Below, piece by piece: positions 1-64,000 of a stretch of 64,000 bases of DNA. The notes beneath the pieces are model-generated. The model did not search any database. It saw only the letters and a program-made list of their open reading frames with translations, and was not told where the DNA came from. The position numbers and the translations under genes were made by a program. The stretch comes from Peribacillus sp. FSL P2-0133 (lineage in GTDB: Bacteria > Bacillota > Bacilli > Bacillales > DSM-1321). Position 1 is the first letter of the stretch; each line of letters starts with the position of its first letter. The stretch lies in the NCBI RefSeq assembly GCF_037975445.1, contig NZ_CP150254.1, forward strand, positions 1,362,001 through 1,426,000, read 5' to 3'.

Positions 1-1470
1 ATGGTTCCTGAACTATTGAGTATTGATGAAAACAAAGTGGAAGGGTTTTTGGAAGAAAAAGAAGATCTGAAATTATACAAACATTCTTTAGAGGAAATTA
101 ATCTTCAGAGACCCCATATCTTATCTGCAGAGCAGGAAGAATTATTGGCGCAAGCATCAGAAGTACTTGATGCATCGGGCAATACTTTCGGAATGCTTAA
201 CAATGCCGATTTGAAATTCCCGACCATCAAGGATGAAGAGGGAAATGAAGTGGAAATTACTCACGGAAGGTATATCAGTTTTCTTGAGAGTGAAGATCGC
301 CGTGTACGTGAGGAGGCATTTAAAGGGGTATACAGCAAGTATGGAGAGTTCCGTAATACATTTGCTTCAACCCTGTCAGGTGAGGTGAAAAACCACAACT
401 TCAATGCCACGGTTCGAAAATATGAATCAGCACGCCAAGCGGCGTTAAGTAATAATAACATTCCGGAGACCGTATACGATAATCTCGTTAAAACGGTCAA
501 TGACAACTTGCCATTACTGCACCGTTATCTTGATTTACGTAAAAAAGTACTGAAATTAGATGAACTTCATATGTACGATCTATTCACTCCTCTTGTTAAA
601 GAAGTGAAGATGGAAGTGACATATGACGATGCCAAAGATTATGTCCTTAAAGGTCTTGCTCCGCTTGGGGAGGACTATTTGAACGTTTTGAAAGAGGGAT
701 TTGAAAACCGTTGGGTCGATGTGCATGAAAACAAAGGGAAACGAAGCGGTGCCTATTCTTCTGGTACATATGGGACGAATCCTTATATTTTAATGAACTG
801 GCAAAATAACGTCAATAACTTATTCACGCTCGTTCATGAATTTGGGCATTCGGTTCATAGCTACTATACACGTAAATATCAGCCATATCCATACGGGAAT
901 TATTCCATATTTGTAGCGGAAGTTGCATCAACTTGTAATGAAAACTTGTTGAACGATTATTTACTGAATTCAATCGAAGATGAAAAGAAACGCATCTATT
1001 TATTGAATCATTACCTGGAAGGTTTCCGCGGCACATTGTTCCGGCAAACGATGTTTGCAGAGTTTGAACATACGATTCATTTAAAAGCTCAAAATGGGGA
1101 AGCGTTGACAGCGGATATGCTTACTAAGGAATATTATGAGCTGAACAAGAAATACTTTGGAGAGAACGTGACCATTGATGAAGAAATCGGTTTGGAATGG
1201 GCGCGCATTCCACACTTCTACTATAATTACTATGTTTATCAATATGCAACTGGAATCAGTGCAGCAACAGCATTAAGCAAGCAAATCCTTGAAGAAGGAG
1301 AGCCTGCTGTCAAAAGGTATCTGGAGTTCTTGAAGTCAGGAAGTTCCGATTATCCGATTGAAGTGCTCAAAAAGGCTGGCGTCGATATGACTAAAGCCGA
1401 ACCTGTACAAGAAGCCATGAATGTATTCGAAGAAAAATTAAATGAGTTGGAAGAGCTTTTGAATAAATAG
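1..1470 (+). CDS. pepF: Oligoendopeptidase F, M3 family (5' end outside window)
   Basis: Cytosolic zinc metallopeptidase of the M3 (thimet) family that degrades short peptides. The zinc site HEFGH is visible about residue 279 of the visible part, followed by the typical Ser-Val-His-Ser-Tyr-Tyr context. PepF proteins are about 600 residues long; only 489 codons are present, so about 110 N-terminal residues lie upstream and the ATG at position 1 is most likely an internal methionine. A strong intrinsic terminator follows the stop codon directly. In B. subtilis this gene (yjbG) also precedes the spxH region, so the context supports the call. The family is clear; the start is not visible. Confidence 0.95.
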   Translation: MVPELLSIDENKVEGFLEEKEDLKLYKHSLEEINLQRPHILSAEQEELLAQASEVLDASGNTFGMLNNADLKFPTIKDEEGNEVEITHGRYISFLESEDRRVREEAFKGVYSKYGEFRNTFASTLSGEVKNHNFNATVRKYESARQAALSNNNIPETVYDNLVKTVNDNLPLLHRYLDLRKKVLKLDELHMYDLFTPLVKEVKMEVTYDDAKDYVLKGLAPLGEDYLNVLKEGFENRWVDVHENKGKRSGAYSSGTYGTNPYILMNWQNNVNNLFTLVHEFGHSVHSYYTRKYQPYPYGNYSIFVAEVASTCNENLLNDYLLNSIEDEKKRIYLLNHYLEGFRGTLFRQTMFAEFEHTIHLKAQNGEALTADMLTKEYYELNKKYFGENVTIDEEIGLEWARIPHFYYNYYVYQYATGISAATALSKQILEEGEPAVKRYLEFLKSGSSDYPIEVLKKAGVDMTKAEPVQEAMNVFEEKLNELEELLNK

Positions 1471-1477
1471 GATGTGG

Positions 1478-1505
1478 AAAGGACCCGAGCACTTCGGGTC
1501 CTTTT
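1478..1505 (+). terminator. Intrinsic terminator after pepF
   Basis: GGACCCGA and TCGGGTCC arms close a short loop and are followed by CTTTTC. It begins within ten bases of the pepF stop codon. Confidence 0.85.
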
Positions 1506-1524
1506 CAACTTATATGAATGTCCG

Positions 1525-1689
1525 TCATAATCCTTTAAAACGATTTCTCTGATTTAAGCTATGAAGAATTATGAAGAAAACAAAAAATAAAATAGGGGAG
1601 GTAAAATACAGAGGAATGAGGTTCATGATACCGAGCAGCTGGACAAATAGCGACCCTATCAAGAGTATAAGTAGAATAAAGCCTTTCAA
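1525..1689 (-). CDS. Small two-helix membrane protein, 54 aa
   Basis: A short unrecognised gene. A TTG start sits seven bases after a near-perfect GGAGGT ribosome binding site, and the frame runs 54 codons to TGA. The product has two hydrophobic stretches, about residues 3-26 and 28-43, joined near Asn-Leu-Ile-Pro, and a short basic C-terminal tail (Asn-Gln-Arg-Asn-Arg-Phe-Lys), so it is probably a membrane hairpin with its tail in the cytosol. It lies convergent to pepF and divergent from the small RNA genes on its other side. The binding site and amino-acid composition argue that it is real; no function can be given. Confidence 0.6.
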   Translation of the reverse strand: MKGFILLILLIGSLFVQLLGIMNLIPLYFTSPILFFVFFIILHSLNQRNRFKGL

Positions 1690-1783
1690 TTTGGTCACCT
1701 CCAACCTGGCCGCAGTAAAAGCTCATCTGCGCTTTATTAGATAGTATGTTTTAAAATAAGCAGTATTCTAAGAATATGACAAT

Positions 1784-1837
1784 AATGTGAAGTTGCGCAC
1801 AAAGTTCTTGCAATTAAGGTGTATAATCTGCTATAGT
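1784..1837 (+). promoter_or_regulatory. Promoter region of RoxS-like RNA copy 1
   Basis: The -10 element TATAGT (1832-1837) lies 34 bases before the CCCC block of the RNA, the same spacing as in copy 2. A second -10-like TATAAT is at 1822-1827. No good -35 hexamer is visible, which suggests an activator-dependent promoter. One TGTGAA motif resembling a ResD half-site is at 1784-1792, about 55 bases before the inferred start. The 18-base Rex-like box of copy 2 is present here only in degraded form. Confidence 0.5.
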
Positions 1838-1843
1838 ACAGAT

Positions 1844-1966
1844 ATAGAAGTTATCACATCCCAAACATATACCCCTTTGTTTGTTCGTCGTGAAATTTCT
1901 CCTATCCCCTTATTCGTATAAATAGATGAAAACCCCAGCAAATTTCGTGATTTGCCGGGGTTTTTC
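1844..1966 (+). ncRNA. RoxS/RsaE-type small regulatory RNA, copy 1
   Basis: It shares with copy 2 (at 2263) the core ACCCCTTTGTTTG, a GTGAAA segment, and a C-rich TTTCTCC-ATCCCC-TTATT block, and ends in an intrinsic terminator (AACCCC...GGGGTT plus T-run). These C-rich unpaired blocks are the signature of RsaE (Staphylococcus) and RoxS (B. subtilis), which pair with the ribosome binding sites of mRNAs for central metabolism in response to NADH and nitric oxide. In this copy the second block reads CTCCTATCCCC instead of CTCCCATCCCC, and TCG is duplicated near the GTGAAA. The 5' end is inferred from promoter spacing. Recognised from memory of the family, not by a model search. Confidence 0.75.
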
Positions 1967-2191
1967 ATTTGCATCAAAAGTAAAAAGAACAAAATGACGC
2001 CGGTTGTAACAAAAGTTGTACGAAAGATTAGGAAATAAAAACAAATGATCTAATATTTCTTGTGATTCACTTCACAATTAGATTCATTCCCACGCTTATC
2101 AGATATCAAAAACACTTATGTCTTTTAATTAAAAATTGGCTCTTATTTAGCTATATATACCAGAAACGATAATTAAAAAATGAAAAATATA
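1967..2191. other. Spacer between the two small RNA genes
   Basis: AT-rich stretch without a convincing gene. Its one clear element is the palindromic Rex-like box described separately. Confidence 0.5.
2060..2077. promoter_or_regulatory. Rex-like operator 1
   Basis: TTGTGATTCACTTCACAA matches the Rex consensus TTGTGAA-N4-TTCACAA except one position. It is the exact reverse complement of the box at 2262-2279. It lies about 190 bases upstream of copy 2 and downstream of copy 1. Rex is the NADH/NAD+-sensing repressor that controls roxS in B. subtilis. No promoter is obvious at this copy, so it may act as an auxiliary operator. Confidence 0.65.
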
Positions 2192-2212
2192 TATTGTGAA
2201 CAATTTGTGAAA
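2192..2212 (+). promoter_or_regulatory. Tandem ResD-like sites upstream of RoxS copy 2
   Basis: Two direct TTGTGAA repeats at 2194-2200 and 2205-2211 are exactly 11 bases apart, one helical turn. They lie about 58 to 69 bases before the inferred RNA start. The spacing and motif fit the ResD consensus TTTGTGAAT. An overlapping TGTGA-N6-ACACA (2206-2221) also resembles an Fnr box. Assignment is by motif only. Confidence 0.5.
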
Positions 2213-2261
2213 TGTTACACATACAGTTGAAACATAACTGGGTTATCTGTTATATTGTTTA

Positions 2262-2279
2262 TTGTGAAGTGAATCACAA
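2262..2279. promoter_or_regulatory. Rex-like operator 2 at the start of RoxS copy 2
   Basis: TTGTGAAGTGAATCACAA lies five bases after the -10 element TATATT (2251-2256), covering the inferred transcription start. Repressor bound here would block transcription initiation directly. Matches the Rex consensus except one position. Confidence 0.75.
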
Positions 2280-2378
2280 ACAAACTTATACCCCTTTGTT
2301 TGATCGTGAAAAATTTCTCCCATCCCCTTATTTTCTTATAAAAAAAACCATGCAATCTTTTGATTTGCATGGTTTTTC
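2263..2378 (+). ncRNA. roxS: RoxS/RsaE small regulatory RNA, copy 2
   Basis: The sequence follows the RoxS/RsaE pattern closely: ATCACAAACAAAC, then ACCCCTTTGTTTG, CGTGAAAAATTTCTCCCATCC and a CCTTATT end, closed by a terminator (AACCATGCAA...TTGCATGGTT plus T-run). Its position next to spxH (yjbH) matches my recollection of the roxS locus in B. subtilis. Regulation fits as well: a Rex-like box over the start and ResD-like repeats upstream imply response to NADH and to nitric oxide or oxygen limitation. RoxS represses translation of TCA-cycle and respiratory mRNAs by pairing through its C-rich blocks. A 67-codon open frame overlaps this RNA but has no plausible binding site or protein character. 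Confidence 0.85.
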
Positions 2379-2392
2379 CTTTTTAAATATAA

Positions 2393-2422
2393 CAAAAAAG
2401 CAGTCAAATTCATGACTGCTTC
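2393..2422 (-). terminator. Intrinsic terminator of spxH
   Basis: On the minus strand AAGCAGTC...GACTGCTT is followed by six T. It overlaps the last codons of spxH. The RoxS copy 2 hairpin just beyond may act as a second stop for convergent transcription. Confidence 0.7.
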
Positions 2423-3303
2423 TTTGTATATCTCCAAAACGTTCCGTATTTAGCAGGAATCTTCTCTGCCAACTGTTTTAAAACAAGCTTTTTCATTTCC
2501 AACTCGACGTTATTCTTATTCATATTATAAACAGTTTCAATTTCCTTTGTGGCCACTAGTTTGAAACAGCTTAAAAATTCTTCGAGAGAGGGGGGTTTTG
2601 CAGGGGCTGGAAGACCATTGAGCATATCTTCTAAAATTTGAACATATACCTCGTAAGAATAGACACCTGAAACTTTTATTCCCTCTTCTTCAATATTTTG
2701 ATTGAAAAAGACAAGGGAAGGTATTTCAGTTACTTCCATTTCGCTTGTGATTTTCATGTCACATTGAAAGCCTTTGGCTGCACTGGAAGAATTGATGTCA
2801 TAAAGGAATTCCTCCACATCCAGTCCAACCATTTTGGCACATTCGGTCAAGACTTCGATATTGGATATATCCTTTTTTCCTATGAATACATATTCTTGAA
2901 GCTGCCTTAAAAAGCGAATGGCCAATTTACGCCCCTGCAATTCCGCTGCTTTTATTGCGATGGAAGCTGTATATGGAGAAGAGATTGGGTTTTCAGACCA
3001 AAGGCTCCCGTCGCAGGACATTCCCGAGCGGCTGGCTGTCTTTTCCCAAACTTGAGCAATGTTTTCATAATTTTTATTTTTCCCCATATTAAGAGAATCG
3101 ATTTTACCGCTTAAAACATGGCGTAAACTGAACAATTGGCCATATTCTATCTGTAATTTCCTAATAATTGGTTCTAAGCCCCAGCATTCGGGACAAAGCG
3201 GATCAACAAAAACATAAATTTCAATTGGCTTTTTTCCTATATCATAGCAATGCTGCGTCTTGATCCAATCGGAAATATTGAAAACTGGTTTTTGTGCGCT
3301 CAA
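2410..3303 (-). CDS. spxH: ClpXP adaptor protein SpxH (YjbH), DsbA-like fold
   Basis: SpxH binds the thiol-stress regulator Spx and presents it to ClpXP for proteolysis, so it sets the level of the disulfide-stress response. The 297-residue product has the thioredoxin/DsbA-like start with a CPEC motif (Cys37, Cys40) followed by Trp-Gly, as in YjbH proteins, and a helical insert. Its start overlaps the stop of the upstream globin gene yjbI by four bases, so the two are translationally coupled, as in B. subtilis. The neighbouring RoxS-type RNAs also belong to redox control. Family assignment is confident. Confidence 0.93.
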   Translation of the reverse strand: MSAQKPVFNISDWIKTQHCYDIGKKPIEIYVFVDPLCPECWGLEPIIRKLQIEYGQLFSLRHVLSGKIDSLNMGKNKNYENIAQVWEKTASRSGMSCDGSLWSENPISSPYTASIAIKAAELQGRKLAIRFLRQLQEYVFIGKKDISNIEVLTECAKMVGLDVEEFLYDINSSSAAKGFQCDMKITSEMEVTEIPSLVFFNQNIEEEGIKVSGVYSYEVYVQILEDMLNGLPAPAKPPSLEEFLSCFKLVATKEIETVYNMNKNNVELEMKKLVLKQLAEKIPAKYGTFWRYTKKQS

Positions 3304-3704
3304 CTGTCTTCTCCTTTCCCGTCAGTTCCGGATGTATTGATCATATGCTGTGCCGTCAAATAGAGGCGGTGATAGAAAAACTCCCTAATCTCACCCTCAA
3401 GGCCAACTTCGTCCATAGCTTGATACATGCATGAAAGCCATGCTTTCGCACGTTCTGGTGTAATTTCAAAAGGTATATGTCGAGCCCGCAACATAGGATG
3501 GCCATGCTCTTCGGTATATAAAGAGGGACCGCCTAAATATTGAGTCATAAATTGTTTTTGCTTACGGACCGTTTCAGTTAAATCGTCAGGGAATATTGGC
3601 TGCAGATCCGGGTGCTGACTAACGTTGGAGTAAAACACATCAATTAATTTGTGTAATTGCCCTTCTCCAATTAATTCATATGGTGTAGGGTTCCCTTGCA
3701 TCAT
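3300..3704 (-). CDS. yjbI: Group II truncated hemoglobin YjbI
   Basis: A single-domain 2-on-2 hemoglobin of 134 residues, the usual size. Visible family features are the Asp-Val-Phe-Tyr-Ser-Asn-Val segment in the B helix, and the Arg-His-Ile-Pro-Phe-Glu-Ile motif whose His76 should be the proximal heme ligand. In B. subtilis the protein is linked to protection of SpxH from aggregation or oxidation, which fits the four-base overlap with spxH downstream. The ATG-ATG start follows an AAAGGAG site at about eight bases. An own promoter probably lies in the 230-base gap upstream. Confidence 0.93.
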   Translation of the reverse strand: MMQGNPTPYELIGEGQLHKLIDVFYSNVSQHPDLQPIFPDDLTETVRKQKQFMTQYLGGPSLYTEEHGHPMLRARHIPFEITPERAKAWLSCMYQAMDEVGLEGEIREFFYHRLYLTAQHMINTSGTDGKGEDS

Positions 3705-3897
3705 GTTGATTACTCCTTTTAAAGAAAGATGGTTGATATTTATTCATATTTTATCAATGACGTACTGATATAACAAATATATAGCTTAAAGAAAATTTTA
3801 CATCTGTAGTATGACACAGGGGGATGATCGGAAATTACACCTTTGGGGGGCTCTCCCATTTGTTCTGGGTTTGTGGAAGAAGCCATATATAGACATG

Positions 3898-3938
3898 AAA
3901 AAAACTGACCCGTCACAAATAAACAAGGTCAGCTTGCT
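3898..3938 (-). terminator. Intrinsic terminator of cwlQ
   Basis: On the minus strand GCTGACC and GGGTCAG(T) arms enclose a loop and precede a T-run, immediately after the transglycosylase stop codon. Confidence 0.7.
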
Positions 3939-4607
3939 TTAGCTTGAAAATGTCCCATAAACTTTTTGAACATAGTTCTGAGTTTCTTTAAAGGGCGGGA
4001 TGCCGTTATATTTATCGACGTTTCCTGGCCCTGCATTATAAGCAGCAAGGGCAACCTGGATGTCCCCGTCATATCGTTCCATCATTTGACTTAAATATTT
4101 ACTCCCGCCCATGATGTTTTGTTCTGGATCGGTTGCATCATCCACCCCAAGGCTTTTTGCAGTTGCTGGCATTAACTGCATAAGGCCAGTAGCACCCGCA
4201 TAACTGGTTGCTTCAGGGTTGAAGTTCGATTCTTGTTTAATGACAGACTTAATCAGTTTTTCCGGGAGATTATATAAACTGGCCGCCTGGCTGATTATAT
4301 GATCATAGTTTGTTGCGGTTTCGCTGCTGCTCTGATTGTTAGGATGGGCAGCGGATATCGTGTTGATGTTCATGGATGTTAGGCCGCCGGGTTGAAGAAA
4401 GGATTTCGTTTCCGCGTCCACATTGGATAATAAGGAACCCAATTTCTGCGAAGTGCTTTCAAGAGCATCACCCGAAACCAGTTCCGAGAGCATGTCCTGG
4501 AAAACGAATCGAGATGAATTTGTATTTGTGATGCTGCTATTTGTGAATTGCTGGATTGCTTGTAATTCCATAAACGTTTTGAAATCTTGGATTTTCAAAC
4601 TCTCCAC
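3939..4607 (-). CDS. cwlQ: Lytic transglycosylase CwlQ/YjbJ, SLT domain
   Basis: Peptidoglycan hydrolase with a C-terminal soluble-lytic-transglycosylase domain (about residues 100-222). The catalytic glutamate is Glu126 in the Lys-Gln-Glu-Ser-Asn-Phe motif. It is followed by the conserved Gly-Leu-Met-Gln-Leu-Met-Pro and the Ala-Leu-Ala-Ala-Tyr-Asn-Ala-Gly-Pro motifs. The N-terminal 95 residues are Ser/Thr/Asn-rich, and no classical signal peptide is seen, which is also true of the B. subtilis protein. YjbJ was shown there to have both muramidase and transglycosylase activity. It is followed by yjbK upstream in the same direction, only about 20 bases away, so the two may be cotranscribed. Confidence 0.9.
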   Translation of the reverse strand: MESLKIQDFKTFMELQAIQQFTNSSITNTNSSRFVFQDMLSELVSGDALESTSQKLGSLLSNVDAETKSFLQPGGLTSMNINTISAAHPNNQSSSETATNYDHIISQAASLYNLPEKLIKSVIKQESNFNPEATSYAGATGLMQLMPATAKSLGVDDATDPEQNIMGGSKYLSQMMERYDGDIQVALAAYNAGPGNVDKYNGIPPFKETQNYVQKVYGTFSS

Positions 4608-4629
4608 CTCCGAATGGGTTCAAACAGGA

Positions 4630-5208
4630 TTATTCCTGGAATTTGGCGCGATAAAACCTCTTAACCTTATTTTCGGTTTCCTTTACCGGAATTTGAAGGG
4701 TTTCAAGGAGGGTCAGGAAGTTTTTTTTCCCGGCTTTTGCATCCGTCACTTCATATTCAAGCTCAAAGTCTTCCTGATTCAAATACGAACTATGATCTAA
4801 TACAAGTAAACCCTCTTTGTAAGGAAATTCAAGACGGTCTGTCTTTAGTGTCCCAAAGCAGGTAAAATCTTTTGGATCAATTCCGCATTCGAGGATAAGA
4901 TGTTGGATCTCGCCATCAGGGAATGTGTTATGATACAGAAATGCATATGCGGTTTCTTCAGGAATATCTTGATTCGTTTCCAATAATCCTTCTGTAGCGG
5001 GCTGTTTTAAAGTCAGCTCGTAACGCCCGTTTTTCTCCCGGATTCTAAGCGCAGAATCTTGATTTTTCAAAGTGAATCCGAGTGTATCGAAGTAATGATT
5101 TTTCTGGGTTTTAAAGTTCGATGCCCCGAGATGAAAGTATTCGATCAGTTGACGAAATTCTTTTTCGCTTAAAAGGTTTTTAAATTCAATTTCAATATGC
5201 TGGTTCAT
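4630..5208 (-). CDS. yjbK: CYTH-domain protein YjbK
   Basis: A CYTH (CyaB/thiamine triphosphatase) superfamily protein; members bind and hydrolyse triphosphate-containing compounds or inorganic triphosphate in a beta-tunnel with metal ions. The signature Glu-Ile-Glu-Phe-Lys (ExExK) lies at the N-terminus. Later strands hold the expected charged pattern (Leu-Arg-Ile-Arg, Glu-Leu-Thr-Leu-Lys, Leu-Glu-Tyr-Glu). I chose the ATG eight bases after AAAGGA; an ATG three codons earlier overlaps the site. The gene lies in the same place as yjbK of B. subtilis. The true substrate is unknown. Confidence 0.88.
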   Translation of the reverse strand: MNQHIEIEFKNLLSEKEFRQLIEYFHLGASNFKTQKNHYFDTLGFTLKNQDSALRIREKNGRYELTLKQPATEGLLETNQDIPEETAYAFLYHNTFPDGEIQHLILECGIDPKDFTCFGTLKTDRLEFPYKEGLLVLDHSSYLNQEDFELEYEVTDAKAGKKNFLTLLETLQIPVKETENKVKRFYRAKFQE

Positions 5209-5522
5209 GTGTTCCATCCTTTCTGACTGATTCTTAGGTTAATCATATAAGAACCATTCCAGCTGTCAAATTGAATTCAATAATTTTTGCTATTATACTT
5301 GAATATTTAGGAATCAATTGCAGGATATGATAAAATATAAACGTTGAGCACGAAAAATGGATTATCGTATATATAGAAATTAAATACATACTTTTTGCTA
5401 GAAAAAGAAATAGGATCCAGCGGTGAATTGGCATAAGTCATGTGACTGCTGGATTTAGGAGAGCGTTCTGCCCATACCAGAGTTGAACAGGCGCTTTTTA
5501 GATAGATATAGGTGGTGTGGCA
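5209..5522. other. Divergent promoter region between yjbK and relQ
   Basis: This gap would carry the leftward yjbK and rightward relQ promoters. AT-rich TATAAA and TATATA runs lie around 5330-5375. I see no convincing gene, and the small yjbL gene of B. subtilis is missing here. Confidence 0.4.
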
Positions 5523-6143
5523 ATGGAGAGTTGGGACGATTTCTTGGCGCCTTATACTCAGGCTGTCGAAGAATTAAAGGTTAAGCTAAAGGGATTAAGG
5601 AAACAGTTTGAGAGAGAGAATATTCACTCGCCGATCGAATTTGTAACAGGCAGGGTAAAGCCGATTGTCAGCATTTTGGATAAGGCGAGCCTGAAGGATA
5701 TTCCCATTGATAAATTGGGAACTGAAATTCAGGATATTGCAGGGCTTCGCATGATGTGCCAGTTCGTGGATGATATCGAACAGGTAGTTGAACTTTTACG
5801 AGGTCGCAATGACTTCGAGATAGTCGAGGAGAGGAATTATATTTCCCATAAAAAAGCAAGCGGCTATCGTTCTTATCATGTTGTAATCCGCTATCCGGTC
5901 CAGACGATCCATGGCGAAAAAAATATCCTTGCCGAAATACAAATCAGGACTCTTGCGATGAATTTTTGGGCAACGATTGAACATTCTTTGAATTATAAAT
6001 ATAAAGGCATTTTCCCGGAAGATATTCAACTGCGACTCAAACGTGCAGCGGAAGCGGCCTTCCTGCTTGATGCAGAGATGTCGCAAATCCGTACGGAAAT
6101 CCAGGAAGCACAGCGTCTTTTTTCCAGGAAGAAAGATTCTTGA
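5523..6143 (+). CDS. relQ: Small alarmone synthetase RelQ (SasB/YjbM)
   Basis: A single-domain (p)ppGpp synthetase that transfers pyrophosphate from ATP to GTP or GDP without ribosome control. The 206-residue protein contains the RelA/SpoT synthetase motifs: the Val-Thr-Gly-Arg-Val-Lys-Pro segment, the Asp-Ile-Ala-Gly-Leu-Arg motif with its metal-binding Asp, the Ser-Gly-Tyr-Arg-Ser-Tyr-His motif, and Glu-Ile-Gln-Ile-Arg-Thr. It lacks hydrolase and TGS/ACT domains, which is normal for RelQ. A GTG two codons upstream is an alternative start. It begins the relQ-nadK-yjbO gene string found in B. subtilis. Confidence 0.94.
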   Translation: MESWDDFLAPYTQAVEELKVKLKGLRKQFERENIHSPIEFVTGRVKPIVSILDKASLKDIPIDKLGTEIQDIAGLRMMCQFVDDIEQVVELLRGRNDFEIVEERNYISHKKASGYRSYHVVIRYPVQTIHGEKNILAEIQIRTLAMNFWATIEHSLNYKYKGIFPEDIQLRLKRAAEAAFLLDAEMSQIRTEIQEAQRLFSRKKDS

Positions 6144-6193
6144 ACGCATAAATGGGTAAACGAGAAGAAATCTAATTTGTGAGGTGGTATTAC

Positions 6194-6988
6194 ATGAAAT
6201 TTGCGATTACGTCAAAAGGAGATGCGAAATCGAATACTTTAATGCAAAGGATGCGAACGTATCTTCAGGACTTTCATTTGGAATATGACGAAGATCAGCC
6301 GGATATTGTCATTTCTGTCGGTGGTGATGGCACTTTATTATATGCTTTTCACCGTTATAAGAATCGATTGGATAAAACTGCCTTTGTCGGTGTACATACA
6401 GGACATCTTGGTTTTTATGCAGATTGGACCCCTGATGAAATTGAAAAATTGGTGATAGCTTTAGCTAAAACCCCATTTCAAATAGTGGAATATCCACTGC
6501 TCGAAACGATTGTCCGTTATCAGCATGGAGGACGGGAAGCAAGATTTTTGGCTTTGAATGAATCGACGGTCAAAAGTGTGGAAGGGACGCTTGTCATGGA
6601 CGTTGAAATACGCGGCCAGCATTTCGAGACGTTCCGTGGAGATGGTTTATGCATTGCGACGCCATCTGGAAGCACGGCGTATAATAAGGCGCTTGGCGGT
6701 GCCATCGTCCATCCATCAATCGATGCTATCCAGATTACCGAATTGGCATCCATTAATAACCGGGTGTTTAGGACGGTAGGATCTCCACTTCTGCTGCCGG
6801 CACATCATACGTGTATGTTCAGGCCGGTCAATGCGGTCAATTTTCAAATTACGGTCGACCATTTGTCCTTGCTTCAGGAAAATGTAAAGTCGATACAGTG
6901 CCGAGTGGCAGATGAAAAGATCCGATTTGCCAGATTCCGCCCTTTTCCTTTCTGGAAAAGAGTGCATGATTCATTTATTGCTAATTAA
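6194..6988 (+). CDS. nadK: NAD kinase
   Basis: ATP-dependent NAD kinase that makes NADP. The GGDGT nucleotide-binding motif is at residues 43-47, and the second conserved region with Asn-Glu and the [15 protein letters not shown] block follows. At 264 residues it matches the short Bacillus type (YjbN/PpnKA). The ATG start follows a GAGGTGG site at six bases. It sits 50 bases after relQ and 17 before the pseudouridine synthase, consistent with one operon. Confidence is high. Confidence 0.95.
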
Positions 6989-7005
6989 GGAGATAGATTC
7001 ACCTC

Positions 7006-7920
7006 ATGTCAAATCAAAACTTTTCTTTGACCTGGTCGGTTTTTGAAGAGGATTCTGGCTCTTTATTGCGAGAGTTTCTCAGCAAATGCGATATTTCAAA
7101 ACGAGCATTAACGGATATTAAGTTTAAAGGTGGATATATCCAGTTGAACGGCGAAGAAGTGACCGTAAGGGAACGGATTGAAACGGGCGACATCGTCACC
7201 GTCATATTTCCGCCGGAGCAGGCAAGCGAAGGTCTTTTGCCGGAACCCATCCCCCTGAATGTCAGGTATGAAGATGAGTTTGTATTGGTGGTGGCCAAGC
7301 CCCCTTCCATGAATACCATTCCTTCCCGCGAGCATCCCAACGGCAGTCTGGCGAATGGCCTGGCGGGTTATTATAGGAAGACGGGAATACAGGCGACGAT
7401 CCATATAGTTACACGTCTTGACCGGGACACATCAGGTTTGGTTTTAATTGCCAAGCACCGGCATATCCATCATCTTTTAAGTGAACAGCAAAAATCAGGA
7501 CAGGTTAAACGGAGATACCAAGCCGTAGCTGAAGGAATCGTTGAAGGACCTGTAGGAGAGATAGTGGCGCCAATCGGACGAAAATCGACCAGCATCATTG
7601 AACGGGAAGTCAGGGAGGATGGCCGGTATGCCTGTACCCTATTTAAGGTATTGGCACATACAGAGTCCCATACATTCCTTAATTTGGAACTCCGAACAGG
7701 GCGTACACATCAAATCAGGGTCCATATGGCGCATATTGGTCACCCGCTGGCTGGTGATGATTTATATGGAGGGAACAGGAGAGGTATCCCTCGCCAAGCC
7801 CTTCATTGTTTTGAATTGAAATTTTTACATCCTTTCACCAAGAAGATGATGTTGTTTCAAGAAGAGTTACCAGAAGATATGACCCGTTTGCTCGAGGGAA
7901 GTAAAGGATGGGATTCCTGA
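7006..7920 (+). CDS. yjbO: RluA/RluD-family pseudouridine synthase YjbO
   Basis: RNA pseudouridine synthase of the RluA superfamily. The catalytic Asp lies in Thr-Arg-Leu-Asp-Arg-Asp-Thr-Ser-Gly about residue 140. The Arg-Thr-His-Gln-Ile-Arg-Val-His motif near residue 240 and the Gly-Asp-Asp-Leu-Tyr-Gly segment are typical. An N-terminal S4-like region (about residues 15-70, with Gly-Gly-Tyr-Ile-Gln-Leu-Asn-Gly) probably binds RNA. It is the third gene of the relQ-nadK-yjbO string. The target uridine cannot be told from sequence. Confidence 0.92.
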   Translation: MSNQNFSLTWSVFEEDSGSLLREFLSKCDISKRALTDIKFKGGYIQLNGEEVTVRERIETGDIVTVIFPPEQASEGLLPEPIPLNVRYEDEFVLVVAKPPSMNTIPSREHPNGSLANGLAGYYRKTGIQATIHIVTRLDRDTSGLVLIAKHRHIHHLLSEQQKSGQVKRRYQAVAEGIVEGPVGEIVAPIGRKSTSIIEREVREDGRYACTLFKVLAHTESHTFLNLELRTGRTHQIRVHMAHIGHPLAGDDLYGGNRRGIPRQALHCFELKFLHPFTKKMMLFQEELPEDMTRLLEGSKGWDS

Positions 7921-7981
7921 CTTTATATCCGTCCGGGCTGCATTAAACGAAACCAAGATTATGAAAAAACTTCATAGACGC

Positions 7982-8013
7982 AAAAAAAACTCACCAAGAT
8001 GGCGAGTTTTTTT
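7982..8013. terminator. Bidirectional terminator between yjbO and prpE
   Basis: A-run, ACTCACC-loop-GGCGAGT hairpin with one mismatch, and T-run. It can stop both converging genes. Confidence 0.75.
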
Positions 8014-8015
8014 GG

Positions 8016-8759
8016 TTAATCAAAAGATGTCCTGAATTTTTCCGCTATATATGGCATGGAAGAAGGCACCTCTTGAAGATCCATTTCGGGATAACGGACA
8101 GCCGTCAGTTTTCCACCGAAGACGCAGCCTGTATCAATATTATATGTATGATTGACTCGTCTAGCTTCAGGGACTGGTGTATGTCCATATACGATCCATG
8201 TTTCCCCTTTGTATGATTGTGCCCAGTCTTTCCTGACCGGTGACCCATCGGGATGTTTGGAGCCATTGATATCACCATAGAGGACAAAGGTTTTTACCTT
8301 ATTGCTATATTGGCCAATATAGTCTCTGCGAATTCCTGCATGGGCAATGATCAATCGCCCTTTATCGATGAGTTGATAAAGTGGGGAACGTTCATACAGA
8401 TCCATAAACTTTTTTCGGATCTTCTTCTGCTCCCGAATGTTCAGTGATTCATATTCAGCTACAGTAGTCTCTAAACCGTGTGAAATTTGAACTTTATTGC
8501 CTGAAAAATAACGATACAATTTATTGCAGTGGTTACCTGGGGCATACCTTGCTATATTTTGGTTAATGACTAATTCATGGACAACCTCTATTACTTGAAG
8601 GGAGTTTGGGCCGCGATCGGTTAAATCCCCTACAAAGCCGAGAATTCTTCCAGAGGGATGTACAGGAAACCCAGTCTCCCATGTATAGCCCATTTTTTCG
8701 GTCAGCTGCCTGAATTCAGCGAAACATCCATGAATGTCCCCTATGATATCGATGTTCAT
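8016..8759 (-). CDS. prpE: Bis(5'-nucleosyl)-tetraphosphatase PrpE
   Basis: Calcineurin-like metallophosphatase that cleaves Ap4A symmetrically. Three metal motifs are visible: Gly-Asp-Ile-His-Gly at residues 7-11, Gly-Asp-Leu-Thr-Asp-Arg-Gly-Pro-Asn near residue 48, and Pro-Gly-Asn-His near residue 80. The C-terminal Tyr-Gly-His-Thr-Pro-Val and Asn-Ile-Asp-Thr-Gly-Cys motifs also fit the PrpE/ApaH group. The ATG used here follows an AAAGGGTG site; a start three codons earlier is possible. In B. subtilis prpE (yjbP) has been linked to spore germination response. Length (247) matches the family. Confidence 0.93.
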
Positions 8760-8872
8760 TTGACACACCCTTTGTTTGTTTTGTATATGTTTATGGTATT
8801 AGTATAGTATTATTTAAAAAAATAAAATATAAACGAGGAAATGAAAAAATATGTTTTAGGAGGTGTATGGTT

Positions 8873-10252
8873 ATGGAGGAGATGAAGGACCGGGAGCGGG
8901 AGAATAGTCAAATGAATAACGAGCTTTTGCTTGAAGCGCTAAAAACGGAAAGTCTAGATCAGTTTCGTACGGAGTTCCTTGAAATGCATCCATATGATCA
9001 GGCTCAATTTTATACAAGCTTGTCAGATGAATTCAGATCTGTCGTCTACACATATTTGTCACCGGAAGAAATGGCGGACCTTTTTGAAAATATAGAAATA
9101 GATGAAGAGGATTACGAAAGCCTGTTGGCTGAAATGAATCCTACTTACGCAGCCGATATGCTTTCCCATATGTATGCGGATGATGCGGCTGACGTCCTGA
9201 ATGAAATCAATGATGAGCAGGCAGTCAGCTATTTGACCATCATGAATGATGAAGCGGCAAGTGAAATCCAGGAGCTTCTGAACTATGAGGAATCTACGGC
9301 AGGAAGTATCATGACGACAGAATTCATTGCCATTGAAGCAAATGAAACCGCTCGATCAGCCATGCAGATCTTAAAAAGGGAAGCTCCGGAAGCGGAAACA
9401 ATTTATTATGTGTTCGTAACCGATCAGGATAAGAAGTTGCTTGGTGTTTTATCGCTCAGGACATTGATCATTGCTGATGAAGATGCTTTAATCGGTGATT
9501 TAATGGATGACAGGGTAGTTTCCGTACCTGTATCTGAAGACCAGGAAGAGGTGGCACGAAAAATAAGGGACTATAACTTCCTTGCCGTGCCAGTCGTCGA
9601 TTTCCAAAACCATTTATTAGGGATTATAACGGTTGATGATATCATTGACGTCATGGATGAAGAGGCATCCGATGACTATTCTAAATTGGCAGGTATCTCT
9701 GATCTTGATCATGTTGATAAGAGTCCATTTTCCGCTGCAAAAAAACGGCTGCCATGGTTGGTCATCCTCTTATTTTTAGGCTTGCTGACTGCGAGTTTGA
9801 TCGGCCGATTCGAAGAAACACTAAGTCAAAAAGCGATTCTTGCTGTATTTATTCCATTGATTGGCGGCATGGCTGGAAATACAGGAACACAAGCATTGGC
9901 AGTAGCGGTCAGAGGGATCGCAACAGGTGAATTAGAACAAGAAAGCAAGTGGAAACTGGTCTTTCGAGAGGCTGGAACTGGCCTTATTATTGGCCTGACA
10001 TGTGGAATTGCCATCACTTTCATTGTCTATTTTTGGCAAGGTGATTTAATGCTAGGATTATTAGTCGGTATTTCCATTTTCATAACTCTAATCGTGGCCA
10101 CACTTGCCGGTTCAATCGTCCCGCTTCTTATGCATAAAATGAAAATCGACCCAGCGGTAGCTTCAGGTCCTTTCATTACAACAATCAACGACCTTATCAG
10201 TATTCTTATTTATTTCGGATTAGCAACATTATTAATGGGCTATTTACTATAA
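8873..10252 (+). CDS. mgtE: Magnesium transporter MgtE
   Basis: Mg2+ channel of the MgtE family. The order is an N-terminal acidic superhelical domain (about residues 20-125), two CBS domains (about 135-260) that close the pore when Mg2+ is bound, a plug helix, and five membrane helices (about 285-458). The pore region Pro-Leu-Ile-Gly-Gly-Met-Ala-Gly-Asn-Thr-Gly-Thr-Gln is well conserved. The upstream AGGAGG serves either this ATG (nine bases) or one two codons earlier. The upstream gap is only about 100 bases and holds no recognisable M-box riboswitch. It occupies the place of the antiporter gene yjbQ of B. subtilis. Confidence 0.95.
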   Translation: MEEMKDRERENSQMNNELLLEALKTESLDQFRTEFLEMHPYDQAQFYTSLSDEFRSVVYTYLSPEEMADLFENIEIDEEDYESLLAEMNPTYAADMLSHMYADDAADVLNEINDEQAVSYLTIMNDEAASEIQELLNYEESTAGSIMTTEFIAIEANETARSAMQILKREAPEAETIYYVFVTDQDKKLLGVLSLRTLIIADEDALIGDLMDDRVVSVPVSEDQEEVARKIRDYNFLAVPVVDFQNHLLGIITVDDIIDVMDEEASDDYSKLAGISDLDHVDKSPFSAAKKRLPWLVILLFLGLLTASLIGRFEETLSQKAILAVFIPLIGGMAGNTGTQALAVAVRGIATGELEQESKWKLVFREAGTGLIIGLTCGIAITFIVYFWQGDLMLGLLVGISIFITLIVATLAGSIVPLLMHKMKIDPAVASGPFITTINDLISILIYFGLATLLMGYLL

Positions 10253-10326
10253 GTCAATGAAGGCCCTCTTGGAGGGCTATTCCCACAGGACTTTAGAAAA
10301 CGGTGTTTTTATCAAAGGAATTTTGA

Positions 10327-10353
10327 TATACTATCATTAGTAGCAGGTACTAA
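10327..10353 (+). promoter_or_regulatory. fabI promoter with FapR operator
   Basis: The palindrome TTAGTAGCAGGTACTAA (10337-10353) matches the FapR operator TTAGTA-N5-TACTAA. It starts four bases after a -10 element TATACT (10327-10332). FapR represses fatty acid and phospholipid genes until malonyl-CoA accumulates. Position over the start region fits repression of fabI. Confidence 0.85.
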
Positions 10354-10385
10354 TAACTTGTATTAAAAATAGGAGGTCACATACG

Positions 10386-11159
10386 ATGACTTTTTCATTA
10401 GAGGGAAAAACGTTTGTCATAATGGGTGTAGCGAATAAAAGAAGTATTGCATGGGGAGTTGCCCGTTCCTTACATAAAGCAGGTGCAAAGCTGATATTCA
10501 CTTACGGAAAAGACCGTACGGAAAAAAGCGTTAGGGAACTATCTTCTACATTGGAAGGGGAGCCTTCCGCCATTTTACAATGTGATGTAACGAAGGATGA
10601 AAGCATTGAAAAATGTTTTGCGATGATTAAGGAAGAAACAGGTATCATTCATGGCGTGGCACACAGTATCGCATTTGCTAACAAGGAAGAGCTGGACGGC
10701 GAGTTCGTCAACACGAGCCGTGAAGGGTTCTTGCTTGCCCATAATATCAGTTCATTCTCTTTGACGGCTGTAGCTAAAGCGGCGAAGGAAATCATGCCGG
10801 ATGGTGGCAGCATTGTCACAATGACGTATCTTGGCGGTGAACGGGTCATGCCAAATTATAATGTAATGGGAGTGGCCAAGGCCTCACTAGAAGCCAATGT
10901 CCGTTACCTGTCAAGTGATCTTGGCAAAGATAACATCCGAGTGAATGCAATTTCAGCTGGTCCAATCCGTACCTTATCCGCTAAAGGTGTCCGTGACTTC
11001 AATACAATTTTAAAGAAGATTGAGGAAGAAGCACCGCTCCGTCGTACAACGACTCCGGAAGAAGTAGGGGATACGGCAGTATTTTTATTAAGTGACATGT
11101 CCCGCGGAATTACCGGGGAAAATATCCATGTGGATTCTGGTTATCATATAATCGGATGA
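10386..11159 (+). CDS. fabI: Enoyl-[acyl-carrier-protein] reductase FabI
   Basis: Last reduction step of fatty acid elongation (enoyl-ACP to acyl-ACP). The short-chain-dehydrogenase-like fold starts with the FabI form of the nucleotide motif (Gly-Val-Ala-Asn-Lys-Arg-Ser-Ile-Ala-Trp-Gly). The catalytic Tyr-X6-Lys pair is in Tyr-Asn-Val-Met-Gly-Val-Ala-Lys, near residues 158-165. Length (257) is standard. AGGAGG precedes the ATG at seven bases. Expression should follow membrane lipid demand through the FapR site upstream. Neighbouring coat genes match the fabI (yjbW)-cotO order of B. subtilis. Confidence 0.96.
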   Translation: MTFSLEGKTFVIMGVANKRSIAWGVARSLHKAGAKLIFTYGKDRTEKSVRELSSTLEGEPSAILQCDVTKDESIEKCFAMIKEETGIIHGVAHSIAFANKEELDGEFVNTSREGFLLAHNISSFSLTAVAKAAKEIMPDGGSIVTMTYLGGERVMPNYNVMGVAKASLEANVRYLSSDLGKDNIRVNAISAGPIRTLSAKGVRDFNTILKKIEEEAPLRRTTTPEEVGDTAVFLLSDMSRGITGENIHVDSGYHIIG

Positions 11160-11167
11160 CAGTAATT

Positions 11168-11197
11168 GAGGGGGCCGATATCGGTCCCTTTTTTTGT
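11168..11197 (+). terminator. Intrinsic terminator after fabI
   Basis: GGGGGCCGAT and ATCGGTCCC arms meet with almost no loop and are followed by seven T. Confidence 0.8.
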
Positions 11198-11459
11198 TGA
11201 TTGTCCACTTTGCAGGTATGAACTGCTACATCCTCAATTGAAATCTTTCCGATTTTTTCATCTTCAAATGTTTTAGTTTTCTCCGCTAATCCCCACCATA
11301 CTTAAGTTTGGTTAGTGTCCTTTTTTGAGGAGCGGCACATCTCCAGCATAAAGAAGGGTGAATCTCATATAAATGATACATAGAGCTGATATACATTATT
11401 TGCGAGAATCGGCAAAAACCTGCTTTCAACCCTATTCGTGAAAAAGAAGGAGGGGAATC
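11198..11459. other. Upstream region of the coat gene string
   Basis: No gene is supported. It probably holds the late mother-cell promoter of the coat genes; CATA-like -10 elements occur but none can be singled out. Confidence 0.3.
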
Positions 11460-11774
11460 ATGGACGTGAAGAAAGTTGGTCTGCCTTGTGCTGTTGGAAA
11501 ACAAACCATATACAATCCGCTGAAGAGACATATTAATTTGAATGAAAAAAATATCAGCACTCCATATACTGCCGAGGAATTGGTGGAGTTATTGTCCCGG
11601 CTTCCAGCCTTTGCACCTAAACCTGTTTGTAAGTTCATCATCAATGACCGTACACTGTTTGGGAAATTGGAACAAAAAAAAGAATCCAGTTTATTCATAA
11701 GGCATAAATTTGGGAAAAAAGTTGTCCAATACCATATGGAGCAGCTGCAGTCTGTGGATATCCTGAAATATTAA
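11460..11774 (+). CDS. Stand-alone CotO C-terminal-type module protein, 104 aa
   Basis: The C-terminal 70 residues repeat the pattern of the C-terminus of the next gene, cotO: a Leu-Leu-Ser-Arg-Leu segment, a Lys-Pro-Val-Cys-Lys-Phe-Ile-Ile-Asn-Asp segment (Lys-Pro-Leu-Cys-Glu-Ala-Ile-Val-Asn-Gly in cotO), and a final Val-Asp-Ile-Leu (Ala-Lys-Ile-Ile in cotO). It lacks the acidic, Glu/Lys-rich middle region of CotO. AAGGAGGGG precedes the ATG. The gap to cotO is 11 bases, so they form one operon. A spore coat role is inferred from the shared module and the context. Confidence 0.75.
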   Translation: MDVKKVGLPCAVGKQTIYNPLKRHINLNEKNISTPYTAEELVELLSRLPAFAPKPVCKFIINDRTLFGKLEQKKESSLFIRHKFGKKVVQYHMEQLQSVDILKY

Positions 11775-11785
11775 GGAGGGTTTTC

Positions 11786-12361
11786 ATGTCAGAGAAAAAT
11801 GGCGATAAGGAATCCAAACCACTTTTATATGTCGATCAAGTAAAAATATCAGATCAGCGTGGGAATATGCAAAGTGATTTTCGAACGAAAAAAGCTACAC
11901 CTAAAGACAGCGTTGAGCCTGAACCCGAACTACAGGAAGCCGAGCAAAAAGAAGAAAAAATCGAAAAAGTCAAACGAGAATTCGGTGTTTATGATGCCAT
12001 GAAGGAAATTGAAAAAGAGATTACGGGATTAAGGAAAATCACCGGACAATATGTCCCTGAGCAAACTCCGGTTGAACAAATGGAACATCCTGAACAAATA
12101 GAACAAGAAAACGAAAAACCAGTTAAGAGAAAAAGGAAAAAGGTGGAGAAGAAAGAATCTTCCCGCGACATCATTTCCCGCCTATCCAATCATCAAGGTT
12201 TTCCAAAGCCATTATGTGAGGCTATTGTTAACGGAAAAACAATTCAGTTTCATGTATTGGGAATGAAGGGGGAATCAGTGAAGATTAAAAGAGGGAACCA
12301 TATTCGTTTCGTGGGCCTGCCGGATATCATCGATGCCAAAATAATTGAAGAACCTAAGTGA
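11786..12361 (+). CDS. cotO: Spore coat protein CotO
   Basis: CotO is a coat morphogenetic protein needed, with CotH, for proper outer coat assembly. This 191-residue protein starts with the family's Lys-Pro-Leu-Leu-Tyr-Val segment, has a long Glu/Lys/Pro-rich linker (residues 30-130), and ends in the conserved module with Arg-Asp-Ile-Ile-Ser-Arg-Leu and Lys-Pro-Leu-Cys-Glu. The position after fabI is the same as for yjbX/cotO in B. subtilis. It is a little shorter than the B. subtilis protein, mainly in the low-complexity linker. Confidence 0.85.
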   Translation: MSEKNGDKESKPLLYVDQVKISDQRGNMQSDFRTKKATPKDSVEPEPELQEAEQKEEKIEKVKREFGVYDAMKEIEKEITGLRKITGQYVPEQTPVEQMEHPEQIEQENEKPVKRKRKKVEKKESSRDIISRLSNHQGFPKPLCEAIVNGKTIQFHVLGMKGESVKIKRGNHIRFVGLPDIIDAKIIEEPK

Positions 12362-12375
12362 AGGAGCAATATTAA

Positions 12376-12741
12376 ATGTTTCCCCCACAAAATGAATTTA
12401 CCTTATTTATAATATTAGGCTTGGCTTCCTTCAGGCTGACACGCTTGATCGTTTTCGATAAGATCCTGGAGCCGCTGCGCCGCCCCTTTTTTACAGAAAT
12501 AGAGGAAAAAAATGAAAAAGGGGATGTGGAAATATTTTTAATGCCCAAAGAGAAGGGCCTGCTTGGCTGGATTGGTCAATTGCTGAGCTGTTTTTGGTGC
12601 GTTGGTGTCTGGGTAAGCCTTTTTCTGGTTTTTCTTTATATCCAACATTGGTTTATTGGCGACGTATTGATATTAATCCTTGCCGTAGCAGCAGTAGGCG
12701 CAATCATTGAGGTCATAATCAGCAAAATTATGGACATTTGA
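12376..12741 (+). CDS. yjcA: DUF1360 sporulation membrane protein YjcA
   Basis: A 121-residue membrane protein with about three hydrophobic segments (residues 8-20, 57-82, 90-112). The Leu-Ala-Ser-Phe-Arg-Leu-Thr-Arg-Leu motif at the start and the Phe-Trp-Cys-Val-Gly-Val-Trp-Val-Ser motif in the middle are the DUF1360 signature. YjcA of B. subtilis is expressed in sporulation from the same position. It lies 14 bases after cotO. Its molecular job is unknown. Confidence 0.85.
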   Translation: MFPPQNEFTLFIILGLASFRLTRLIVFDKILEPLRRPFFTEIEEKNEKGDVEIFLMPKEKGLLGWIGQLLSCFWCVGVWVSLFLVFLYIQHWFIGDVLILILAVAAVGAIIEVIISKIMDI

Positions 12742-12803
12742 TTGGAAACAACTTGTCTCTTCGTTCATATAGTATGGTATAGATCTTGAAGGAGGAGTAT
12801 AAA

Positions 12804-12917
12804 TTGAATCAGAAACAGAATCCATGGGCTTATGCAAAACCGATTAAAAAAGATCAGCCGGTCAAAATCAAGAAAGACTGCGGCTGTAATAATAACAATA
12901 AAAATAAAGGCTATTGA
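12804..12917 (+). CDS. Small Lys/Asn-rich Cys-Gly-Cys protein, 37 aa
   Basis: A TTG start follows a strong AAGGAGGAG site at seven bases, and 37 codons run to TGA. The product is hydrophilic: a Pro-Trp-Ala-Tyr-Ala-Lys-Pro N-terminus, a Lys-rich middle, then Asp-Cys-Gly-Cys and an Asn/Lys run ending Gly-Tyr. A terminator follows within ten bases, so this is a complete transcription unit. Size, composition and the coat/SpoVA context suggest a spore-associated small protein, but the family is not recognised. Confidence 0.65.
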   Translation: MNQKQNPWAYAKPIKKDQPVKIKKDCGCNNNNKNKGY

Positions 12918-12922
12918 GTGAA

Positions 12923-12952
12923 AAAACCTTTCCATTTTGGAAAGGTTTTTTA
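12923..12952 (+). terminator. Intrinsic terminator after the 37-aa gene
   Basis: AAAACCTTTCC and GGAAAGGTTTT arms, followed by T-run. Confidence 0.85.
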
Positions 12953-13029
12953 TTTCCTAATCCTACCATTCATAAAAAAACAGTTATACAAGAAAATAAC
13001 AATAGAACGATAAATTAGGATGTGATTCT

Positions 13030-13527
13030 ATGCTCAGACAAGGAAGATATTTTAAGGGCAGCTTGCTGGTTTTTATAGTTTTTTTGTGTGTGCTTACTGC
13101 TTGCAGCAATCAGAATGATGGAAAAACGGAGAATTTAGCAATGATTAAACGTACGAATCCTGAACCGATGGATATCATTAATGGAATGGATGAGAAGGAT
13201 GAAAAGGGACTGATCTCAAAGGTCAAGGAAACAGTTGCTAATGAAGACACCATCTATGACGTGATCGTCGTGAAAAACGAAAAAAAGATTATCGTCGCTT
13301 ATAAAGTTAAGCACCTGCAACGTTTTCATATGAAGAAAATTGAAAAGACTGTGACTGAAAATCTGGAAGAGAAGTTTCCTAAAAATGATTTTATCGTATC
13401 AAGCGATTATAAAATATTTTTGGAATCTGTAAGATTGAACGAATTACTCAAAGAAAAAGATGTACCCGAAAAAAAGGCAAGGAAGAAGTTCAAGGAAATT
13501 GAAGAACTTCAAAAAGAATTAATTTAG
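13030..13527 (+). CDS. YhcN/YlaJ-family sporulation lipoprotein
   Basis: The 165-residue product begins with a lipoprotein signal peptide: basic start, hydrophobic stretch, and a lipobox ending Leu-Thr-Ala-Cys at Cys25. The mature part is highly charged and contains the Val-Val-Lys-Asn-Glu-Lys...Val-Ala-Tyr-Lys-Val pattern of YhcN/YlaJ spore proteins. These are inner spore membrane lipoproteins linked to germination. It lies 15 bases before spoVAC, and the same linkage of a YhcN-like gene to a spoVAC-D-Eb set is known from other bacilli, so it is probably the first gene of that operon. Confidence 0.8.
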   Translation: MLRQGRYFKGSLLVFIVFLCVLTACSNQNDGKTENLAMIKRTNPEPMDIINGMDEKDEKGLISKVKETVANEDTIYDVIVVKNEKKIIVAYKVKHLQRFHMKKIEKTVTENLEEKFPKNDFIVSSDYKIFLESVRLNELLKEKDVPEKKARKKFKEIEELQKELI

Positions 13528-13542
13528 AAGAGAGGTTCAGCT

Positions 13543-14013
13543 ATGAGTGGCAAGGAGAAAACTACCCCACAGCAGAGTGCGTATCAAGAGCTCCAAGGGA
13601 AGCATGAAATTAAAAGACCAATAGTGAAGAATTGTTTGAAAGCCTTTTTAGTAGGTGGCATTTTCTGCATAGTGGGACAAGCCATTTCCTACTTCTATAT
13701 TTACTTTTTCAACTTTACGGAACAGACAGCCGGAGGTCCTACAACTGCCACCATGGTGTTCCTGGCCCTTTTGATGACCGGTTTCGGATTTTACGACCGC
13801 ATTGGCCAGTTTGCTGGGGCAGGAAGTGCCGTCCCTGTTACAGGATTCGGTAACGCAGTCATTTCGGCAGCAATCGAACATCGGACGGAAGGTTTTGTAC
13901 TTGGTGTTGGATCCAATATGTTTAAATTGGCCGGATCTGTCATTTTATTTGGAGTATTTTCAGCCTTTGTCGTGGCGTTGATAAAAACAATTTATCAAAT
14001 GAGTGGGGGCTAA
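13543..14013 (+). CDS. spoVAC: Stage V sporulation protein AC
   Basis: Integral membrane protein of the SpoVA channel, which takes up calcium dipicolinate into the forespore and releases it at germination; SpoVAC is its mechanosensitive part. The 156-residue protein has about four hydrophobic segments and the family motifs Gly-Gly-Pro-Thr-Thr-Ala-Thr-Met and Gly-Ala-Gly-Ser-Ala-Val-Pro-Val-Thr-Gly-Phe-Gly-Asn. The stop is two bases before the spoVAD start. Its neighbours confirm the identity. Confidence 0.93.
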   Translation: MSGKEKTTPQQSAYQELQGKHEIKRPIVKNCLKAFLVGGIFCIVGQAISYFYIYFFNFTEQTAGGPTTATMVFLALLMTGFGFYDRIGQFAGAGSAVPVTGFGNAVISAAIEHRTEGFVLGVGSNMFKLAGSVILFGVFSAFVVALIKTIYQMSGG

Positions 14014-14015
14014 GC

Positions 14016-15041
14016 GTGTTAAAGGGAGAACAAACATGGATGTTTACCAATAAACCGGTCATCTTGGAAACAGGGGTAACAGGCGGTCCATTTGAAGCAA
14101 ATGGAGAAATCGCGGGTGATTTCGATATCCTATACGACGATTTGTGGATGGAGCAGGAATCATATGAGAAGGCACATCGACATTTGATGGAAAAAGCGGT
14201 TGAGCTTGCATTGGAAAAAGGTAAGATCAACAAGGAACAGGTACAATTTTTTTTGGCTGGTGATTTAATCAATCAGGTTACACCTACAAGCTTTGCAGCC
14301 AGAACTAATGGAATTCCATATTTCGGATTGTTTGGAGCCTGTTCCACTTCAATGGAAGGGCTTGCTCTAGCTGCTTTCATCACTAATTATGGCGGGGCTA
14401 ACTATGTGTTGACAGGCGCCTCGAGCCACAATGCAGCTGTTGAAAAACAATTTCGCTATCCAACTGAATATGGAGGGCAAAAACCACCTACAGCCCAATG
14501 GACGATAACAGGAGCGGGGGTGGCGCTGGTTGCTCCTGGTGGAAGCAAGCAAGGGGAATTTCCCCATATTGTCTCGGCCACTATCGGAAAGGTCATTGAC
14601 ATGGGATTGAAAGATCCTTTCAATATGGGGGGAGCGATGGCCCCAGCGGCAGTCGATACGATACTTGCCCATTTCAAAGATACTGGTTTGACCCCGGATG
14701 ATTATGATTTCATCATTACTGGTGATTTAGGTCAGATAGGGAGGGAGTCAGCCATTGACTTATTAAAGCAAAAGGGCTGTGACATCAATCAGGAAAAATT
14801 CAAAGATTGCGGATTGATGATTTTTAAAAAGGATCAGCCTGTTTTGGCTGGCGGGAGCGGTGCAGGATGTTCGGCAGTGGTTTTATACGGTCATATATTA
14901 AATGAGATGATTTCTGGTAAATATAAAAAAATTCTGCTTGTCGCAACAGGAGCATTATTGTCACCACTTTCCGTCCAGCAAAAAGATACGATTCCGTGCA
15001 TTGCCCATGCGGTGGCCATTGAATATGGAATGAATTCATGA
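14016..15041 (+). CDS. spoVAD: Stage V sporulation protein AD
   Basis: Peripheral SpoVA protein with a thiolase-like fold that binds dipicolinic acid. The 341-residue protein carries the family blocks Thr-Gly-Val-Thr-Gly-Gly-Pro-Phe-Glu, Gly-Leu-Phe-Gly-Ala-Cys-Ser-Thr-Ser, and [10 protein letters not shown]. The GTG start used lies two bases after spoVAC; an in-frame ATG eight codons later (Met-Phe-Thr-Asn-Lys-Pro) also has a nearby AAAGGGAG and cannot be excluded. The tight packing points to translational coupling. Confidence 0.93.
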
Positions 15042-15057
15042 AAAAGGAGAGATTTCG

Positions 15058-15414
15058 ATGTTAGCAATGTTTTTTTGGGCCTTTGTCATCGGTGGCTTGA
15101 TCTGTGTCGTCGGCCAGCTTCTTTTCGATGTTGCTAAGCTCACACCAGCACATACGTTAAGCTTGTTCGTTGTAATAGGAGCTGTTCTTGGCGGATTTGA
15201 TTTATATGAGCCGCTTATTGACTTTGCCGGTGCTGGAGCAACCGTACCGATCATTTCGTTTGGGAACTCGCTGGTGAACGGGGCGATGATGGAATCGGAA
15301 AAACATGGGCTCGTTGGCGTACTGACTGGTATGTTTGAAATTACGAGTTCCGGTATCTCTGCAGCAATCGTCTTTGGATTCATCGGAGCTTTGGTTTTCA
15401 GACCAAAAGGATGA
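15058..15414 (+). CDS. spoVAEb: Stage V sporulation protein AEb
   Basis: Small integral membrane subunit (118 residues) of the SpoVA channel. About four hydrophobic segments and the family motifs Gly-Gly-Leu-Ile-Cys-Val-Val-Gly-Gln and [13 protein letters not shown] are present; the latter mirrors the motif in SpoVAC. AAAGGAG precedes the ATG. The set here has C, D and Eb but no A, B, Ea or F genes, so it is a short-form operon; a full spoVA operon probably lies elsewhere in the genome. Confidence 0.9.
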
Positions 15415-15516
15415 AATAAGCGGAAATAGGCAGCCTGGACTAGGACATGGCCTATACATATTTGTCCAGACCTACATATGTTATCAGTAAGCTTTAGCGA
15501 GAGCGAGGTGATATAT

Positions 15517-15678
15517 ATGTTTGGTTTTGGTGGCTACGGTTGTTGTGACGGCAGCGGTTATGGATACGGCGGCGGTTATGGATACGGCGGTGGTTATGGA
15601 TACGGCGGCGGTTCCACTTTTGCGATAATCGTTGTATTGTTTATCCTATTGATCATTGTAGGGGCTTCTTTCTGCTAA
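15517..15678 (+). CDS. yjcZ: YjcZ-family Gly/Tyr-rich sporulation protein, 53 aa
   Basis: A very short protein: a Gly/Tyr/Cys-rich N-terminal half containing three tandem copies of Gly-Gly-Gly-Tyr-Gly-Tyr type repeats (18 bases each at DNA level), then one C-terminal membrane helix [15 protein letters not shown], which is the YjcZ family signature. I chose the ATG after GCGAGGTG; an upstream in-frame ATG would add 13 unrelated residues. YjcZ lies next to spoVIF in B. subtilis too. The function is unknown beyond sporulation. Confidence 0.88.
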
Positions 15679-15679
15679 G

Positions 15680-15722
15680 GAAAAAGGAATAGGCAGAAGA
15701 AGCCTATTCCTTTTTTTTTTGT
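15680..15722 (+). terminator. Intrinsic terminator after yjcZ
   Basis: AAAGGAATAGGC and GCCTATTCCTTT arms, followed by a ten-base T-run. Confidence 0.9.
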
Positions 15723-15787
15723 TTGGGCCAAGCACCATTTTTCTGATAATGCCATAGGATAGGTACAGAAAAGGGAGGGGCTTAGGT

Positions 15788-16042
15788 ATGGATAATAACT
15801 TTTTTAAAAACATAGAAGGTAAAACCGGCGTAAATATGAAAGATGTATTAGAATTGGCAAACTCGCTGCAAGGAGCCAATTTCAAAGATGAAACAACTGT
15901 TAGAAATGTCATTAAGCGTGTTTCAAAAATAGCGAACAAACCGGTCAATAAAGAAACGGAAGATAAAATCGTCCATTCCATCGTAGCTGAAGGGAATAAG
16001 CTGGATTTCGGTACTATTTCGAATATGATAAATAAAAAGTGA
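15788..16042 (+). CDS. spoVIF: Stage VI sporulation protein F
   Basis: SpoVIF (YjcC) is needed for assembly of the spore coat and for the stability of the late coat regulator GerE in B. subtilis. The 84-residue protein is of the right length and has the family start Asn-Phe-Phe-Lys-Asn-Ile-Glu-Gly-Lys-Thr-Gly-Val. The remainder is helical and charged. GGGAGGGG precedes the ATG. It lies between yjcZ and yjcD as in B. subtilis. Two stacked hairpins follow. Confidence 0.92.
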   Translation: MDNNFFKNIEGKTGVNMKDVLELANSLQGANFKDETTVRNVIKRVSKIANKPVNKETEDKIVHSIVAEGNKLDFGTISNMINKK

Positions 16043-16045
16043 AAA

Positions 16046-16119
16046 AAGGCCTGCTATCATGCAGGCCTTCAGACTGCAGACAAACTCGAAGAAAAGCGAG
16101 TTTGTCTGCAGTTTTTTTT
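16046..16119 (+). terminator. Double terminator after spoVIF
   Basis: The first hairpin (16046-16069) has AAGGCCTGC and GCAGGCCTT arms. The second (16073-16119) has a 16-bp stem built on ACTGCAGACAAACTCG and ends in eight T. Confidence 0.85.
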
Positions 16120-16133
16120 AAAAAAAGTTGTAG

Positions 16134-16312
16134 TTGATTCCAGAAATTTGCCGACTGCCTGCCAAGCCTCCTCGCCATAAGCATCTAGCGGTTTCCTGGC
16201 AAGTCAGTTTTCCGGCAGGAGTGTCGTAAATTTCTTCATTTTAGTAAGGGTTTCATAAAACAGTAAAAATCCATAAAGTATAAACTAGTCTTAAACATGG
16301 TTCGGGATGAGA
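16134..16312 (-). repeat. Dispersed repeat, family B, copy 1
   Basis: Its blocks TTGCCGACTG-CTGCCAAGCCTC, CCGGCAGGAGTGTCG, AAATTTCTTC, CATAAAGT-TAA-CTAGTCTTAA and TTCGGGATGAGACCA recur in the same order as the reverse complement of about 40,090-40,340. Ends and spacing blocks are conserved while the interior differs, so it is a family of intergenic repeats. It fills the gap between spoVIF and yjcD. Confidence 0.75.
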
Positions 16313-16375
16313 CCACTCCTAACCTCATCTTGTTTTATCCTTCCATTTCCTAAGATGGGATAGCATCAGCTTTGG

Positions 16376-18649
16376 TCAAAGCTTCAGAAAACGTGATGGA
16401 TGGGCGGTCCGTCCGCGTCTAGTTTGCAGGATGGAAAGGTAAAGGTCCTTTTTAGCCCTGGTTGCCGCTACATAGAGCAATCGTCTTTCCTCTTCAAGAG
16501 GGGATAGTTCCCCTTTCCGGTAAGATTCAAGTGCGAAATCATGAGGAATGCTGCCATCGACAGCAGCAAGAACATATACTGTGTTATATTCAAGCCCTTT
16601 GGAACGGTGTATGGTGGTAAGCTGTATGGCATCCTTAAAATGTTTCGATAGCTGTTTAATCTCTTGGACCATCGCAGTCATATGATCGACATGTTCAAGG
16701 AAAGCGGCGACGGTGGGAAAACGATTTGCTGCCACCTTTAAGTCACGAATGTCATCGGACCCTTTTTCCAGGTTCGCATCATTTCCGCGTTTTTTTACAT
16801 ATTCCTGGTATCCTAAATCTTTCTCGATGATTTCTAAAGCTACGAGTGGCGACATAATTTTTAAAGAGCGGATCTGTCCTGGAATCGTTTTTAATTTTCG
16901 TTCTTGAAAAGCATGTCCTGTCTTAACAAAAGCAAATGCATCGATAAAATCACAATCCTGCAATATTGTCATTGCTTTTAACTCCTGTAATATACTTTGC
17001 TTTAAGAATAAGGAGGAAAGGACATCAGATGCTGCCTTGCTGTCATGAGGAAACAAACTCAAGCGCATAAAGGCAAGCATGCCGCGGATGACCCTGCGCT
17101 GATAAAACGAATCCGCATCCTTTTCAATGACGAATGGCAGGTTGGAAGCGGCTAGCCGTTCAAAAATGGCCCTGGACATCGTATGTGTCCTGTACAATAC
17201 TGCAAAGTCCCCAGGATTTGCTCCCTTGGATATTTTCTCTTGGATATCGGATACGATCATCGTTGCTTCCAATTCCTCATCATAAGGATAAAATAAAATA
17301 GGGGGATTTCCTGAATCATGCTGTGCCCTCATCTTTTTCTCCATCCGGTTCTGGTTGCGCTTAATCAATCGGTTCGCTGTAGCGACAATTTCATGAGAAG
17401 AGCGGTAATTCTCCGTCAGCTTCACTACTTGGGATTGAGGGAAATCATGATTGAAATTCAAAATATACTTCGGATCGCTTCCCCGGAATGAATAGATGGA
17501 TTGATCATCATCTCCAACTGCACATACATTTTTTGATTCAGCAGAGAGGAGTTTTATCAATTCATATTGAACTTTATTGATATCCTGAAATTCATCTACC
17601 AAAAAGTAGTTAAACCTTTGCTGATATTTCTTTAAAAAATCCGGGTGATTTTTTAAAAATACATAACAGCCTACAAGCATATCATCAAAATCATACTTCC
17701 CTGTTTGCTGTTTATATTCTTCATATTTCTTATATAAAAATAAACACGATTTCTCCCAATCGTCCTTAGGGTGAATATCTTCTGGAAAGGCCAAAGAGTT
17801 TTTCCAAAGCCCGATTTGTTGAAGGGCTTGATCATATGCAAATTCCTTATCATCAAGTTCCAATTCCCTGCCAGCCTGTTTCAATACCTTTTCTTTTTCC
17901 CACTCCCACTTCAATAGGAAATCGCGCTGCCATTTGGCTGGTTCATGGAAAATCAGGATTTTATAAAAGATGCTATGAAAGGTCCCGCTAACGATTTGAG
18001 AAACAAGGGAAGGCGTCATAGAGGGATAGCCGAGCAGACGATGCTGCATTTCCTTTGCGGATTTTGCCGTAAATGTTACAAGCATGATACTTTTTGGATC
18101 AATTTTTTTCACTGTAAGCATATAGGCAGTGCGTACCGTCAATACGCGGGTTTTCCCGCTGCCTGCTCCTGAAAGGACGAGAATTGGACCATCGATCGTC
18201 ATTACGGCCTTGAGTTGCTCTGCATCGAGTACAACCCCTGATGAGGATAATTCTTGAAAGTATGGTTCCTCTGATTGTGCCAGACCATATGGTTTATCTG
18301 AATATTTCGGATTGCCGGTTATGGGCCGGCTTTTAAGGAAAGGTTCTGTAATGGTTTTTGTTTCCGTAATGGTTCGTGATGTTGGAATCCTAAATCCATT
18401 CTGTTCCATATATTCTAATGGCCTGTCCTCGTTCATCGGTTCTGAAATGGGCATTTCACAGGGGCCCTGCGACGGGTCACTATGATAAAAATAAGGTGTC
18501 TCATGGATTCCAATAAATAATTTCACTGGTTTATGACAAATGATACAAGAAAGCTGATCACGTTTTCCTTTTTCAAAAAGTGTCTGCAGCTCACCAGCTG
18601 AAACGGTATGTAAATGTACGATTTCATTGCCAGATTTTGCTTGATTCAT
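16376..18649 (-). CDS. yjcD: UvrD/PcrA-type superfamily I helicase YjcD
   Basis: 3'-5' DNA helicase of the UvrD family, 757 residues. Walker A Gly-Ala-Gly-Ser-Gly-Lys-Thr, the Asp-Glu-Phe-Gln-Asp box, Gly-Asp-Asp-Asp-Gln-Ser-Ile-Tyr-Ser-Phe-Arg-Gly and the late motif Thr-Thr-Ile-His-Arg-Ser-Lys-Gly-Leu-Glu-Tyr are all present. An N-terminal extension has a Cys-Ile-Ile-Cys pair and later His and Cys residues, which may bind zinc as in CoiA-like domains. I start at the ATG behind TAGAGGT; an ATG 16 codons earlier has no good site. B. subtilis YjcD (about 759) is nearly the same length and sits at the same locus. Confidence 0.92.
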   Translation of the reverse strand: MNQAKSGNEIVHLHTVSAGELQTLFEKGKRDQLSCIICHKPVKLFIGIHETPYFYHSDPSQGPCEMPISEPMNEDRPLEYMEQNGFRIPTSRTITETKTITEPFLKSRPITGNPKYSDKPYGLAQSEEPYFQELSSSGVVLDAEQLKAVMTIDGPILVLSGAGSGKTRVLTVRTAYMLTVKKIDPKSIMLVTFTAKSAKEMQHRLLGYPSMTPSLVSQIVSGTFHSIFYKILIFHEPAKWQRDFLLKWEWEKEKVLKQAGRELELDDKEFAYDQALQQIGLWKNSLAFPEDIHPKDDWEKSCLFLYKKYEEYKQQTGKYDFDDMLVGCYVFLKNHPDFLKKYQQRFNYFLVDEFQDINKVQYELIKLLSAESKNVCAVGDDDQSIYSFRGSDPKYILNFNHDFPQSQVVKLTENYRSSHEIVATANRLIKRNQNRMEKKMRAQHDSGNPPILFYPYDEELEATMIVSDIQEKISKGANPGDFAVLYRTHTMSRAIFERLAASNLPFVIEKDADSFYQRRVIRGMLAFMRLSLFPHDSKAASDVLSSLFLKQSILQELKAMTILQDCDFIDAFAFVKTGHAFQERKLKTIPGQIRSLKIMSPLVALEIIEKDLGYQEYVKKRGNDANLEKGSDDIRDLKVAANRFPTVAAFLEHVDHMTAMVQEIKQLSKHFKDAIQLTTIHRSKGLEYNTVYVLAAVDGSIPHDFALESYRKGELSPLEEERRLLYVAATRAKKDLYLSILQTRRGRTAHPSRFLKL

Positions 18650-18801
18650 ATAAATGGATACCTCTAATCTATTAAAAATATCGGCAATACTCATCATACC
18701 AGAAGATTAGGAAAAAAGAATGCGGAAATCATGTTTAAATTATGGTTCCGGATAGGTAATTAAATGACAACATAACTATTTAAATATAAGGAGGGGTTAC
18801 T

Positions 18802-19092
18802 ATGGGATACATAGCACCTGTCACACAATTTGATTATATTCAATATGCCAACAGGAAGGTCGAAGCTGCAGAGAAAGTAAGAATTGTTAAAGGAACGACA
18901 CTCATTCAACCTATCCGTTTTGATCAGGTGTTGGAAAGGGAAAGCATTGGAGGATTACTTCAAATACAAGATAATGATCGGGTAAGTACATATGGAGCAG
19001 GCATATATAAATATCAAATGGGCATGAGGGTCAGTGAAGATTTAACGGCTGGAATGACAGGAAAAGGAAGGGTTATCAATAAAATTGTCTAG
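18802..19092 (+). CDS. Hypothetical protein, 96 aa
   Basis: I do not recognise this gene. AAGGAGGGG precedes the ATG at six bases, and a terminator follows the stop, so it is a well-formed single-gene unit. The protein is soluble and mixed in charge, Ile/Gln-rich, with Pro-Val-Thr-Gln-Phe-Asp-Tyr-Ile-Gln-Tyr near the start and a Gly-rich Gly-Met-Thr-Gly-Lys-Gly-Arg-Val end. It has no signal peptide, membrane segment or cysteine. It lies between the yjcD helicase and a coat gene, so a sporulation link is possible by position only. Confidence 0.8.
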   Translation: MGYIAPVTQFDYIQYANRKVEAAEKVRIVKGTTLIQPIRFDQVLERESIGGLLQIQDNDRVSTYGAGIYKYQMGMRVSEDLTAGMTGKGRVINKIV

Positions 19093-19107
19093 TTTCTCCA
19101 TGAAAGA

Positions 19108-19137
19108 CAAAAGAGGACACGTGAAGTGTCCTTTTTG
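19108..19137. terminator. Terminator between the 96-aa gene and cotX-like gene
   Basis: GAGGACAC-GTGAA-GTGTCCTTTTTG; the short A/T flanks let it serve the rightward gene best. Confidence 0.75.
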
Positions 19138-19148
19138 TGTTGATTCTT

Positions 19149-19634
19149 TTAAAGAATGTCAATTTCCACGATTAGAGCTAACAATAGTTGCAGTAATAGT
19201 TGGATGTTTAGAGCGATTTGTGCATCAGTTGTTGTAATGTCGATATCACGGCTGTTTTCAACAATTGTTTTTTGGCGCGTGATTTGTTTAACATTAGAAG
19301 ATTGGATTAATTCTTGAGTGATCTTTTCAGCATTATCAGCATCTGCAATGGAAATGCTTACGATGACCGCAATAGCAGCTTGTAGTGCAGCTTGTAGAGA
19401 AAGGGCCGCTTTAACATCCGTTGAAGTGACATTTACATTACAAGAGTCTTTAATGTAAATAAGTTCTTCAGAAAGCTGTACTTGATTATTATCCTGTCTT
19501 GCCTCTTGTTCAATCTTTGTGTCATCGTCACAGAATCCTGACAGGGGATGTCTGGAAGCGGAATCTAGAGCCGACCATGATCTTTCAGAATCATCATGTG
19601 TGTTACAATTGCTACGATATACATTTTGGTTCAT
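19149..19634 (-). CDS. cotX: Spore coat protein, CotX/CotV family
   Basis: Insoluble outer coat or crust protein. The 161-residue protein has two tandem CotX-type repeats, about residues 55-110 and 115-160, each with an Ile-Lys/Val-Asp-Ser pattern, a Thr-Asp-Ala/Val segment, and a long Ala/Leu/Ile-rich hydrophobic helix. The N-terminal 50 residues are Asn/Asp/Ser-rich with Cys and Trp. AGGAGGAAAA lies before the ATG. The cotVWXYZ cluster of B. subtilis is in this neighbourhood, but only an X/V-type and perhaps a W-type gene remain here. Whether it is CotX or CotV is not certain. Confidence 0.85.
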   Translation of the reverse strand: MNQNVYRSNCNTHDDSERSWSALDSASRHPLSGFCDDDTKIEQEARQDNNQVQLSEELIYIKDSCNVNVTSTDVKAALSLQAALQAAIAVIVSISIADADNAEKITQELIQSSNVKQITRQKTIVENSRDIDITTTDAQIALNIQLLLQLLLALIVEIDIL

Positions 19635-19867
19635 GTTGTTTTTTCCTCCTTAGGTTTTATTCCCTATTAAAATATGCTTTGATGATTAATCTGGTTGGAC
19701 GAATAAATCAGTTAATTCGTCTATTTTTTTAATACTTAGAGAAAGTATTAGTGTGTGGGGGATGAATAATAAAGAAGCTGGAGCTTTAGGAATGAAATGT
19801 AAGTGCTGCTATGTCTCGTTTTACTTATTTCTCGCCAGCAAGTAGGGTGATTAGGTGATATGGTGCG
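19635..19867. other. Gap between the two coat genes
   Basis: AT-rich, no gene supported. It should carry the promoter of the cotX-like gene. Confidence 0.3.
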
Positions 19868-20131
19868 TCATTTATCTTTGGAATCCGTGAATTTATTGTG
19901 AATGGAATTTGTAACTGGATTAACATCATGTTCCGTGATGTTCTTTTCTTGGTTTATGATTTTTTGTGATTGCTCTTGTAAATAACGAATGGTTTCTTTA
20001 AGGTTGTTTCTCTCTCTTTCAGTTAGATCGACTTTATCCTTTTTGAAACCATGTTTTCTCATAGTCCTCGAAACCAGCAGTTCCATCAGTCTTTTTTGAG
20101 ACTCCTCCAGGTTAAATTCATTGTTACCCAT
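19868..20131 (-). CDS. Small charged helical protein, possibly CotW-like
   Basis: An 87-residue, strongly charged protein predicted to be mostly helical, with a Leu-heptad-like central part (Leu-Met-Glu-Leu-Leu-Val...Leu-Lys-Glu-Thr-Ile-Arg-Tyr-Leu) and an Asn/Asp/Lys tail. AGGGAGGGAAAA precedes the ATG. CotW of B. subtilis, encoded next to cotX, is likewise small, charged and helical and has a Lys-His-Gly-style N-terminal segment, which this protein also shows (Arg-Lys-His-Gly-Phe-Lys-Lys). The link is suggestive rather than proven. Confidence 0.65.
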   Translation of the reverse strand: MGNNEFNLEESQKRLMELLVSRTMRKHGFKKDKVDLTERERNNLKETIRYLQEQSQKIINQEKNITEHDVNPVTNSIHNKFTDSKDK

Positions 20132-20246
20132 AAAATTTTCCCTCCTTCTTGCTTTCTATATATAGACTATGTATTTTTGAGGAGATTGCCATTGAACGCA
20201 AATGTTTTTTTTTATAAAACGATATTTAAGTCCATGAACGAACAAA

Positions 20247-20285
20247 AAAGCTGTCCAATCAGAAGACTGAAAGGACAGCTTTTTT
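20247..20285 (-). terminator. Terminator of the yjcF-yjcG unit
   Basis: AAAAAAGCTGTCC and GGACAGCTTTTTT arms with a 15-base loop; on the minus strand it follows yjcF. Confidence 0.8.
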
Positions 20286-20288
20286 ATA

Positions 20289-20717
20289 TCATAAAATGGT
20301 TTTCTTCATCGTTTTATGAGGAATGCCAGCATCCATGAATTCGTCGGAAACGATCTCATACCCTAATTTTGAATAAAAAGGGATAGCATGCACCTGGGAA
20401 TCAAGCTTCAATTGAGGCACTTCCTGCTGGATTGCGTATTCCTCAATGGCATTCATGATCATGGCGCCGGCACCATTCTTACGGCCCGATGATATTACAC
20501 AAATGCGCTGGACTTTACCAATGTTGTCAATGACCCTGAAGCGGCCGGCACCGATTGGCTGATGCTGCTCATCATATAAAACGAAATGTGTGGACTCTTT
20601 TTCAAATTCATCGATCTCTTCTTCAAGAGGGACGTTTTGTTCTTGGACGAACACTTTTTTTCGAATCATATATGCATTTTCAAGCTCTTGGCTGTTCTCT
20701 GCGATTTTTACAAACAC
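20289..20717 (-). CDS. yjcF: GNAT-family N-acetyltransferase YjcF
   Basis: A 142-residue acetyl-CoA-dependent N-acetyltransferase. The ElaA-like start (Ala-Tyr-Met-Ile-Arg-Lys-Lys-Val-Phe-Val-Gln-Glu-Gln) and the acetyl-CoA-binding motif with Ser-Ser-Gly-Arg-Lys-Asn-Gly-Ala-Gly near residue 80 are visible, followed by the Pro-Phe-Tyr-Ser-Lys-Leu-Gly-Tyr strand-helix. It is four bases from yjcG upstream, so the two form an operon, as in B. subtilis. The substrate is unknown. Confidence 0.92.
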   Translation of the reverse strand: MFVKIAENSQELENAYMIRKKVFVQEQNVPLEEEIDEFEKESTHFVLYDEQHQPIGAGRFRVIDNIGKVQRICVISSGRKNGAGAMIMNAIEEYAIQQEVPQLKLDSQVHAIPFYSKLGYEIVSDEFMDAGIPHKTMKKTIL

Positions 20718-20721
20718 GAAA

Positions 20722-21237
20722 TCATTCAGCTCCTAATCTAAATGTTTCATAAACGGTCCATGCCCCATCTTCAAGTTGATACAGCAAGTGAACTCGTTTA
20801 ACTTCTTCTTCATGGCTGATGTCAAGCATGCTTAATTGGCCTAAAACATCAGAATGCTCATTATCGGATAAATCTTGAGCGATGGTAATATGCGGGACAA
20901 ATGCATGTTCACTTTCACTTTTCATGAAGTCCTCATTGTTAAGTGCATCATGAAGCTCTTGAAGCCCTTCGGATAATTCCACTTTGAAATAAATAGTATT
21001 GCTTACGGGTTGGAAAGACTTCGTTTTCGTTACGCTCATCGTAAAAGGCCTGCACTTTTGAGCAATGCCTTTTAATTGTTCCGCGATTGTTGAAATTTCC
21101 ATATCCGTCGCTTCGAACGTTGGTTTAAGCGTCAGATGCGGTGGTATGAAAGCGTATTTCGTATCATACCGTTTGCGATAGGAGTTAGCTAAATCTTGAA
21201 GTTTTTTTGAAGGGAAAATTGCAACACCATATTTCAT
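20722..21237 (-). CDS. yjcG: 2'-5' RNA ligase/2H phosphoesterase YjcG
   Basis: 2H phosphoesterase superfamily protein of 171 residues. The two His-X-Thr-X motifs are His34-Leu-Thr and His116-Ile-Thr. The ATG chosen gives the conserved start Met-Lys-Tyr-Gly and lies behind AGGAGG; the frame is open for 23 more codons upstream, but those residues are unlike the family. B. subtilis YjcG has the same length and neighbours. Such proteins act on 2'-5' or cyclic phosphate bonds; the natural substrate is unknown. Confidence 0.93.
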   Translation of the reverse strand: MKYGVAIFPSKKLQDLANSYRKRYDTKYAFIPPHLTLKPTFEATDMEISTIAEQLKGIAQKCRPFTMSVTKTKSFQPVSNTIYFKVELSEGLQELHDALNNEDFMKSESEHAFVPHITIAQDLSDNEHSDVLGQLSMLDISHEEEVKRVHLLYQLEDGAWTVYETFRLGAE

Positions 21238-21325
21238 AAATAAAACCTCCTGATATTTTTTTTGTTGTATTATAGTTGGACATGTTTTTACTTGAAACCA
21301 TCTCAAAGAGATGATTTCGAGTAAA

Positions 21326-22048
21326 TTAGAACATTTCCAATAGTGCTCGTTTTAAATCTGCCTGCCAATATTTCCAGGTATGATTACCTTCAAATTCTTC
21401 ATAGAAGCAAGGAAATCCTTTTTGATTTATTAATTTATGCAATTCCCTATTTGGTTCTATGAAGTTTGCCTTGTTGCCATCCGTCGTCGGAACATCTGTT
21501 TCACCAGTCCCGATCACATGATAAAGTTCGAGGAGATGCGGATCCTCAAAATTACGTACAGCGTCCATTACTGCTTCATTGGCAAGTGGCGACTGCATGA
21601 TGCATTTCCCGAATGTATGCGGGTACTGCAAAGCGGCCAATAAAGAAACTGTACCCCCAAGAGAGTCACCGATCAAAGTTCGACCATGTCCCATTTGATA
21701 GGTTGGGAATTCATCATCTAAAAACGGGACAAGTTCATGTGCAAGAAAACGTATGTATGAAATGTGCTGTTCCCCGTCCGGATGATATTTGCGCCTGCGG
21801 TCAAAGCGGTCTTTATAAGGAATGCCGACAATGATGATATTCTCGATCTCATCGTTCCCTAACAGTTCATCTGCTACCCTACCAATTCGGCCCATTTGAA
21901 AATAATCACGGCCATCCTGAGCAATCACAAGCGAATATTTATACAATGGCGAAAAATTAGCAGGCAAGTAAACAAGCAGTTCCAATTCTTCTGCTAAAGC
22001 TTCGCTTTTAAACATGTACTCTTTAATTGTGCCTTTGCGTAAACTCAT
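21326..22048 (-). CDS. yjcH: Esterase-family alpha/beta hydrolase YjcH
   Basis: A 240-residue serine hydrolase of the esterase D/Fes-like type. The nucleophile motif Gly-Asp-Ser-Leu-Gly-Gly has Ser129, and His in the C-terminal Gly-Asn-His-Thr-Trp-Lys-Tyr-Trp should be the catalytic base. The ATG lies seven bases after GAGGTG; the frame is open five codons further. It follows the order yjcF-yjcG-yjcH of B. subtilis. The substrate is not known. Confidence 0.9.
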   Translation of the reverse strand: MSLRKGTIKEYMFKSEALAEELELLVYLPANFSPLYKYSLVIAQDGRDYFQMGRIGRVADELLGNDEIENIIIVGIPYKDRFDRRRKYHPDGEQHISYIRFLAHELVPFLDDEFPTYQMGHGRTLIGDSLGGTVSLLAALQYPHTFGKCIMQSPLANEAVMDAVRNFEDPHLLELYHVIGTGETDVPTTDGNKANFIEPNRELHKLINQKGFPCFYEEFEGNHTWKYWQADLKRALLEMF

Positions 22049-22237
22049 TTTCCCGCACCTCAATGATAAATAATAATGAAAAACAACTTACTTGATTATT
22101 TTAGCATAGCCTTGCGACTTTTTCCCGTGACAAGAATTTAGAATATAAAATTTTCGTTATATTTTCTAAAAATTTAAATTATAAGGTGTTATAATACAAG
22201 GATATAGAAAAATAATACAAAAAAGGTGGCGAATAAA

Positions 22238-22795
22238 ATGGCAGATGTACACGTACACAGCAGGGAAGTAACAAAGGCGGCTAAACGAACATTATTAGAG
22301 CGTGGTGTCAGTGTGGAGGCAATTGCAAAAATCGTTTATGAATTGCAGTTCCCGTACAAAGCTGATCTTAAGCTGGAGGAATGCATCCACAGCGTTGAGC
22401 GTGTCCTGTTGAAAAGGGAAATTCAACATGCCATTTTAGTCGGTGTGGAGCTGGATAAACTGGCAGAGCAAAAAAAGCTATCAGAACCCCTGCAATCGAT
22501 TGTTGAGTCTGATGAAGGGCTATTCGGAGTGGATGAAACGATTGCCTTTGGTGCAGTACTCGGTTACGGAAGCATTGCTGTAACGACCTTTGGCCATTTA
22601 GATAAAAATAAAATAGGCGTCATACACGAACTTGATAAGAAGCAAGAAGGAATCGTTCATACCTTCCTGGATGATATCGTTGCAAGCATTGCCGCGAGTG
22701 CCGCCTCAAGGTTAGCTCATCGTCTGAGGGATGAAGAAGAATCGTTAACTGAACAGGAAAAGTATATCCAGGAAGAAGAAGAGTTAATAGGTTGA
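22238..22795 (+). CDS. pgpA: Phosphatidylglycerophosphatase A
   Basis: PgpA/YutG-family enzyme that removes phosphate from phosphatidylglycerophosphate to give phosphatidylglycerol. This 185-residue protein has the acidic Gly-Val-Asp-Glu-Thr and Thr-Phe-Leu-Asp-Asp-Ile motifs of the family. The start used (Met-Ala-Asp-Val) lies eight bases after AAGGTGG; a GTG four codons upstream overlaps that site. The upstream 170 bases are very AT-rich and should hold its promoter. It is convergent with the next gene and shares no operon. Confidence 0.85.
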   Translation: MADVHVHSREVTKAAKRTLLERGVSVEAIAKIVYELQFPYKADLKLEECIHSVERVLLKREIQHAILVGVELDKLAEQKKLSEPLQSIVESDEGLFGVDETIAFGAVLGYGSIAVTTFGHLDKNKIGVIHELDKKQEGIVHTFLDDIVASIAASAASRLAHRLRDEEESLTEQEKYIQEEEELIG

Positions 22796-22812
22796 ACCTT
22801 GATTAACAATCT

Positions 22813-23034
22813 TCATCCAGACCTGTCAAACCTGGCCTTAATGAGGCGGGCAGAAAGGATATTGGCCACTTTAAATGTCCGTTTTGTCTGCCTTAGAAAA
22901 CAGAATGCGTGAATATGGCCTGGATAAATCTCAAGCACCTGAATTTTCCGCTGCGTAATCTTACCTTGTTCGGAGAGATAAATTATCTCCAATGGAGCAT
23001 TTTCTTCCATATGTTTACGAAGTATATATTTCAT
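22813..23034 (-). CDS. Small WYL-like domain protein, 73 aa
   Basis: A compact single-domain protein with the beta-barrel pattern of the WYL module: Leu-Glu-Ile-Ile-Tyr-Leu near the start, Gln-Arg-Lys-Ile-Gln-Val-Leu-Glu-Ile in the middle, then Phe-Cys-Phe-Leu-Arg-Gln-Thr-Lys-Arg-Thr-Phe-Lys-Val-Ala-Asn-Ile-Leu-Ser-Ala. WYL domains bind nucleotides or nucleic acid ligands in regulators; here no DNA-binding domain is attached. AAAGGAGTG precedes the ATG. The function is unknown. Confidence 0.8.
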   Translation of the reverse strand: MKYILRKHMEENAPLEIIYLSEQGKITQRKIQVLEIYPGHIHAFCFLRQTKRTFKVANILSARLIKARFDRSG

Positions 23035-23245
23035 TCCCTGTCACTCCTTTGCTGACTTGCTTGCTATCATTATATGCGAACAAATGTTTTATATGCAAGT
23101 GGAAAGGGAATGTTCGTTCGTGTTTTGCGGAGCGGGGAAATAAAATAAGAAAAAATTAAAACTTTTTTAATATAATGCGTTGACTTTTTAACAAAAAAAC
23201 TTATAATAAATTATGTACTTAAGTAACCAGTCAGTCATTACATAC

Positions 23246-23317
23246 GACTTGTTAGCTCAGTGGGAGAGCACTTCCTTGACAGGGAAGGGGTCGTGGGTTC
23301 GAATCCCTCACAGGTCA
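23246..23317 (+). tRNA. tRNA-Val (GAC)
   Basis: Cloverleaf by eye: acceptor GACTTGT/ACAGGTC (one G-U), D-arm GCTC/GAGC, anticodon stem CTTCC/GGAAG with loop TTGACAG and anticodon GAC, T-arm GTGGG-TTCGAAT-CCCTC with one T-T mismatch. The gene does not encode CCA; ATCA follows instead, which is uncommon for Bacillus tRNAs. A hairpin terminator follows. Its 3' half is repeated at 27,228, see the att entries. Confidence 0.9.
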
Positions 23318-23370
23318 TCAACTACCAAAGGCTCAAATTCTTGATATCACAAGGGTTTGGGCCTTTTTTT
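23276..23370 (+). repeat. Left direct repeat (attL-like): tRNA-Val 3' half and terminator
   Basis: From the anticodon loop of the tRNA through its downstream hairpin, about 95 bases, this matches 27,228-27,322 with about seven substitutions and one indel by eye. Integrases commonly use tRNA 3' ends as attachment sites, leaving such direct repeats. It flanks the 3.95-kb AT-rich element. Confidence 0.75.
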
Positions 23371-23371
23371 G
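23327..23371 (+). terminator. Terminator after tRNA-Val
   Basis: AAAGGCTCAAA...TTTGGGCCTTT hairpin and T-run. Confidence 0.7.
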
Positions 23372-23627
23372 TTTTCAAAGGTATAGTTCATAATATATTA
23401 TTTACTCAATTGGTGGCGGATAGAGCAGCATTTAAACTTATTACAGGACAAGGCAAAGCCTATCGCTTATTCAGCTAACGATGGAGGTTAAAAGAAGACC
23501 ATCTTTTTGGCTTTTCTTTAAAAGGTACATAATCATATTCTTCGGTAAAATCCACTTTACTATAATGTGTTGGATTACCTTTACTACCAAATACCATGCA
23601 CGGGAATAATTTTTGGAAGCTCTGAAC
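23372..23627. other. Start of the AT-rich element, no intact gene
   Basis: A 61-codon leftward open frame (23475-23660) is present. It has no convincing binding site, and its end overlaps the fragment that follows. Probably gene debris. Confidence 0.35.
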
Positions 23628-23789
23628 ATGACGCATGAAGACTATGCAAAATATTGGCAAACGATGAAAGACTTCAGAGATTACGTTTCTTGGCTTGAAA
23701 AGTATAATACAATGCCTTCACTAGAAATGATGGTAGAACAATATCAAGAAGAACTACAACCAATGATAGAAAGTTTTAAAGTGAAATAA
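23628..23789 (+). pseudogene. C-terminal fragment of a helical protein, 53 codons
   Basis: The frame reads on from a point just upstream of the ATG (Leu-Glu-Ala-Leu-Asn) without a binding site, and continues Met-Thr-His-Glu-Asp-Tyr-Ala-Lys-Tyr-Trp to a charged helical end. The Asp-Tyr-Ala-Lys-Tyr-Trp pattern recalls the SurA/PrsA-type N-terminal helical domains, but this is weak. It looks like the 3' remnant of a longer gene. Right after it, AGAAGGAGGAATGT-ATG begins another frame that stops after three codons, so a second broken gene follows. Confidence 0.45.
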
Positions 23790-24028
23790 ATAGAAGGAGG
23801 AATGTATGGAAGAGTAATTAAAAGCAAATTCCTTTTAGGGGGTCTATTAGGGGATTAATCACACTTCTCGTAGGACTTACCCTCCACTTCAGTATTATAT
23901 AGTAAATATTTCCTTTATTTTCAACTGTGTGATTTTAATATATCAACAGTATATTATATTGATAAAGGAAGAATAACTTAATCTACTACTATAATGAAGT
24001 AAGTCTTTAAAAGGGAAGTGATAGTTAA

Positions 24029-24445
24029 ATGCTTTATATAAGCGATATCGAAAAGATAATTAATAACACATTAAATGAGCACAATTTGGATATTATTTAT
24101 GAATTTGACAATAATCTAAGTGCACCTATGAGTTATAACGTATCGACCAATACTATAAAATTCAATTACCTTCAAGTTAACGGTTATAAAGGGAAAATTA
24201 GAATTAAAGAGACAGAGGAAGACTTTGTTAAAATTATTCTTTATCGTATGATTGGTTATTATTTAGATTTTAAGAAAAACAAACATGATTTAAGGATTTT
24301 AATGTATGGTCACGAAGAAGAAAAAGAAAAGCTGAAATCTGAAATAGAAACTAATGCTTGGGATTATGGGAGAACATTAATACCTGAACAACTATTGGAG
24401 TCATATGATAAAGTTCGTGAATTAGATAAAATGCTAATAAATTAA
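24029..24445 (+). CDS. Hypothetical protein in the AT-rich element, 138 aa
   Basis: The only intact rightward gene in the element. AAGGGAAGTGA precedes the ATG. The protein is rich in Lys, Glu, Ile and Asn and likely soluble. A helix with Tyr-Arg-Met-Ile-Gly-Tyr-Tyr-Leu-Asp-Phe is followed by a charged region and Glu-Thr-Asn-Ala-Trp-Asp-Tyr-Gly-Arg-Thr-Leu-Ile-Pro. This helix and the following Glu-Thr-Asn-Ala-Trp resemble the layout of ImmA/IrrE-type zincins (HExxH, then E-x-x-A), but the HExxH histidines are missing. I treat that as a hint only. Its AT-richness exceeds that of the flanking genes and suggests transfer. Confidence 0.75.
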   Translation: MLYISDIEKIINNTLNEHNLDIIYEFDNNLSAPMSYNVSTNTIKFNYLQVNGYKGKIRIKETEEDFVKIILYRMIGYYLDFKKNKHDLRILMYGHEEEKEKLKSEIETNAWDYGRTLIPEQLLESYDKVRELDKMLIN

Positions 24446-25078
24446 TGTACTCTAAGAAAATGGCGACCCGACTTTAAACTAAAACAAGAAAAAGAAGCCT
24501 CCTTGGAGAATCTCTCTGGAGCTGACTTTGAGTGAGAAATTAAACTGATATCCAATAAGACAAGACCCAGAGAAAGAGGAGTTGTCTTAGAAAGCTTGAT
24601 AAATAAACAAATAGAAAATGAAGTTCAAAGTTCGTGCTCAATTTTTAAGAGAAAACATGGAAAAGCATATCGATTACTTGACTAAAGAAATACACTGGAC
24701 TGAACATACTTCTGAAGAAAGGTTTTAATGAACAACATATACTAGATAAAGAGGAAGTATTATAGTTGAAGTGGGCTACAGAGAACGATTACGTAGATAA
24801 GTATTAAGACCTGCTCATCCAACAATTTGTTCATAGCAGTAATTCCGATACAGCAGACCATAATTAAGATGTTTTTATCCAACCAAACTTGAAGCAATTT
24901 AATCGAGAACAATTTCTTGCTATATATGATGGTATTAACAGAAACCTTCAATGTTATGCGCATAGAATGGGACGCTTAGTGCTATCTTTTATACATAATC
25001 AACATTAATGTTTCACAAGCTTAAATAAATGGACAGTCAAAGGGGACACTCATAAATGAGGTCCCCTTTCATAATGTA
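24446..25078. other. Decayed stretch without intact gene
   Basis: Short broken frames in several phases, for example an Arg-Ala-Gln-Phe-Leu-Arg-Glu-Asn-Met-Glu-Lys-His segment around 24,635, interrupted by stops. It reads as the debris of one or more genes. A leftward 67-codon frame at 24,760-24,963 has no binding site that I trust. Confidence 0.5.
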
Positions 25079-26215
25079 TTACGGTAATAAAGTTTTATAT
25101 TGTTCCATTAAATCACCTGCATATAAGCTTGTAATCATTAAGAAAATGGCAAGCCCAATGTATAATGAGAACCAGATGACTTTTGTTTTGAGACTCGATG
25201 AGTAATAGGATTTCTCTTTATCCCTAATTTCAGTTTGTTCTTGCACTTCTTTAAAGAACGTTGCTACTATTCGTTCATACGTGCCTATATTTTCAAAATC
25301 GGTTGGTCCGTACTGGTATTCATTCGAATTAGCAGCATCCATTAAGGATCTATAAATATTTAATTTTACCTCGGTCAGCTGTTTTTCTTTTAACTTATTA
25401 TCATCAAATAGCGGGATATGCCAACTCTTCATGTTGTTAAACTTTTCATGTAGTTGGCTTAATTCCATATTCCAAATATTAACCACGCGAATTTTTTCTT
25501 CATCTGTTGCACCTGCATATTGTTCAAGTTGCCTTAATCCAAATTGATTCAATTCAATAATGATGTCTCTTTGATTTCTGGTTGTCTCGCTACGGAATTC
25601 TTTCCACCACTTAGAAATACCCAATAATAAGAAAAGAATTAAAAATGGATTTGGATGGAGAAACAAATATACAACCATTCCGATAATCCCTAATACCCAA
25701 AGCTTTGTGGAGATGACTCCTACTATACGTCCTCCATCAAGAGGATGCACAGGCATTAGATTAAATAGGTTAATCATGGCTCCAAGTGTAATAACTAAAA
25801 GCCAAAATGGATTTTCCGTCATCATAAATAGGGGGATGGCTGGTAGAAATGCTAATGTACCTAATAAAGGACCTCCGAAGGCAAGATAAGCTTCCTGGTT
25901 AGCATTCTTGGGTTCTTCTTTCAGGGCAATTAACGCTCCGACAAAAGGGATGAAAATGGCATTGGATGTTTTGATGCCTTTTCTCTTAGCAGCAAGTAAA
26001 TGCCCCATTTCATGGATGTAAATTAGATAGACTAGGGCTACGGCAAATTTCCAACCGTAAACCAAGGCATACGCTCCTAATGAAACGAAAATAGAAATCA
26101 GGGAACCTACTTTTGCTATTTTCAATAGCGCAAACAACCATTTCATTTTTCCTAGGAAAAATAACCCGATTGCCCCCAAACTTAACCATCCTTTATTCAA
26201 TTTAGATTCTTTCAA
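25079..26215 (-). CDS. Site-2 protease-like M50 membrane metalloprotease
   Basis: An intramembrane zinc protease of the M50 family, 378 residues. The zinc site His68-Glu-Met-Gly-His72 lies in a membrane segment, and the third ligand is in Pro-Val-His-Pro-Leu-Asp160-Gly-Gly-Arg. About six hydrophobic segments cover residues 12-200, then a long charged cytosolic region (about 205-345) and a final helix (about 348-368). Site-2 proteases cleave membrane proteins to release regulators or clear signal peptides. AGGAGGT is just upstream of the ATG. No obvious substrate such as an anti-sigma factor is intact next to it. Confidence 0.88.
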   Translation of the reverse strand: MKESKLNKGWLSLGAIGLFFLGKMKWLFALLKIAKVGSLISIFVSLGAYALVYGWKFAVALVYLIYIHEMGHLLAAKRKGIKTSNAIFIPFVGALIALKEEPKNANQEAYLAFGGPLLGTLAFLPAIPLFMMTENPFWLLVITLGAMINLFNLMPVHPLDGGRIVGVISTKLWVLGIIGMVVYLFLHPNPFLILFLLLGISKWWKEFRSETTRNQRDIIIELNQFGLRQLEQYAGATDEEKIRVVNIWNMELSQLHEKFNNMKSWHIPLFDDNKLKEKQLTEVKLNIYRSLMDAANSNEYQYGPTDFENIGTYERIVATFFKEVQEQTEIRDKEKSYYSSSLKTKVIWFSLYIGLAIFLMITSLYAGDLMEQYKTLLP

Positions 26216-26508
26216 AATGTACCTCCTAGAGTAAATGGGAAAACAGATGACCCCAGTGACACTATGCCTATGTGAGCTTCTTCTTGATTTATCATCTTGC
26301 TAATATCCTTATTATATCGTATTTTTTCTTTTCCTTTTAGGAATATTTTTCTAGAGTATTAACTTTCAAGTATTACATTTTTTTATAATTAAGATAGAGT
26401 GTACCTATCACAGAAATACTAGATGGATGGAGGTAATGAACATGGAGTAAAAAAAGCTAAAAAAAATGAGGTTAGCGATGTGAAAAATGGTGAGAAAAGT
26501 AATACAGT
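26216..26508. other. Upstream of the M50 protease gene
   Basis: Holds the likely leftward promoter and, from about 26,430 on, the broken start of the next pseudogene (GGAGG-N6-ATG followed by stops). Confidence 0.35.
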
Positions 26509-26706
26509 CCTGGTATTGTTTATGGAGTTATAGAATCTACTGCTGGAGAAGAATTTCCAATATACAAAGGCTATGCTGTGGAACCTGCTAGAATGCATAA
26601 GACAGCATATACCAAGATCGGAAAAGATATTGAACTTATTTATAAATTTAATTGGACTAAGTACGAACCGCCAAAACGATTATATTCTCTTTCGGTAGTT
26701 ATATAA
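26509..26706 (+). pseudogene. Fragment of an unrecognised protein
   Basis: A frame of about 65 codons without start reads Pro-Gly-Ile-Val-Tyr-Gly-Val-Ile-Glu-Ser-Thr-Ala-Gly-Glu-Glu and later Pro-Ala-Arg-Met-His-Lys-Thr, with a protein-like composition to the stop. Upstream coding potential continues in another frame, implying a frameshift. The parent family is not recognised; a secreted or lipoprotein origin is possible. Confidence 0.5.
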
Positions 26707-26974
26707 GATACTTCTATAAAAAAGGATTTAATGAAAATACTTTAAAATGATAAACATGGATAAAACAATCCATCTTAACTATTTTAATCCCAATTATAGG
26801 TGTGGCGAAGCGCTCCTCAGTTTTTGTTCTTAGCAACTTGTATACAGGCTTTTAAATCAGATACTTCCAAAACACTCATCTCATTCTTCTATCTTTTAGT
26901 AGTTGTACCTTTTTAACAGAATTTGAAGTTAGAAGCTCCATATTTATGCATAAGCTAATGCTCAATTAATTATG
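26707..26974. other. No gene seen
   Basis: AT-rich remainder of the element without a supported feature. Confidence 0.4.
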
Positions 26975-27193
26975 TTATATATTTTTAATAACCAATTGAT
27001 GTGAATATATGGAATTTACTAAACCGATTAGAAAGTGATCGTTCATAATATCTATTTGGAGCTTTTTGACTATGAAGGAGTCTCCTTCATAGTCAAGCTT
27101 TGAAAGTTGTTTTAATGTAAGTAAACGTAGAAAAATATCATTGATAGTTTCCATATATTTTTCTTTTTTGGACAAGAATGGAATAGTGATCAC
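26975..27193 (-). CDS. Possible small protein at the right end of the element
   Basis: A leftward frame of up to 72 codons; the more likely start is an internal ATG 13 codons in (Met-Glu-Thr-Ile-Asn-Asp-Ile). The product would be a short Leu/Ile-rich helical protein with Arg-Leu-Leu-Thr-Leu-Lys-Gln-Leu. The composition looks coding, but no family is recognised and the frame may be residual. Confidence 0.35.
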   Translation of the reverse strand: MITIPFLSKKEKYMETINDIFLRLLTLKQLSKLDYEGDSFIVKKLQIDIMNDHFLIGLVNSIYSHQLVIKNI

Positions 27194-27227
27194 TACTTTT
27201 TATATATCAGGTAAAACCTATCATATT

Positions 27228-27322
27228 TTGACAGGGAAGGGTCGTAGGTTCGAATCCTTCACAGGTCATCAACTATCAAAGGCTTAAATCCTTGATATAA
27301 CAAGGGTTTGGGTCTTTTTTAT
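27228..27322 (+). repeat. Right direct repeat (attR-like): partial tRNA-Val copy and terminator
   Basis: A diverged copy of 23,276-23,370 lacking the 5' half of the tRNA. In its T-stem the pair G51-C63 of the intact gene is A51-T63 (GTAGG/CCTTC), a compensatory double change. The hairpin behind the tRNA is kept too. Confidence 0.75.
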
Positions 27323-27743
27323 TTTTCATTTCCATTTATTACTCCAGTGTGTTTATGCATTGCACAAAGTTGTACAGAAACTGAGCGTGACGGTGAATCG
27401 TTCGTTGCATGACGTTAGCCACTTTGGTACACTATGCAGAAGTGCTTTTTTAGTTTGATTGCTAGGATTTACTATCGAATCGCATGGATGAGCTGCAGGA
27501 TCTTTACATAAATCATGGTCCATGAGGCTGTGGGGTGTATCCTGAACGAACCCTTAAAATGGAACTCCTTTTACTGTAGACTTGTGGAGCAGTTACAAAA
27601 CCCATTAATAACTTAACAATTTAAATGTGTTTCTAAGAAAAGACCATCTGTTCCCTCATACAGCAGGAGTTGTATGGGGGCTTGTATTTTATCAAGAATT
27701 TTCTGTTTAGATGACTATACAGTAATAAAATAAGGAGGAAGCA
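27323..27743. other. No intact gene between attR-like repeat and truA
   Basis: No supported coding region. The truA promoter should lie near the right end, where a TATACAG-like sequence is found about 27,716. Confidence 0.4.
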
Positions 27744-28481
27744 ATGAACAATTATAAATTGACCATTCAATATGATGGCGGGCGATATAAAGGCTGGCAA
27801 CGACTCGGTAATAGTGATGATACGATTCAAGGAAAAATAGAAAATGTCTTAACGGAAATGGTGGGGGAAAAAATCGAGATCATCGGATGCAGCAGAACGG
27901 ATGCCGGTGTACATGCCCTTGCTCAAATCGCCAATTTTAAGATTGGTGAAAATCTGACTGAAGCTGAAATCATGAATTATTTGAATAGGTATTTACCAAG
28001 AGATATCAGCATTGTCGAGGTTAGGCTAGTTCCTGATCGTTTTCATGCCCGTTATAATGCTAAGGATAAAACCTATTTGTATAAGATCTGGAACGAGCAA
28101 TATACAAATCCTTTCATGCGAAAATACAGTATGCATGTAGAGAAAAAGCTGGATATCACAAGAATGAAAAAAGCATGTCAACATTTTATAGGTGAACATG
28201 ATTTCACGGCTTTTTCAAATGCAAAGTCTAAGAAAAAATCCATGGTGCGTGAAATATATTCCATTGATATAGAAGAAAATGCCGGATTCATCCAAATTAC
28301 AGTGCGAGGCGATGGATTTCTTTATAATATGGTTAGAAAGATTGTCGGGACGTTGATAGAAGTTGGGTTGGGTGAAATAGATGCTGAAAATATACCAAGC
28401 ATTTTAGAGTCAAAAGAGAGAATCCAAACGGGCCGTATGGCGGAGGCAGCTGGGTTGTACTTGGTAAAGGTTGATTTTTAG
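27744..28481 (+). CDS. truA: tRNA pseudouridine synthase A
   Basis: Converts U38-U40 in the tRNA anticodon arm to pseudouridine. The catalytic Asp53 is in Cys-Ser-Arg-Thr-Asp-Ala-Gly-Val-His-Ala. The Phe-His-Ala-Arg-Tyr-Asn-Ala-Lys and the C-terminal Phe-Leu-Tyr-Asn-Met-Val-Arg-Lys-Ile-Val-Gly motifs are intact. AAGGAGGAAGCA precedes the ATG. The usual bacillar truA lies next to rplM and the ecf transporter genes; this one stands alone next to an integration site, so it is probably a second paralogue. Confidence 0.93.
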   Translation: MNNYKLTIQYDGGRYKGWQRLGNSDDTIQGKIENVLTEMVGEKIEIIGCSRTDAGVHALAQIANFKIGENLTEAEIMNYLNRYLPRDISIVEVRLVPDRFHARYNAKDKTYLYKIWNEQYTNPFMRKYSMHVEKKLDITRMKKACQHFIGEHDFTAFSNAKSKKKSMVREIYSIDIEENAGFIQITVRGDGFLYNMVRKIVGTLIEVGLGEIDAENIPSILESKERIQTGRMAEAAGLYLVKVDF

Positions 28482-28589
28482 ACCAAATATTGATGCATCG
28501 GTTAACGAGTAAAGTGTATAGGCAGTAGATAAAGGGAAGTAATAGGGAAGAATGGTAAAGGGGAATAGAACGAAAAAGGAGAGATTTTC

Positions 28590-29114
28590 ATGAGATTAGC
28601 AGGAAAGAAAATAATCAGTCTTGTGCACCATGAATTTGAAGATTTAGAGCTCTGGTATCCCATTTTACGTTTAAAAGAAGAAGGAGCGATTGTTCACCTT
28701 GCTGGAGAAAAGGCAAATGAAACATATATTGGAAAATATGGTGTGCCAGCTATATCTGATTATGAGTATGGCAGTATTAAAGCTGAAGAATATGATGCCA
28801 TTCTTGTACCGGGGGGATGGGCACCTGACAAAATTCGCCGGTTTCCTGAAGTGATATCACTTATCCAAAGCATGGAAGAAAATAAAAAACCCATCGGGCA
28901 AATTTGTCATGCTGGTTGGGTGTTGATCTCCGCTAAAATTTTACAAGGGAAGAATGTAACGAGTACACCGGGCATTAAAGATGATATGGAAAATGCCGGG
29001 GCGACTTGGATAGATAAGCCCGTCGTCGTAGATGGTAACCTTGTATCAAGCAGGCGTCCGCCTGATCTACCGGATTATTTGAGGGAATTGATAAACGTGA
29101 TTGAAAAGAGTTAA
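28590..29114 (+). CDS. DJ-1/PfpI-family protein
   Basis: A 174-residue class I glutamine-amidotransferase-like protein of the PfpI/general stress protein 18 type. The nucleophile elbow is Gln-Ile-Cys106-His-Ala-Gly, with the acidic Glu near residue 17 and the Val-Pro-Gly-Gly-Trp-Ala-Pro segment in their usual places. Members act as deglycases, chaperones or peptidases under stress. AAAGGAGAG precedes the ATG. It stands alone and is followed by a terminator. Confidence 0.9.
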   Translation: MRLAGKKIISLVHHEFEDLELWYPILRLKEEGAIVHLAGEKANETYIGKYGVPAISDYEYGSIKAEEYDAILVPGGWAPDKIRRFPEVISLIQSMEENKKPIGQICHAGWVLISAKILQGKNVTSTPGIKDDMENAGATWIDKPVVVDGNLVSSRRPPDLPDYLRELINVIEKS

Positions 29115-29132
29115 TTCATAATAGGCTGAAAA

Positions 29133-29166
29133 AGTGGTTTTTTCTTCTGGAAAAACCACTTTTATT
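29133..29166 (+). terminator. Terminator after the PfpI gene
   Basis: AAAAGTGGTTTTT and AAAAACCACTTTT arms with a small loop. Confidence 0.75.
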
Positions 29167-29264
29167 ATTTCTGCTATCCAATTACCCCAGAATGCGATAT
29201 ATTTAACAAAAATTGATATGATATTTTTTAATCTTAGTTATGATTCTCGCTGAAATGCAATGGA

Positions 29265-29957
29265 TTATTCCCTTGATTGATCCTTAAACAAATCAATATA
29301 CAAATTTCCTTTTGACCCTACGACAGCATACGAGATGTCAAAAACAGCAAGGTTTCTTTTTTTGAGTTCAGCCATTAACCATTCGTCATCGTAGGTGTGT
29401 TTGGATAAGTTTTCATATAAGATCTTCCCGTCATAGACCAGTTCAATCGGTACAGTTCCTGCAGAGGGCAGTAAAGGTAAATCCTGCTTGGTGGCATTTT
29501 GGTATTGTTCTTTTTTTAATACAGAGAGGGAGCCATTAATCTCTAAAATGGCATATTCGACTTCTTCTATGTTGAAGACATCTTTTCCACGCAAAGCCTG
29601 TTTAAGAGAATCCAGTGAATACCCCATTCGTTCCATTGACTCTTCGAGAATCTTCCCTTTTTGAATTAAGGTAGCAGGTTCTCCAGCGATCCATTTCCCG
29701 AAGCGCGGATTTCTAACCGCTAGAAGATTCAGCATAAAAACGACGGTACCCATAATAATAATTGCTATGATAAAATACAGGAATTTAATTTTAATATTGA
29801 ATGCCAGATTTCCTGCAATTGTCCCCATCGTAATTGAAGCGATATAAAGGTGATAGGTCCTCTGGGCAATTGTCTGTTTACCGAGGAGCTGGACAAATAC
29901 CCATAACAAAATAAAAGAGGTAAATGTTCGAAAGATGATTTCAACAGCGTCTGACAT
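29265..29957 (-). CDS. DUF421 (YetF/YdfS-type) membrane protein
   Basis: A 230-residue protein with three N-terminal membrane helices (about residues 10-30, 35-55, 60-80) and a cytosolic domain with Gly-Glu-Pro-Ala-Thr-Leu-Ile-Gln-Lys-Gly-Lys-Ile and Glu-Tyr-Ala-Ile-Leu-Glu-Ile-Asn-Gly-Ser-Leu-Ser-Val-Leu, the DUF421 signature. Spore-associated members accompany mobile spoVA operons and affect spore heat resistance in some bacilli; this one is not linked to the spoVA genes of the window. AGGGAGAAA precedes the ATG. Confidence 0.88.
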   Translation of the reverse strand: MSDAVEIIFRTFTSFILLWVFVQLLGKQTIAQRTYHLYIASITMGTIAGNLAFNIKIKFLYFIIAIIIMGTVVFMLNLLAVRNPRFGKWIAGEPATLIQKGKILEESMERMGYSLDSLKQALRGKDVFNIEEVEYAILEINGSLSVLKKEQYQNATKQDLPLLPSAGTVPIELVYDGKILYENLSKHTYDDEWLMAELKKRNLAVFDISYAVVGSKGNLYIDLFKDQSRE

Positions 29958-30255
29958 GACTATTTCTCCCTTACAAGACTCCGTGCAGTTAGTTTGTGAT
30001 AGTATGTTCTTGCACCCTGCCGTTTATTCTGTAACTAAAAAACCGTCTTTGAATTTGGATCCATCTAGAATAAATTGATAGATGATTCAATGGGTGCGAT
30101 AGATCATGAACAATTAATCAAACAAAAAGAAGCAAGTAGTTCGTTACTTGCTTCTTTTTATTTGGTTCAATAAATCCATGGATATGTTTACTTAGTATCG
30201 ATTAAGAAATTTCTTCGAATAATAGTATCAAAATACATTTGCACGGGGGTATGTT
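29958..30255. other. Divergent region between DUF421 and YhgE/Pip genes
   Basis: Contains a complete hairpin with T-run (30,123-30,161, AAGAAGCAAGTA/TACTTGCTTCTT) that has no gene immediately before it on the plus strand. No reading frame is convincing. Confidence 0.4.
30123..30161 (+). terminator. Orphan terminator-like hairpin
   Basis: 13-bp stem with a GTTCG-like loop and T-run, located between two divergent genes. It may end an unseen short transcript or attenuate the YhgE gene. Confidence 0.65.
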
Positions 30256-32358
30256 TTGAGAAATATTCGGGAAATTTTCATTGACGATTTAAAAAGCATT
30301 TATAAAAATTTCTTTGTTTGTATCGTAGTAGTTTTTCTCATGTTCATCCCTTCCATTTATGCATGGTTTAATATTGTCGCATCTTGGGACCCGTATGCAA
30401 ATACGGAAGGAATTCTTGTCGGTGTTGCCAATAATGATAAAGGTGCGGAGTTAAATGGCGAAGCCGTGAACATAGGCAAGGAAGTCATAGAGGGGTTAAA
30501 GGAGAATAAGGATTTAGGCTGGAGATTCACTTCGGAAAGAGAGGCGAAAGCTAAGGTGGAAAAGGGGGATTATTATGCATCCATCATCATTCCCGAGAAC
30601 TTTTCCGAACATATTGCGACAATCATGACCGATGACCCTAAAAAGGCGGAGATTGATTACTATGTTAATGAAAAAATCAATTCCATTGCTCCTAAAATTA
30701 CGGCAGCGGGTGCAAACAGCATTGTGGACAATGTGAGCAAAACCTTTATCAAATCGGCCAGTGGGAGTATCCTTGCAATATTTAATGAACTGGGAATCAC
30801 CCTTCAAAACGAGTTGCCGACAATTCAAAAAATGAAGAATATGGTGTATTTATTAGAGGGTCAACTGCCTGAGCTTGAACAAAATATTAAAACCGTTCAA
30901 ACACATGTTAAAAAGGCTGAAGATATCATTAAGAAGGTCAATGATGGATTGGATTCAATAGAAGGAATAACGTCGCAGAAGGACAAATTGGTGTCGGACG
31001 TTTCTAGTTATGTAGATTCAACAAGGCAGGCATTCGAAGAAATCAATCCCCTTTTGAAAAATGATATTGTGAATATCAGGAGCGATAATGAATCCGTTTT
31101 AGTACTGGCGAACCGGTTAACGGGTCAGGATTTGCCTGACAATGAGTCGAATCTGCTAGTGGAACAAGGGGTAACGAGGATAAATAAAGAGTTGTACCTT
31201 TTGGACAGTATGTATAATTTATTGGTGAGAGTCAATCAATTTAATGGGAAAAACTTGCTTCAGCCAGAAATACAGCTAGTTGATGAATTAAGGGATAATA
31301 CTTCGAACCAACTTCAAGCGCTAAATGACCGAGCTTACGGTAATCTTATCGAACTTGGCGGGAAAAATGATCAAGTTTTGGCAAGCTTCCAGGAAAGTTA
31401 TTCAAAGGAAACAGGGCCAAAATTCAATGAAATCTGGAACGAAACGGAATCAATATTGAATAATGTCCAGGTCACGATGGCGGAGGGAACCAAGGTTCTT
31501 CCTGAGGTGAGGACGCTGTTGAATGAGACCAATCGAACATTGGAAACACGTACAGGGGATATCGATAAGTTAATGAATAAGTTTCCGGAAATCGAAACGA
31601 AAATAAAGGCTCTAGCTTCTAAAATGAGGGAAATCGATAAGTCTTATGATATGGAAGAAGTGATCGATTTCCTAAGGAATGATATTGAACAAGAAAGTGA
31701 ATTTTTTTCAGAACCAGTGCTGCTCAATAAGCACAGTCTCTTTCCGATTCCGAACTATGGATCTGCCATGTCCCCTTTCTTTACGGCACTTTCCCTTTGG
31801 GTGGGCGGTACAATATTGATTTCCATGCTTAGCGTGGGTGTTTCTCAAAAAGTCTACAGCCCGTATCAAATTTATATCGGGAGGTATCTTATATTTTTCA
31901 TCATTGGGGTAATGCAGGCTCTTAGTGTTTCCATTGGGAATATCATCCTTATCGGTGTTTATGTAGCGGATAAATTTGAGTACATCCTGTTTTCTGTTCT
32001 GATAAGTACAGTATTTACACTCATTGTCTACACCTTCGTTTCCGTTCTTGGAAATGTTGGAAAAGGGATAAGCGTCGTCTTGATGGTCCTTCAAATATCA
32101 AGTTCCGGCGGCACTTTCCCCATTCAAGTCACACCGCCCTTTTTTCAACATATTAACCCTTTCTTGCCATTCACTTATGCTGTGGGTTTACTTCGTGAAT
32201 CTGTAGGGGGAATAACATGGAGCGTAGCTGGCAAGGACATTTTTATCTTGATTCTCTTTTTAGTAATCACGCTCATATTAGGTATCATTTTGAAAAAGCC
32301 TCTGCATGCAAGGACACAAAAAATGAAGGATAAATTGTATGGAAGCAGGATTTTTTAA
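30256..32358 (+). CDS. YhgE/Pip-family ABC-2-type membrane protein
   Basis: A 700-residue membrane protein. One N-terminal helix (about residues 17-38) is followed by an approximately 470-residue extracytoplasmic region rich in coiled coil (about 200-480), then five to six helices at the C-terminus (about 505-690) of ABC-2 type. The start pattern Phe-Met-Phe-Ile-Pro-Ser-Ile-Tyr-Ala-Trp-Phe-Asn-Ile and Trp-Asp-Pro-Tyr is the YhgE/Pip signature. Family members include the phage infection protein of lactococci and ESX-associated YueB-like proteins. A TTG start follows a GGGGGT site. Role here unknown. Confidence 0.88.
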   Translation: MRNIREIFIDDLKSIYKNFFVCIVVVFLMFIPSIYAWFNIVASWDPYANTEGILVGVANNDKGAELNGEAVNIGKEVIEGLKENKDLGWRFTSEREAKAKVEKGDYYASIIIPENFSEHIATIMTDDPKKAEIDYYVNEKINSIAPKITAAGANSIVDNVSKTFIKSASGSILAIFNELGITLQNELPTIQKMKNMVYLLEGQLPELEQNIKTVQTHVKKAEDIIKKVNDGLDSIEGITSQKDKLVSDVSSYVDSTRQAFEEINPLLKNDIVNIRSDNESVLVLANRLTGQDLPDNESNLLVEQGVTRINKELYLLDSMYNLLVRVNQFNGKNLLQPEIQLVDELRDNTSNQLQALNDRAYGNLIELGGKNDQVLASFQESYSKETGPKFNEIWNETESILNNVQVTMAEGTKVLPEVRTLLNETNRTLETRTGDIDKLMNKFPEIETKIKALASKMREIDKSYDMEEVIDFLRNDIEQESEFFSEPVLLNKHSLFPIPNYGSAMSPFFTALSLWVGGTILISMLSVGVSQKVYSPYQIYIGRYLIFFIIGVMQALSVSIGNIILIGVYVADKFEYILFSVLISTVFTLIVYTFVSVLGNVGKGISVVLMVLQISSSGGTFPIQVTPPFFQHINPFLPFTYAVGLLRESVGGITWSVAGKDIFILILFLVITLILGIILKKPLHARTQKMKDKLYGSRIF

Positions 32359-32384
32359 TGTTATAAAAATGGATATTTAAATTA

Positions 32385-32416
32385 GCCTGAACCCTTAAAA
32401 GGGCTCAGGTTTTTTA
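32385..32416 (+). terminator. Terminator after the YhgE/Pip gene
   Basis: CCTGAACCC and GGGCTCAGG arms (one mismatch), then T-run. Confidence 0.8.
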
Positions 32417-32530
32417 TTTGCTGAATGGAATTTGCCCGTATGTATTTTTGTGTAAGTTTGGAATATTTATCAATACATTGACAGTTGAATAGAAAGATAC
32501 CGATAAATTAGAATTTTTGCATTTTTATAG

Positions 32531-32559
32531 TTGACAAAAACCATTGGATTAATCATTAT
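32531..32559 (+). promoter_or_regulatory. Promoter of the ssuBCA-type operon
   Basis: TTGACA, 17-base spacer, CATTAT. No S-box or T-box leader is seen between it and the first gene. Confidence 0.6.
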
Positions 32560-32609
32560 TAAGAAATAATGTTTAGTAAATCGATGCGATATAAAAGTGG
32601 GGTGACTTA

Positions 32610-33452
32610 ATGTATTTAACTATAGATGGCATTGAAAAAAGTTTTAAGAATGAAAAGAAAGAAAGCATAAAGGTGCTTGATAAGATAAACATAGAGGTCG
32701 AGAAAGGAAGCTTCGTTTCGATCGTCGGCCCTTCAGGATGCGGTAAATCCACACTCCTTTATCTGATTGCCGGACTTGATAAGGCAGATGTAGGTGAAAT
32801 ACGTGTAGCTGGAAAAAAAGTGATGAAGCCAGGTCCGGAACGGGTCGTAGTATTTCAAGAGGCGGGGTTATTTCCTTGGTTGACGGTACTTGAAAATGTT
32901 ACATACGGATTGAAGTTAAAGAAAATTCCCAATGAAGAGGCTAAAGCCAAGGCATTGGACATTTTAAAAATGGTTCACCTCAGCCGATATGTTGACTCCT
33001 ATCCACATCAACTATCAGGGGGCATGAAACAGAGGGTGGCCATCGCAAGAGCGTTGGTGATGGAACCGGATATCCTGTTGATGGATGAGCCATTCTCTGC
33101 GCTGGATGAGCAAACGAGGATGGTCTTGCATAAAGAACTGCTCGAAATCTGGAGAAAAACTAAAGTGACAATCTTTTTCGTTACCCATAATATTCGTGAG
33201 GCTGTTCAGCTTTCCGAAAAAATTATCGTCTTTGCAACCCGTCCCGGGAAAATTAAAGAGACGATTTCCGTCCCTTCCATGAAAGATGGAGTTATGCCGG
33301 ATAGTGTAACTTTGCATACAGAACAAAGGGTTCTATCGATTTTACAGGAGGAAATTGAAAAAGTGCTGAAGGAGGAAATGGGGAATGATTACAGCTTTAA
33401 GACGAATCATATTCATCGCGATGATAGCGGGGATATGGGAAGTCACATCTAG
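32610..33452 (+). CDS. ssuB: ABC transporter ATP-binding protein, SsuB/TauB type
   Basis: ATPase of an import system of the nitrate/sulfonate/taurine class. Walker A Gly-Pro-Ser-Gly-Cys-Gly-Lys-Ser-Thr is at residues 40-48, the signature Leu-Ser-Gly-Gly-Met-Lys-Gln-Arg follows at about 135, and Walker B reads Leu-Leu-Met-Asp-Glu-Pro-Phe-Ser-Ala-Leu-Asp. The last 22 codons overlap the permease gene by 68 bases, longer than a usual coupling overlap, and that tail looks unconserved. The gene opens a three-gene operon. Which sulfonate or other substrate is carried cannot be told. Confidence 0.88.
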   Translation: MYLTIDGIEKSFKNEKKESIKVLDKINIEVEKGSFVSIVGPSGCGKSTLLYLIAGLDKADVGEIRVAGKKVMKPGPERVVVFQEAGLFPWLTVLENVTYGLKLKKIPNEEAKAKALDILKMVHLSRYVDSYPHQLSGGMKQRVAIARALVMEPDILLMDEPFSALDEQTRMVLHKELLEIWRKTKVTIFFVTHNIREAVQLSEKIIVFATRPGKIKETISVPSMKDGVMPDSVTLHTEQRVLSILQEEIEKVLKEEMGNDYSFKTNHIHRDDSGDMGSHI

Positions 33453-34137
33453 ACTTTCCAGTCTTCCGGAATTCATGTTCCCAAGCTTGACCCAGGTTTT
33501 GGAAACTCTGTTTAATGGACTGATGAGCGGACAAATAACTGAAGCCATCGCAAAAAGCCTTGGCCGTATCCTGATCGGCTTTACGATTGCCATTATAGTA
33601 GGTCTAATATTAGGATATTTCATTTGGCGCTTTAAATTGGTTGAAGACACTTTAGGATTCGTCGTGACGGCATTACAGTCCATCCCGAGTATCGTGTGGT
33701 TCCCTTTAGCGATCATTTGGTTTGGATTGAATGATTTTTCGATTCTCTTTATTGTCACCATCGGCGCAACTTGGACGATGACGGTTAATGCAACAAGTGG
33801 TTTTCGGAATGTACCCCAGTTGTATCAGCGGGTTGCCAAAACATATGGATCGACCGGGTTTCATTTTCTTCGCACCGTGATTTTACCAGCATCCGTCCCG
33901 CAAATAATATCCGGTCTCCGAATTGCATGGGCCTTTTCCTGGCGTGCACTGATGGCAGGTGAATTACTTGGCGGGGGAGGCGGTCTTGGACAATTGCTGG
34001 AAATGGGCAGATCACTGGGACAAATGGATTTGGTCATCTCCGTGATGATCATCATCGCAATCATCGGAACAATCGTGGATAATGTTGTCTTTTCCCGCCT
34101 TGAACGTAATGTTCAACTGAAATGGGGAGTGAAGTAA
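33385..34137 (+). CDS. ssuC: ABC transporter permease, SsuC/TauC type
   Basis: Inner membrane permease of 250 residues with about six helices. The cytoplasmic EAA-like loop reads Ala-Lys-Thr-Tyr-Gly-Ser-Thr-Gly...Val-Ile-Leu-Pro-Ala-Ser-Val-Pro-Gln-Ile, as in SsuC. GGAGGAAATGGGGA precedes the ATG, inside the end of the ATPase gene. It is the second gene of the operon. Confidence 0.88.
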   Translation: MITALRRIIFIAMIAGIWEVTSRLSSLPEFMFPSLTQVLETLFNGLMSGQITEAIAKSLGRILIGFTIAIIVGLILGYFIWRFKLVEDTLGFVVTALQSIPSIVWFPLAIIWFGLNDFSILFIVTIGATWTMTVNATSGFRNVPQLYQRVAKTYGSTGFHFLRTVILPASVPQIISGLRIAWAFSWRALMAGELLGGGGGLGQLLEMGRSLGQMDLVISVMIIIAIIGTIVDNVVFSRLERNVQLKWGVK

Positions 34138-34178
34138 CGGTAGTTTAATAAAATAATAGTTCAAAAGGAGAGAAAAAT

Positions 34179-35195
34179 ATGCTGAAAAAATCATTTTTTG
34201 CCCTTATTCTGTCTGTGTTGTTAATCGGAATAGTAAGCGGATGCACTCAATCCAGCAGCAATGATGAAGAAGGAGAAGGTTCAGGGGGGAAAACCGTGAA
34301 AATTGGATATTTTCCTAACTTAACCCACAGTGCAACGATCATTGCCCTCGAAAAAGGCTTTTTCGAAGAAGAGTTCGGTAAAGATGTTAAGATTGAAACC
34401 AAAACAGTGGCCAATGGCGGATTATTCATGGAAGCAATGGCTACAAACGCCATTGATGTCGGAACGGTCGGGCCTGGTCCATTGCTTAACTTTTACGTAA
34501 AAAACCCTGAATACCACTTGATCTCCGGGGCTGTTAATGGAGGTGCCGTACTTGTGGCTAGCGAGGGCAGCAAAGTTAAGGATTTAAAAGATTTGGGCGG
34601 TAAAAAGGTAGCGATTCCCGTCATTGGAAGCACACAGGATGTCATGCTTAGGAAGGCCCTTCAAGATGTTGACTTAAAACCGACTACGAATGGGGGGACA
34701 GTTGAGCTGTATGCGGCGGCACCTGCTGACACAACCGCCCTTTTTGTCCAAAAATCTGTCGATGCAGCAGCAACTCAGGAACCATGGGGTTATGTATTGG
34801 AAAACCAGGCAAAAGGAAAGTTATTGCTTGACTGGGATCAATTTGCATGGGGGAAAGACTCACCTAACACGGTAGTGGCTGCAAGCCAGAAGTTCTTGGA
34901 TAAAAAGGGGCTCGCTGCTTCCTATTTGAAAGCGCATGAAAAAGCGGTGAAGTTTATACAAGACAACCCTGAAGAAAGCCAAGAATTGGTTATTAAGCAT
35001 TTGAAGGAACTGACTGGAAAAGAATTAAGTAAAGAAGAAGTGGCTTCAGCATTTTCACGCCTTGAAGTGACAACTGAAGTTAATGAGCAAGTCATTCAGG
35101 AAATGGCAGACATAAGCAAAGAAGCTGGTTATATTCCTAGCAATGATATAAAAGGCATGATCGATTTATCAATTCTTGAAGAAGTGTCCAAATAA
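34179..35195 (+). CDS. ssuA: Substrate-binding lipoprotein, SsuA/TauA type
   Basis: Extracytoplasmic binding protein of 338 residues. The lipoprotein signal peptide ends in Ile-Val-Ser-Gly-Cys (Cys22) followed by an acidic/Ser linker. The mature part starts Val-Lys-Ile-Gly-Tyr-Phe-Pro-Asn-Leu-Thr-His, a pattern typical of the SsuA/ThiY/NMT1 fold, and has Gly-Thr-Val-Gly-Pro-Gly-Pro. AAAGGAGAG precedes the ATG. With the ATPase and permease it forms a complete importer for an aliphatic sulfonate or similar compound. The ligand is inferred from class only. Confidence 0.88.
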   Translation: MLKKSFFALILSVLLIGIVSGCTQSSSNDEEGEGSGGKTVKIGYFPNLTHSATIIALEKGFFEEEFGKDVKIETKTVANGGLFMEAMATNAIDVGTVGPGPLLNFYVKNPEYHLISGAVNGGAVLVASEGSKVKDLKDLGGKKVAIPVIGSTQDVMLRKALQDVDLKPTTNGGTVELYAAAPADTTALFVQKSVDAAATQEPWGYVLENQAKGKLLLDWDQFAWGKDSPNTVVAASQKFLDKKGLAASYLKAHEKAVKFIQDNPEESQELVIKHLKELTGKELSKEEVASAFSRLEVTTEVNEQVIQEMADISKEAGYIPSNDIKGMIDLSILEEVSK

Positions 35196-35202
35196 ATTGA
35201 AA

Positions 35203-35243
35203 CAAGCAAGCGCCTCAGCCACCCTGGCTTTGGCGCTTTTTTT
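35203..35243 (+). terminator. Terminator after the ssu-type operon
   Basis: AAGCGCC...GGCGCTT hairpin with an inner AGCCA/TGGCT stem, then seven T. Confidence 0.8.
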
Positions 35244-35329
35244 GTAATCAGGTCAAGGCAGAATTATTTCATCGTATTGCGCCTGGGATTATAATCATAC
35301 ACATACCACGGCAGGTCATGAACTCCCTG

Positions 35330-36268
35330 TTATGGGCAGACTTGATCCAATGCTTGGATAACATGATCAACCTCGTCCCAGGAATGGATGGTAGCGCCTG
35401 AAGCCAGTGAATGTCCTCCACCATTGAATTGACGTGCGACTGAAGCGATGGGAATATTACGTGAACGTATCCTGACACGGATTTCAGAAGGATATTCGAT
35501 GAAGAAAACCCAGATTTTATTGCCCCTGACACTTGATAGCGTATTAACTAAATTCGAAGCTTCAATTCGATCCACACCATACATATTTAACAGATCCTCC
35601 GTAATAATGAAGTAAGCTACCCCTTTTTCGGTTACATTGAAGCTCATGAGAATGTCTGTTTGAAGTCTTGAAGCGTTTTTCGTCTTTATATTAAGGCTGT
35701 TATGGATTCTTTCTGGATGAATATTATAAGTTCTTAAGTGCGAAACCATTTTTAATGTCCTTGGAGTTGTATTCCCATTCATGAAATTACCTGTATCACT
35801 AAGTATTCCTGTATAAAATGATTTAGCCGCTTCTTTATTCATGATAAAGCCTTCTGGAAATTCCAATAATAAATCAACAAGCATTTCACTGGCAGAGCTA
35901 TAAGAGGGGTCGACCCAAGAAAGATCACCAAATTGCTCATAATCGGGGTGGTGGTCAATTTTGATTAGCATGTCCCCGTGATCATATCGGGAATCACTGA
36001 TCCGTGAAATGTTGGCAGTATCACAAACAATCACTAAGGCACCTTTGTATTTGTTATCGGAAATGACATCCATATCACCAATGAATAGAAGCTTATCCAC
36101 TTCTTCGCCTACCGCATAGACTTCTTTAGAAGGATAGGAATGCTTCAATAGCTTCTTTAAACCGATTTGTGATCCCAATGCATCCGGGTCCGGATTAACA
36201 TGGCGATGAATGATGATTGTTTGGTATTTCTTGATAGCTTCGATTATTTCCGCTTTTTTATTGTCCAT
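35330..36268 (-). CDS. nrnA: NrnA-type DHH phosphoesterase (nanoRNase/pAp phosphatase)
   Basis: DHH-DHHA1 protein of 312 residues that degrades very short RNAs and 3'-phosphoadenosine-5'-phosphate. Motif I His-Val-Asn-Pro-Asp-Pro-Asp-Ala-Leu-Gly-Ser is at residues 23-33, motif III Asp-His-His-Pro near 107-110, and the DHHA1 signature Gly-Gly-Gly-His-Ser-Leu-Ala-Ser-Gly-Ala near 288. The length equals B. subtilis YtqI/NrnA (313). The ATG follows AAAGGAGATGG. It may be the true nrnA or a paralogue, since its neighbourhood differs from ytqI's. It would also recycle pAp made in sulfate assimilation. Confidence 0.88.
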   Translation of the reverse strand: MDNKKAEIIEAIKKYQTIIIHRHVNPDPDALGSQIGLKKLLKHSYPSKEVYAVGEEVDKLLFIGDMDVISDNKYKGALVIVCDTANISRISDSRYDHGDMLIKIDHHPDYEQFGDLSWVDPSYSSASEMLVDLLLEFPEGFIMNKEAAKSFYTGILSDTGNFMNGNTTPRTLKMVSHLRTYNIHPERIHNSLNIKTKNASRLQTDILMSFNVTEKGVAYFIITEDLLNMYGVDRIEASNLVNTLSSVRGNKIWVFFIEYPSEIRVRIRSRNIPIASVARQFNGGGHSLASGATIHSWDEVDHVIQALDQVCP

Positions 36269-36723
36269 ATCGCCATCTCCTTTTAAACTTTCCTTTTCTA
36301 CCGAGCGATAATTGATAGTATGAAAAATTCATATATTGACAGTTATGCATATTCAATCATCACATGCCTCACGAATAAAGGCAATTTCCGATTACTCTGG
36401 ATTGAGGGGTGTATTTTTATATTAAACGGGAAGTATGCTAAAGAGTATAATAGTGGATGTAATGAAAACACCTGAACGAAATTATTGCAAAATTCAAAAA
36501 ACTGGACTATACTTAATTTACCAAACCGATGACAGCAAGTTACCTTGCTGCATGGCCGGCTTGTCATAAAACTGGAATCCATAAAAATTGACTTGGTTCA
36601 CTTGATCTTCCTTTGCAGGAAGACAGTTCGTGGATAAGGGTCAGTGAAACATTCAATGTAATGACATTGTTGGTTTTACTGGCTCTTTTTTGTGTATCCT
36701 GACAGTTTGAAAGGGGTGATGAT
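36269..36723. other. Intergenic region upstream of the CoA-transferase operon
   Basis: About 450 bases with no convincing gene; a leftward 79-codon frame lacks a usable start region. It should hold the divergent nrnA and CoA-transferase promoters; the latter may be near TTGTGTATCCTGACA around 36,690. Confidence 0.4.
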
Positions 36724-37911
36724 ATGAATGGAGCTTTGGAAGGAGTCAGGATTATCGATGTATCCCGTGTTTTGGCGGGGCCGTTTTGTTCAATGATTCT
36801 CGGTGATTTGGGTGCCGAGGTTATTAAAATCGAGCATCATGAGTCAGGGGATGAAACGAGAGGATGGGGTCCGCCATTCGCCCAAGGAGAAAGCGCTTAC
36901 TATTTATGTGCCAATCGAAATAAGCAAAGCATGACCTTGAATTTAAAGTCGGAACAAGGGAAAGAGATCTTCCGAAAGTTGGTGTATTCAGGGGATATAG
37001 TGATTCAAAATTTCAAGACGGGCACGTTGGAGAAACTGGGGTTAGGCTATGAGGATTTAAAGGAATGCAACCCCAAACTGATCATGGCCTCGATTACGGG
37101 ATTTGGTTTAACCGGACCTTATAAAGATTTGCCTGGCTATGATTATATCATTCAAGCGATGAGTGGTTTGATGAGCATCACAGGAGAAAAAGATGGAAGC
37201 CCCGTGAAGGTCGGGGTGGCCATAGCTGACATATTGACTGGCTTGTATACATGCATTGGCATTTTATCCGCTTTGCATCATAGGGATAAAGCGGGGGAAG
37301 GACAGGAAATTGATATTTCGTTAATGGATTGCCAGGTTTCTTCATTGGTGAATGTCGCCAGCAACTATTTATTCAGTGGCCAGACCCCTGAACGAATGGG
37401 AAACCAACATCCCAATATCGTTCCATACCAAACGTTCCGGACAAGTGATGGGGAGCTTGTTGTGGCTGTAGGAAATGATGATCAGTTCAGGAGGTTTTCA
37501 GCCGTTATAGGCAGACCTGATTTAGCCGAGCAGGAACAGTTTAAGCATAATGAAAAACGTTTGCTGAACAAGGAAGGATTAATACCGATAATAGAGGATT
37601 TGTTGAAAGGAAAGACAAAGAAAGAATGGAAAAGGCTATTTGATGATGCAGGGATACCCAATGGTCCGATCAATGATATCGCAGAGATGTTCGAGGACCC
37701 GCAAATCATCGCAAGAGGCATGTTGGTGAACATAGAACATCCCACAATCGAAGATCTTAGAGTGACGGGATCGCCACTGAACCTTTCAAAAACGCCGGTT
37801 ACGATGAGAAAGCATCCGCCACTGTATGGTGAGCATACCGGTTCCATTTTGGCTGAAATTGGATATAGTCCAGACCAAATAAGCAAATTCAAGGAAAATA
37901 AAATTATTTAG
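36724..37911 (+). CDS. CoA transferase, CaiB/BaiF family (class III)
   Basis: Moves CoA between an acyl-CoA donor and a carboxylic acid. The 395-residue protein has the family start Leu-Glu-Gly-Val-Arg-Ile-Ile-Asp-Val-Ser-Arg-Val-Leu-Ala-Gly-Pro-Phe, the Asn-Lys-Gln-Ser region, and the catalytic Asp in Ser-Leu-Met-Asp-Cys-Gln at about residue 202. GAAAGGGGTGAT lies before the ATG. It is 11 bases from an acyl-CoA dehydrogenase and shares an operon with it and a DUF3870 gene. Activation of a dicarboxylic acid such as glutarate would fit, but crotonobetaine-type chemistry is also possible. Confidence 0.88.
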   Translation: MNGALEGVRIIDVSRVLAGPFCSMILGDLGAEVIKIEHHESGDETRGWGPPFAQGESAYYLCANRNKQSMTLNLKSEQGKEIFRKLVYSGDIVIQNFKTGTLEKLGLGYEDLKECNPKLIMASITGFGLTGPYKDLPGYDYIIQAMSGLMSITGEKDGSPVKVGVAIADILTGLYTCIGILSALHHRDKAGEGQEIDISLMDCQVSSLVNVASNYLFSGQTPERMGNQHPNIVPYQTFRTSDGELVVAVGNDDQFRRFSAVIGRPDLAEQEQFKHNEKRLLNKEGLIPIIEDLLKGKTKKEWKRLFDDAGIPNGPINDIAEMFEDPQIIARGMLVNIEHPTIEDLRVTGSPLNLSKTPVTMRKHPPLYGEHTGSILAEIGYSPDQISKFKENKII

Positions 37912-37922
37912 GAGGAATTTTA

Positions 37923-39131
37923 ATGATGAATTTCGAATTAACAGAAGAGCAGCAAAGTGTGAAAAAAGTGGTAAGGAAATTTGTGGATAAGGAAATTATC
38001 CCATACATTCAAGAGTGGGATAGGCAAGGTCAATTCCAGCCGCATATTTTAAAAAGGTTAGCGGAATTACAGTTGATGGGCGTTTGTATACCCGAAGAGT
38101 ATGGTGGAGTCGGAATGGATTATAATACCCTTGCCATCGTTTGTGAAGAGCTGGAGCGAGGCGATACGGCTTACCGAACTGCAGTTTCTGTACATACAGG
38201 GTTAAATAGCATGACCTTGCTGCAATGGGGGACGGAAGAACAAAAACAGAAATATTTAGTACCCCAGGCAAAAGGGATCAAGATTGGCGCTTTTGGGCTG
38301 ACTGAACCGAATGCAGGGTCTGATGTTGCGGCAATGAAATCAACAGCAAAACGTGTTGGGGACCATTATATCTTGAACGGGTCAAAAACATGGATTTCGC
38401 TCTGTGATTATGCAGATCATTTCCTCATTTTCGCCAAGACGGATCATGATGCCGGTTCAAGGGGAATCACTGCTTTTATTGTGGAACGGACTTTCGAGGG
38501 AGTGGAGTCGAAAGCCATTAAAGGGAAATTAGGAATTCGTGCCGGGAATACAGGCGAAATCTTTTTAACGGATGTAAAAGTTCCGGTCGAGAATAGGCTT
38601 GGTGAAGAAGGTGAGGGCTTTAAAATTTCCATGTCGGCATTGGACAGCGGCCGGTTTACAGTGGCCGCAGGTGCTGTAGGGTTAATAGAAGCAAGCCTGG
38701 AAGCAAGCTTGAAGTATTGCCATGAACGAAGTACATTCGGAAAAGAGATTGGCAGGCATCAGCTCGTTCAACAGATGATTGCCAAGATGACCGCAAATTT
38801 AGAGATTTCCAGATTGCTGGTCTTTAAAGCGGGTACCTTGAAAAATCAAGGAACAAGGAATACGAAGGAAACATCACTTGCAAAGTGGATATCATGTAAT
38901 GCTGCTAACGAAGCGGCCAATGATGCTGTTCAAATTCATGGTGCCTACGGCTACTCGGATGAATATCCAGTGGAACGTTTTCTGCGGAATTCAAAAGCCC
39001 CGGTCATTTACGAAGGAACCCGTGAGATTCATACTGTAATGCAGGGCGAATACGCACTTGGCTACAGACAAGATAAAGAGCTTCGTAAGCAATTGCCTGC
39101 ATGGCCCTTCGAGCAAGTTTCCGTCCATTAA
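37923..39131 (+). CDS. Acyl-CoA dehydrogenase
   Basis: FAD-dependent acyl-CoA dehydrogenase of 402 residues. The Gly-Leu-Thr-Glu-Pro-Asn-Ala-Gly-Ser-Asp and Trp-Ile-Ser flavin-binding blocks are intact, and the catalytic base is Glu364 in Tyr-Glu-Gly-Thr-Arg-Glu-Ile-His, the position shared by short-chain and glutaryl-CoA dehydrogenases. GGAGGAATTTTA precedes the ATG. Coupled to the CoA transferase it would oxidise the newly made acyl-CoA, for instance glutaryl-CoA to crotonyl-CoA. The substrate is an inference. Confidence 0.9.
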   Translation: MMNFELTEEQQSVKKVVRKFVDKEIIPYIQEWDRQGQFQPHILKRLAELQLMGVCIPEEYGGVGMDYNTLAIVCEELERGDTAYRTAVSVHTGLNSMTLLQWGTEEQKQKYLVPQAKGIKIGAFGLTEPNAGSDVAAMKSTAKRVGDHYILNGSKTWISLCDYADHFLIFAKTDHDAGSRGITAFIVERTFEGVESKAIKGKLGIRAGNTGEIFLTDVKVPVENRLGEEGEGFKISMSALDSGRFTVAAGAVGLIEASLEASLKYCHERSTFGKEIGRHQLVQQMIAKMTANLEISRLLVFKAGTLKNQGTRNTKETSLAKWISCNAANEAANDAVQIHGAYGYSDEYPVERFLRNSKAPVIYEGTREIHTVMQGEYALGYRQDKELRKQLPAWPFEQVSVH

Positions 39132-39151
39132 CTATAGATAGAGGAGATCAG

Positions 39152-39466
39152 ATGATGAACACATACCTTATTGCAGGGCATGCAAAACTTCCACAAGGGA
39201 TGGCAGCGAGAAATATATATGATTCCATCACGATCACGGTAGAGCTTGACTTTAAATATGGCGTAATAGTCGAAGCTTCCTGTACACTTGCTACAGAACA
39301 TGGCAGGGAATTCATTCGTCAACTGCTACGCGGTTATTGCCTGAAAGATGGTATCGAAGAATTGATTGATCGTGTGCAAATGCATTATCGTGGGAAGGCC
39401 GGTCAAGCCATTCAAGCAGGGTTGAAGGATGTGTATGCACAGTTCGAATTGGTCTCCGTTAAATAA
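39152..39466 (+). CDS. DUF3870 protein, 104 aa
   Basis: A small soluble protein beginning Thr-Tyr-Leu-Ile-Ala-Gly-His-Ala-Lys-Leu-Pro-Gln-Gly-Met-Ala-Ala, the DUF3870 pattern, followed by two strands around Ile-Thr-Ile-Thr-Val-Glu-Leu and Val-Ile-Val-Glu-Ala-Ser-Cys-Thr-Leu-Ala. I take the ATG that follows GAGGAG at six bases; the frame is open 17 codons further, inside the dehydrogenase gene. Genes of this type often lie next to CoA transferases and acyl-CoA dehydrogenases. The function is unknown. Confidence 0.82.
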   Translation: MMNTYLIAGHAKLPQGMAARNIYDSITITVELDFKYGVIVEASCTLATEHGREFIRQLLRGYCLKDGIEELIDRVQMHYRGKAGQAIQAGLKDVYAQFELVSVK

Positions 39467-39478
39467 GCGAAACTTGAA

Positions 39479-39516
39479 GGATCCTACCGTATGTAAAAGG
39501 GTAGGATCCTTTTTTA
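39479..39516 (+). terminator. Terminator of the CoA-transferase operon
   Basis: GGATCCTACC and GGTAGGATCC arms, 11-base loop, then T-run. Confidence 0.9.
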
Positions 39517-39678
39517 TAGATTCAGGTTCATGGCAAATAAATGATGGAGCTGCGGATTTTATGAAAATATTAGTGAACTGATTTTAACCCGCTGCCGGTT
39601 TCGCTTGAACAGGAACTTATGCTGGAGTTGGACCAAATGTTCATTCTTAGGCAACTGTAGAGAGGTGCTAAATCATTC

Positions 39679-39759
39679 ATGGATGAATATTTTAAAATAA
39701 ATCTTTTGCTATTAATAAGTATTTTAATAGTGGTTGGAATAGCGGTAGAATATTTATAG
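39679..39759 (+). CDS. Possible 26-aa membrane peptide
   Basis: ATG, 26 codons, TAG. Residues 8-25 form one strongly hydrophobic helix (Leu-Leu-Leu-Leu-Ile-Ser-Ile-Leu-Ile-Val-Val) with an acidic N-terminus. A GAGGTG lies 11 bases before the start, somewhat far. It could be a small membrane protein or chance. Confidence 0.3.
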   Translation: MDEYFKINLLLLISILIVVGIAVEYL

Positions 39760-39904
39760 CTAAAGCATTGTTTGATATTTTGCGACCAATTGGCTAGTAG
39801 TTCTCAATCGTTAGCAAACCATATTTTTAAAACAAAACTTGGTTATACTACATGACTTTTTATTGTTTTATATGGAACGTTTTTTTTGAGGGGGTGTTAA
39901 ATCT

Positions 39905-40056
39905 TGAACGTTGAATTCCACTCCAGGTACTCGCTTTCCGCGGGCGGTCCCGGGAGCCTCCTCGGCGCTTTTTGCGCCTGTGGGGTCTCCCCTGGACGCG
40001 CTTTTCCCGCAGGAGTCTCGCACACCCGCTCCAATCAACTTTGTTTTAAAAATTTA
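39905..40056 (+). repeat. Dispersed GC-rich repeat, family A, copy 1
   Basis: Starts TGAACGTTGAATTCCACTCC and contains CGCTTTCCGCGGGCGGTCC, a GC-rich inverted stretch, GCAGGAGTCTCGCA and a CTCCAATCAACTTTG end. The pattern CTTTCCGCGGGCG...CCCGCAGGAGTCT...CCAATCAACTTTG is one I know as a frequent intergenic repeat in Bacillaceae genomes. A second copy follows at about 40,361. A 76-codon open frame through it is a by-product of high GC. Confidence 0.8.
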
Positions 40057-40089
40057 GATAGAAAGCCTTTTGTCTACAAAAAGGGGGGG

Positions 40090-40345
40090 AATGGTCTCAT
40101 CCCGAATCCCTTTCATGATTTTACTGATGGATGATTACCATAATTTAAAAACAAGACTTGATTAAGACTAGGTTACACTTTATGGTTTTTTCCTGTTTTA
40201 TAAAACGCTTACTAAATTGAAGAAATTTGCGACACTCCTGCCGAATAACTGGCTAGCCGAGACCCCCCGGGCGCTTGCTTTGATGAGGCTTGGCAGACAG
40301 TCGGCAAAGGGAGCGGATTTCTGAAATCAAGCCAGAACTTTTCCT
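40090..40345 (+). repeat. Dispersed repeat, family B, copy 2 (inverted relative to copy 1)
   Basis: Read on the minus strand it repeats the blocks of 16,134-16,312: GCCGACTG-CTGCCAAGCCTC, TTCGGCAGGAGTGTCG, AAATTTCTTC, TAAAACAGGAAAAA, CATAAAGTGTAA-CTAGTCTTAA, and TTCGGGATGAGACCA. It lies directly between the two family A copies, so the block 39,905-40,475 is a repeat cluster. Confidence 0.75.
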
Positions 40346-40360
40346 GTGGGTTTGTAAAAT

Positions 40361-40475
40361 TTGAACGTTTTTTGCACGTAGGGCACCCGCTTTCCGCGGG
40401 CGGTCCGAGAGCTCTTCGGCGTTTATCCCGCAGGTGTCTAGGACCTTCCGTTCCAATCACTTTGTTTTTGTCTAC
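40361..40475 (+). repeat. Dispersed GC-rich repeat, family A, copy 2
   Basis: Shares TTGAACGTT at its start, then CGCTTTCCGCGGGCGGTCC, a shorter interior, CCCGCAGGTGTCT and CCAATCACTTTG with the copy at 39,905. Confidence 0.8.
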
Positions 40476-40564
40476 TAAGTCCACTGTCATTATAAATGGC
40501 AGTGTTTTTTATTGTTTAAGGAACGGGACATTTGACTGGATTTAACGATCGTGATAATTTTAAA

Positions 40565-40608
40565 AACACAAAACTCGCCCCTACCTATAGGACGAGTTTG
40601 TGTTTTTT
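40565..40608. terminator. Terminator beyond the cotG-like gene
   Basis: ACACAAAACTCG-CCCCTACCTATAGG-ACGAGTTTGTGT hairpin with A-run on one side and T-run on the other; it can work in both directions. Confidence 0.7.
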
Positions 40609-40685
40609 TATAGAAATTGGACTTTAAAGTAAAGCTTAATATCTAGTAAAAAAATATTGTTGTACATTAAAACGGTACCATGAAA

Positions 40686-41120
40686 CTAGAAGCACCTTCT
40701 CCGTCTATTGCGAAAGTTATTGCCGCAAAGCCAACTGCAGTGGTTGGACGAACAACGGTTTCTGTTGGAGCGCCTTTGTCTGCTGCAAGTGGACCTCCTC
40801 CTGCTAGTGCGTCTTTGCGTGCTGCAAGTGGACCTCCTCCTGCTAGTGCGCCTTTGCGTACTGAAAGTGGACCTCCTCCTGCTAGTGCGCCTTTGCGTGC
40901 TGCAAGTGGACCCCCTCCTGCTAGTGCGTCTTTGCATGTTGCGAGTGGACCTCCTCCTGCTAGTGCGACGTTTAGTGTTTCTGCGGGAAGTTCGCCTATT
41001 ATTGTTTTTTTTACGTGAAGAACGGCCTTTTGAACATGGGTCATTATACATGAAATCGCCTAACCCGAAGGAATTGGCTCTATCCACCGCATTTTGAATA
41101 TTTCGAATGATGTCAGACAT
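40686..41120 (-). CDS. cotG: CotG-like Arg/Ser/Thr-rich repeat spore coat protein
   Basis: The 144-residue protein starts Met-Ser-Asp-Ile-Ile-Arg-Asn-Ile-Gln-Asn-Ala-Val, then Gly-Leu-Gly-Asp-Phe-Met-Tyr, Pro-Cys-Ser-Lys-Gly-Arg-Ser, the layout of the CotG N-terminus (Ser-Asp-Ile-Glu-Glu-Ala-Val; Gly-Leu-Lys-Asp-Tyr-Leu-Tyr). It continues into five 13-residue repeats of the type RRTSRRRSTCSTQ and a Cys/Arg/Asn tail. AAAGGGGGAT precedes the ATG. It is divergent from cotH, as cotG is in B. subtilis, where CotH phosphorylates CotG on such Ser residues. Four other frames are open through the repeat, but only this one has the start and family signature. Confidence 0.82.
   Translation of the reverse strand: MSDIIRNIQNAVDRANSFGLGDFMYNDPCSKGRSSRKKNNNRRTSRRNTKRRTSRRRSTRNMQRRTSRRGSTCSTQRRTSRRRSTFSTQRRTSRRRSTCSTQRRTSRRRSTCSRQRRSNRNRCSSNHCSWLCGNNFRNRRRRCF
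40782..40976 (-). repeat. Five tandem 39-bp repeats inside the cotG-like gene
   Basis: Units of 39 bases begin at 40,782, 40,821, 40,860, 40,899 and 40,938 and differ at a few positions. Each encodes 13 residues in the coding frame. Unit count may vary between strains. Confidence 0.95.
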
Positions 41121-41267
41121 ATTTATATATCCCCCTTTCTATACGTTAAACTATGCGCTTGTACGTAATATGCCAGAGATAATAGCACAATTTTTAATAA
41201 AAATTTGTTTTTGGTGACATCCCTCGCTTTTTTTCATAATTTAGTATGAAAGTGAAAGGGAAGTGAA

Positions 41268-42371
41268 GTGAAGGGTTATATGAATGCTGACAAGAAGCTG
41301 CCTGTGTACCAGCTTTTTATTCCACCAGTTAATTTAATGGAACTTCGCAGAGATATATGGTGCAATGATCCTTTACCGGCAAAGTTAACACTTAACAGAA
41401 AAAAACTGGATATTGATATTGTTTACCGTGGCTCACATATCCGCGGTTTTCGCAAAAAATCCTATAATGTAGTCTTTTATAAACCTAATACTTATAAGAA
41501 TGCCAAGGAAGTTCATTTAAATGCCGAATATAAAGATAAATCTTTACTAAGAAATAAATTATCTTTAGACTTTTTTGCGGATATAGGCACCTTATCACCG
41601 AACTCCCAGTTCGTTTTCCTGAATCTGAACGGAAAGGACGAAGGGATATACCTAGAATTGGAATCGGTGGATGAATATTATTTGAAGACAAGGGGGCTGC
41701 CCAAGGGAGCCATTTTCTATGCAGTGGATGGTGATGCCAATTTCTCATTGATGAGCGATTTGGATAAAGGAATCAAAAAATCATTGGAGATGGGCTATCA
41801 AAAAAAATGCGGGACAGCAAAGGATGAATTATATTTACAAGAGTTGATCCTCCAAATCAATACAATTTCAAGAGTGGATTTTGAAAAGGAAATCGTAAAA
41901 TATGTCGATGTGGAAAAGTACCTGCGCTGGCTGGCCGGTGTCATATTTACGCAAAACTATGATGGATTCGTTCATAACTATGCCTTGTATCGAAATGGAG
42001 ATACTGGACTCTTTGAAATGATTCCATGGGATTATGATGCGACATGGGGCAGGGATGTTAACGGGAAAGTGATGGAAGAGGATTATGTGGGAATCGAGGG
42101 ATTCAATACATTGACTGCTAGAATCCTTGATGTGAGGGGATTTCGTGTCCGGTACCAAGAACTTCTAAAGGAGATTTTGAACAATCATTTTAACGTGGGC
42201 TATATGAAACCTATCATTCAGGAAATGCATGATCAAATAAGGCCTTATGTTTCAAAAGATCCATATATCAAGGGGGATATTGTGAAATTTGATAATGAGC
42301 CCGAATTCATCCTGAAATTCATTGAGGCACGTGCAAAGTATATAAATAGCCGGCTGCATAAATTGGATTAA
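41268..42371 (+). CDS. cotH: Spore coat protein kinase CotH
   Basis: CotH is an atypical protein kinase that phosphorylates coat proteins CotB and CotG and is needed for outer coat assembly and germination. This 367-residue protein has the family blocks Arg-Gly-Ser-His-Ile-Arg-Gly-Phe-Arg-Lys-Lys-Ser-Tyr, Gly-Ile-Tyr-Leu-Glu-Leu-Glu-Ser-Val-Asp, Ala-Val-Asp-Gly-Asp-Ala-Asn and the active-site-type Pro-Trp-Asp-Tyr-Asp-Ala-Thr-Trp-Gly-Arg-Asp. I use a GTG behind AAAGGG; an ATG four codons on has AAGGG close by. The divergent cotG-like gene 147 bases away supplies its probable substrate. Confidence 0.92.
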   Translation: MKGYMNADKKLPVYQLFIPPVNLMELRRDIWCNDPLPAKLTLNRKKLDIDIVYRGSHIRGFRKKSYNVVFYKPNTYKNAKEVHLNAEYKDKSLLRNKLSLDFFADIGTLSPNSQFVFLNLNGKDEGIYLELESVDEYYLKTRGLPKGAIFYAVDGDANFSLMSDLDKGIKKSLEMGYQKKCGTAKDELYLQELILQINTISRVDFEKEIVKYVDVEKYLRWLAGVIFTQNYDGFVHNYALYRNGDTGLFEMIPWDYDATWGRDVNGKVMEEDYVGIEGFNTLTARILDVRGFRVRYQELLKEILNNHFNVGYMKPIIQEMHDQIRPYVSKDPYIKGDIVKFDNEPEFILKFIEARAKYINSRLHKLD

Positions 42372-42517
42372 TAATTCCTTTCCTAATAGTGATGGAACAA
42401 TGAAAAATTTAACAGCGTGAGTGTTGAAAGAAAAGCATTCATGCTTTTTACATACGATCCCATTTGCTTTTCTATACCATTACAGCTATGTTTGATAGAA
42501 AGATATAATCTAAAGTA

Positions 42518-43489
42518 ATGAAGGATGGGAATGGATTGATTAATCATAGCCGCAAACCGGCATATATATATACGTTTACATGCAGCCCTGACGAACGCTC
42601 ATTATCTAAAATGGAGATGCGCTCGTTCTTTGGCTTTGAGACTTCAAGAAATATTTTGAAAAGTGATATAGCAATTGAACCGAGCAGAAGCCCTTTTATA
42701 AAAGGGCGGGTCGACGTCATGTTTGAAGGGGAAAGCATATCCGAAATCGTTGAGCAAGTGAAAGGTATTCATTTGCCTGATTCGACGTTCAAAGTATTAT
42801 TCGTAAAAATTAATGATTTGAATAAAGATGCAAAAATAGATTATGATGGACAGCGTGAAATTGAACGGGAGATAGGCTGGCATATTCAGGGAAATGCCGA
42901 TGTGCGTAATCCTGATCAGGTCTTTGGAATCGTGACACTTGGCGGACGTTGGTATTTTGGGAAGTATGTCAAGCCTGAAGCGGTTTGGTTAAAACATATG
43001 AAGAAGCCCCGGGAATATTCAACAGCGCTTAGCACAAGAGTGGCAAGGGCCATTGCCAACATAGCCGTTCCACATCCGGATGGAGTGAAGGCAATTGATC
43101 CATGCTGCGGAATTGGAACGGTATTGGTAGAAGCCCTATCGATGGGGATCAATATTGATGGCCGGGATATTAACCCGCTTGTTACCGACGGTTCCAGGGA
43201 GAACATTGCCTATTTCGGCCTCGAAGGTGATGTAACTACAGGTCCGATTTCGGAGGTCATTAGTAAATATGATGTAGCGATTATCGATATGCCTTACAAT
43301 TTATATACACATGCGACGCCGGAAGATCAGCTTTCGATCCTTAAACATGCCAGAGGCTTTGCTGACAAGGTCGTCGTCGTAACGATCGACACGATGGATC
43401 ATATGATTAAAGAAGCAGGATTTGAAATTGCTGATCGCTGTGTGGCCAGGAAAGGCATTTTTTCCAGAGAGGTTGTAGTGTGTGTGTGA
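42518..43489 (+). CDS. Trm11/THUMP-type RNA methyltransferase-like protein
   Basis: S-adenosylmethionine-dependent methylase of the UPF0020/Trm11 group, 323 residues. The SAM motif I reads Ala-Ile-Asp-Pro-Cys-Cys-Gly-Ile-Gly-Thr-Val, and motif IV is Ile-Ile-Asp-Met-Pro-Tyr-Asn-Leu in place of the usual Asp-Pro-Pro-Tyr. The N-terminal half (about 1-150) is a substrate-binding region and not a clear THUMP domain. The ATG has no good binding site; a TTG six codons later behind AAGGATGGG may be the real start. The RNA target is unknown. Confidence 0.82.
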   Translation: MKDGNGLINHSRKPAYIYTFTCSPDERSLSKMEMRSFFGFETSRNILKSDIAIEPSRSPFIKGRVDVMFEGESISEIVEQVKGIHLPDSTFKVLFVKINDLNKDAKIDYDGQREIEREIGWHIQGNADVRNPDQVFGIVTLGGRWYFGKYVKPEAVWLKHMKKPREYSTALSTRVARAIANIAVPHPDGVKAIDPCCGIGTVLVEALSMGINIDGRDINPLVTDGSRENIAYFGLEGDVTTGPISEVISKYDVAIIDMPYNLYTHATPEDQLSILKHARGFADKVVVVTIDTMDHMIKEAGFEIADRCVARKGIFSREVVVCV

Positions 43490-43502
43490 GTTTCATCATC
43501 AA

Positions 43503-43540
43503 GAAAAGGCTGAAATCTTTAATGATTCCAGCCTTTTTTT
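43503..43540 (+). terminator. Terminator between methylase and MBL genes
   Basis: AAAAGGCTG-AAATCTTTAATGATTC-CAGCCTTTT hairpin, then T-run; it probably serves both converging genes. Confidence 0.75.
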
Positions 43541-43544
43541 GATG

Positions 43545-44510
43545 TCATTTAGCTTGATAATGAACTACATTTTCAACGAGTTGTTTCGTGACCTTCCCCT
43601 GATATTCTAAATAATCCAAATGGCCAATGATTTCTGACATGACGAGCGGGAATTCTGCAATATATTTTTGTTTGTAAAACTCCTTTGCCAGTTCATTGCC
43701 GGTAGAAATTCCGGATTCTATCAAGGTCAGGATTTTTTGTGATTTTCTCTCTATGCTATTAAGTCTTTTTTCAATCAAATGACCAGGTTGTTCAATGATG
43801 TTACCATGACCAGGAAAGAGGAGATTCACCTGTAATGCTAAACAGCGTTTTAATGAATCGATATGATCTACAAGAGTCAGCATTCTATTACCGTTTTCAT
43901 CAGGTTCGATCAAGGCATTGCTTGATATATGTTCAATCAATAAATCACCGGCAAGAATCCGTTTCCCTTCTTGGTCAAGGAAAGCAATTTGATCCGGGGC
44001 ATGCCCGGGAAATTCGATCACTTCAAAATTCAGCCATTGTTTTTCCGTGATTGCGATGATGTCACCATTCAGTTTTTGATCTTTATTATTATCGACCGCG
44101 TTGAATAGGTAAGCCACTTGTTTATCTCCAAGTTCACCACAGCCCATCTCAATGTAAAGCTGCTTATAGAATTCAATTCTCATATTTAAGAAGTCAGGGT
44201 CCCTTTTTAAACGGGGAATGGATTTAGAATGGGCATAAACGGGAATCGGATGGAGTTCGGTAATCCGGTTGACCAAACCAACATGGTCTCCATGGTGATG
44301 GGTTAATAAAATTTCCGTGATATCTCCAACGTTAAATCCATTTTCGTTTAATGTTTGCTGAAGTGCATTCCAGCAGACGTCATCATTCATGCCTGCATCG
44401 ACCAATGTTAAAGATTCATCCTGTTTAACTAAATAAAAGTTTATACTTTTTAAAGATAAAGCGCTTGGAGCTATGATTGGATAAATTTTAAATGTTGTTT
44501 TCGTTTTCAT
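43545..44510 (-). CDS. MBL-fold metallohydrolase
   Basis: Metallo-beta-lactamase-fold hydrolase of 321 residues. The zinc motif Thr-His-His-His-Gly-Asp-His-Val-Gly is at about residue 70, followed by the second ligands in Phe-Pro-Gly-His-Ala-Pro-Asp and Ala-Gly-Asp-Leu-Leu and Phe-Pro-Gly-His-Gly. A C-terminal helical region (about 225-321) is found in the LACTB2-like group. AGGAGGATATGGGACGTTC precedes the ATG at a longish distance. The substrate is not known; RNA or thioester hydrolysis are possible. Confidence 0.88.
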   Translation of the reverse strand: MKTKTTFKIYPIIAPSALSLKSINFYLVKQDESLTLVDAGMNDDVCWNALQQTLNENGFNVGDITEILLTHHHGDHVGLVNRITELHPIPVYAHSKSIPRLKRDPDFLNMRIEFYKQLYIEMGCGELGDKQVAYLFNAVDNNKDQKLNGDIIAITEKQWLNFEVIEFPGHAPDQIAFLDQEGKRILAGDLLIEHISSNALIEPDENGNRMLTLVDHIDSLKRCLALQVNLLFPGHGNIIEQPGHLIEKRLNSIERKSQKILTLIESGISTGNELAKEFYKQKYIAEFPLVMSEIIGHLDYLEYQGKVTKQLVENVVHYQAK

Positions 44511-44838
44511 GAACGTCCCATATCCTCCTAAATCGAGATAAACTTCATCTGGAAAATTGTTGTATTACTAATGATCGAATAGATTTAAAGGGTTATTATT
44601 CTATGATTAGTTGAATGAATTAAAACTGTCAAGCGGAAGCCTCCTTGTAAACGAGAAAATTAATAGTAAGAATGATTGGAAATGGATGGTCTATTTATCT
44701 AGTTTATTTTAAAATTGAATAAACAAGCTAGTAATTTAGCCAATATTCTTAAAATTAATTGTTGGGTAATGAAAACTGAAGGTGAAAAATGGTGCAAGAA
44801 TGTGTTACATGGAATGAAACGGTATAGGAGGTTATGGT
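44511..44838. other. Divergent region between MBL and dehydrogenase genes
   Basis: About 330 bases without a convincing gene. A 60-codon frame at 44,715-44,897 overlaps the dehydrogenase start and looks fortuitous. Confidence 0.4.
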
Positions 44839-45816
44839 TTGAAGCCAAAAATTTATATTACAAGGAAATTACCGGAACAAATCATCGAAGGTCTTAGTCG
44901 GAATTATGATGTCAGGATGTGGGATCAAGAGGATATACCGGTCCCTAGAGAAGTCCTTGAAGAAGAAATGAAAGAAGTCGAGGGTCTGCTTTGCTTATTG
45001 ACGGAACAAATCGATGAGTCACTGATTGAACGAGCGCCTAACCTGAAAATCATCGCGAATATGGCAGTGGGCCATAATAATATTGATGTTAGAAGTGCAA
45101 CAAAACGGGGCATCATGGTCACGAACACACCGGGGGTTTTAACGGAAACGACAGCTGATTTAACCTTCGGCTTACTGCTTGCAACGGCAAGAAGGATGAT
45201 GGAGGCAGAAGATTATTTAAGGAGCGGAAGGTGGGAAACATGGTCGCCGATGCAGCTGACCGGACAAGATGTACACGGCGCAACGCTTGGTATAATCGGA
45301 TTAGGTAGGATTGGGGAAGCCCTTGCAAAAAGAGCTAAGGGATTTGATATGAACTTGATTTATTTTAATCGAAGCCGTAAATATGAACAGGAAAAAGAAT
45401 TAGGAATCGTATATCAGCCCCTTGAAAAATTGCTCCAAATATCGGATTTCGTTTGTGTCATGCTGCCGCTCACACCGGAAACCACTTATATGATTGGCAA
45501 GGAGCAGCTGGAATTAATGAAAGGGACGGCTGTCCTCATAAATACCGCAAGAGGCGGGATTATCGATGAAAAGGCGTTGTACCAGGCGCTGGAAAACCGA
45601 GAGATTTGGGCGGCTGGATTGGATGTATTCGAAGAAGAGCCCGTCTCTGTGGATCACCCGCTGCTAACATTGCCCAATGTCGTTACACTGCCGCATATCG
45701 GGAGTGCCAGCATTGCCACAAGATTGAAGATGGCAGCTCTTGCTGCACAAAACTTGATGGATGGATTATCTGGTGATACTCCGCGTAATTTAGTATTGTT
45801 GAATAAATCAAAATGA
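44839..45816 (+). CDS. D-2-hydroxyacid dehydrogenase (glyoxylate/hydroxypyruvate reductase type)
   Basis: NAD(P)-dependent dehydrogenase of 325 residues that interconverts 2-oxo and D-2-hydroxy acids. The nucleotide motif Gly-Leu-Gly-Arg-Ile-Gly is at about 156, the substrate Arg in Asn-Thr-Ala-Arg-Gly-Gly-Ile at about 235, the catalytic Glu in Glu-Glu-Glu-Pro, and the catalytic His in Leu-Pro-His-Ile-Gly-Ser-Ala. It best fits the GyaR/GhrB glyoxylate reductase group. A TTG start follows AGGAGG at eight bases. A terminator follows. Confidence 0.9.
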   Translation: MKPKIYITRKLPEQIIEGLSRNYDVRMWDQEDIPVPREVLEEEMKEVEGLLCLLTEQIDESLIERAPNLKIIANMAVGHNNIDVRSATKRGIMVTNTPGVLTETTADLTFGLLLATARRMMEAEDYLRSGRWETWSPMQLTGQDVHGATLGIIGLGRIGEALAKRAKGFDMNLIYFNRSRKYEQEKELGIVYQPLEKLLQISDFVCVMLPLTPETTYMIGKEQLELMKGTAVLINTARGGIIDEKALYQALENREIWAAGLDVFEEEPVSVDHPLLTLPNVVTLPHIGSASIATRLKMAALAAQNLMDGLSGDTPRNLVLLNKSK

Positions 45817-45838
45817 CCCCAAAATGGGGTCATTTTTT
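45811..45838 (+). terminator. Terminator after the D-2-hydroxyacid dehydrogenase gene
   Basis: AAATGACCCC-AAAA-TGGGGTCATTTTTT, a tight hairpin with T-run. Confidence 0.9.
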
Positions 45839-46087
45839 ATGGGGAATCGTTTAGAACTTTAATAGTTTTTCCCTTTGGTTCGTAGTATCCTCAAATATAT
45901 TTCCTCATTTAAGATTTTTCCTTTTTAGAAGATTTCTGAGTTTTGAACATTACTTAATAGAGTGCTGGAGGGAAGAATCCAATTCAAGGGAAGCATACTT
46001 ATCGTAAATTGTTCGGATCTTTTGTAAAATAAAGAAAGTCGAGTTTTATTCAGGAAAAACAATTAGTTGAAAGGGATAGGGGTAATA

Positions 46088-47317
46088 ATGATTGAAATGA
46101 AGGAAACGATATCATCAGGCATCGAAATGACTAAATCCAAAAGGCTGTTGATGGCTCTTATGCTGGGGTCTTTTGCAGCGATTGGACCACTGTCACTTGA
46201 TATGTATTTACCGGGTCTCCCTGCACTGGCAGAGGATTTGAAAAGCAGTACGTCATTAGCGCAGCTGAGCTTGACTGCCTGCTTGTTAGGATTGGCTTTA
46301 GGACAAATTTATTTAGGGCCGCTAAGTGATGCAAAAGGAAGAAGGACACCGTTAATCATATCTTTATCCATTTATTGCATTTCCTCTCTGTTATGCGCTT
46401 TTGCTCCAACCATTGAATTGCTTTTATTATTACGATTTATCCAAGGTATTGCGGGAGCGGGAGGCATTGTCATTTCAAGGGCGATAGTTCGTGACCTTTT
46501 TTCAGGATCGGATTTGACCAAGTTCTTCTCCATGTTAATGCTTGTTAATGGGGCGGCACCGATATTGGCTCCGGTTTTTGGCGGTCAACTTTTGCAGTTC
46601 ACGTCTTGGCGGGGAGTCTTCGTTGTCATTTCAGTATTAAGTATCATTATGGTTGCGGCTGCATTTTTTGGGATAAAGGAAACTTTAACGTCCAATCTCA
46701 GAAGTCCAGGTGGGGTAAATGATACTATCAGGACATTTTGGAACTTATTGAGAGATCGTGTGTTTATGGGCTATGCTTTTTCACAAGGATTCATAAGTGC
46801 CGCCATGTTCGCTTATATTTCCGGATCACCTTTTGTTCTCCAGAACATTTATGGCGTTTCCCCACAGACCTTCAGTCTGATTTTTGCAATAAACGGAATT
46901 GGGATCATCATCGCTTCACAAGTTGCCGGGAAGCTGGCAGGGAAGGTTAAAGAAGAAAAACTGCTTCAAATGGGATTATGTCTAGCTTTGTTTGGGGGAA
47001 TATTACTTCTTGCCTCAGTCCTTCTCGAAATTGGGTTGGCAGGAATCTTGGTCGCTTTATTCCTCTCCGTCTCCAGCGTCGGTATTGTCGGTACAACGAG
47101 TTTTTCTTTAGCGATGCAAAATCAGAAAAAAACAGCAGGCAGTGCTTCGGCTTTAATTGGCCTGCTTCCTTTCATATTAGGATCACTAATGGCTCCCTTG
47201 GTGGGACTAGGTTCAGGTGAGTCACCCTTGCCGATGGGAATTGTGATGGTAAGTTGTCATGTCATCGCCATGTGCGCTTATTTAATCCTTGCCCGTCGTG
47301 GGTTAAGGCGAGTTTAA
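46088..47317 (+). CDS. Bcr/CflA-family multidrug efflux transporter
   Basis: Major facilitator of the 12-helix drug:H+ antiporter type, 409 residues. The family's Gly-Pro-Leu-Ser-Leu-Asp-Met-Tyr-Leu-Pro-Gly-Leu-Pro motif is in helix 1 (about residues 37-50). The MFS loop motif Gly-Pro-Leu-Ser-Asp-Ala-Lys-Gly-Arg-Arg is between helices 2 and 3, and Gly-Ala-Gly-Gly-Ile-Val-Ile-Ser-Arg-Ala is in helix 4. I start at the ATG after GATAGGGG; a TTG seven codons upstream also starts an open frame. It stands alone with its own terminator. The exported compound is not known. Confidence 0.9.
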   Translation: MIEMKETISSGIEMTKSKRLLMALMLGSFAAIGPLSLDMYLPGLPALAEDLKSSTSLAQLSLTACLLGLALGQIYLGPLSDAKGRRTPLIISLSIYCISSLLCAFAPTIELLLLLRFIQGIAGAGGIVISRAIVRDLFSGSDLTKFFSMLMLVNGAAPILAPVFGGQLLQFTSWRGVFVVISVLSIIMVAAAFFGIKETLTSNLRSPGGVNDTIRTFWNLLRDRVFMGYAFSQGFISAAMFAYISGSPFVLQNIYGVSPQTFSLIFAINGIGIIIASQVAGKLAGKVKEEKLLQMGLCLALFGGILLLASVLLEIGLAGILVALFLSVSSVGIVGTTSFSLAMQNQKKTAGSASALIGLLPFILGSLMAPLVGLGSGESPLPMGIVMVSCHVIAMCAYLILARRGLRRV

Positions 47318-47320
47318 TTA

Positions 47321-47361
47321 GGAAAAGCTGAAATCCCTGATGTGGATTTCAGCTTTTTCCT
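47321..47361. terminator. Bidirectional terminator between Bcr-type and SDR genes
   Basis: GGAAAAGCTGAAATCC and GGATTTCAGCTTTTTCC arms with a short loop. Confidence 0.85.
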
Positions 47362-47380
47362 TTAGGGGCGTAAGTATGAA

Positions 47381-48166
47381 TCATAATAGCGATTCTGCTC
47401 CATCGATATAAACTTCCGTGCCCGTAATATGGGAAGACATGTCTGATGCTAGAAACAATACGAGATCACCAGCTTGTTCGGTAGTCCCCGCCTTCTTCGC
47501 CAGGGGTTGAGAGCCTTGCGGATATTCAATGGGAATCCTGATTTTTTTTAAGTTTTCATCTTCCGGGAATGTGTTATCGTGAATGTTCGTATCGATGGAG
47601 CCGGGACAAATGGTATTTACCCTGATTTTATATCTTGCCAATTCGAGTGCAGCCATTTTCCCAAAGGCGACTTGACCAGCTTTGGATGAACTATAAGCAG
47701 AAAAACCAAAATTCTTGAAATATCGGTTTCCATTGATGGAGCTGTTGATTACGATGCTGCCACCCGTTTCCTTCATGTAGGGAATGGCGTATTTGATGGT
47801 GAGAAAGGTGCCTTTGAGGTTGATGGTATGCGTCTGATCCCAATCTTCTGGCTTTATATCTTCTATAGGGGCAATCACTCCGTTAATGCCTGCGTTTGCA
47901 AATACAAAATCAATTTTCCCAAAATGTTCATGGGCCGTCTTGTAGGCATGTTCAACTTGCTCAGCCTTGGAAACATCCGTTTTAATGATTAATGCCTCTC
48001 GACCAAGGTTTTCCACTTCATCCTTCACTTTTTCGGCATTTTCGACTGTACGGTCAAAAAAGATGATGTTCGCGCCGTTTTCAGCTAGTTTCAGGGCGGC
48101 ACCCCGGCCAATTCCCGATCCTCCACCGGTAATAATGGCAACTTTGTTTTTCATTAATTCTGTCAT
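47381..48166 (-). CDS. Short-chain dehydrogenase/reductase
   Basis: NAD(P)-dependent SDR of 261 residues. The coenzyme motif Thr-Gly-Gly-Gly-Ser-Gly-Ile-Gly is near residue 15, Asn-Ala-Gly at about 90, and the catalytic Ser, Tyr-X3-Lys set is in Ile-Asn-Ser-Ser and Ala-Tyr-Ser-Ser-Ser-Lys. The end Ile-Thr-Gly-Thr-Glu-Val-Tyr-Ile-Asp-Gly-Ala is classical. The GTG three codons upstream lies only three bases from AAAGGAG, so I prefer this ATG. The substrate cannot be assigned. Confidence 0.88.
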   Translation of the reverse strand: MTELMKNKVAIITGGGSGIGRGAALKLAENGANIIFFDRTVENAEKVKDEVENLGREALIIKTDVSKAEQVEHAYKTAHEHFGKIDFVFANAGINGVIAPIEDIKPEDWDQTHTINLKGTFLTIKYAIPYMKETGGSIVINSSINGNRYFKNFGFSAYSSSKAGQVAFGKMAALELARYKIRVNTICPGSIDTNIHDNTFPEDENLKKIRIPIEYPQGSQPLAKKAGTTEQAGDLVLFLASDMSSHITGTEVYIDGAESLL

Positions 48167-48368
48167 AAACTTCACACGCTCCTTTTAAGTTTGCTTTCCC
48201 GTTAGGGAGTATGTAGAAACATCATGGCAGTGGTATTATAGAAAAATTATAAACGAACATTGCCTAAAAAATCCAATTTAAACAATTGCGAGTGTTCATT
48301 AAACTTTGTTTTTCAGTGAAATGTCTGTATATTGAGGACATAATAAAGTTAGCCTGAAAGGGGATAGG

Positions 48369-49355
48369 ATGTTGATAAGATTAGGGGTAATAGGTACAAA
48401 TTGGATCACGGAACGATTTTTGGAGGCTGCAAAGCATGTAGAGGATTTATCGTTAACAGCCGTGTACTCACGTACAGAAGAGAAAGCCAAGGAATTTGCC
48501 AATAAATACGAAGTACATACGACTTTTACGAATTTAGAAGCAATGGCCGCCAGCAATGAAATTGACGCTGTATACATAGCAAGCCCTAATTCTCATCATT
48601 GCAGGCAAGCCGTGTTGTTTTTACAAAATAAAAAACATGTATTATGTGAAAAACCAATGGCTTCAAATGCGGCAGAAGTAAGGGAAATGATTGAGGCTGC
48701 AAAACAAAATGATGTGCTATTGATGGAAGCGATGAAATCTACCATCATGCCGAATTTCGAAAGTATAAAGGGGAATTTGGATAAAATCGGGAAGGTACGG
48801 CGTTTCTCGGGAAGCTTTTGCCAATATTCATCTCGATATGATTCGTATAAACAAGGCACTGTGCTGAATGCATTCAATCCTGAATTCTCCAGTGGCTCTT
48901 TAATGGATCTTGGTATTTATGTACTCTATCCGCTTGTTGTTCTGTTCGGTAAACCAAATAAGGTACAGGCATCAGGAACGATGCTTGAATCAGGGGTCGA
49001 TGGGCAAGGTACGATTCTGCTTTCCTATGATGAAATGGAGGCAGTCGTCATATTCTCCAAAATTACTGAATCCAATTTGCATTCGGAAATTCAAGGTGAA
49101 CTTGGAAGCATCATCATTCAGAAAATTTCAGGACCGCAAGCGGTGGATATTCAGTATCGGGATGGAACCACAGAAAATATTTCGGTTAAACAGGATATGC
49201 CTACCATGTATTATGAAGCGAAAGAATTTGTTGAATTGATACAGCAGGGGAAAATGGAGTCCGATATAAATTCATACTCGAATTCACTATTGACTATGGA
49301 AATCATGGATGAAGCAAGAAAGCAAATCGGCATCGTCTTTCCTTCAGACCGCTAA
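48369..49355 (+). CDS. Gfo/Idh/MocA-family oxidoreductase
   Basis: NAD(P)-dependent sugar or polyol dehydrogenase-like protein of 328 residues. The N-terminal Rossmann fold shows Gly-Val-Ile-Gly-Thr-Asn-Trp-Ile; the family's Cys-Glu-Lys-Pro motif is near residue 96. The C-terminal domain starts with the Ser-Gly-Ser-Leu-Met-Asp-Leu-Gly-Ile-Tyr pattern. It resembles B. subtilis YulF. AAAGGGGATAGG precedes the ATG. No sugar gene is adjacent, so the substrate stays open. Confidence 0.88.
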   Translation: MLIRLGVIGTNWITERFLEAAKHVEDLSLTAVYSRTEEKAKEFANKYEVHTTFTNLEAMAASNEIDAVYIASPNSHHCRQAVLFLQNKKHVLCEKPMASNAAEVREMIEAAKQNDVLLMEAMKSTIMPNFESIKGNLDKIGKVRRFSGSFCQYSSRYDSYKQGTVLNAFNPEFSSGSLMDLGIYVLYPLVVLFGKPNKVQASGTMLESGVDGQGTILLSYDEMEAVVIFSKITESNLHSEIQGELGSIIIQKISGPQAVDIQYRDGTTENISVKQDMPTMYYEAKEFVELIQQGKMESDINSYSNSLLTMEIMDEARKQIGIVFPSDR

Positions 49356-49464
49356 GCATTTGAGTGGACATGGCCAATAAGGAAGGGTAAAAATGGATGT
49401 TACTGATAACCCGTAATTGGGTAGAATTCAGTACAGGGATAATTTTATTGTTGGGGGAATGGAC

Positions 49465-49773
49465 ATGAAATGCAAAATTAATCGTAATGCAGCAAAGGTC
49501 TTACAAAAAATGCTGAGCACTGAAGAAGCAAAAGGGAAGATGATTCGTGTATATGTCACCCATATGCATGGCGATCATGCCCATTATGACATGAAACTAG
49601 ATACACCGGCAGAACATGATGAAATCGTCAAAACAGATAAAGATATCGATATTTTACTTGATTCACGTGAAGAATTTCTAGATGGTGTCTGGATTAAATA
49701 TTTTTATGTACCTGAAGAAGGCTTTGAAATCACGAACCCTTCTAAAGAACCGCACGGACATCATCACCACTAA
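49465..49773 (+). CDS. HesB/IscA-like protein without Fe-S cysteines
   Basis: A 102-residue protein of the HesB-like fold found in Bacillus as 'heme biosynthesis protein HesB'. It has Tyr-Val-Thr-His-Met-His-Gly-Asp-His-Ala-His in the middle and ends His-Gly-His-His-His-His. The three cysteines that bind the cluster in true IscA proteins are missing; the only Cys is at residue 3. The His-rich stretches suggest metal binding. I use the ATG after TTGGGGGAATGGAC; earlier in-frame starts are less likely. Confidence 0.8.
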   Translation: MKCKINRNAAKVLQKMLSTEEAKGKMIRVYVTHMHGDHAHYDMKLDTPAEHDEIVKTDKDIDILLDSREEFLDGVWIKYFYVPEEGFEITNPSKEPHGHHHH

Positions 49774-49794
49774 GAGTAAAGGGGGAGGATTGGC

Positions 49795-50916
49795 ATGAAT
49801 CAAAAATACGAAAAGATCTTTCAACCATATAAGTTTCCATCAGGGGTAGAAGTGAAAAATCGTATCATGATGGCTCCTATGACCACTTATTCTTCGGATG
49901 ATCAAGGCGTTGTAACCGATGATGAACTGGCCTATTACGCTGAGCGCTCGGCTGGTGTAGGTGCGGTGGTCACGGCATGTGCCTATGTATCTGCTGGAGG
50001 AAAGGGATTCCCAGGCCAGCTTAGTGCAGATGACGATTCCTTTATCCCATCCTTGAGAAAACTAGCCGAAACGATCCAGTCCAACGGGTCAAAAGCGATT
50101 CTGCAAATATATCATGGAGGCCGGCAAAGTCCGCCGGAATTATTGCCTGATAACCAGCCTGTTTCTGCAAGTGCCATTGCTTCAAACGATGAAGCACCTG
50201 TACCGCGGGAAATGAGTGAAGACGAAATACAAGAGGTTATTAAGGCATTTAGCGAAGCAACAAGAAGGGCCATCGAAGCAGGATTTGATGGTGTGGAAAT
50301 ACATGGTGCCAATACGTACTTGCTTCAACAATTCTTCTCGCCACACTCGAACCGTCGTACGGATAACTGGGGTGGGACACTGGGAAAACGATTGATTTTC
50401 CCGCTTACCATTGTGAATGAAGTCGAGAAAACGGTTGCCGAGCATGCGAAAAAGCCGTTTATCATCGGCTACCGCCTTTCTCCTGAAGAAGGCAGCAATC
50501 CTGGAATCACTTTAGATGATACGATCCAATTCGTTGACAGACTAGCGAATCAAAACCTGGATTATCTACATATATCGGTAGGTCACTTCTGGAATGGCTC
50601 ATTCCGTGAGAGTGATAGGACAAAGTCGCGCATCGTTAAAATTTACGATAAAGTAGGTAATCGTATTCCTGTGGTCGGCGTAGGATCACTGCATACACCT
50701 GATGAAGTTGCAGAAGCTATGGAAACGGGTGTCCCTTTTATCGCCCTTGGCCGTGAGCTTCTTATGGAACCGCATTGGATTGAAAAAATCAGGTCTGGAA
50801 AAGAAGCGGAAATACGGACTACCCTCTCAAAAAAGGATCAGGATGAACTGGTCATTCCAGATCCGCTTTGGGAAAAGTTGATTGGGATAAAAGGTTGGCT
50901 CCCGGTTGTGGAGTGA
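49795..50916 (+). CDS. NADH:flavin oxidoreductase, Old Yellow Enzyme family
   Basis: FMN-dependent ene-reductase-like enzyme of 373 residues. It has the OYE start with Asn-Arg-Ile-Met-Met-Ala-Pro-Met-Thr-Thr, the active-site region Leu-Gln-Ile-Tyr-His-Gly-Gly-Arg-Gln, and Phe-Asp-Gly-Val-Glu-Ile-His-Gly-Ala-Asn-Thr-Tyr-Leu-Leu-Gln-Gln-Phe. The C-terminal Val-Gly-Val-Gly-Ser-Leu and Ala-Leu-Gly-Arg-Glu-Leu phosphate-binding loops are intact. AAAGGGGGAGGAT precedes the ATG, 21 bases after the HesB-like gene, so they may share a transcript. Confidence 0.9.
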   Translation: MNQKYEKIFQPYKFPSGVEVKNRIMMAPMTTYSSDDQGVVTDDELAYYAERSAGVGAVVTACAYVSAGGKGFPGQLSADDDSFIPSLRKLAETIQSNGSKAILQIYHGGRQSPPELLPDNQPVSASAIASNDEAPVPREMSEDEIQEVIKAFSEATRRAIEAGFDGVEIHGANTYLLQQFFSPHSNRRTDNWGGTLGKRLIFPLTIVNEVEKTVAEHAKKPFIIGYRLSPEEGSNPGITLDDTIQFVDRLANQNLDYLHISVGHFWNGSFRESDRTKSRIVKIYDKVGNRIPVVGVGSLHTPDEVAEAMETGVPFIALGRELLMEPHWIEKIRSGKEAEIRTTLSKKDQDELVIPDPLWEKLIGIKGWLPVVE

Positions 50917-50941
50917 TTGTTAATGTCTTGAATAATATGTT

Positions 50942-50969
50942 ACCCGTCCTCCAAAGGAGGACGGGTTTT
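50942..50969 (+). terminator. Terminator after the OYE gene
   Basis: ACCCGTCCTCC-AAA-GGAGGACGGGT hairpin and a short T-run. Confidence 0.9.
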
Positions 50970-51234
50970 GTATGTGTTCATATGAAACTAACAACTAATA
51001 AGTTATTCACCTTTTGTTAAAAAAGCGAGATTGATTCTGCAGAATGAACGTCATTTAATTTCGTGAATTATTGATTCTGGATTTATTCATTCTTCATAGT
51101 AAATACTATCTTTAATGTAAAGTTTATGTAGTCAAATATGAATGAAAGTAATATAATCATATTAATATTTGTACCAATAAATAAAATATATTATTATCAA
51201 TTATATAAGTTGGTATGAAAAAGGAGGGTTTATA
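50970..51234. other. Upstream region of the phospho-beta-glucosidase gene
   Basis: Very AT-rich, without a gene. I see no catabolite-response element or ribonucleic antiterminator site of LicT/BglG type. Confidence 0.4.
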
Positions 51235-52644
51235 ATGAAATTTCCACATGATTTTTTATTCGGAGCAGCTTCTGCTTCTTTTCAAATAGAAGGAGCATGG
51301 GATGAAGATGGAAAAGGTATAACGAATTGGGATGTCTTTTCAAAGATTCCTGGGAAAACATATGAAGGTACAAACGGGGATGTAGCGATAGACCATTATC
51401 ATCGTTACAAAGAAGATATTAAATTAATGGCAGAGATGGGACTTGAATCATACCGGTTTTCCATTTCATGGGCACGTATTTTGCCGACAGGTGACGGGGA
51501 AGTAAATGAAAAAGGCTTGGAATTTTATAATAATGTTATTGATGAATGCTTAAAATATGGGATTGTTCCATTTGCTACTCTGTACCATTGGGATTTGCCT
51601 TTGACGCTTGAACAAGATGGGGGATGGACGAATAAGCGAACAGCTGAAGCATTCGTCAAGTATGCGGAAATTTGCTTTCGCGCATTCGGAGACCGCATCA
51701 AACATTGGATCACGTTTAATGAAACGGTTATGTTTTGCGGTCTGGGCTATTTAAAAGGAGCGCACCCGCCTGGAATCCAAAACGATGAAAATAAATACTT
51801 TCAAGCGACACATTATGTTTTTTATGCACATGCAAAAGCGGTAGAGGTATACAAGACACTGAATCATTACGGTGAAATTGGGATTACCCATGTTTTCCTG
51901 CCTGCTTACAGTATAAATGACAAACATGACAATGTATTGGCTGCTCGGCATGCCAATGAATATGAAACTTTTTGGTATTATGACCCTATTTTAAAAGGTG
52001 AATATCCAGGTTATGTGGTTGAGCAATTAAAGGAAAAAGGCTGGACGCCAAGTTGGACCGAAGAAGAACTGGATACGCTAAAAAGAAATGCGGAGAAAAA
52101 TGATTTTATTGGACTCAATTATTACCAGCCCATTCGCGTGGAAAAAAATCGGGAAGCCGTTTCAAACATGGAGCATTCAAGAGAAACATCTACTCTAGCT
52201 CCAGGGAACCCGTCTTTTGATGGCTTTTATCGGACCGTAAAGATGGAAGATAAAACATATACAAAATGGGGCTGGGAAATCTCACCTCAAGGATTTTTAG
52301 ATGGGCTGCATATGTTAAAAGAACGTTATGGTGATATTAAAATGTATGTTACAGAGAACGGGCTTGGTGATGAGGATCCGATTATCGATGGTGAAATAGT
52401 GGATGTTCCCCGTATTAAATATATTGAGGAACACTTAAAAGTGATCAAACGTGCAATCGAAGAAGGTATCCATTTAAAAGGGTATTACGCATGGTCTGTC
52501 ATTGATCTATTAAGTTGGTTAAACGGGTATAAGAAGCAATACGGATTTATTTACGTGGATCATCATGATCAGTTAAACCGGAAAAAGAAGCTGTCGTTTC
52601 ATTGGTATAAGAATATTATCGAGACGAGAGGAGAAGAGCTGTAA
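51235..52644 (+). CDS. Glycoside hydrolase family 1, probable 6-phospho-beta-glucosidase
   Basis: GH1 retaining beta-glycosidase of 469 residues. The acid/base is Glu163 in Thr-Phe-Asn-Glu-Thr and the nucleophile is Glu374 in Val-Thr-Glu-Asn-Gly. The loop Ser-Trp-Leu-Asn-Gly-Tyr-Lys-Lys-Gln-Tyr-Gly has the Ser, Lys and Tyr that hold the 6-phosphate in phospho-glycosidases, in place of the Glu-Trp pair of plain beta-glucosidases. AAGGAGGGTTTATA precedes the ATG. No PTS transporter lies beside it, so the sugar phosphate must come from a system elsewhere. The 6-phospho specificity is inferred. Confidence 0.88.
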   Translation: MKFPHDFLFGAASASFQIEGAWDEDGKGITNWDVFSKIPGKTYEGTNGDVAIDHYHRYKEDIKLMAEMGLESYRFSISWARILPTGDGEVNEKGLEFYNNVIDECLKYGIVPFATLYHWDLPLTLEQDGGWTNKRTAEAFVKYAEICFRAFGDRIKHWITFNETVMFCGLGYLKGAHPPGIQNDENKYFQATHYVFYAHAKAVEVYKTLNHYGEIGITHVFLPAYSINDKHDNVLAARHANEYETFWYYDPILKGEYPGYVVEQLKEKGWTPSWTEEELDTLKRNAEKNDFIGLNYYQPIRVEKNREAVSNMEHSRETSTLAPGNPSFDGFYRTVKMEDKTYTKWGWEISPQGFLDGLHMLKERYGDIKMYVTENGLGDEDPIIDGEIVDVPRIKYIEEHLKVIKRAIEEGIHLKGYYAWSVIDLLSWLNGYKKQYGFIYVDHHDQLNRKKKLSFHWYKNIIETRGEEL

Positions 52645-52651
52645 ACTAAAA

Positions 52652-52682
52652 GAAAACCTCTTGATTTTAATCAAGAGGTTTT
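52652..52682 (+). terminator. Terminator 1 after the GH1 gene
   Basis: AAAACCTCTTGATT and AATCAAGAGGTTTT arms. A second hairpin is at 52,728-52,765. Confidence 0.85.
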
Positions 52683-52727
52683 ATGTATATATATAGCCTG
52701 AGCCGAAATACGAAATTAGGTTTATAG

Positions 52728-52765
52728 AGCATGCTTTGAGAAACCTTTCTCAAAACATGCTTTTT
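52728..52765 (+). terminator. Second terminator-like hairpin
   Basis: AGCATGCTTTGAG and CTCAAAACATGCT arms (one mismatch), then TTTTT. Confidence 0.75.
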
Positions 52766-53183
52766 CTATTGTAATCAAGGTTTAAGATATGGGGAATTAG
52801 TCCAAAGTTCAAACTTCCTGATTTGTAGTCTGAATCTCCGGCTTCAAATTAACCAGCCTGGAAGTATGGTCCCGGATTGTAATGTGGATGTAAAAAAATG
52901 CAAAAAGTTGTAAACAAATGTTAATGTTACTAACAATGTACAGTTCTACGTTTTACTGTATAATGTTGAAGCGTGGTCGAGACCATGTCAAATAACTTAA
53001 CAAAGGAGATTACATATGACGATTATTTCTTTGTTTTGAAAAGTCCCCCGCATGGTTTGTCCCGTTGAAAAAACTACAATAGTTAGATTAATTTCGATCA
53101 AGCAACTCCCTCAAAAATGAAAGAACGTCATTTTTCCTGATGATGGTAGATTCCAATTTAAAAAAACGACTAAGGATGTGAGT
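52766..53183. other. Long leader region of the SulP transporter gene
   Basis: Holds a -10-like TATAAT (52,959-52,964), a GGTCGAGACC palindrome (52,975-52,984), and a seven-codon open frame with a strong binding site, described separately. No known riboswitch is recognised. Confidence 0.45.
53015..53038 (+). CDS. Possible leader peptide MTIISLF upstream of SulP
   Basis: ATG seven bases after a perfect AAAGGAG site, seven codons, then TGA. So strong a binding site before so short a frame is unlikely by chance. It lies in the leader of the SulP gene, about 145 bases before its start, and may regulate it by translation or ribosome stalling. It could also be the start of a frame broken by mutation, but nothing protein-like follows the stop. 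Confidence 0.45.
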
Positions 53184-54833
53184 TTGAAAAGGATGATAAA
53201 AGATTCTAGATTTCAAGGATATAATATGAAGGGTTTTCAAAAGGACGTAACGGCAGGATTGGTTGTAGGTGTTGTAGCCATTCCTTTAGGATTGGCTTTT
53301 GCAATTGCTTCAGGCGTCGAACCGATATATGGGTTATATACGACCATCATCGCTGGAATCCTCATATCGATTTTGGGTGGCTCCAAGTATCAAATTGGAG
53401 GACCAACCGGGGCGTTTGTTCCTTTATTATTTGGAATCGTTATGCAATATGGGTATGAAAGTCTGCTTATTGCCGGGTTTTTAGCGGGGATGATATTGGT
53501 CTTGATGGGTCTTCTTAAGTTGGGCAATTTGATGAAGTTCATTCCTCGTCCAGTCATCATTGGATTTACAACAGGAATTGCGATAATAATCTTTTCAGGG
53601 CAAATTGCCAACTTCTTTGGCATGAAAGTGGAAAAACATGAAGCGTTCATGGATAACATGAAGGAACTGGTGATTAAAGCAGAAACGATCAATATATATA
53701 GTGTGTTTGTTGCGATTATATGTTTTGTCGTCATACTGCTGGCACCTAGGCTTCTGCCACGAGTGCCAGGACCGCTTCTGGGTCTGCTAATATCAACAAT
53801 GACAGCCTACTTTTTATTTCCCGATAAGGTGGCTACAATTGGTTCCACGTATGGAGCGATTCCGAAAGGTTTTCCGGAATTCCAAGTGCCGGAGCTTTCA
53901 GTGGAAGTCATTATTACACTCCTTCCCGTTGCATTTACAATTGCCTTGTTAGGCGGTGTCGAGTCATTGTTATCCGCTACCGTGGCCGATAACATGGGGG
54001 GAACCAAGCATGATAGCAATAAGGAATTGGTTGGGCAAGGAATCGCGAACATCGCGACCCCATTCTTCGGCGGGATACCTGCAACAGGTGCTATTGCCAG
54101 GACTGCCACCAATATAAAAAGCGGGGCAGTCTCCCCGATGTCCGGAGTCATTCACGGTATTGTCGTTTTACTGGTTTTGCTGGTGCTTTCTCCATATGCA
54201 GCACATATACCTTTGGCTAGCATGGCGCCCATATTGATGTTTGTTGCATGGAATATGAGTGAAAGAAAGGAATTCGCTCATGTATTGAAAACGAAGACGG
54301 CGGATTCTGCGGTTTTGCTGGTCACCTTCCTCGTCACTGTCTTCACTGATTTAATCATGGGAGTGGGAATCGGCTTATTGATTGCATTTCTCACCTTCAT
54401 TGCAAAAATGAGCCACACGTTAAAGGTTAGGGAAAGAAGTCATGAGGTTACTGAGATTGTTCCAATCGATAATTCGGATTCAAAGATCAATGTGTATAAC
54501 TTGGAAGGTCCCCTCTTCTTTGGTTCGATAGACGTCCTGGAGTCATCGATCTTGGAGAACTTGGATAATAAGACGAAAGTGTTGGTATTAAGCATGCGCC
54601 GGGTAACATATATGGACACTTCAGCAGAGGCTGCACTATTGGCGATTGTTAATCGCATCGGTAAATATAAGGGGAAATTAATCATTTCCGGAATCCAGCA
54701 GCAACCAAAGGAATTGTTACTCAGCACAGGTTTGTATCATAAAATAGAAAAACAGCACTTTTTTAAATCGAAGGAAGATGCCCTTTATTTTGCCAAGAAG
54801 CAGTTGAAGGGCAATTCGGATAAAGTAGTCTAA
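53184..54833 (+). CDS. SulP-family anion transporter with STAS domain
   Basis: Secondary transporter of sulfate, bicarbonate or a related anion, about 549 residues. The SulP start Gly-Leu-Val-Val-Gly-Val-Val-Ala-Ile-Pro-Leu-Gly-Leu-Ala-Phe-Ala-Ile-Ala is in helix 1, then Ile-Gly-Gly-Pro-Thr-Gly-Ala-Phe, and some 12-14 helices reach about residue 400. The C-terminal STAS domain (about 430-540) has Met-Asp-Thr-Ser-Ala-Glu-Ala-Ala. I choose a TTG seven bases after AAGGA; a GTG two codons earlier is too near that site. The window also encodes a sulfate ABC importer, which makes bicarbonate a fair alternative. Confidence 0.9.
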   Translation: MKRMIKDSRFQGYNMKGFQKDVTAGLVVGVVAIPLGLAFAIASGVEPIYGLYTTIIAGILISILGGSKYQIGGPTGAFVPLLFGIVMQYGYESLLIAGFLAGMILVLMGLLKLGNLMKFIPRPVIIGFTTGIAIIIFSGQIANFFGMKVEKHEAFMDNMKELVIKAETINIYSVFVAIICFVVILLAPRLLPRVPGPLLGLLISTMTAYFLFPDKVATIGSTYGAIPKGFPEFQVPELSVEVIITLLPVAFTIALLGGVESLLSATVADNMGGTKHDSNKELVGQGIANIATPFFGGIPATGAIARTATNIKSGAVSPMSGVIHGIVVLLVLLVLSPYAAHIPLASMAPILMFVAWNMSERKEFAHVLKTKTADSAVLLVTFLVTVFTDLIMGVGIGLLIAFLTFIAKMSHTLKVRERSHEVTEIVPIDNSDSKINVYNLEGPLFFGSIDVLESSILENLDNKTKVLVLSMRRVTYMDTSAEAALLAIVNRIGKYKGKLIISGIQQQPKELLLSTGLYHKIEKQHFFKSKEDALYFAKKQLKGNSDKVV

Positions 54834-54917
54834 TAGATTCATCCTCGAAGTCACCTTTTAGGATAGTTATGTTATAGTATCGTTAACAGTAGATTTAAAA
54901 AGAAGGTGACTATCTGG

Positions 54918-55331
54918 GTGGATGTATATCGGATTGGCCAGCTTGCTGAACTTGCGAATGTTTCGCGAAGAACCATTGACTATTACACACAATTAGGAAT
55001 GCTGAACTATGAAAAAACTGGGTCAAGATATCGATATTACACAGAAGATGCTTTAAATCGTCTTCAAATGATTAATCGGTATAAGGAACAGAATATGCCG
55101 TTGACTGAAATCAAGGAACGGTTACAAGTCTTGTCTGAAACCACTGTTGATTCTGAGCAAGTGCTCTTGATGGTGGACAAGATATCTACAGACCTTAAAG
55201 GACTGGAGAATGAATTGCTTGAATTAAAGCCGTTACTGGAACAGCTCGATGAACAGCAATTAACATATGCTGCACAACAGCTTTCAGTTCGGGGTAGCTC
55301 TTTATTGAGCATCATTGCCATGCTCACCTAA
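54918..55331 (+). CDS. MerR-family transcriptional regulator
   Basis: A 137-residue regulator. The N-terminal winged helix-turn-helix has the MerR pattern Tyr-Arg-Ile-Gly-Gln-Leu-Ala-Glu-Leu-Ala-Asn-Val-Ser...Ile-Asp-Tyr-Tyr-Thr-Gln-Leu-Gly-Met-Leu, followed by Arg-Tyr-Tyr. A dimerising coiled coil (about 75-120) and a short tail come next, with no metal-binding cysteines. I use the GTG eight bases after GAAGGTGA; a GTG four codons earlier overlaps that site. It may control the SulP gene upstream, but this is inferred from position only. Confidence 0.86.
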   Translation: MDVYRIGQLAELANVSRRTIDYYTQLGMLNYEKTGSRYRYYTEDALNRLQMINRYKEQNMPLTEIKERLQVLSETTVDSEQVLLMVDKISTDLKGLENELLELKPLLEQLDEQQLTYAAQQLSVRGSSLLSIIAMLT

Positions 55332-55339
55332 GCTAATTG

Positions 55340-55386
55340 CCGAGTTCAACAAAAAAAGACCTGGTTGGGTCTTTTTTTGTTGAACT
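55340..55386 (+). terminator. Terminator after the merR-type gene
   Basis: TTCAACAAAAAAAGACC and GGTCTTTTTTTGTTGAA arms, a near-perfect 17-bp stem. Confidence 0.85.
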
Positions 55387-55556
55387 GGTCATTTGAAAAT
55401 CTATATCCAAACTCATAACCGGAGCTTTATATGATAGCAGTACTTTATTTTGGCTGAACTGACTCTATAGATCTTTTTTCGATAAAGATGAAGGATATAA
55501 GGGAATGGAAAAAGAAGAACTTAAATATCTACTACTATATGAAGAGGTGAAAGGGA

Positions 55557-57071
55557 ATGATTGGATCAATAGTTACGACGGTAAAAGGACATCTTCAAGG
55601 TACTATGGAAAACGATATATGCGTATGGCGTGGAGTCAGGTATGCGAAAGCTCCGATTGATGGTCTGCGTTTCCGCTCACCGGAGCCAGTTGATAAGTGG
55701 GGCGGTGTCATGGATGCAGTGGATTTTGGTCCCATTCCCCCGCAGCCGATGGATCGGGCGGTAAGAACAGGAATGGCCGGAAATGAAAAAATGGATGAGG
55801 ATTGTTTGTTCCTGAATATTTGGTCACCTAGAGCTGATGATAAAAAACGCCCGGTCATGGTCTGGATTCCTGGAGGAGCATATATAACGGGAGCTGGATC
55901 CATTGATATGTACAATGGACATTTACTGGCTAAAAATGGAGATGTAGTCGTAGTAAGCATCAACTATAGGCTGGGGGCACTGGGATATCTGGATTTTACC
56001 GAGTTTGCAGGTGATGGGGAAATATTTGAAACCAATTTAGGTTTACGTGATCAAGTTGCGTCTCTTAAATGGGTTAAAGAGAATATAGAAGCGTTTGGCG
56101 GCGACCCTGATAATGTTACGATATTTGGTGAATCAGCTGGAGGCAATGCGGTTACGACTTTACTTACTGTTCCATCAGCGAGAGGTCTTTTTAAACAGGC
56201 CATTGCAGAAAGTCCCGCTCCGACATCTGTTTACGGAAAAGGATTTGCGCGCCAATTCAGTGAAAGGTTCCTTGAGATATTGGACATTGAAAAGAATGAA
56301 ATCCATCGGTTAAAAACACTTCCAGTTCAAGAGATTGTCGCGGCCTCCTACAAACTCTTACGGGAAAACTCACAAGCCATGCCGGGCTCACTATCATTTG
56401 GACCTGTCGTAGATGGTGACTTCCTGCCCGATTATCCACTAGATTCAATTCGATCCGGAAAAGCAAAGGGAATATCCTTGCTTATAGGAACAAATAGGGA
56501 CGAAGCGACATTATTCGAACAGATGGATCCCCCTTTAATCCCAACTAATGCGGCAATGATTCATAAAATGTTCGAAAATACAGATCCAGAGGCGAAAGAG
56601 CGAATTACGAATGCTTATATAAACTACCCAGAAAAGAAAGCTGTGCTTGGCATTGGCCGTGATGCGACTTTCCATATTCCCTCGGTTTGGTATGCAGAGG
56701 CATACAGCCGCTTTGAAAAAACTTGGATGTACCGTTTTGATTATAAAACGGCGGCAATGCGCATAAGTAAATTAGGGGCGACGCATGGTATGGAAATCCC
56801 TTTTGCCTTCCAGACTTTCGACTCGGCATTTGGGAAACGGATTACTTCATTTGGTTCAAGGTCAGCTGCCCTAAAGGTTTCCCATAGAATGCAGGGCCAC
56901 TGGGTCAACTTTGCGAAACATGGAAACCCCAATCCCCCGGAAGGTGAAATTTGGCCGAAATATGATGAAACCAACCACTACACCATGATTTTTGATAAAA
57001 AGGATTATATTGAAAAAGACCCTGACAGAATGATAAGGTTGGCATGGGAAGGGGTAGGGATTTACAAGTGA
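55557..57071 (+). CDS. Type B carboxylesterase (para-nitrobenzyl esterase-like)
   Basis: Serine esterase of 504 residues. The nucleophile Ser193 is in Gly-Glu-Ser-Ala-Gly-Gly, the oxyanion segment is Trp-Ile-Pro-Gly-Gly-Ala, and the catalytic Glu and His lie in Asn-Arg-Asp-Glu-Ala-Thr and Gly-Ala-Thr-His-Gly-Met-Glu-Ile-Pro. This pattern matches PnbA of B. subtilis, a broad-range esterase. GAGGTG precedes the ATG. It lies 30 bases before the kynU remnant, so it may once have been cotranscribed with the kynurenine genes, but a role there is only a guess. Confidence 0.92.
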   Translation: MIGSIVTTVKGHLQGTMENDICVWRGVRYAKAPIDGLRFRSPEPVDKWGGVMDAVDFGPIPPQPMDRAVRTGMAGNEKMDEDCLFLNIWSPRADDKKRPVMVWIPGGAYITGAGSIDMYNGHLLAKNGDVVVVSINYRLGALGYLDFTEFAGDGEIFETNLGLRDQVASLKWVKENIEAFGGDPDNVTIFGESAGGNAVTTLLTVPSARGLFKQAIAESPAPTSVYGKGFARQFSERFLEILDIEKNEIHRLKTLPVQEIVAASYKLLRENSQAMPGSLSFGPVVDGDFLPDYPLDSIRSGKAKGISLLIGTNRDEATLFEQMDPPLIPTNAAMIHKMFENTDPEAKERITNAYINYPEKKAVLGIGRDATFHIPSVWYAEAYSRFEKTWMYRFDYKTAAMRISKLGATHGMEIPFAFQTFDSAFGKRITSFGSRSAALKVSHRMQGHWVNFAKHGNPNPPEGEIWPKYDETNHYTMIFDKKDYIEKDPDRMIRLAWEGVGIYK

Positions 57072-57103
57072 AAAATAGTGGATGGGAAGTAAGCGGGGAG
57101 AAC

Positions 57104-57339
57104 ATGGATATCAATAATTTCATGTCAACGAAAGATATGCGAAAACTTTGGATCAGGAAGATCCATTAGTTTCTTACAGAGAGGAGTTCTATTTGAACCC
57201 AGGGATGATTTATATGGATGGCAACTCATTGGGACTTTTATCGAAGCGGGCTGAGAAAAGTTTAATGAAGTCTTAGGAAGATTGGAAAAGGTATGGAATA
57301 GACGGCTGGACGGAAGGGGCCGCCCGGCAGATTATATGA
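57104..57339 (+). pseudogene. kynU: Kynureninase remnant
   Basis: In two frames the stretch encodes the kynureninase N-terminus: Tyr-Ala-Lys-Thr-Leu-Asp, Asp-Pro-Leu-Val-Ser-Tyr-Arg, the diagnostic [16 protein letters not shown], then Glu-Asp-Trp-Lys-Arg-Tyr-Gly-Ile-Asp-Gly-Trp-Thr-Glu-Gly. The ATG frame is out of phase with the main body, an in-frame TAG interrupts it, and about 350 residues including the PLP lysine are absent. So the gene is a clear pseudogene of an enzyme that cleaves kynurenine to anthranilate and alanine. Confidence 0.88.
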
Positions 57340-57387
57340 AAACTATGAAAATAAAAGGGGAATCATTGCCTAGAATGGGAGCAACAT

Positions 57388-58737
57388 ATGGAGAAAAATA
57401 AGCTGCATCGTGAATTATCATCGAGTCAAATCACAATGATTGCCATGGGGTGTGCAATTGGCACCGGATTATTTTTGGGGAGCGGCCTTGCGATTTCTAC
57501 GGCAGGTCCAAGTGTTCTTATCAGCTATGCAGTTGGTGCATTCATTGTCCTGCTACTGATGGGCTGTTTGGCGGAAATGACTGTAGCCCATCCAACATCG
57601 GGATCCTTTGGAACCATTGCTGAAAAATATATAAGTCCATTTGCGGGATTTGTTGTGAGATATTCATATTGGATAGCGAATGTCCTTGCCATTGGTGTCG
57701 AAGTGAGTGCCATCGCTGTTTACATGAAATATTGGTTCCCGGATGTACCTGGGAGCGTTTGGATCTTCCTGTTTGCTGCACTGCTAATCTATGTAAATGC
57801 GACGAGTGTCAATACATTCGGGAATTTTGAGTATGTATTTTCCATGATCAAAATCAGCGCCATTGTCATATTCATACTACTGGGCGCCTACGTGGTGATT
57901 GGCGCTGAACCTTCAAGCGGGATCGGTGTTGAGAACTTTGCTAATGATGGCGGTTTTATGCCTTTCGGTTTTTGGGGGCTCTGGGTCGCCATATTCATTT
58001 CTCTCTTCAGCTTTTTAGGAACTGAGTTGATTGCGGTGACGGCGGGAGAAGCGAAGGATCCGGATATTGCCGTCCCTAAAGCTTTGAAGGCAACTGTCTT
58101 CCGGCTTGCCACTTTTTATGTACTGACAATCGGGATCATGTTAATGATTGTTCCATGGCAATCGGCGGGTATTGATAAAAGCCCATTTGTTAGGGTAATG
58201 GAAATCCTGAATATTCCCGGGGCATCGGGGATCATGAATTTCATTATTTTAACCGCTGCAATATCTGCAATGAACAGTCAATTATATGCCTCCACCAGAA
58301 TGATATTTTCATTATCAGAGCAGAAGCAGGCTCCAGCCCTATTTCAAAAAGTGAGCAATAAAGGAGTCCCGGTAATGGCCCTTCTCATATCTACTTTGGG
58401 CATATTTCTTGCTGCAGGAGTAAAGGTCCTGCTTCCTGATACTTCATATGCATTCATGATGGGGATATCGATGTTCGGAGCCATTTTTACCTGGTTCATG
58501 GTGTTCATTTCCCACTTATTTTTCAGGAAGCGGTGGGAGAAATCAGGGGGACGCAAATTACCGGTTAAAATGTACGGATTTCCATATCTAACGATTCTTG
58601 GTGCAATTCTTTTGTTTGCTTTGACGGTATCCACCTGGTTCACTGGCCCGTTTAAAATTGTGCTCCAGTTCGGTGTTCCTTGGCTGATCTTTCTTTGCAT
58701 CGTTTATGTATTGATGTCGAAAATCAAAAGAATGTAA
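57388..58737 (+). CDS. Amino acid permease, APC family (AAT type)
   Basis: Twelve-helix amino acid:H+ symporter of 449 residues. The family motif Met-Gly-Cys-Ala-Ile-Gly-Thr-Gly-Leu-Phe-Leu-Gly-Ser-Gly is in helix 1, and Glu-Leu-Ile-Ala-Val-Thr-Ala-Gly-Glu-Ala-Lys-Asp-Pro lies about residue 213. It belongs to the AroP/LysP-like group. A GAGCAAC-type weak site precedes the ATG. Between the kynU remnant and kynA it is most simply a tryptophan or kynurenine importer of the former operon, but its substrate is inferred from context only. Confidence 0.85.
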   Translation: MEKNKLHRELSSSQITMIAMGCAIGTGLFLGSGLAISTAGPSVLISYAVGAFIVLLLMGCLAEMTVAHPTSGSFGTIAEKYISPFAGFVVRYSYWIANVLAIGVEVSAIAVYMKYWFPDVPGSVWIFLFAALLIYVNATSVNTFGNFEYVFSMIKISAIVIFILLGAYVVIGAEPSSGIGVENFANDGGFMPFGFWGLWVAIFISLFSFLGTELIAVTAGEAKDPDIAVPKALKATVFRLATFYVLTIGIMLMIVPWQSAGIDKSPFVRVMEILNIPGASGIMNFIILTAAISAMNSQLYASTRMIFSLSEQKQAPALFQKVSNKGVPVMALLISTLGIFLAAGVKVLLPDTSYAFMMGISMFGAIFTWFMVFISHLFFRKRWEKSGGRKLPVKMYGFPYLTILGAILLFALTVSTWFTGPFKIVLQFGVPWLIFLCIVYVLMSKIKRM

Positions 58738-58754
58738 AGGGAAAGAGGGATAGT

Positions 58755-59600
58755 ATGGATAAGGGTCCAAGAGATGAACATCGTTTGGAAGAAAGTATGG
58801 TAACTGATTTTGAAAAAGATATGTCCTATGAGGACTACCTGCATTTAAATCAAATATTATCAAGTCAGCATCGGTTTTCCGGTCATCACGATGAAATGTT
58901 GTTCATCATCATTCACCAAACAAGTGAATTATGGATGAAATTGATCCTCCATGAATTGACTGCAGCAACAGCCCTTATTGAGGCAGGACGATTGGAGCAT
59001 TCCTTTAAGATGCTATCCAGAGTGGCCAGGATCCAGCAGCAACTTGTTCAATCCTGGAATGTGCTTTCGACTTTGACGCCATCCGATTATATGGAATTCC
59101 GGGAGAAACTAGGAAACTCTTCAGGGTTTCAATCATTTCAGAACAGGTTGATAGAATTTGCAATGGGTCAAAAGAATTCGCATATATTGGCCGTTTTCCG
59201 TCACAAGCCCGAGCTTTATGAGTCGATGATGGCAGCCTTGAATAAACCTAGTATTTATGATGCGGCTATAGGGGCTTTGGCTGCAAGAGGGCTTCCCATT
59301 GATCAATCGGTCCGTAACAGGGATTGGTCTGTAATTTATCAGGAAAATGCAAGTGTTGAAAACGCGTGGCTGTCAGTTTACCGTGATGTGCATAAATACT
59401 GGGATTTGTATGAGTTGGCCGAAAAGCTCGTTGATATTGGAAGTCAACAACAATTCTGGAGATTCAATCATATGAGCACCGTCGAACGGATCATCGGTAA
59501 TAAAAAGGGAACTGGCGGATCGTCCGGTGTAAGTTATCTGAAGAAAGTGGTCGAACAGCCATTTTTTCCTGAGCTTTGGACTTTAAGGACCAAACTTTAA
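58755..59600 (+). CDS. kynA: Tryptophan 2,3-dioxygenase
   Basis: Heme enzyme that opens the indole ring of L-tryptophan to N-formylkynurenine. The protein has 281 residues. The substrate-binding histidine is in His-Asp-Glu-Met-Leu-Phe-Ile-Ile-Ile-His-Gln and the proximal heme His in Phe-Asn-His-Met-Ser-Thr-Val-Glu-Arg-Ile-Ile-Gly, followed by Gly-Thr-Gly-Gly-Ser-Ser-Gly-Val-Ser-Tyr-Leu. GAAAGAGGGA precedes the ATG; the frame is open further upstream into the permease gene. The gene is intact although both its pathway partners are broken, so N-formylkynurenine or kynurenine may be the end product. Confidence 0.95.
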   Translation: MDKGPRDEHRLEESMVTDFEKDMSYEDYLHLNQILSSQHRFSGHHDEMLFIIIHQTSELWMKLILHELTAATALIEAGRLEHSFKMLSRVARIQQQLVQSWNVLSTLTPSDYMEFREKLGNSSGFQSFQNRLIEFAMGQKNSHILAVFRHKPELYESMMAALNKPSIYDAAIGALAARGLPIDQSVRNRDWSVIYQENASVENAWLSVYRDVHKYWDLYELAEKLVDIGSQQQFWRFNHMSTVERIIGNKKGTGGSSGVSYLKKVVEQPFFPELWTLRTKL

Positions 59601-59624
59601 GCTTGGAATGGGCGGGAGATATAC

Positions 59625-59998
59625 ATGGATCCGTGGTTAGATATTTTCAGAGCCTGAATGAAAATACGGCATAGGCCAGGAGATACGCAATATTCATATC
59701 GGCTGAATTCACCAATGGCTGAAGGGTCAGCTGTCAATGTAGGGGAAATCCGGATGAGTACACATTAGGAACTCAAATTGATGACCCCTTTCATTTTGAT
59801 GGAAATGGAAAGAAATCATATTTATATATTGGCACTGCTACTGTAGTAAAGGTGGATGCAGCTGAAAGCATGGCAATAAAGATTCTGAAGGCATACAGGG
59901 GGCCGGCGGTTGTTGCTGGCAACAGGTCAATGGAAGGGCTGGTCATTGATGTACTGAAGCCTGGACTGTACGATTTGGCTGCATTGCCGGTTGCATAA
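59625..59998 (+). pseudogene. kynB: Kynurenine formamidase remnant
   Basis: Fragments of KynB in order: an Asp-Pro-Trp-Leu-Asp-Ile start, a Pro-Gly-Asp-Thr-Gln-Tyr-Ser-Tyr-Arg-Leu segment, Gly-Ser-Ala-Val-Asn-Val-Gly-Glu-Ile-Arg-Met-Ser-Thr-His, then after a frameshift Gly-Thr-Gln-Ile-Asp-Asp-Pro-Phe-His-Phe-Asp-Gly, and near the end Gly-Leu-Tyr-Asp-Leu-Ala-Ala-Leu-Pro-Val. Two in-frame stops and an internal deletion of roughly 80 codons leave a dead gene. Similarity to the KynB C-terminus (Gly-Ser-Pro-Val-Arg-Ala) continues past the stop to about 60,040. The enzyme would hydrolyse N-formylkynurenine. Confidence 0.88.
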
Positions 59999-60063
59999 GA
60001 AGCCGGGGAAGGGAGTCCGGTCAGGGCCGCTTGGAAAAAGAAAAGCAGATGGGGGAGATAAGG

Positions 60064-60717
60064 ATGGGCAAAATTGGAGTTTATGGATCTTCCTTCGATC
60101 CGGTCACGAATGTGCATTTATGGACAGCATCGACCATTGCGCATCGTGCAAAGCTAGACAAGGTGATTTTTTTACCTTGCGCAAATGGCCGTATCGATAA
60201 ACAGATGAAAACGAGCAATGAACACCGTTGGGAAATGCTCAAGCTCGCAATAGGGGGCAACCCGCTATTCGAAGTTAGTGATTATGAAATTAATGAACGC
60301 GCCGGAACGAGTAAACAATATACTTGGTATACGATGGAACATTTTAAATCACGATTTCCAAAGGACGAAGTTTTTTTCATAATGGGTGCAGATTTACTTG
60401 AAGATATTGATAATCAGGAGTTACCGTTACACTTACGATGGAAATTCAGGGAAAAATTGATTGCCAATCATAAATTCATCGTCATGGCGCGGGATGGGAT
60501 AGATATGCTGAAAATCATATCCAAAAGTCCATTGCTAAGGAATTATGATGACGGCAATACATTTCACCTTATAGATAAAGGCCTCTCCATGGAAATCAGT
60601 TCTACATATATAAGGGATGAATTCGCGATGGGCGGGGAACCAAGATATTTACTGCCTGATCAGTGTTATAAGTATATCGTGGACAATAAGCTGTATCAAA
60701 AAGCATCAAATTCATGA
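60064..60717 (+). CDS. NadD-like nicotinate mononucleotide adenylyltransferase
   Basis: Nucleotidyltransferase of 217 residues, NadD family, which joins AMP to nicotinate mononucleotide in NAD synthesis. The core start is Ile-Gly-Val-Tyr-Gly-Ser-Ser-Phe-Asp-Pro-Val-Thr-Asn-Val-His; the first His of the usual His-X2-His is Thr here and the Gly is Val. The second motif Ile-Ser-Ser-Thr-Tyr-Ile-Arg is intact. GGGGAGATAAGG precedes the ATG. The regular bacillar nadD lies near yqeK, so this is likely a paralogue. Its place after kyn genes fits a tryptophan-to-NAD route, though the intermediate genes are not present. Confidence 0.85.
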   Translation: MGKIGVYGSSFDPVTNVHLWTASTIAHRAKLDKVIFLPCANGRIDKQMKTSNEHRWEMLKLAIGGNPLFEVSDYEINERAGTSKQYTWYTMEHFKSRFPKDEVFFIMGADLLEDIDNQELPLHLRWKFREKLIANHKFIVMARDGIDMLKIISKSPLLRNYDDGNTFHLIDKGLSMEISSTYIRDEFAMGGEPRYLLPDQCYKYIVDNKLYQKASNS

Positions 60718-60734
60718 GAGTTGGCCAGGTATTA

Positions 60735-60769
60735 AAGGGCTCGATCTCCCCGTTGGATCGAGCCCTTTT
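60735..60769 (+). terminator. Terminator after the NadD-like gene
   Basis: AGGGCTCGAT and ATCGAGCCCT arms with 11-base loop, then TTTTC. Confidence 0.9.
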
Positions 60770-60841
60770 CGTTTGGGAAATACTTTAACTTTCTACACGC
60801 AATTATTTAAATAAAAGGACATGTTTATTTATAAAACACAG

Positions 60842-60870
60842 TTGACAACTTGGTATACTTTGCTTTATGT
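60842..60870 (+). promoter_or_regulatory. Promoter of the sulfate transport operon
   Basis: TTGACA, 17-base spacer, TTATGT. A start near 60,877 would give a leader of about 114 bases. Confidence 0.55.
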
Positions 60871-60915
60871 TAATGATAAATAAATTCAGAATATTTGCTG
60901 ATCAGAGAACTGAAG

Positions 60916-60966
60916 GCATACTATCTCCTTGAATAAAAATAGAAAGGGAGGTAGTGTGCTTTTTTT
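60916..60966 (+). terminator. Leader terminator (attenuator candidate) before sbp
   Basis: A stem of about 15 bp with several G-U pairs (GCATACTATCTCCTT with AAGGGAGGTAGTGTGC) followed at once by seven T. It lies between the promoter and sbp, with the sbp binding site (AGGGGGGA) beyond it. No S-box or T-box pattern is seen in the short leader, so the sensor is unknown. Confidence 0.75.
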
Positions 60967-60990
60967 GTAGCAAAAAACAGGGGGGATTCC

Positions 60991-62019
60991 ATGAAAAAAT
61001 TGATGGTATTGACAAGTTTGATTTTAGCCTTCGGTGTACTTGCAGGATGCAACTCGGAAAAAACGGAAGGGGAAGGGACATCAAAGTCAGTCGAGCTTTT
61101 GAATGTGTCATATGATCCGACACGGGAATTGTACCAGGAATTCAATGAAGCGTTCGTTAAGCACTGGAAAGAAGAATCCGGTCAGGATGTAACGATTCAA
61201 CAATCACATGGCGGATCTGGTAAACAGGGCAGGGCCGTTATTGATGGATTGGAGGCGGATGTCGTTACATTGGCATTGGCTTATGATATTGATGCCATTT
61301 ATGAAGCTAGTAACCTATTAGCGAAGGATTGGCAAAAACGTTTACCGGAAAACTCGACACCATACACATCAACGATTGTGTTTTTGGTGAAAAAAGATAA
61401 CCCTAAAGGCATTAAAGATTGGGATGATCTTATTAAAAAGGATGTATCCGTCATAACACCAAATCCGAAGACAAGCGGAGGGGCAAGGTGGAATTACCTG
61501 GCTGCCTGGGCTTATGCGGAGAAGAATTTCGATAATGACGAAACAAAAGTGAAGGATTTCATGAAAAAACTTTATCAGAATGTTGAAGTCCTGGATTCAG
61601 GGGCCCGCGGTGCAACCACCACTTTTGTAGAAAGGGGAATTGGTGACGTACTTATCGCTTGGGAGAATGAAGCCTATTTAACACTGGAAGAATTCGGTGA
61701 TGACAAATATGAAATCGTCAATCCTTCCATCAGTATATTAGCAGAGCCACCGGTAGCTGTTGTCGATGAAGTGGTCGAGAAAAAAGGAACAAAGGAAGTG
61801 GCTGAAGCTTACCTGGAATACCTATATACGGATGTCGGTCAGGAAATTGCCGCGAAAAACTTCTATCGTCCAAGGGATGAGAAGGTTCTCGCTGAATACG
61901 AAGACCAATTTGCAAAAATCGATATGGTGACTGTTGAAGATACGTTTGGCGGTTGGAAAAAGGCCCAGGAAACACATTTTAATGATGGCGGTACATTTGA
62001 CGAGATTTATCAACAGTAA
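60991..62019 (+). CDS. sbp: Sulfate-binding lipoprotein
   Basis: Extracytoplasmic binding protein of a sulfate/thiosulfate importer, 342 residues. The lipoprotein signal peptide ends Gly-Val-Leu-Ala-Gly-Cys (Cys19). The family pattern [13 protein letters not shown] is at the mature start, with Gln-Ser-His-Gly-Gly-Ser-Gly-Lys-Gln and Thr-Ser-Gly-Gly-Ala-Arg-Trp later. It is first in an operon with two permeases and an ATPase. A hairpin follows the stop, see below. Expression probably depends on the leader terminator. Confidence 0.93.
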
Positions 62020-62025
62020 TAAGCA

Positions 62026-62062
62026 TGAAGGAGAAGATGGCTTTATCACCTTCTCCTTCATA
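62026..62062 (+). other. Intercistronic hairpin between sbp and cysT
   Basis: ATGAAGGAGAAG and CTTCTCCTTCAT arms around a 12-base loop, without a T-run. It probably protects the 3' end of sbp mRNA or lowers downstream expression, so that more binding protein than permease is made. Confidence 0.65.
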
Positions 62063-62089
62063 AATCGGAAAAAGAGCTGAGGCGAAGCT

Positions 62090-62929
62090 ATGAATATAGT
62101 GACAGAAGGTAAACAGACGAAAAAGAGGACCATACCCGGTTTTGGATTGACGATGGGTTTTACATTGCTGTATCTCTCCATCATTGTTTTGATCCCGTTA
62201 TCCATGGTTTTTCTAAACACATTTTCAATGGGTCTTCAGGACTTTTGGGCGACCATAACTGAGCCAAGGGTTGTTGCTTCGTATAAATTGAGTTTCATGA
62301 CAGCGTTAACTGCGGCCTTTGTGAACGCAGTTTTTGGCGTGTTAATTGCCTGGGTGCTTACTCGTTATGAGTTTCCCGGCAAACGGATCATCGATGGACT
62401 GGTGGATTTGCCTTTTGCCCTCCCGACTGCCGTGGCAGGAATTACTTTGACCACCTTATACTCACCGAACGGATGGATCGGACAATTTTTCGGCTTTAAA
62501 ATCGCTTTCACTCCTGCCGGGATCATCATCGCCCTAATATTTATCGGTCTCCCATTCGTGGTGCGGATGGTTCAACCGGTGCTTGAAAATATTGAAAAAG
62601 GGATGGAAGAAGCGTCTGCTTCTTTAGGGGCGAATCGAATGCAGACATTCATTAAAATTATCTTCCCGGAATTGATTCCAGCGATATTGACGGGTTTTGC
62701 ACTTTCGTTTGCGAGGGCACTTGGAGAGTATGGGTCCGTTGTCTTCATTGCCGGAAATATGCCGTTTAAAACGGAGATTTCCCCGCTGATCATCATGACA
62801 AAGCTTGAACAATATGATTATGAAGGGGCAACAGCTGTTGCGGCCGTCATGCTCATTATTACATTTATAATTTTGTTCACCATCAATATCTTGCAATGGT
62901 GGACCGGCAAAAGATATTCAGGGAAGTAG
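62090..62929 (+). CDS. cysT: Sulfate ABC transporter permease CysT
   Basis: Membrane subunit of 279 residues with six helices. The conserved Phe-Ala-Leu-Pro-Thr-Ala-Val-Ala-Gly-Ile-Thr-Leu and the EAA loop Glu-Glu-Ala-Ser-Ala-Ser-Leu-Gly-Ala...Pro-Glu-Leu-Ile-Pro-Ala are visible. Arg-Ala-Leu-Gly-Glu-Tyr-Gly-Ser-Val-Val matches CysT/CysU. GAGCTGAGGC lies before the ATG. It forms a heterodimer with CysW. Confidence 0.92.
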   Translation: MNIVTEGKQTKKRTIPGFGLTMGFTLLYLSIIVLIPLSMVFLNTFSMGLQDFWATITEPRVVASYKLSFMTALTAAFVNAVFGVLIAWVLTRYEFPGKRIIDGLVDLPFALPTAVAGITLTTLYSPNGWIGQFFGFKIAFTPAGIIIALIFIGLPFVVRMVQPVLENIEKGMEEASASLGANRMQTFIKIIFPELIPAILTGFALSFARALGEYGSVVFIAGNMPFKTEISPLIIMTKLEQYDYEGATAVAAVMLIITFIILFTINILQWWTGKRYSGK

Positions 62930-62937
62930 GAGGGGAT

Positions 62938-63825
62938 ATGATGGAACATGGTAATTCAGTGGTTGCTAAAACGAAGCACCCAGTCAGTATTACGAGAAAC
63001 GCAACAAAAGAGCCTAAATCCATACAATGGGTCCTTATCTCCATTGTTTTGCTATTTTTGACTTTGTTTTTAGTTGTCCCATTAATCGCGATCTTTGTAA
63101 AGGCTTTTGAAAAAGGTGCAGAAGCTTATTTTGCCGCCATTGTCCATCCTGATTCCTTGGCTGCGATTAAGTTAACATTGATCGTCGTCCTCATCACCTT
63201 GCCACTTAATGCCATATTCGGTGTTGTGGCTGCGTGGACCATAACAAAATATGAATTCAAGGGAAAAAACTTCTTAATAACACTGATAGATTTGCCTTTT
63301 TCTGTTTCACCTGTCATTGCTGGGTTGATTTTTGTCCTACTGTTTGGCTTACATGGAACATTCGGTCCACTGCTGCAATCCTTTGACATTAAAGTGATTT
63401 TTTCAATACCTGGGATTGTCATCGCCTCCATTTTCATCACCTTCCCATTCATTGCACGCGAATTGATCCCGCTCATGCAAAGTCAGGGGACGTCTGAAGA
63501 AGAGGCTTCACTCACGCTGGGTGCTGGAGGGTTCAAGACATTTTGGTATGTGACGCTTCCAAATATAAAGTGGGGACTTCTATATGGAGTCATCCTTTGT
63601 AATGCAAGGACAATCGGTGAGTTTGGGGCTGTATCGGTCGTATCGGGCCATATAAGGGGCATGACCAATACGATGCCGCTTCATATTGAAATCTTATACA
63701 ATGAATATCAATTTTCGGCTGCTTTTGCCGTTGCATCCCTGATGTCCATCTTTGCAATCATGACCTTGATCATTAAAAGTTTCATAGAATGGAAAACGGA
63801 CTTTAAATCAACCAAAGCGAGTTAG
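62938..63825 (+). CDS. cysW: Sulfate ABC transporter permease CysW
   Basis: Second permease subunit, about 295 residues, six helices after a 35-residue cytosolic N-terminus. It has [11 protein letters not shown] and the loop [10 protein letters not shown]. [14 protein letters not shown] is a CysW hallmark. Two adjacent ATG codons follow AGGAGGGGAT; either may start. The start is eight bases after cysT ends. Confidence 0.92.
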
Positions 63826-63835
63826 GAGGAATGAA

Positions 63836-64000
63836 ATGAGTATCATCATTGAAAATGTTACAAAATATTACGGGTCCTATCAAGCACTCCAAAACATCAA
63901 TTTGGAAATAAAGAGCGGTGAACTCGTAGCCCTCCTTGGCCCTTCCGGATCGGGAAAAACGTCATTACTGCGTATCATCGCCGGTCTTGAACAGGCAGAG
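63836..64000 (+). CDS. cysA: Sulfate ABC transporter ATP-binding protein CysA (3' end outside window)
   Basis: Only the first 55 codons are in the window. They show the start [11 protein letters not shown] and the Walker A [11 protein letters not shown]. GTTAGGAGGAATGAA precedes the ATG, ten bases after cysW. With sbp, cysT and cysW it completes the importer. Confidence 0.9.

Follow-up and report, generated by a model that had tools for sequence, protein, structure and literature searches.

Why would a bacterium keep two RoxS/RsaE-type small RNAs side by side, and do the two copies answer to the same signals? This question is raised by a locus in the window, a 64,000-nucleotide stretch of DNA (positions 1,362,001-1,426,000) from a 5.81-Mb genome on one contig. 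The closest relatives of its SpxH protein come from Peribacillus simplex, P. frigoritolerans and Bacillus strains (97-100% identity), and by this protein sequence the host is a Peribacillus of the simplex/frigoritolerans group. The original prediction placed two RoxS/RsaE-type RNAs by spxH, and the RsaE/RoxS family model of Rfam (RF01820) bears it out, with 95.5 bits for copy 2 and 57.2 bits for copy 1. Both copies sit between pepF and spxH, the location of RoxS/RsaE. The main features, in window coordinates, are:

1..1470, plus strand: pepF, oligoendopeptidase F (TIGR00181), with its 5' end beyond the window
1808..1837, plus strand: copy 1 promoter, TTGCAA-18-TATAGT, from a promoter scan; conserved
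1845..1964, plus strand: copy 1, a RoxS/RsaE paralogue
1872-1875, 1899-1903 and 1906-1909, plus strand: blocks CRR1, CRR2 (T at 1903) and CRR3 of copy 1
1929..1964, plus strand: copy 1 terminator hairpin (-18.9 kcal/mol, z -4.9), with compensatory changes
2227..2256, plus strand: copy 2 promoter, TTGAAA-18-TATATT, from a promoter scan; conserved
2264..2377, plus strand: copy 2, a RoxS/RsaE small RNA
2291-2294, 2317-2321, 2324-2327 and 2328-2338, plus strand: blocks CRR1, CRR2 and CRR3 of copy 2, and its changed tail
2341..2377, plus strand: copy 2 terminator hairpin (-17.2 kcal/mol, z -5.7)
2410..3303, minus strand: thioredoxin-like gene (PF13743), which we take from synteny to be spxH (yjbH)
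3300..3704, minus strand: truncated haemoglobin gene, yjbI-like (PF01152)

Copy 2 is a family member by the cut-off (gathering score 79). Copy 1 aligns with the model over its full length and scores below the curated cut-off of 79, which the best match also misses in five of the 36 genomes of the genus. Over the 5.8-Mb genome the model gave three significant matches, of 95.5, 57.2 and 44 bits (E-values of 1.7e-16, 2.3e-8 and 1.4e-5), and the first match other than RoxS scored 20.2 bits (E-value of 1.5). A covariance-model search had been proposed as a check on the prediction; copy 2 passes its cut-off, and copy 1, while below it, is matched in substance by E-value. By sequence, we regard copy 1 as a clear homologue, a paralogue of the RsaE/RoxS family and not a curated member. 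The fourth and fifth genome matches (20.2 and 16.5 bits) were rejected, the RoxS blocks being absent on reading. Other Rfam matches in the region, including the trpB motif, rli61, Yfr10 and sau-5971, were all below their own cut-offs, lay mostly on terminators or on the RoxS sequence itself, and were likewise rejected. Between pepF and copy 1, the minus strand of the window carries an ORF of at most 59 amino acids (1525-1704) with a good ribosome-binding site and a membrane-like product; it had no NCBIfam or Pfam match.

The two RNAs had been described as some 420 bases apart, with similar promoter spacing and their own terminators. In agreement with this, their model starts are 419 bases apart, both promoters are sigma-A-like with 18-bp spacers, and each copy ends in a predicted hairpin. 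The promoter scan by itself proves little, because it counted six promoter-like sites here and 4.0 in shuffled sequence. In the output of a simple terminator scan, the hairpin of copy 1 appeared for the minus strand alone and that of copy 2 was absent. Whole-RNA fold z-scores were -6.4 for copy 1 and -5.8 for copy 2 (-3.2 and -2.3 without the terminators). In the predicted folds of both copies, CRR1 is presented in the loop of a long 5' hairpin and CRR2 and CRR3 are unpaired. Among the aligned copy 1 sequences the CRR1 stem does not vary, and two-sided changes were found in three of 35 pairs, all in the terminator.

Is copy 1 still a working RNA? It could be a decaying or already silent duplicate, as its Rfam score below the cut-off, the loss of its Rex operator (see below) and a changed base in CRR2 might indicate. 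The changed base in this second C-rich block, already pointed out in the original prediction, is real (a C-to-T change at position 1903), although it is found in only six of 20 related genomes. We measured conservation in 20 simplex-group genomes, leaving out G019 because it nearly duplicates G018. Mean pairwise identity in the RNA body was 0.95 for copy 1 and 0.96 for copy 2, and in the promoters 0.89 and 0.86, while the spacer between the copies reached 0.47-0.50. In copy 1, 71 of 86 RNA-body columns were invariant, versus none of 85 in the adjacent spacer. Since both RNA bodies are 95-96% identical against roughly 50% for the spacer, copy 1 does not appear to be decaying, and this contrast is our main argument for a working copy 1. 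The conserved promoter of copy 1 and the compensatory changes in its terminator point the same way. Real decay looks different, as is displayed by a third copy elsewhere in the genome, and we consider it very improbable that copy 1 is a relic.

genome C1:1287850-1287957 (L003 1501-1608), minus strand: third RoxS copy with a promoter (RF01820, 44 bits, E-value of 1.4e-5)

This third copy, which like a palindrome in the spacer (see below) was absent from the original prediction, sits on the other strand at a distance of about 76-78 kb from the pair. In the host its C-rich blocks are changed and its 5' hairpin is lost, while the terminator is kept. In a tree of the small RNAs and their promoters, third copies form a branch within the copy 2 cluster (own support 0.98); by its sequence, the third copy is a decayed derivative of copy 2. 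The Rfam model detected it in five genomes (G000, G001, G004, G008 and G031), and four more (G006, G017, G020 and G021) were added by a model based on copies 2 and 3, giving nine of the 21 simplex-group genomes; the five third copies used in building the latter model match it by construction. Only G004 has an intact third copy (82.7 bits), and the C-rich blocks are changed in all others. Third matches in G010 (34.7 bits) and G013 (32.1 bits) are off the third-copy locus and were left out of these counts. The G013 match (L071; G013:C62:22624-22737, minus strand) shares CATCCCCTTTGTTCGT with the 3' half of RoxS; a terminator comes next, and the stretch is without a CRR1 hairpin.

If both tandem copies work, in what do they differ? 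Four elements upstream of or at the transcription starts are relevant here:

1777..1791, plus strand: copy 1 upstream box TGACAATAATGTGAA, in its ancestral form, close to where B. subtilis roxS has its ResD site
1842..1859, plus strand: place of the lost copy 1 Rex operator (ATATAGAAGTTATCACAT)
2194..2211, plus strand: copy 2 upstream element TTGTGAACAATTTGTGAA, two ResD-like boxes 11 bp apart; conserved
2262..2279, plus strand: copy 2 Rex operator TTGTGAAGTGAATCACAA, over the transcription start

In B. subtilis, Rex is reported to bind near the roxS start and to repress, with malate relieving the repression (PMC5419742). The full Rex-like box predicted over the copy 2 start proved to be a perfect TTGTGA-N6-TCACAA palindrome (0/12 mismatches, on sequence alone), with no mismatch in 16 of the 20 genomes and one in the other four. 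At the corresponding place in copy 1, the predicted degraded box has 5/12 mismatches in 20/20 genomes. Random sequence of equal composition has a mean of 5.6 mismatches, so this is chance level. What this place keeps, GAAGTT and TCAC, are bases that pair in the RNA, so that copy 1 has lost the Rex operator and retained the RNA. The operator is not rigid in the genus, as single-copy relatives have one to three mismatches in their own Rex site.

The upstream boxes are a further point of difference. ResD is described as required for nitric oxide induction of roxS in B. subtilis (PMC4409812). The upstream box TGACAATATTGTGAA has 0-1 mismatches in all eight single-copy relatives, 0-2 in copy 1 and 3-4 in copy 2 (20/20 genomes each), a thin contrast. 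By sequence, the paired ResD-like boxes proposed for copy 2 and the single one for copy 1 are present. The boxes at 2194..2211 resemble the ResD consensus and are candidate ResD sites. With its two clean TTGTGAA boxes, copy 2 may equal or even surpass copy 1 in binding ResD.

The tails past CRR3 also differ. The ancestral 3' tail CGTATAAATAGA has 0-1 mismatches in copy 1 and at least three in copy 2, in 20/20 genomes each. In B. subtilis RoxS the ten bases CCCCUUUGUU are described at both CRR1 and CRR3, the latter being the main point of contact with ppnKB (PMC4409812). Five of the 20 genomes retain these bases at CRR3 of copy 1, and no genome retains them there in copy 2. The split of features is not uniform across lineages, because CRR1 of copy 2 is damaged in two asahii genomes, copy 1 of G032 retains the Rex site, and both copies retain it in G010, G011 and G022.

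The copies might nevertheless be redundant and kept for RNA dosage, as in multicopy small RNA families, with the promoter differences irrelevant in the cell. An intact CRR1 in both copies of 18/20 genomes, a canonical CRR2 in most copies, and the in silico pairing of both copies with the sucC start region (see below) would all fit this. The differences in operator and tail, on the other hand, are fixed in 20/20 genomes, and the third copy, itself from copy 2, is decaying in most genomes where it was detected. Because that copy was left to decay, extra dosage alone does not seem to be generally kept, and we find dosage an unlikely explanation for the pair.

The reading that we prefer, at a probability of about two in three, is an old tandem duplication of roxS after which both copies stayed functional and their inputs were split, with only copy 2 under Rex. 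It is based on homology, synteny, conservation, the loss and retention of sites, and predicted folds; transcription, regulator binding and effects on targets are what we infer from these. How old is the pair? Among the related genomes in which the duplication was to be sought, a tandem pair at pepF-spxH was found in 28 of the 36 genomes of the genus, the remaining eight being single-copy. Three sister genera of the same family have one copy in each of seven genomes and no tandem pairs (0/7). In a survey of the order, 248 of 397 genomes had a match, 13 of them Peribacillus, and five of the other 235 had two matches; a more sensitive look at seven genomes of the order added one further two-match genome, G393. 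Of these six genomes, three from one genus (G188, G343 and G382) have tandem copies at the same locus, and the other three have a weak second match elsewhere (36.9-39.2 bits). In a survey of the class, 113 of 398 genomes matched, and only the host genome and G188 had more than one match. The order and class surveys were run with stricter filters, so weak second copies may be missed in them.

The tree built on pepF and spxH places G032, G012, the asahii group (two genomes) and the simplex group (21 genomes) in one clade with pairs, while G010, G011 and G022 fall in another clade together with the single-copy G033 (support 0.92) and may owe their pair to an independent duplication. The simplex and asahii copies cluster by position in the small RNA and promoter tree, copy 1s with support of 0.93 and copy 2s with 0.69; the supports in this tree are weak. 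The duplication at the pepF-spxH home locus would then have preceded the parting of the P. asahii and P. simplex lineages. In G031 (L028), no spxH match was found beside copy 2 within 3.1 kb; the other fully flanked genomes have one.

The spacer between the copies, poorly conserved as it is, contains one further element:

2060..2077: isolated Rex-type palindrome TTGTGATTCACTTCACAA, the reverse complement of the copy 2 operator

Nineteen of the 20 genomes have the palindrome with no more than one mismatch (12 of them perfect) and G014 lacks it, and the spacer is otherwise unconserved in these genomes, the flanks of the palindrome included. Shuffled spacers yield such a palindrome in about 0.03% of trials. 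The host genome has three perfect TTGTGA-N6-TCACAA sites, two of them here, 202 bp apart, and none of the reversed pattern. With up to one mismatch allowed, the excess is smaller, at 14 sites versus seven for the reversed pattern. Across genomes, 164 to 210 bp separate the spacer palindrome from the copy 2 operator. The third perfect site (L117 1501-1518; genome C1:747376-747393) lies just upstream of a gene for a TIGR01777-family oxidoreductase, a possible Rex target by sequence.

Which protein might recognise the spacer palindrome? Genes for Rex and for a single Crp/Fnr-type protein, which has a cluster of cysteines at its C-terminus, are present in the genome. Instead of a Rex operator, the site could be of Fnr type, or part of an unannotated promoter or minus-strand transcript. 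TGTGA-N6-TCACA is also compatible with Bacillus Fnr, for which the Crp/Fnr-type protein would be the candidate. The small excess of one-mismatch sites is in keeping with such readings, and the genes beside 11 one-mismatch sites, listed to separate Rex from Fnr, gave nothing decisive and suggested no regulon. A minus-strand transcript might be seen in a match of the copy 2 and 3 model to 1929-2083, from the palindrome to the copy 1 terminator (32.8 bits, E-value of 0.05). We rejected this match as an inverted fourth copy, because the palindrome alone is conserved there. Neither side of the palindrome has a conserved promoter-like sequence at a fixed distance, which speaks against a promoter. 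Rex is favoured over Fnr because the T preceding TCACA is present in 19/19 genomes, as in the S. aureus Rex consensus TTGTGAAW4TTCACAA given in PMC2883068. In the host genome, moreover, the spacer palindrome and the reverse complement of the copy 2 operator are identical. On balance, an identity other than a Rex operator is credible, though we would not bet on it.

Some further observations concern palindromes at the home locus. Of 64 home-locus copies, 21 are preceded, 56-60 bases ahead of the model start, by a palindrome with no more than one mismatch. G014 (L007), which has no spacer palindrome, lacks the terminator of copy 2 as well, and its copy 2 runs into the hairpin adjacent to spxH. 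In G004 and G017 (L030 and L024) the spacer palindrome is embedded in an inverted repeat of far greater length, which makes it look like a hairpin as well; such a repeat is not evident by eye in most other genomes.

Different targets for the sister RNAs had been envisaged in the original prediction. The evidence is no more than suggestive: the changed CRR2 base occurs in just 6/20 genomes, and the fixed change in the copy 2 tail is accompanied by a base change in the sucC ribosome-binding region. The sucC start region pairs with both copies in silico in six genomes, one of them single-copy (z of -0.7 to -4.0), with duplex energies that are weak evidence, as they were computed without an accessibility model. 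We read the relevant sucC base in 13 genomes. It is C in G026, G005, G011 and G032, and U in G012, G002, G004, G034, G014, G000, G017 and G019. In G178 the region reads TTAGG; this genome, from the genus with the highest RoxS scores, is probably B. subtilis-like. The sucC genes of G003 and G024 were not found in the stretches searched. In the clade of G012, asahii and simplex, the sucC region is AUAAGG in all eight genomes read and copy 2 has UUAU. In G026, G011, G032 and G005 the region is ACAA and no copy has a UUAU tail; G005 has an odd tail, CCCCTTTAGTACC. The change in the copy 2 tail and that in the sucC ribosome-binding region are consistent with compensatory change. This co-variation carries little statistical weight, because it amounts to one joint transition on the tree.

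How might the divided pair operate? Given an old duplication with split inputs, the ancestral inputs would have been divided between the two functional daughter copies. Copy 2 would be a Rex-gated RoxS, blocked by Rex on its start operator until NADH rises, with Rex perhaps also bound to the second palindrome, 202 bp upstream of this operator. As the Rex operator was lost and the old upstream box kept, copy 1 would answer ResDE (low oxygen and nitric oxide) without an NADH gate. If the Rex control of B. subtilis is transferred to this locus, copy 2 should be NADH-gated and copy 1 not, judging from the conserved sites. With the CRR1 hairpin, CRR2 and CRR3 retained in both, either RNA should block the ribosome-binding sites of central-metabolism mRNAs, and the different tails past CRR3 may shift their target preference. 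In a more elaborate version, which we regard as speculative and rather doubtful, the duplication yielded NADH-gated and NADH-blind sisters. Rex would hold the gated one through a pair of operators some 200 bp from each other, possibly by DNA looping, and the 3' tail of this RNA would have evolved jointly with the ribosome-binding region of sucC (before the split, G in the small RNA and C in sucC; after it, A and U).

A pair with a Rex operator in one copy only, fixed over about 20 genomes, would allow the two inputs to be separated and the purpose of each to be studied. Together with the third copy, one genome offers three stages of small RNA duplication, in a kept pair with split features and a further copy in decay. 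Among the titles and abstracts of the literature matches listed, none reported a duplicated RoxS/RsaE, which lends weak support to its absence from print. RoxS/RsaE itself is known, and it is the conserved tandem pair with split regulatory features that appears to be new.

Outside the genus, the nearest counterpart is the pair in the three genomes of genus g86 (G188, G343 and G382; L081-L083 and L085-L087), which likewise has two copies about 370-480 bases apart between pepF and spxH. Unlike in Peribacillus, none of the six copies reaches the Rfam cut-off (50.8-58.7 bits), and those that were read have changes in the arms of the Rex-site palindrome. Because it occurs in another lineage, this pair is probably a separate duplication. 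Two genomes of genus g119 (G393 and G336; L088 1495-1600 and L089) have a compact RoxS-like RNA off the home locus (38-39 bits), composed of UAGUCACA..AAACCCCUUUGUUU..GUGACUCCCAUCCCCU and a strong terminator (fold z of -7.3 in L088). It is possibly a mini-RoxS or a convergent C-rich small RNA.

Compared with RoxS of B. subtilis and RsaE of S. aureus (RF01820), the Peribacillus locus shares the position between pepF and spxH, the CRR1 hairpin, CRR2 and CRR3, the terminator, a Rex operator over the start (here in copy 2) and an upstream ResD-like box. The surroundings of roxS and rsaE are also described as similar between those two species (PMC4409812). Peribacillus differs in having a tandem pair plus a decayed further copy, a Rex operator in copy 2 only, a copy 2 with a changed CRR3 tail, and a spacer that carries a second Rex-type palindrome. 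Sister small RNAs kept after duplication are known from other systems, including OmrA/OmrB and PrrF1/PrrF2, and some such multicopy families are arranged in tandem. LhrC1-5 of Listeria (PMC4132741, PMC5880928) is a further example of sisters kept in this way. All of these are unrelated RNAs with unrelated regulators, whereas the sisters in Peribacillus are set apart by the loss of one repressor's operator in one copy.
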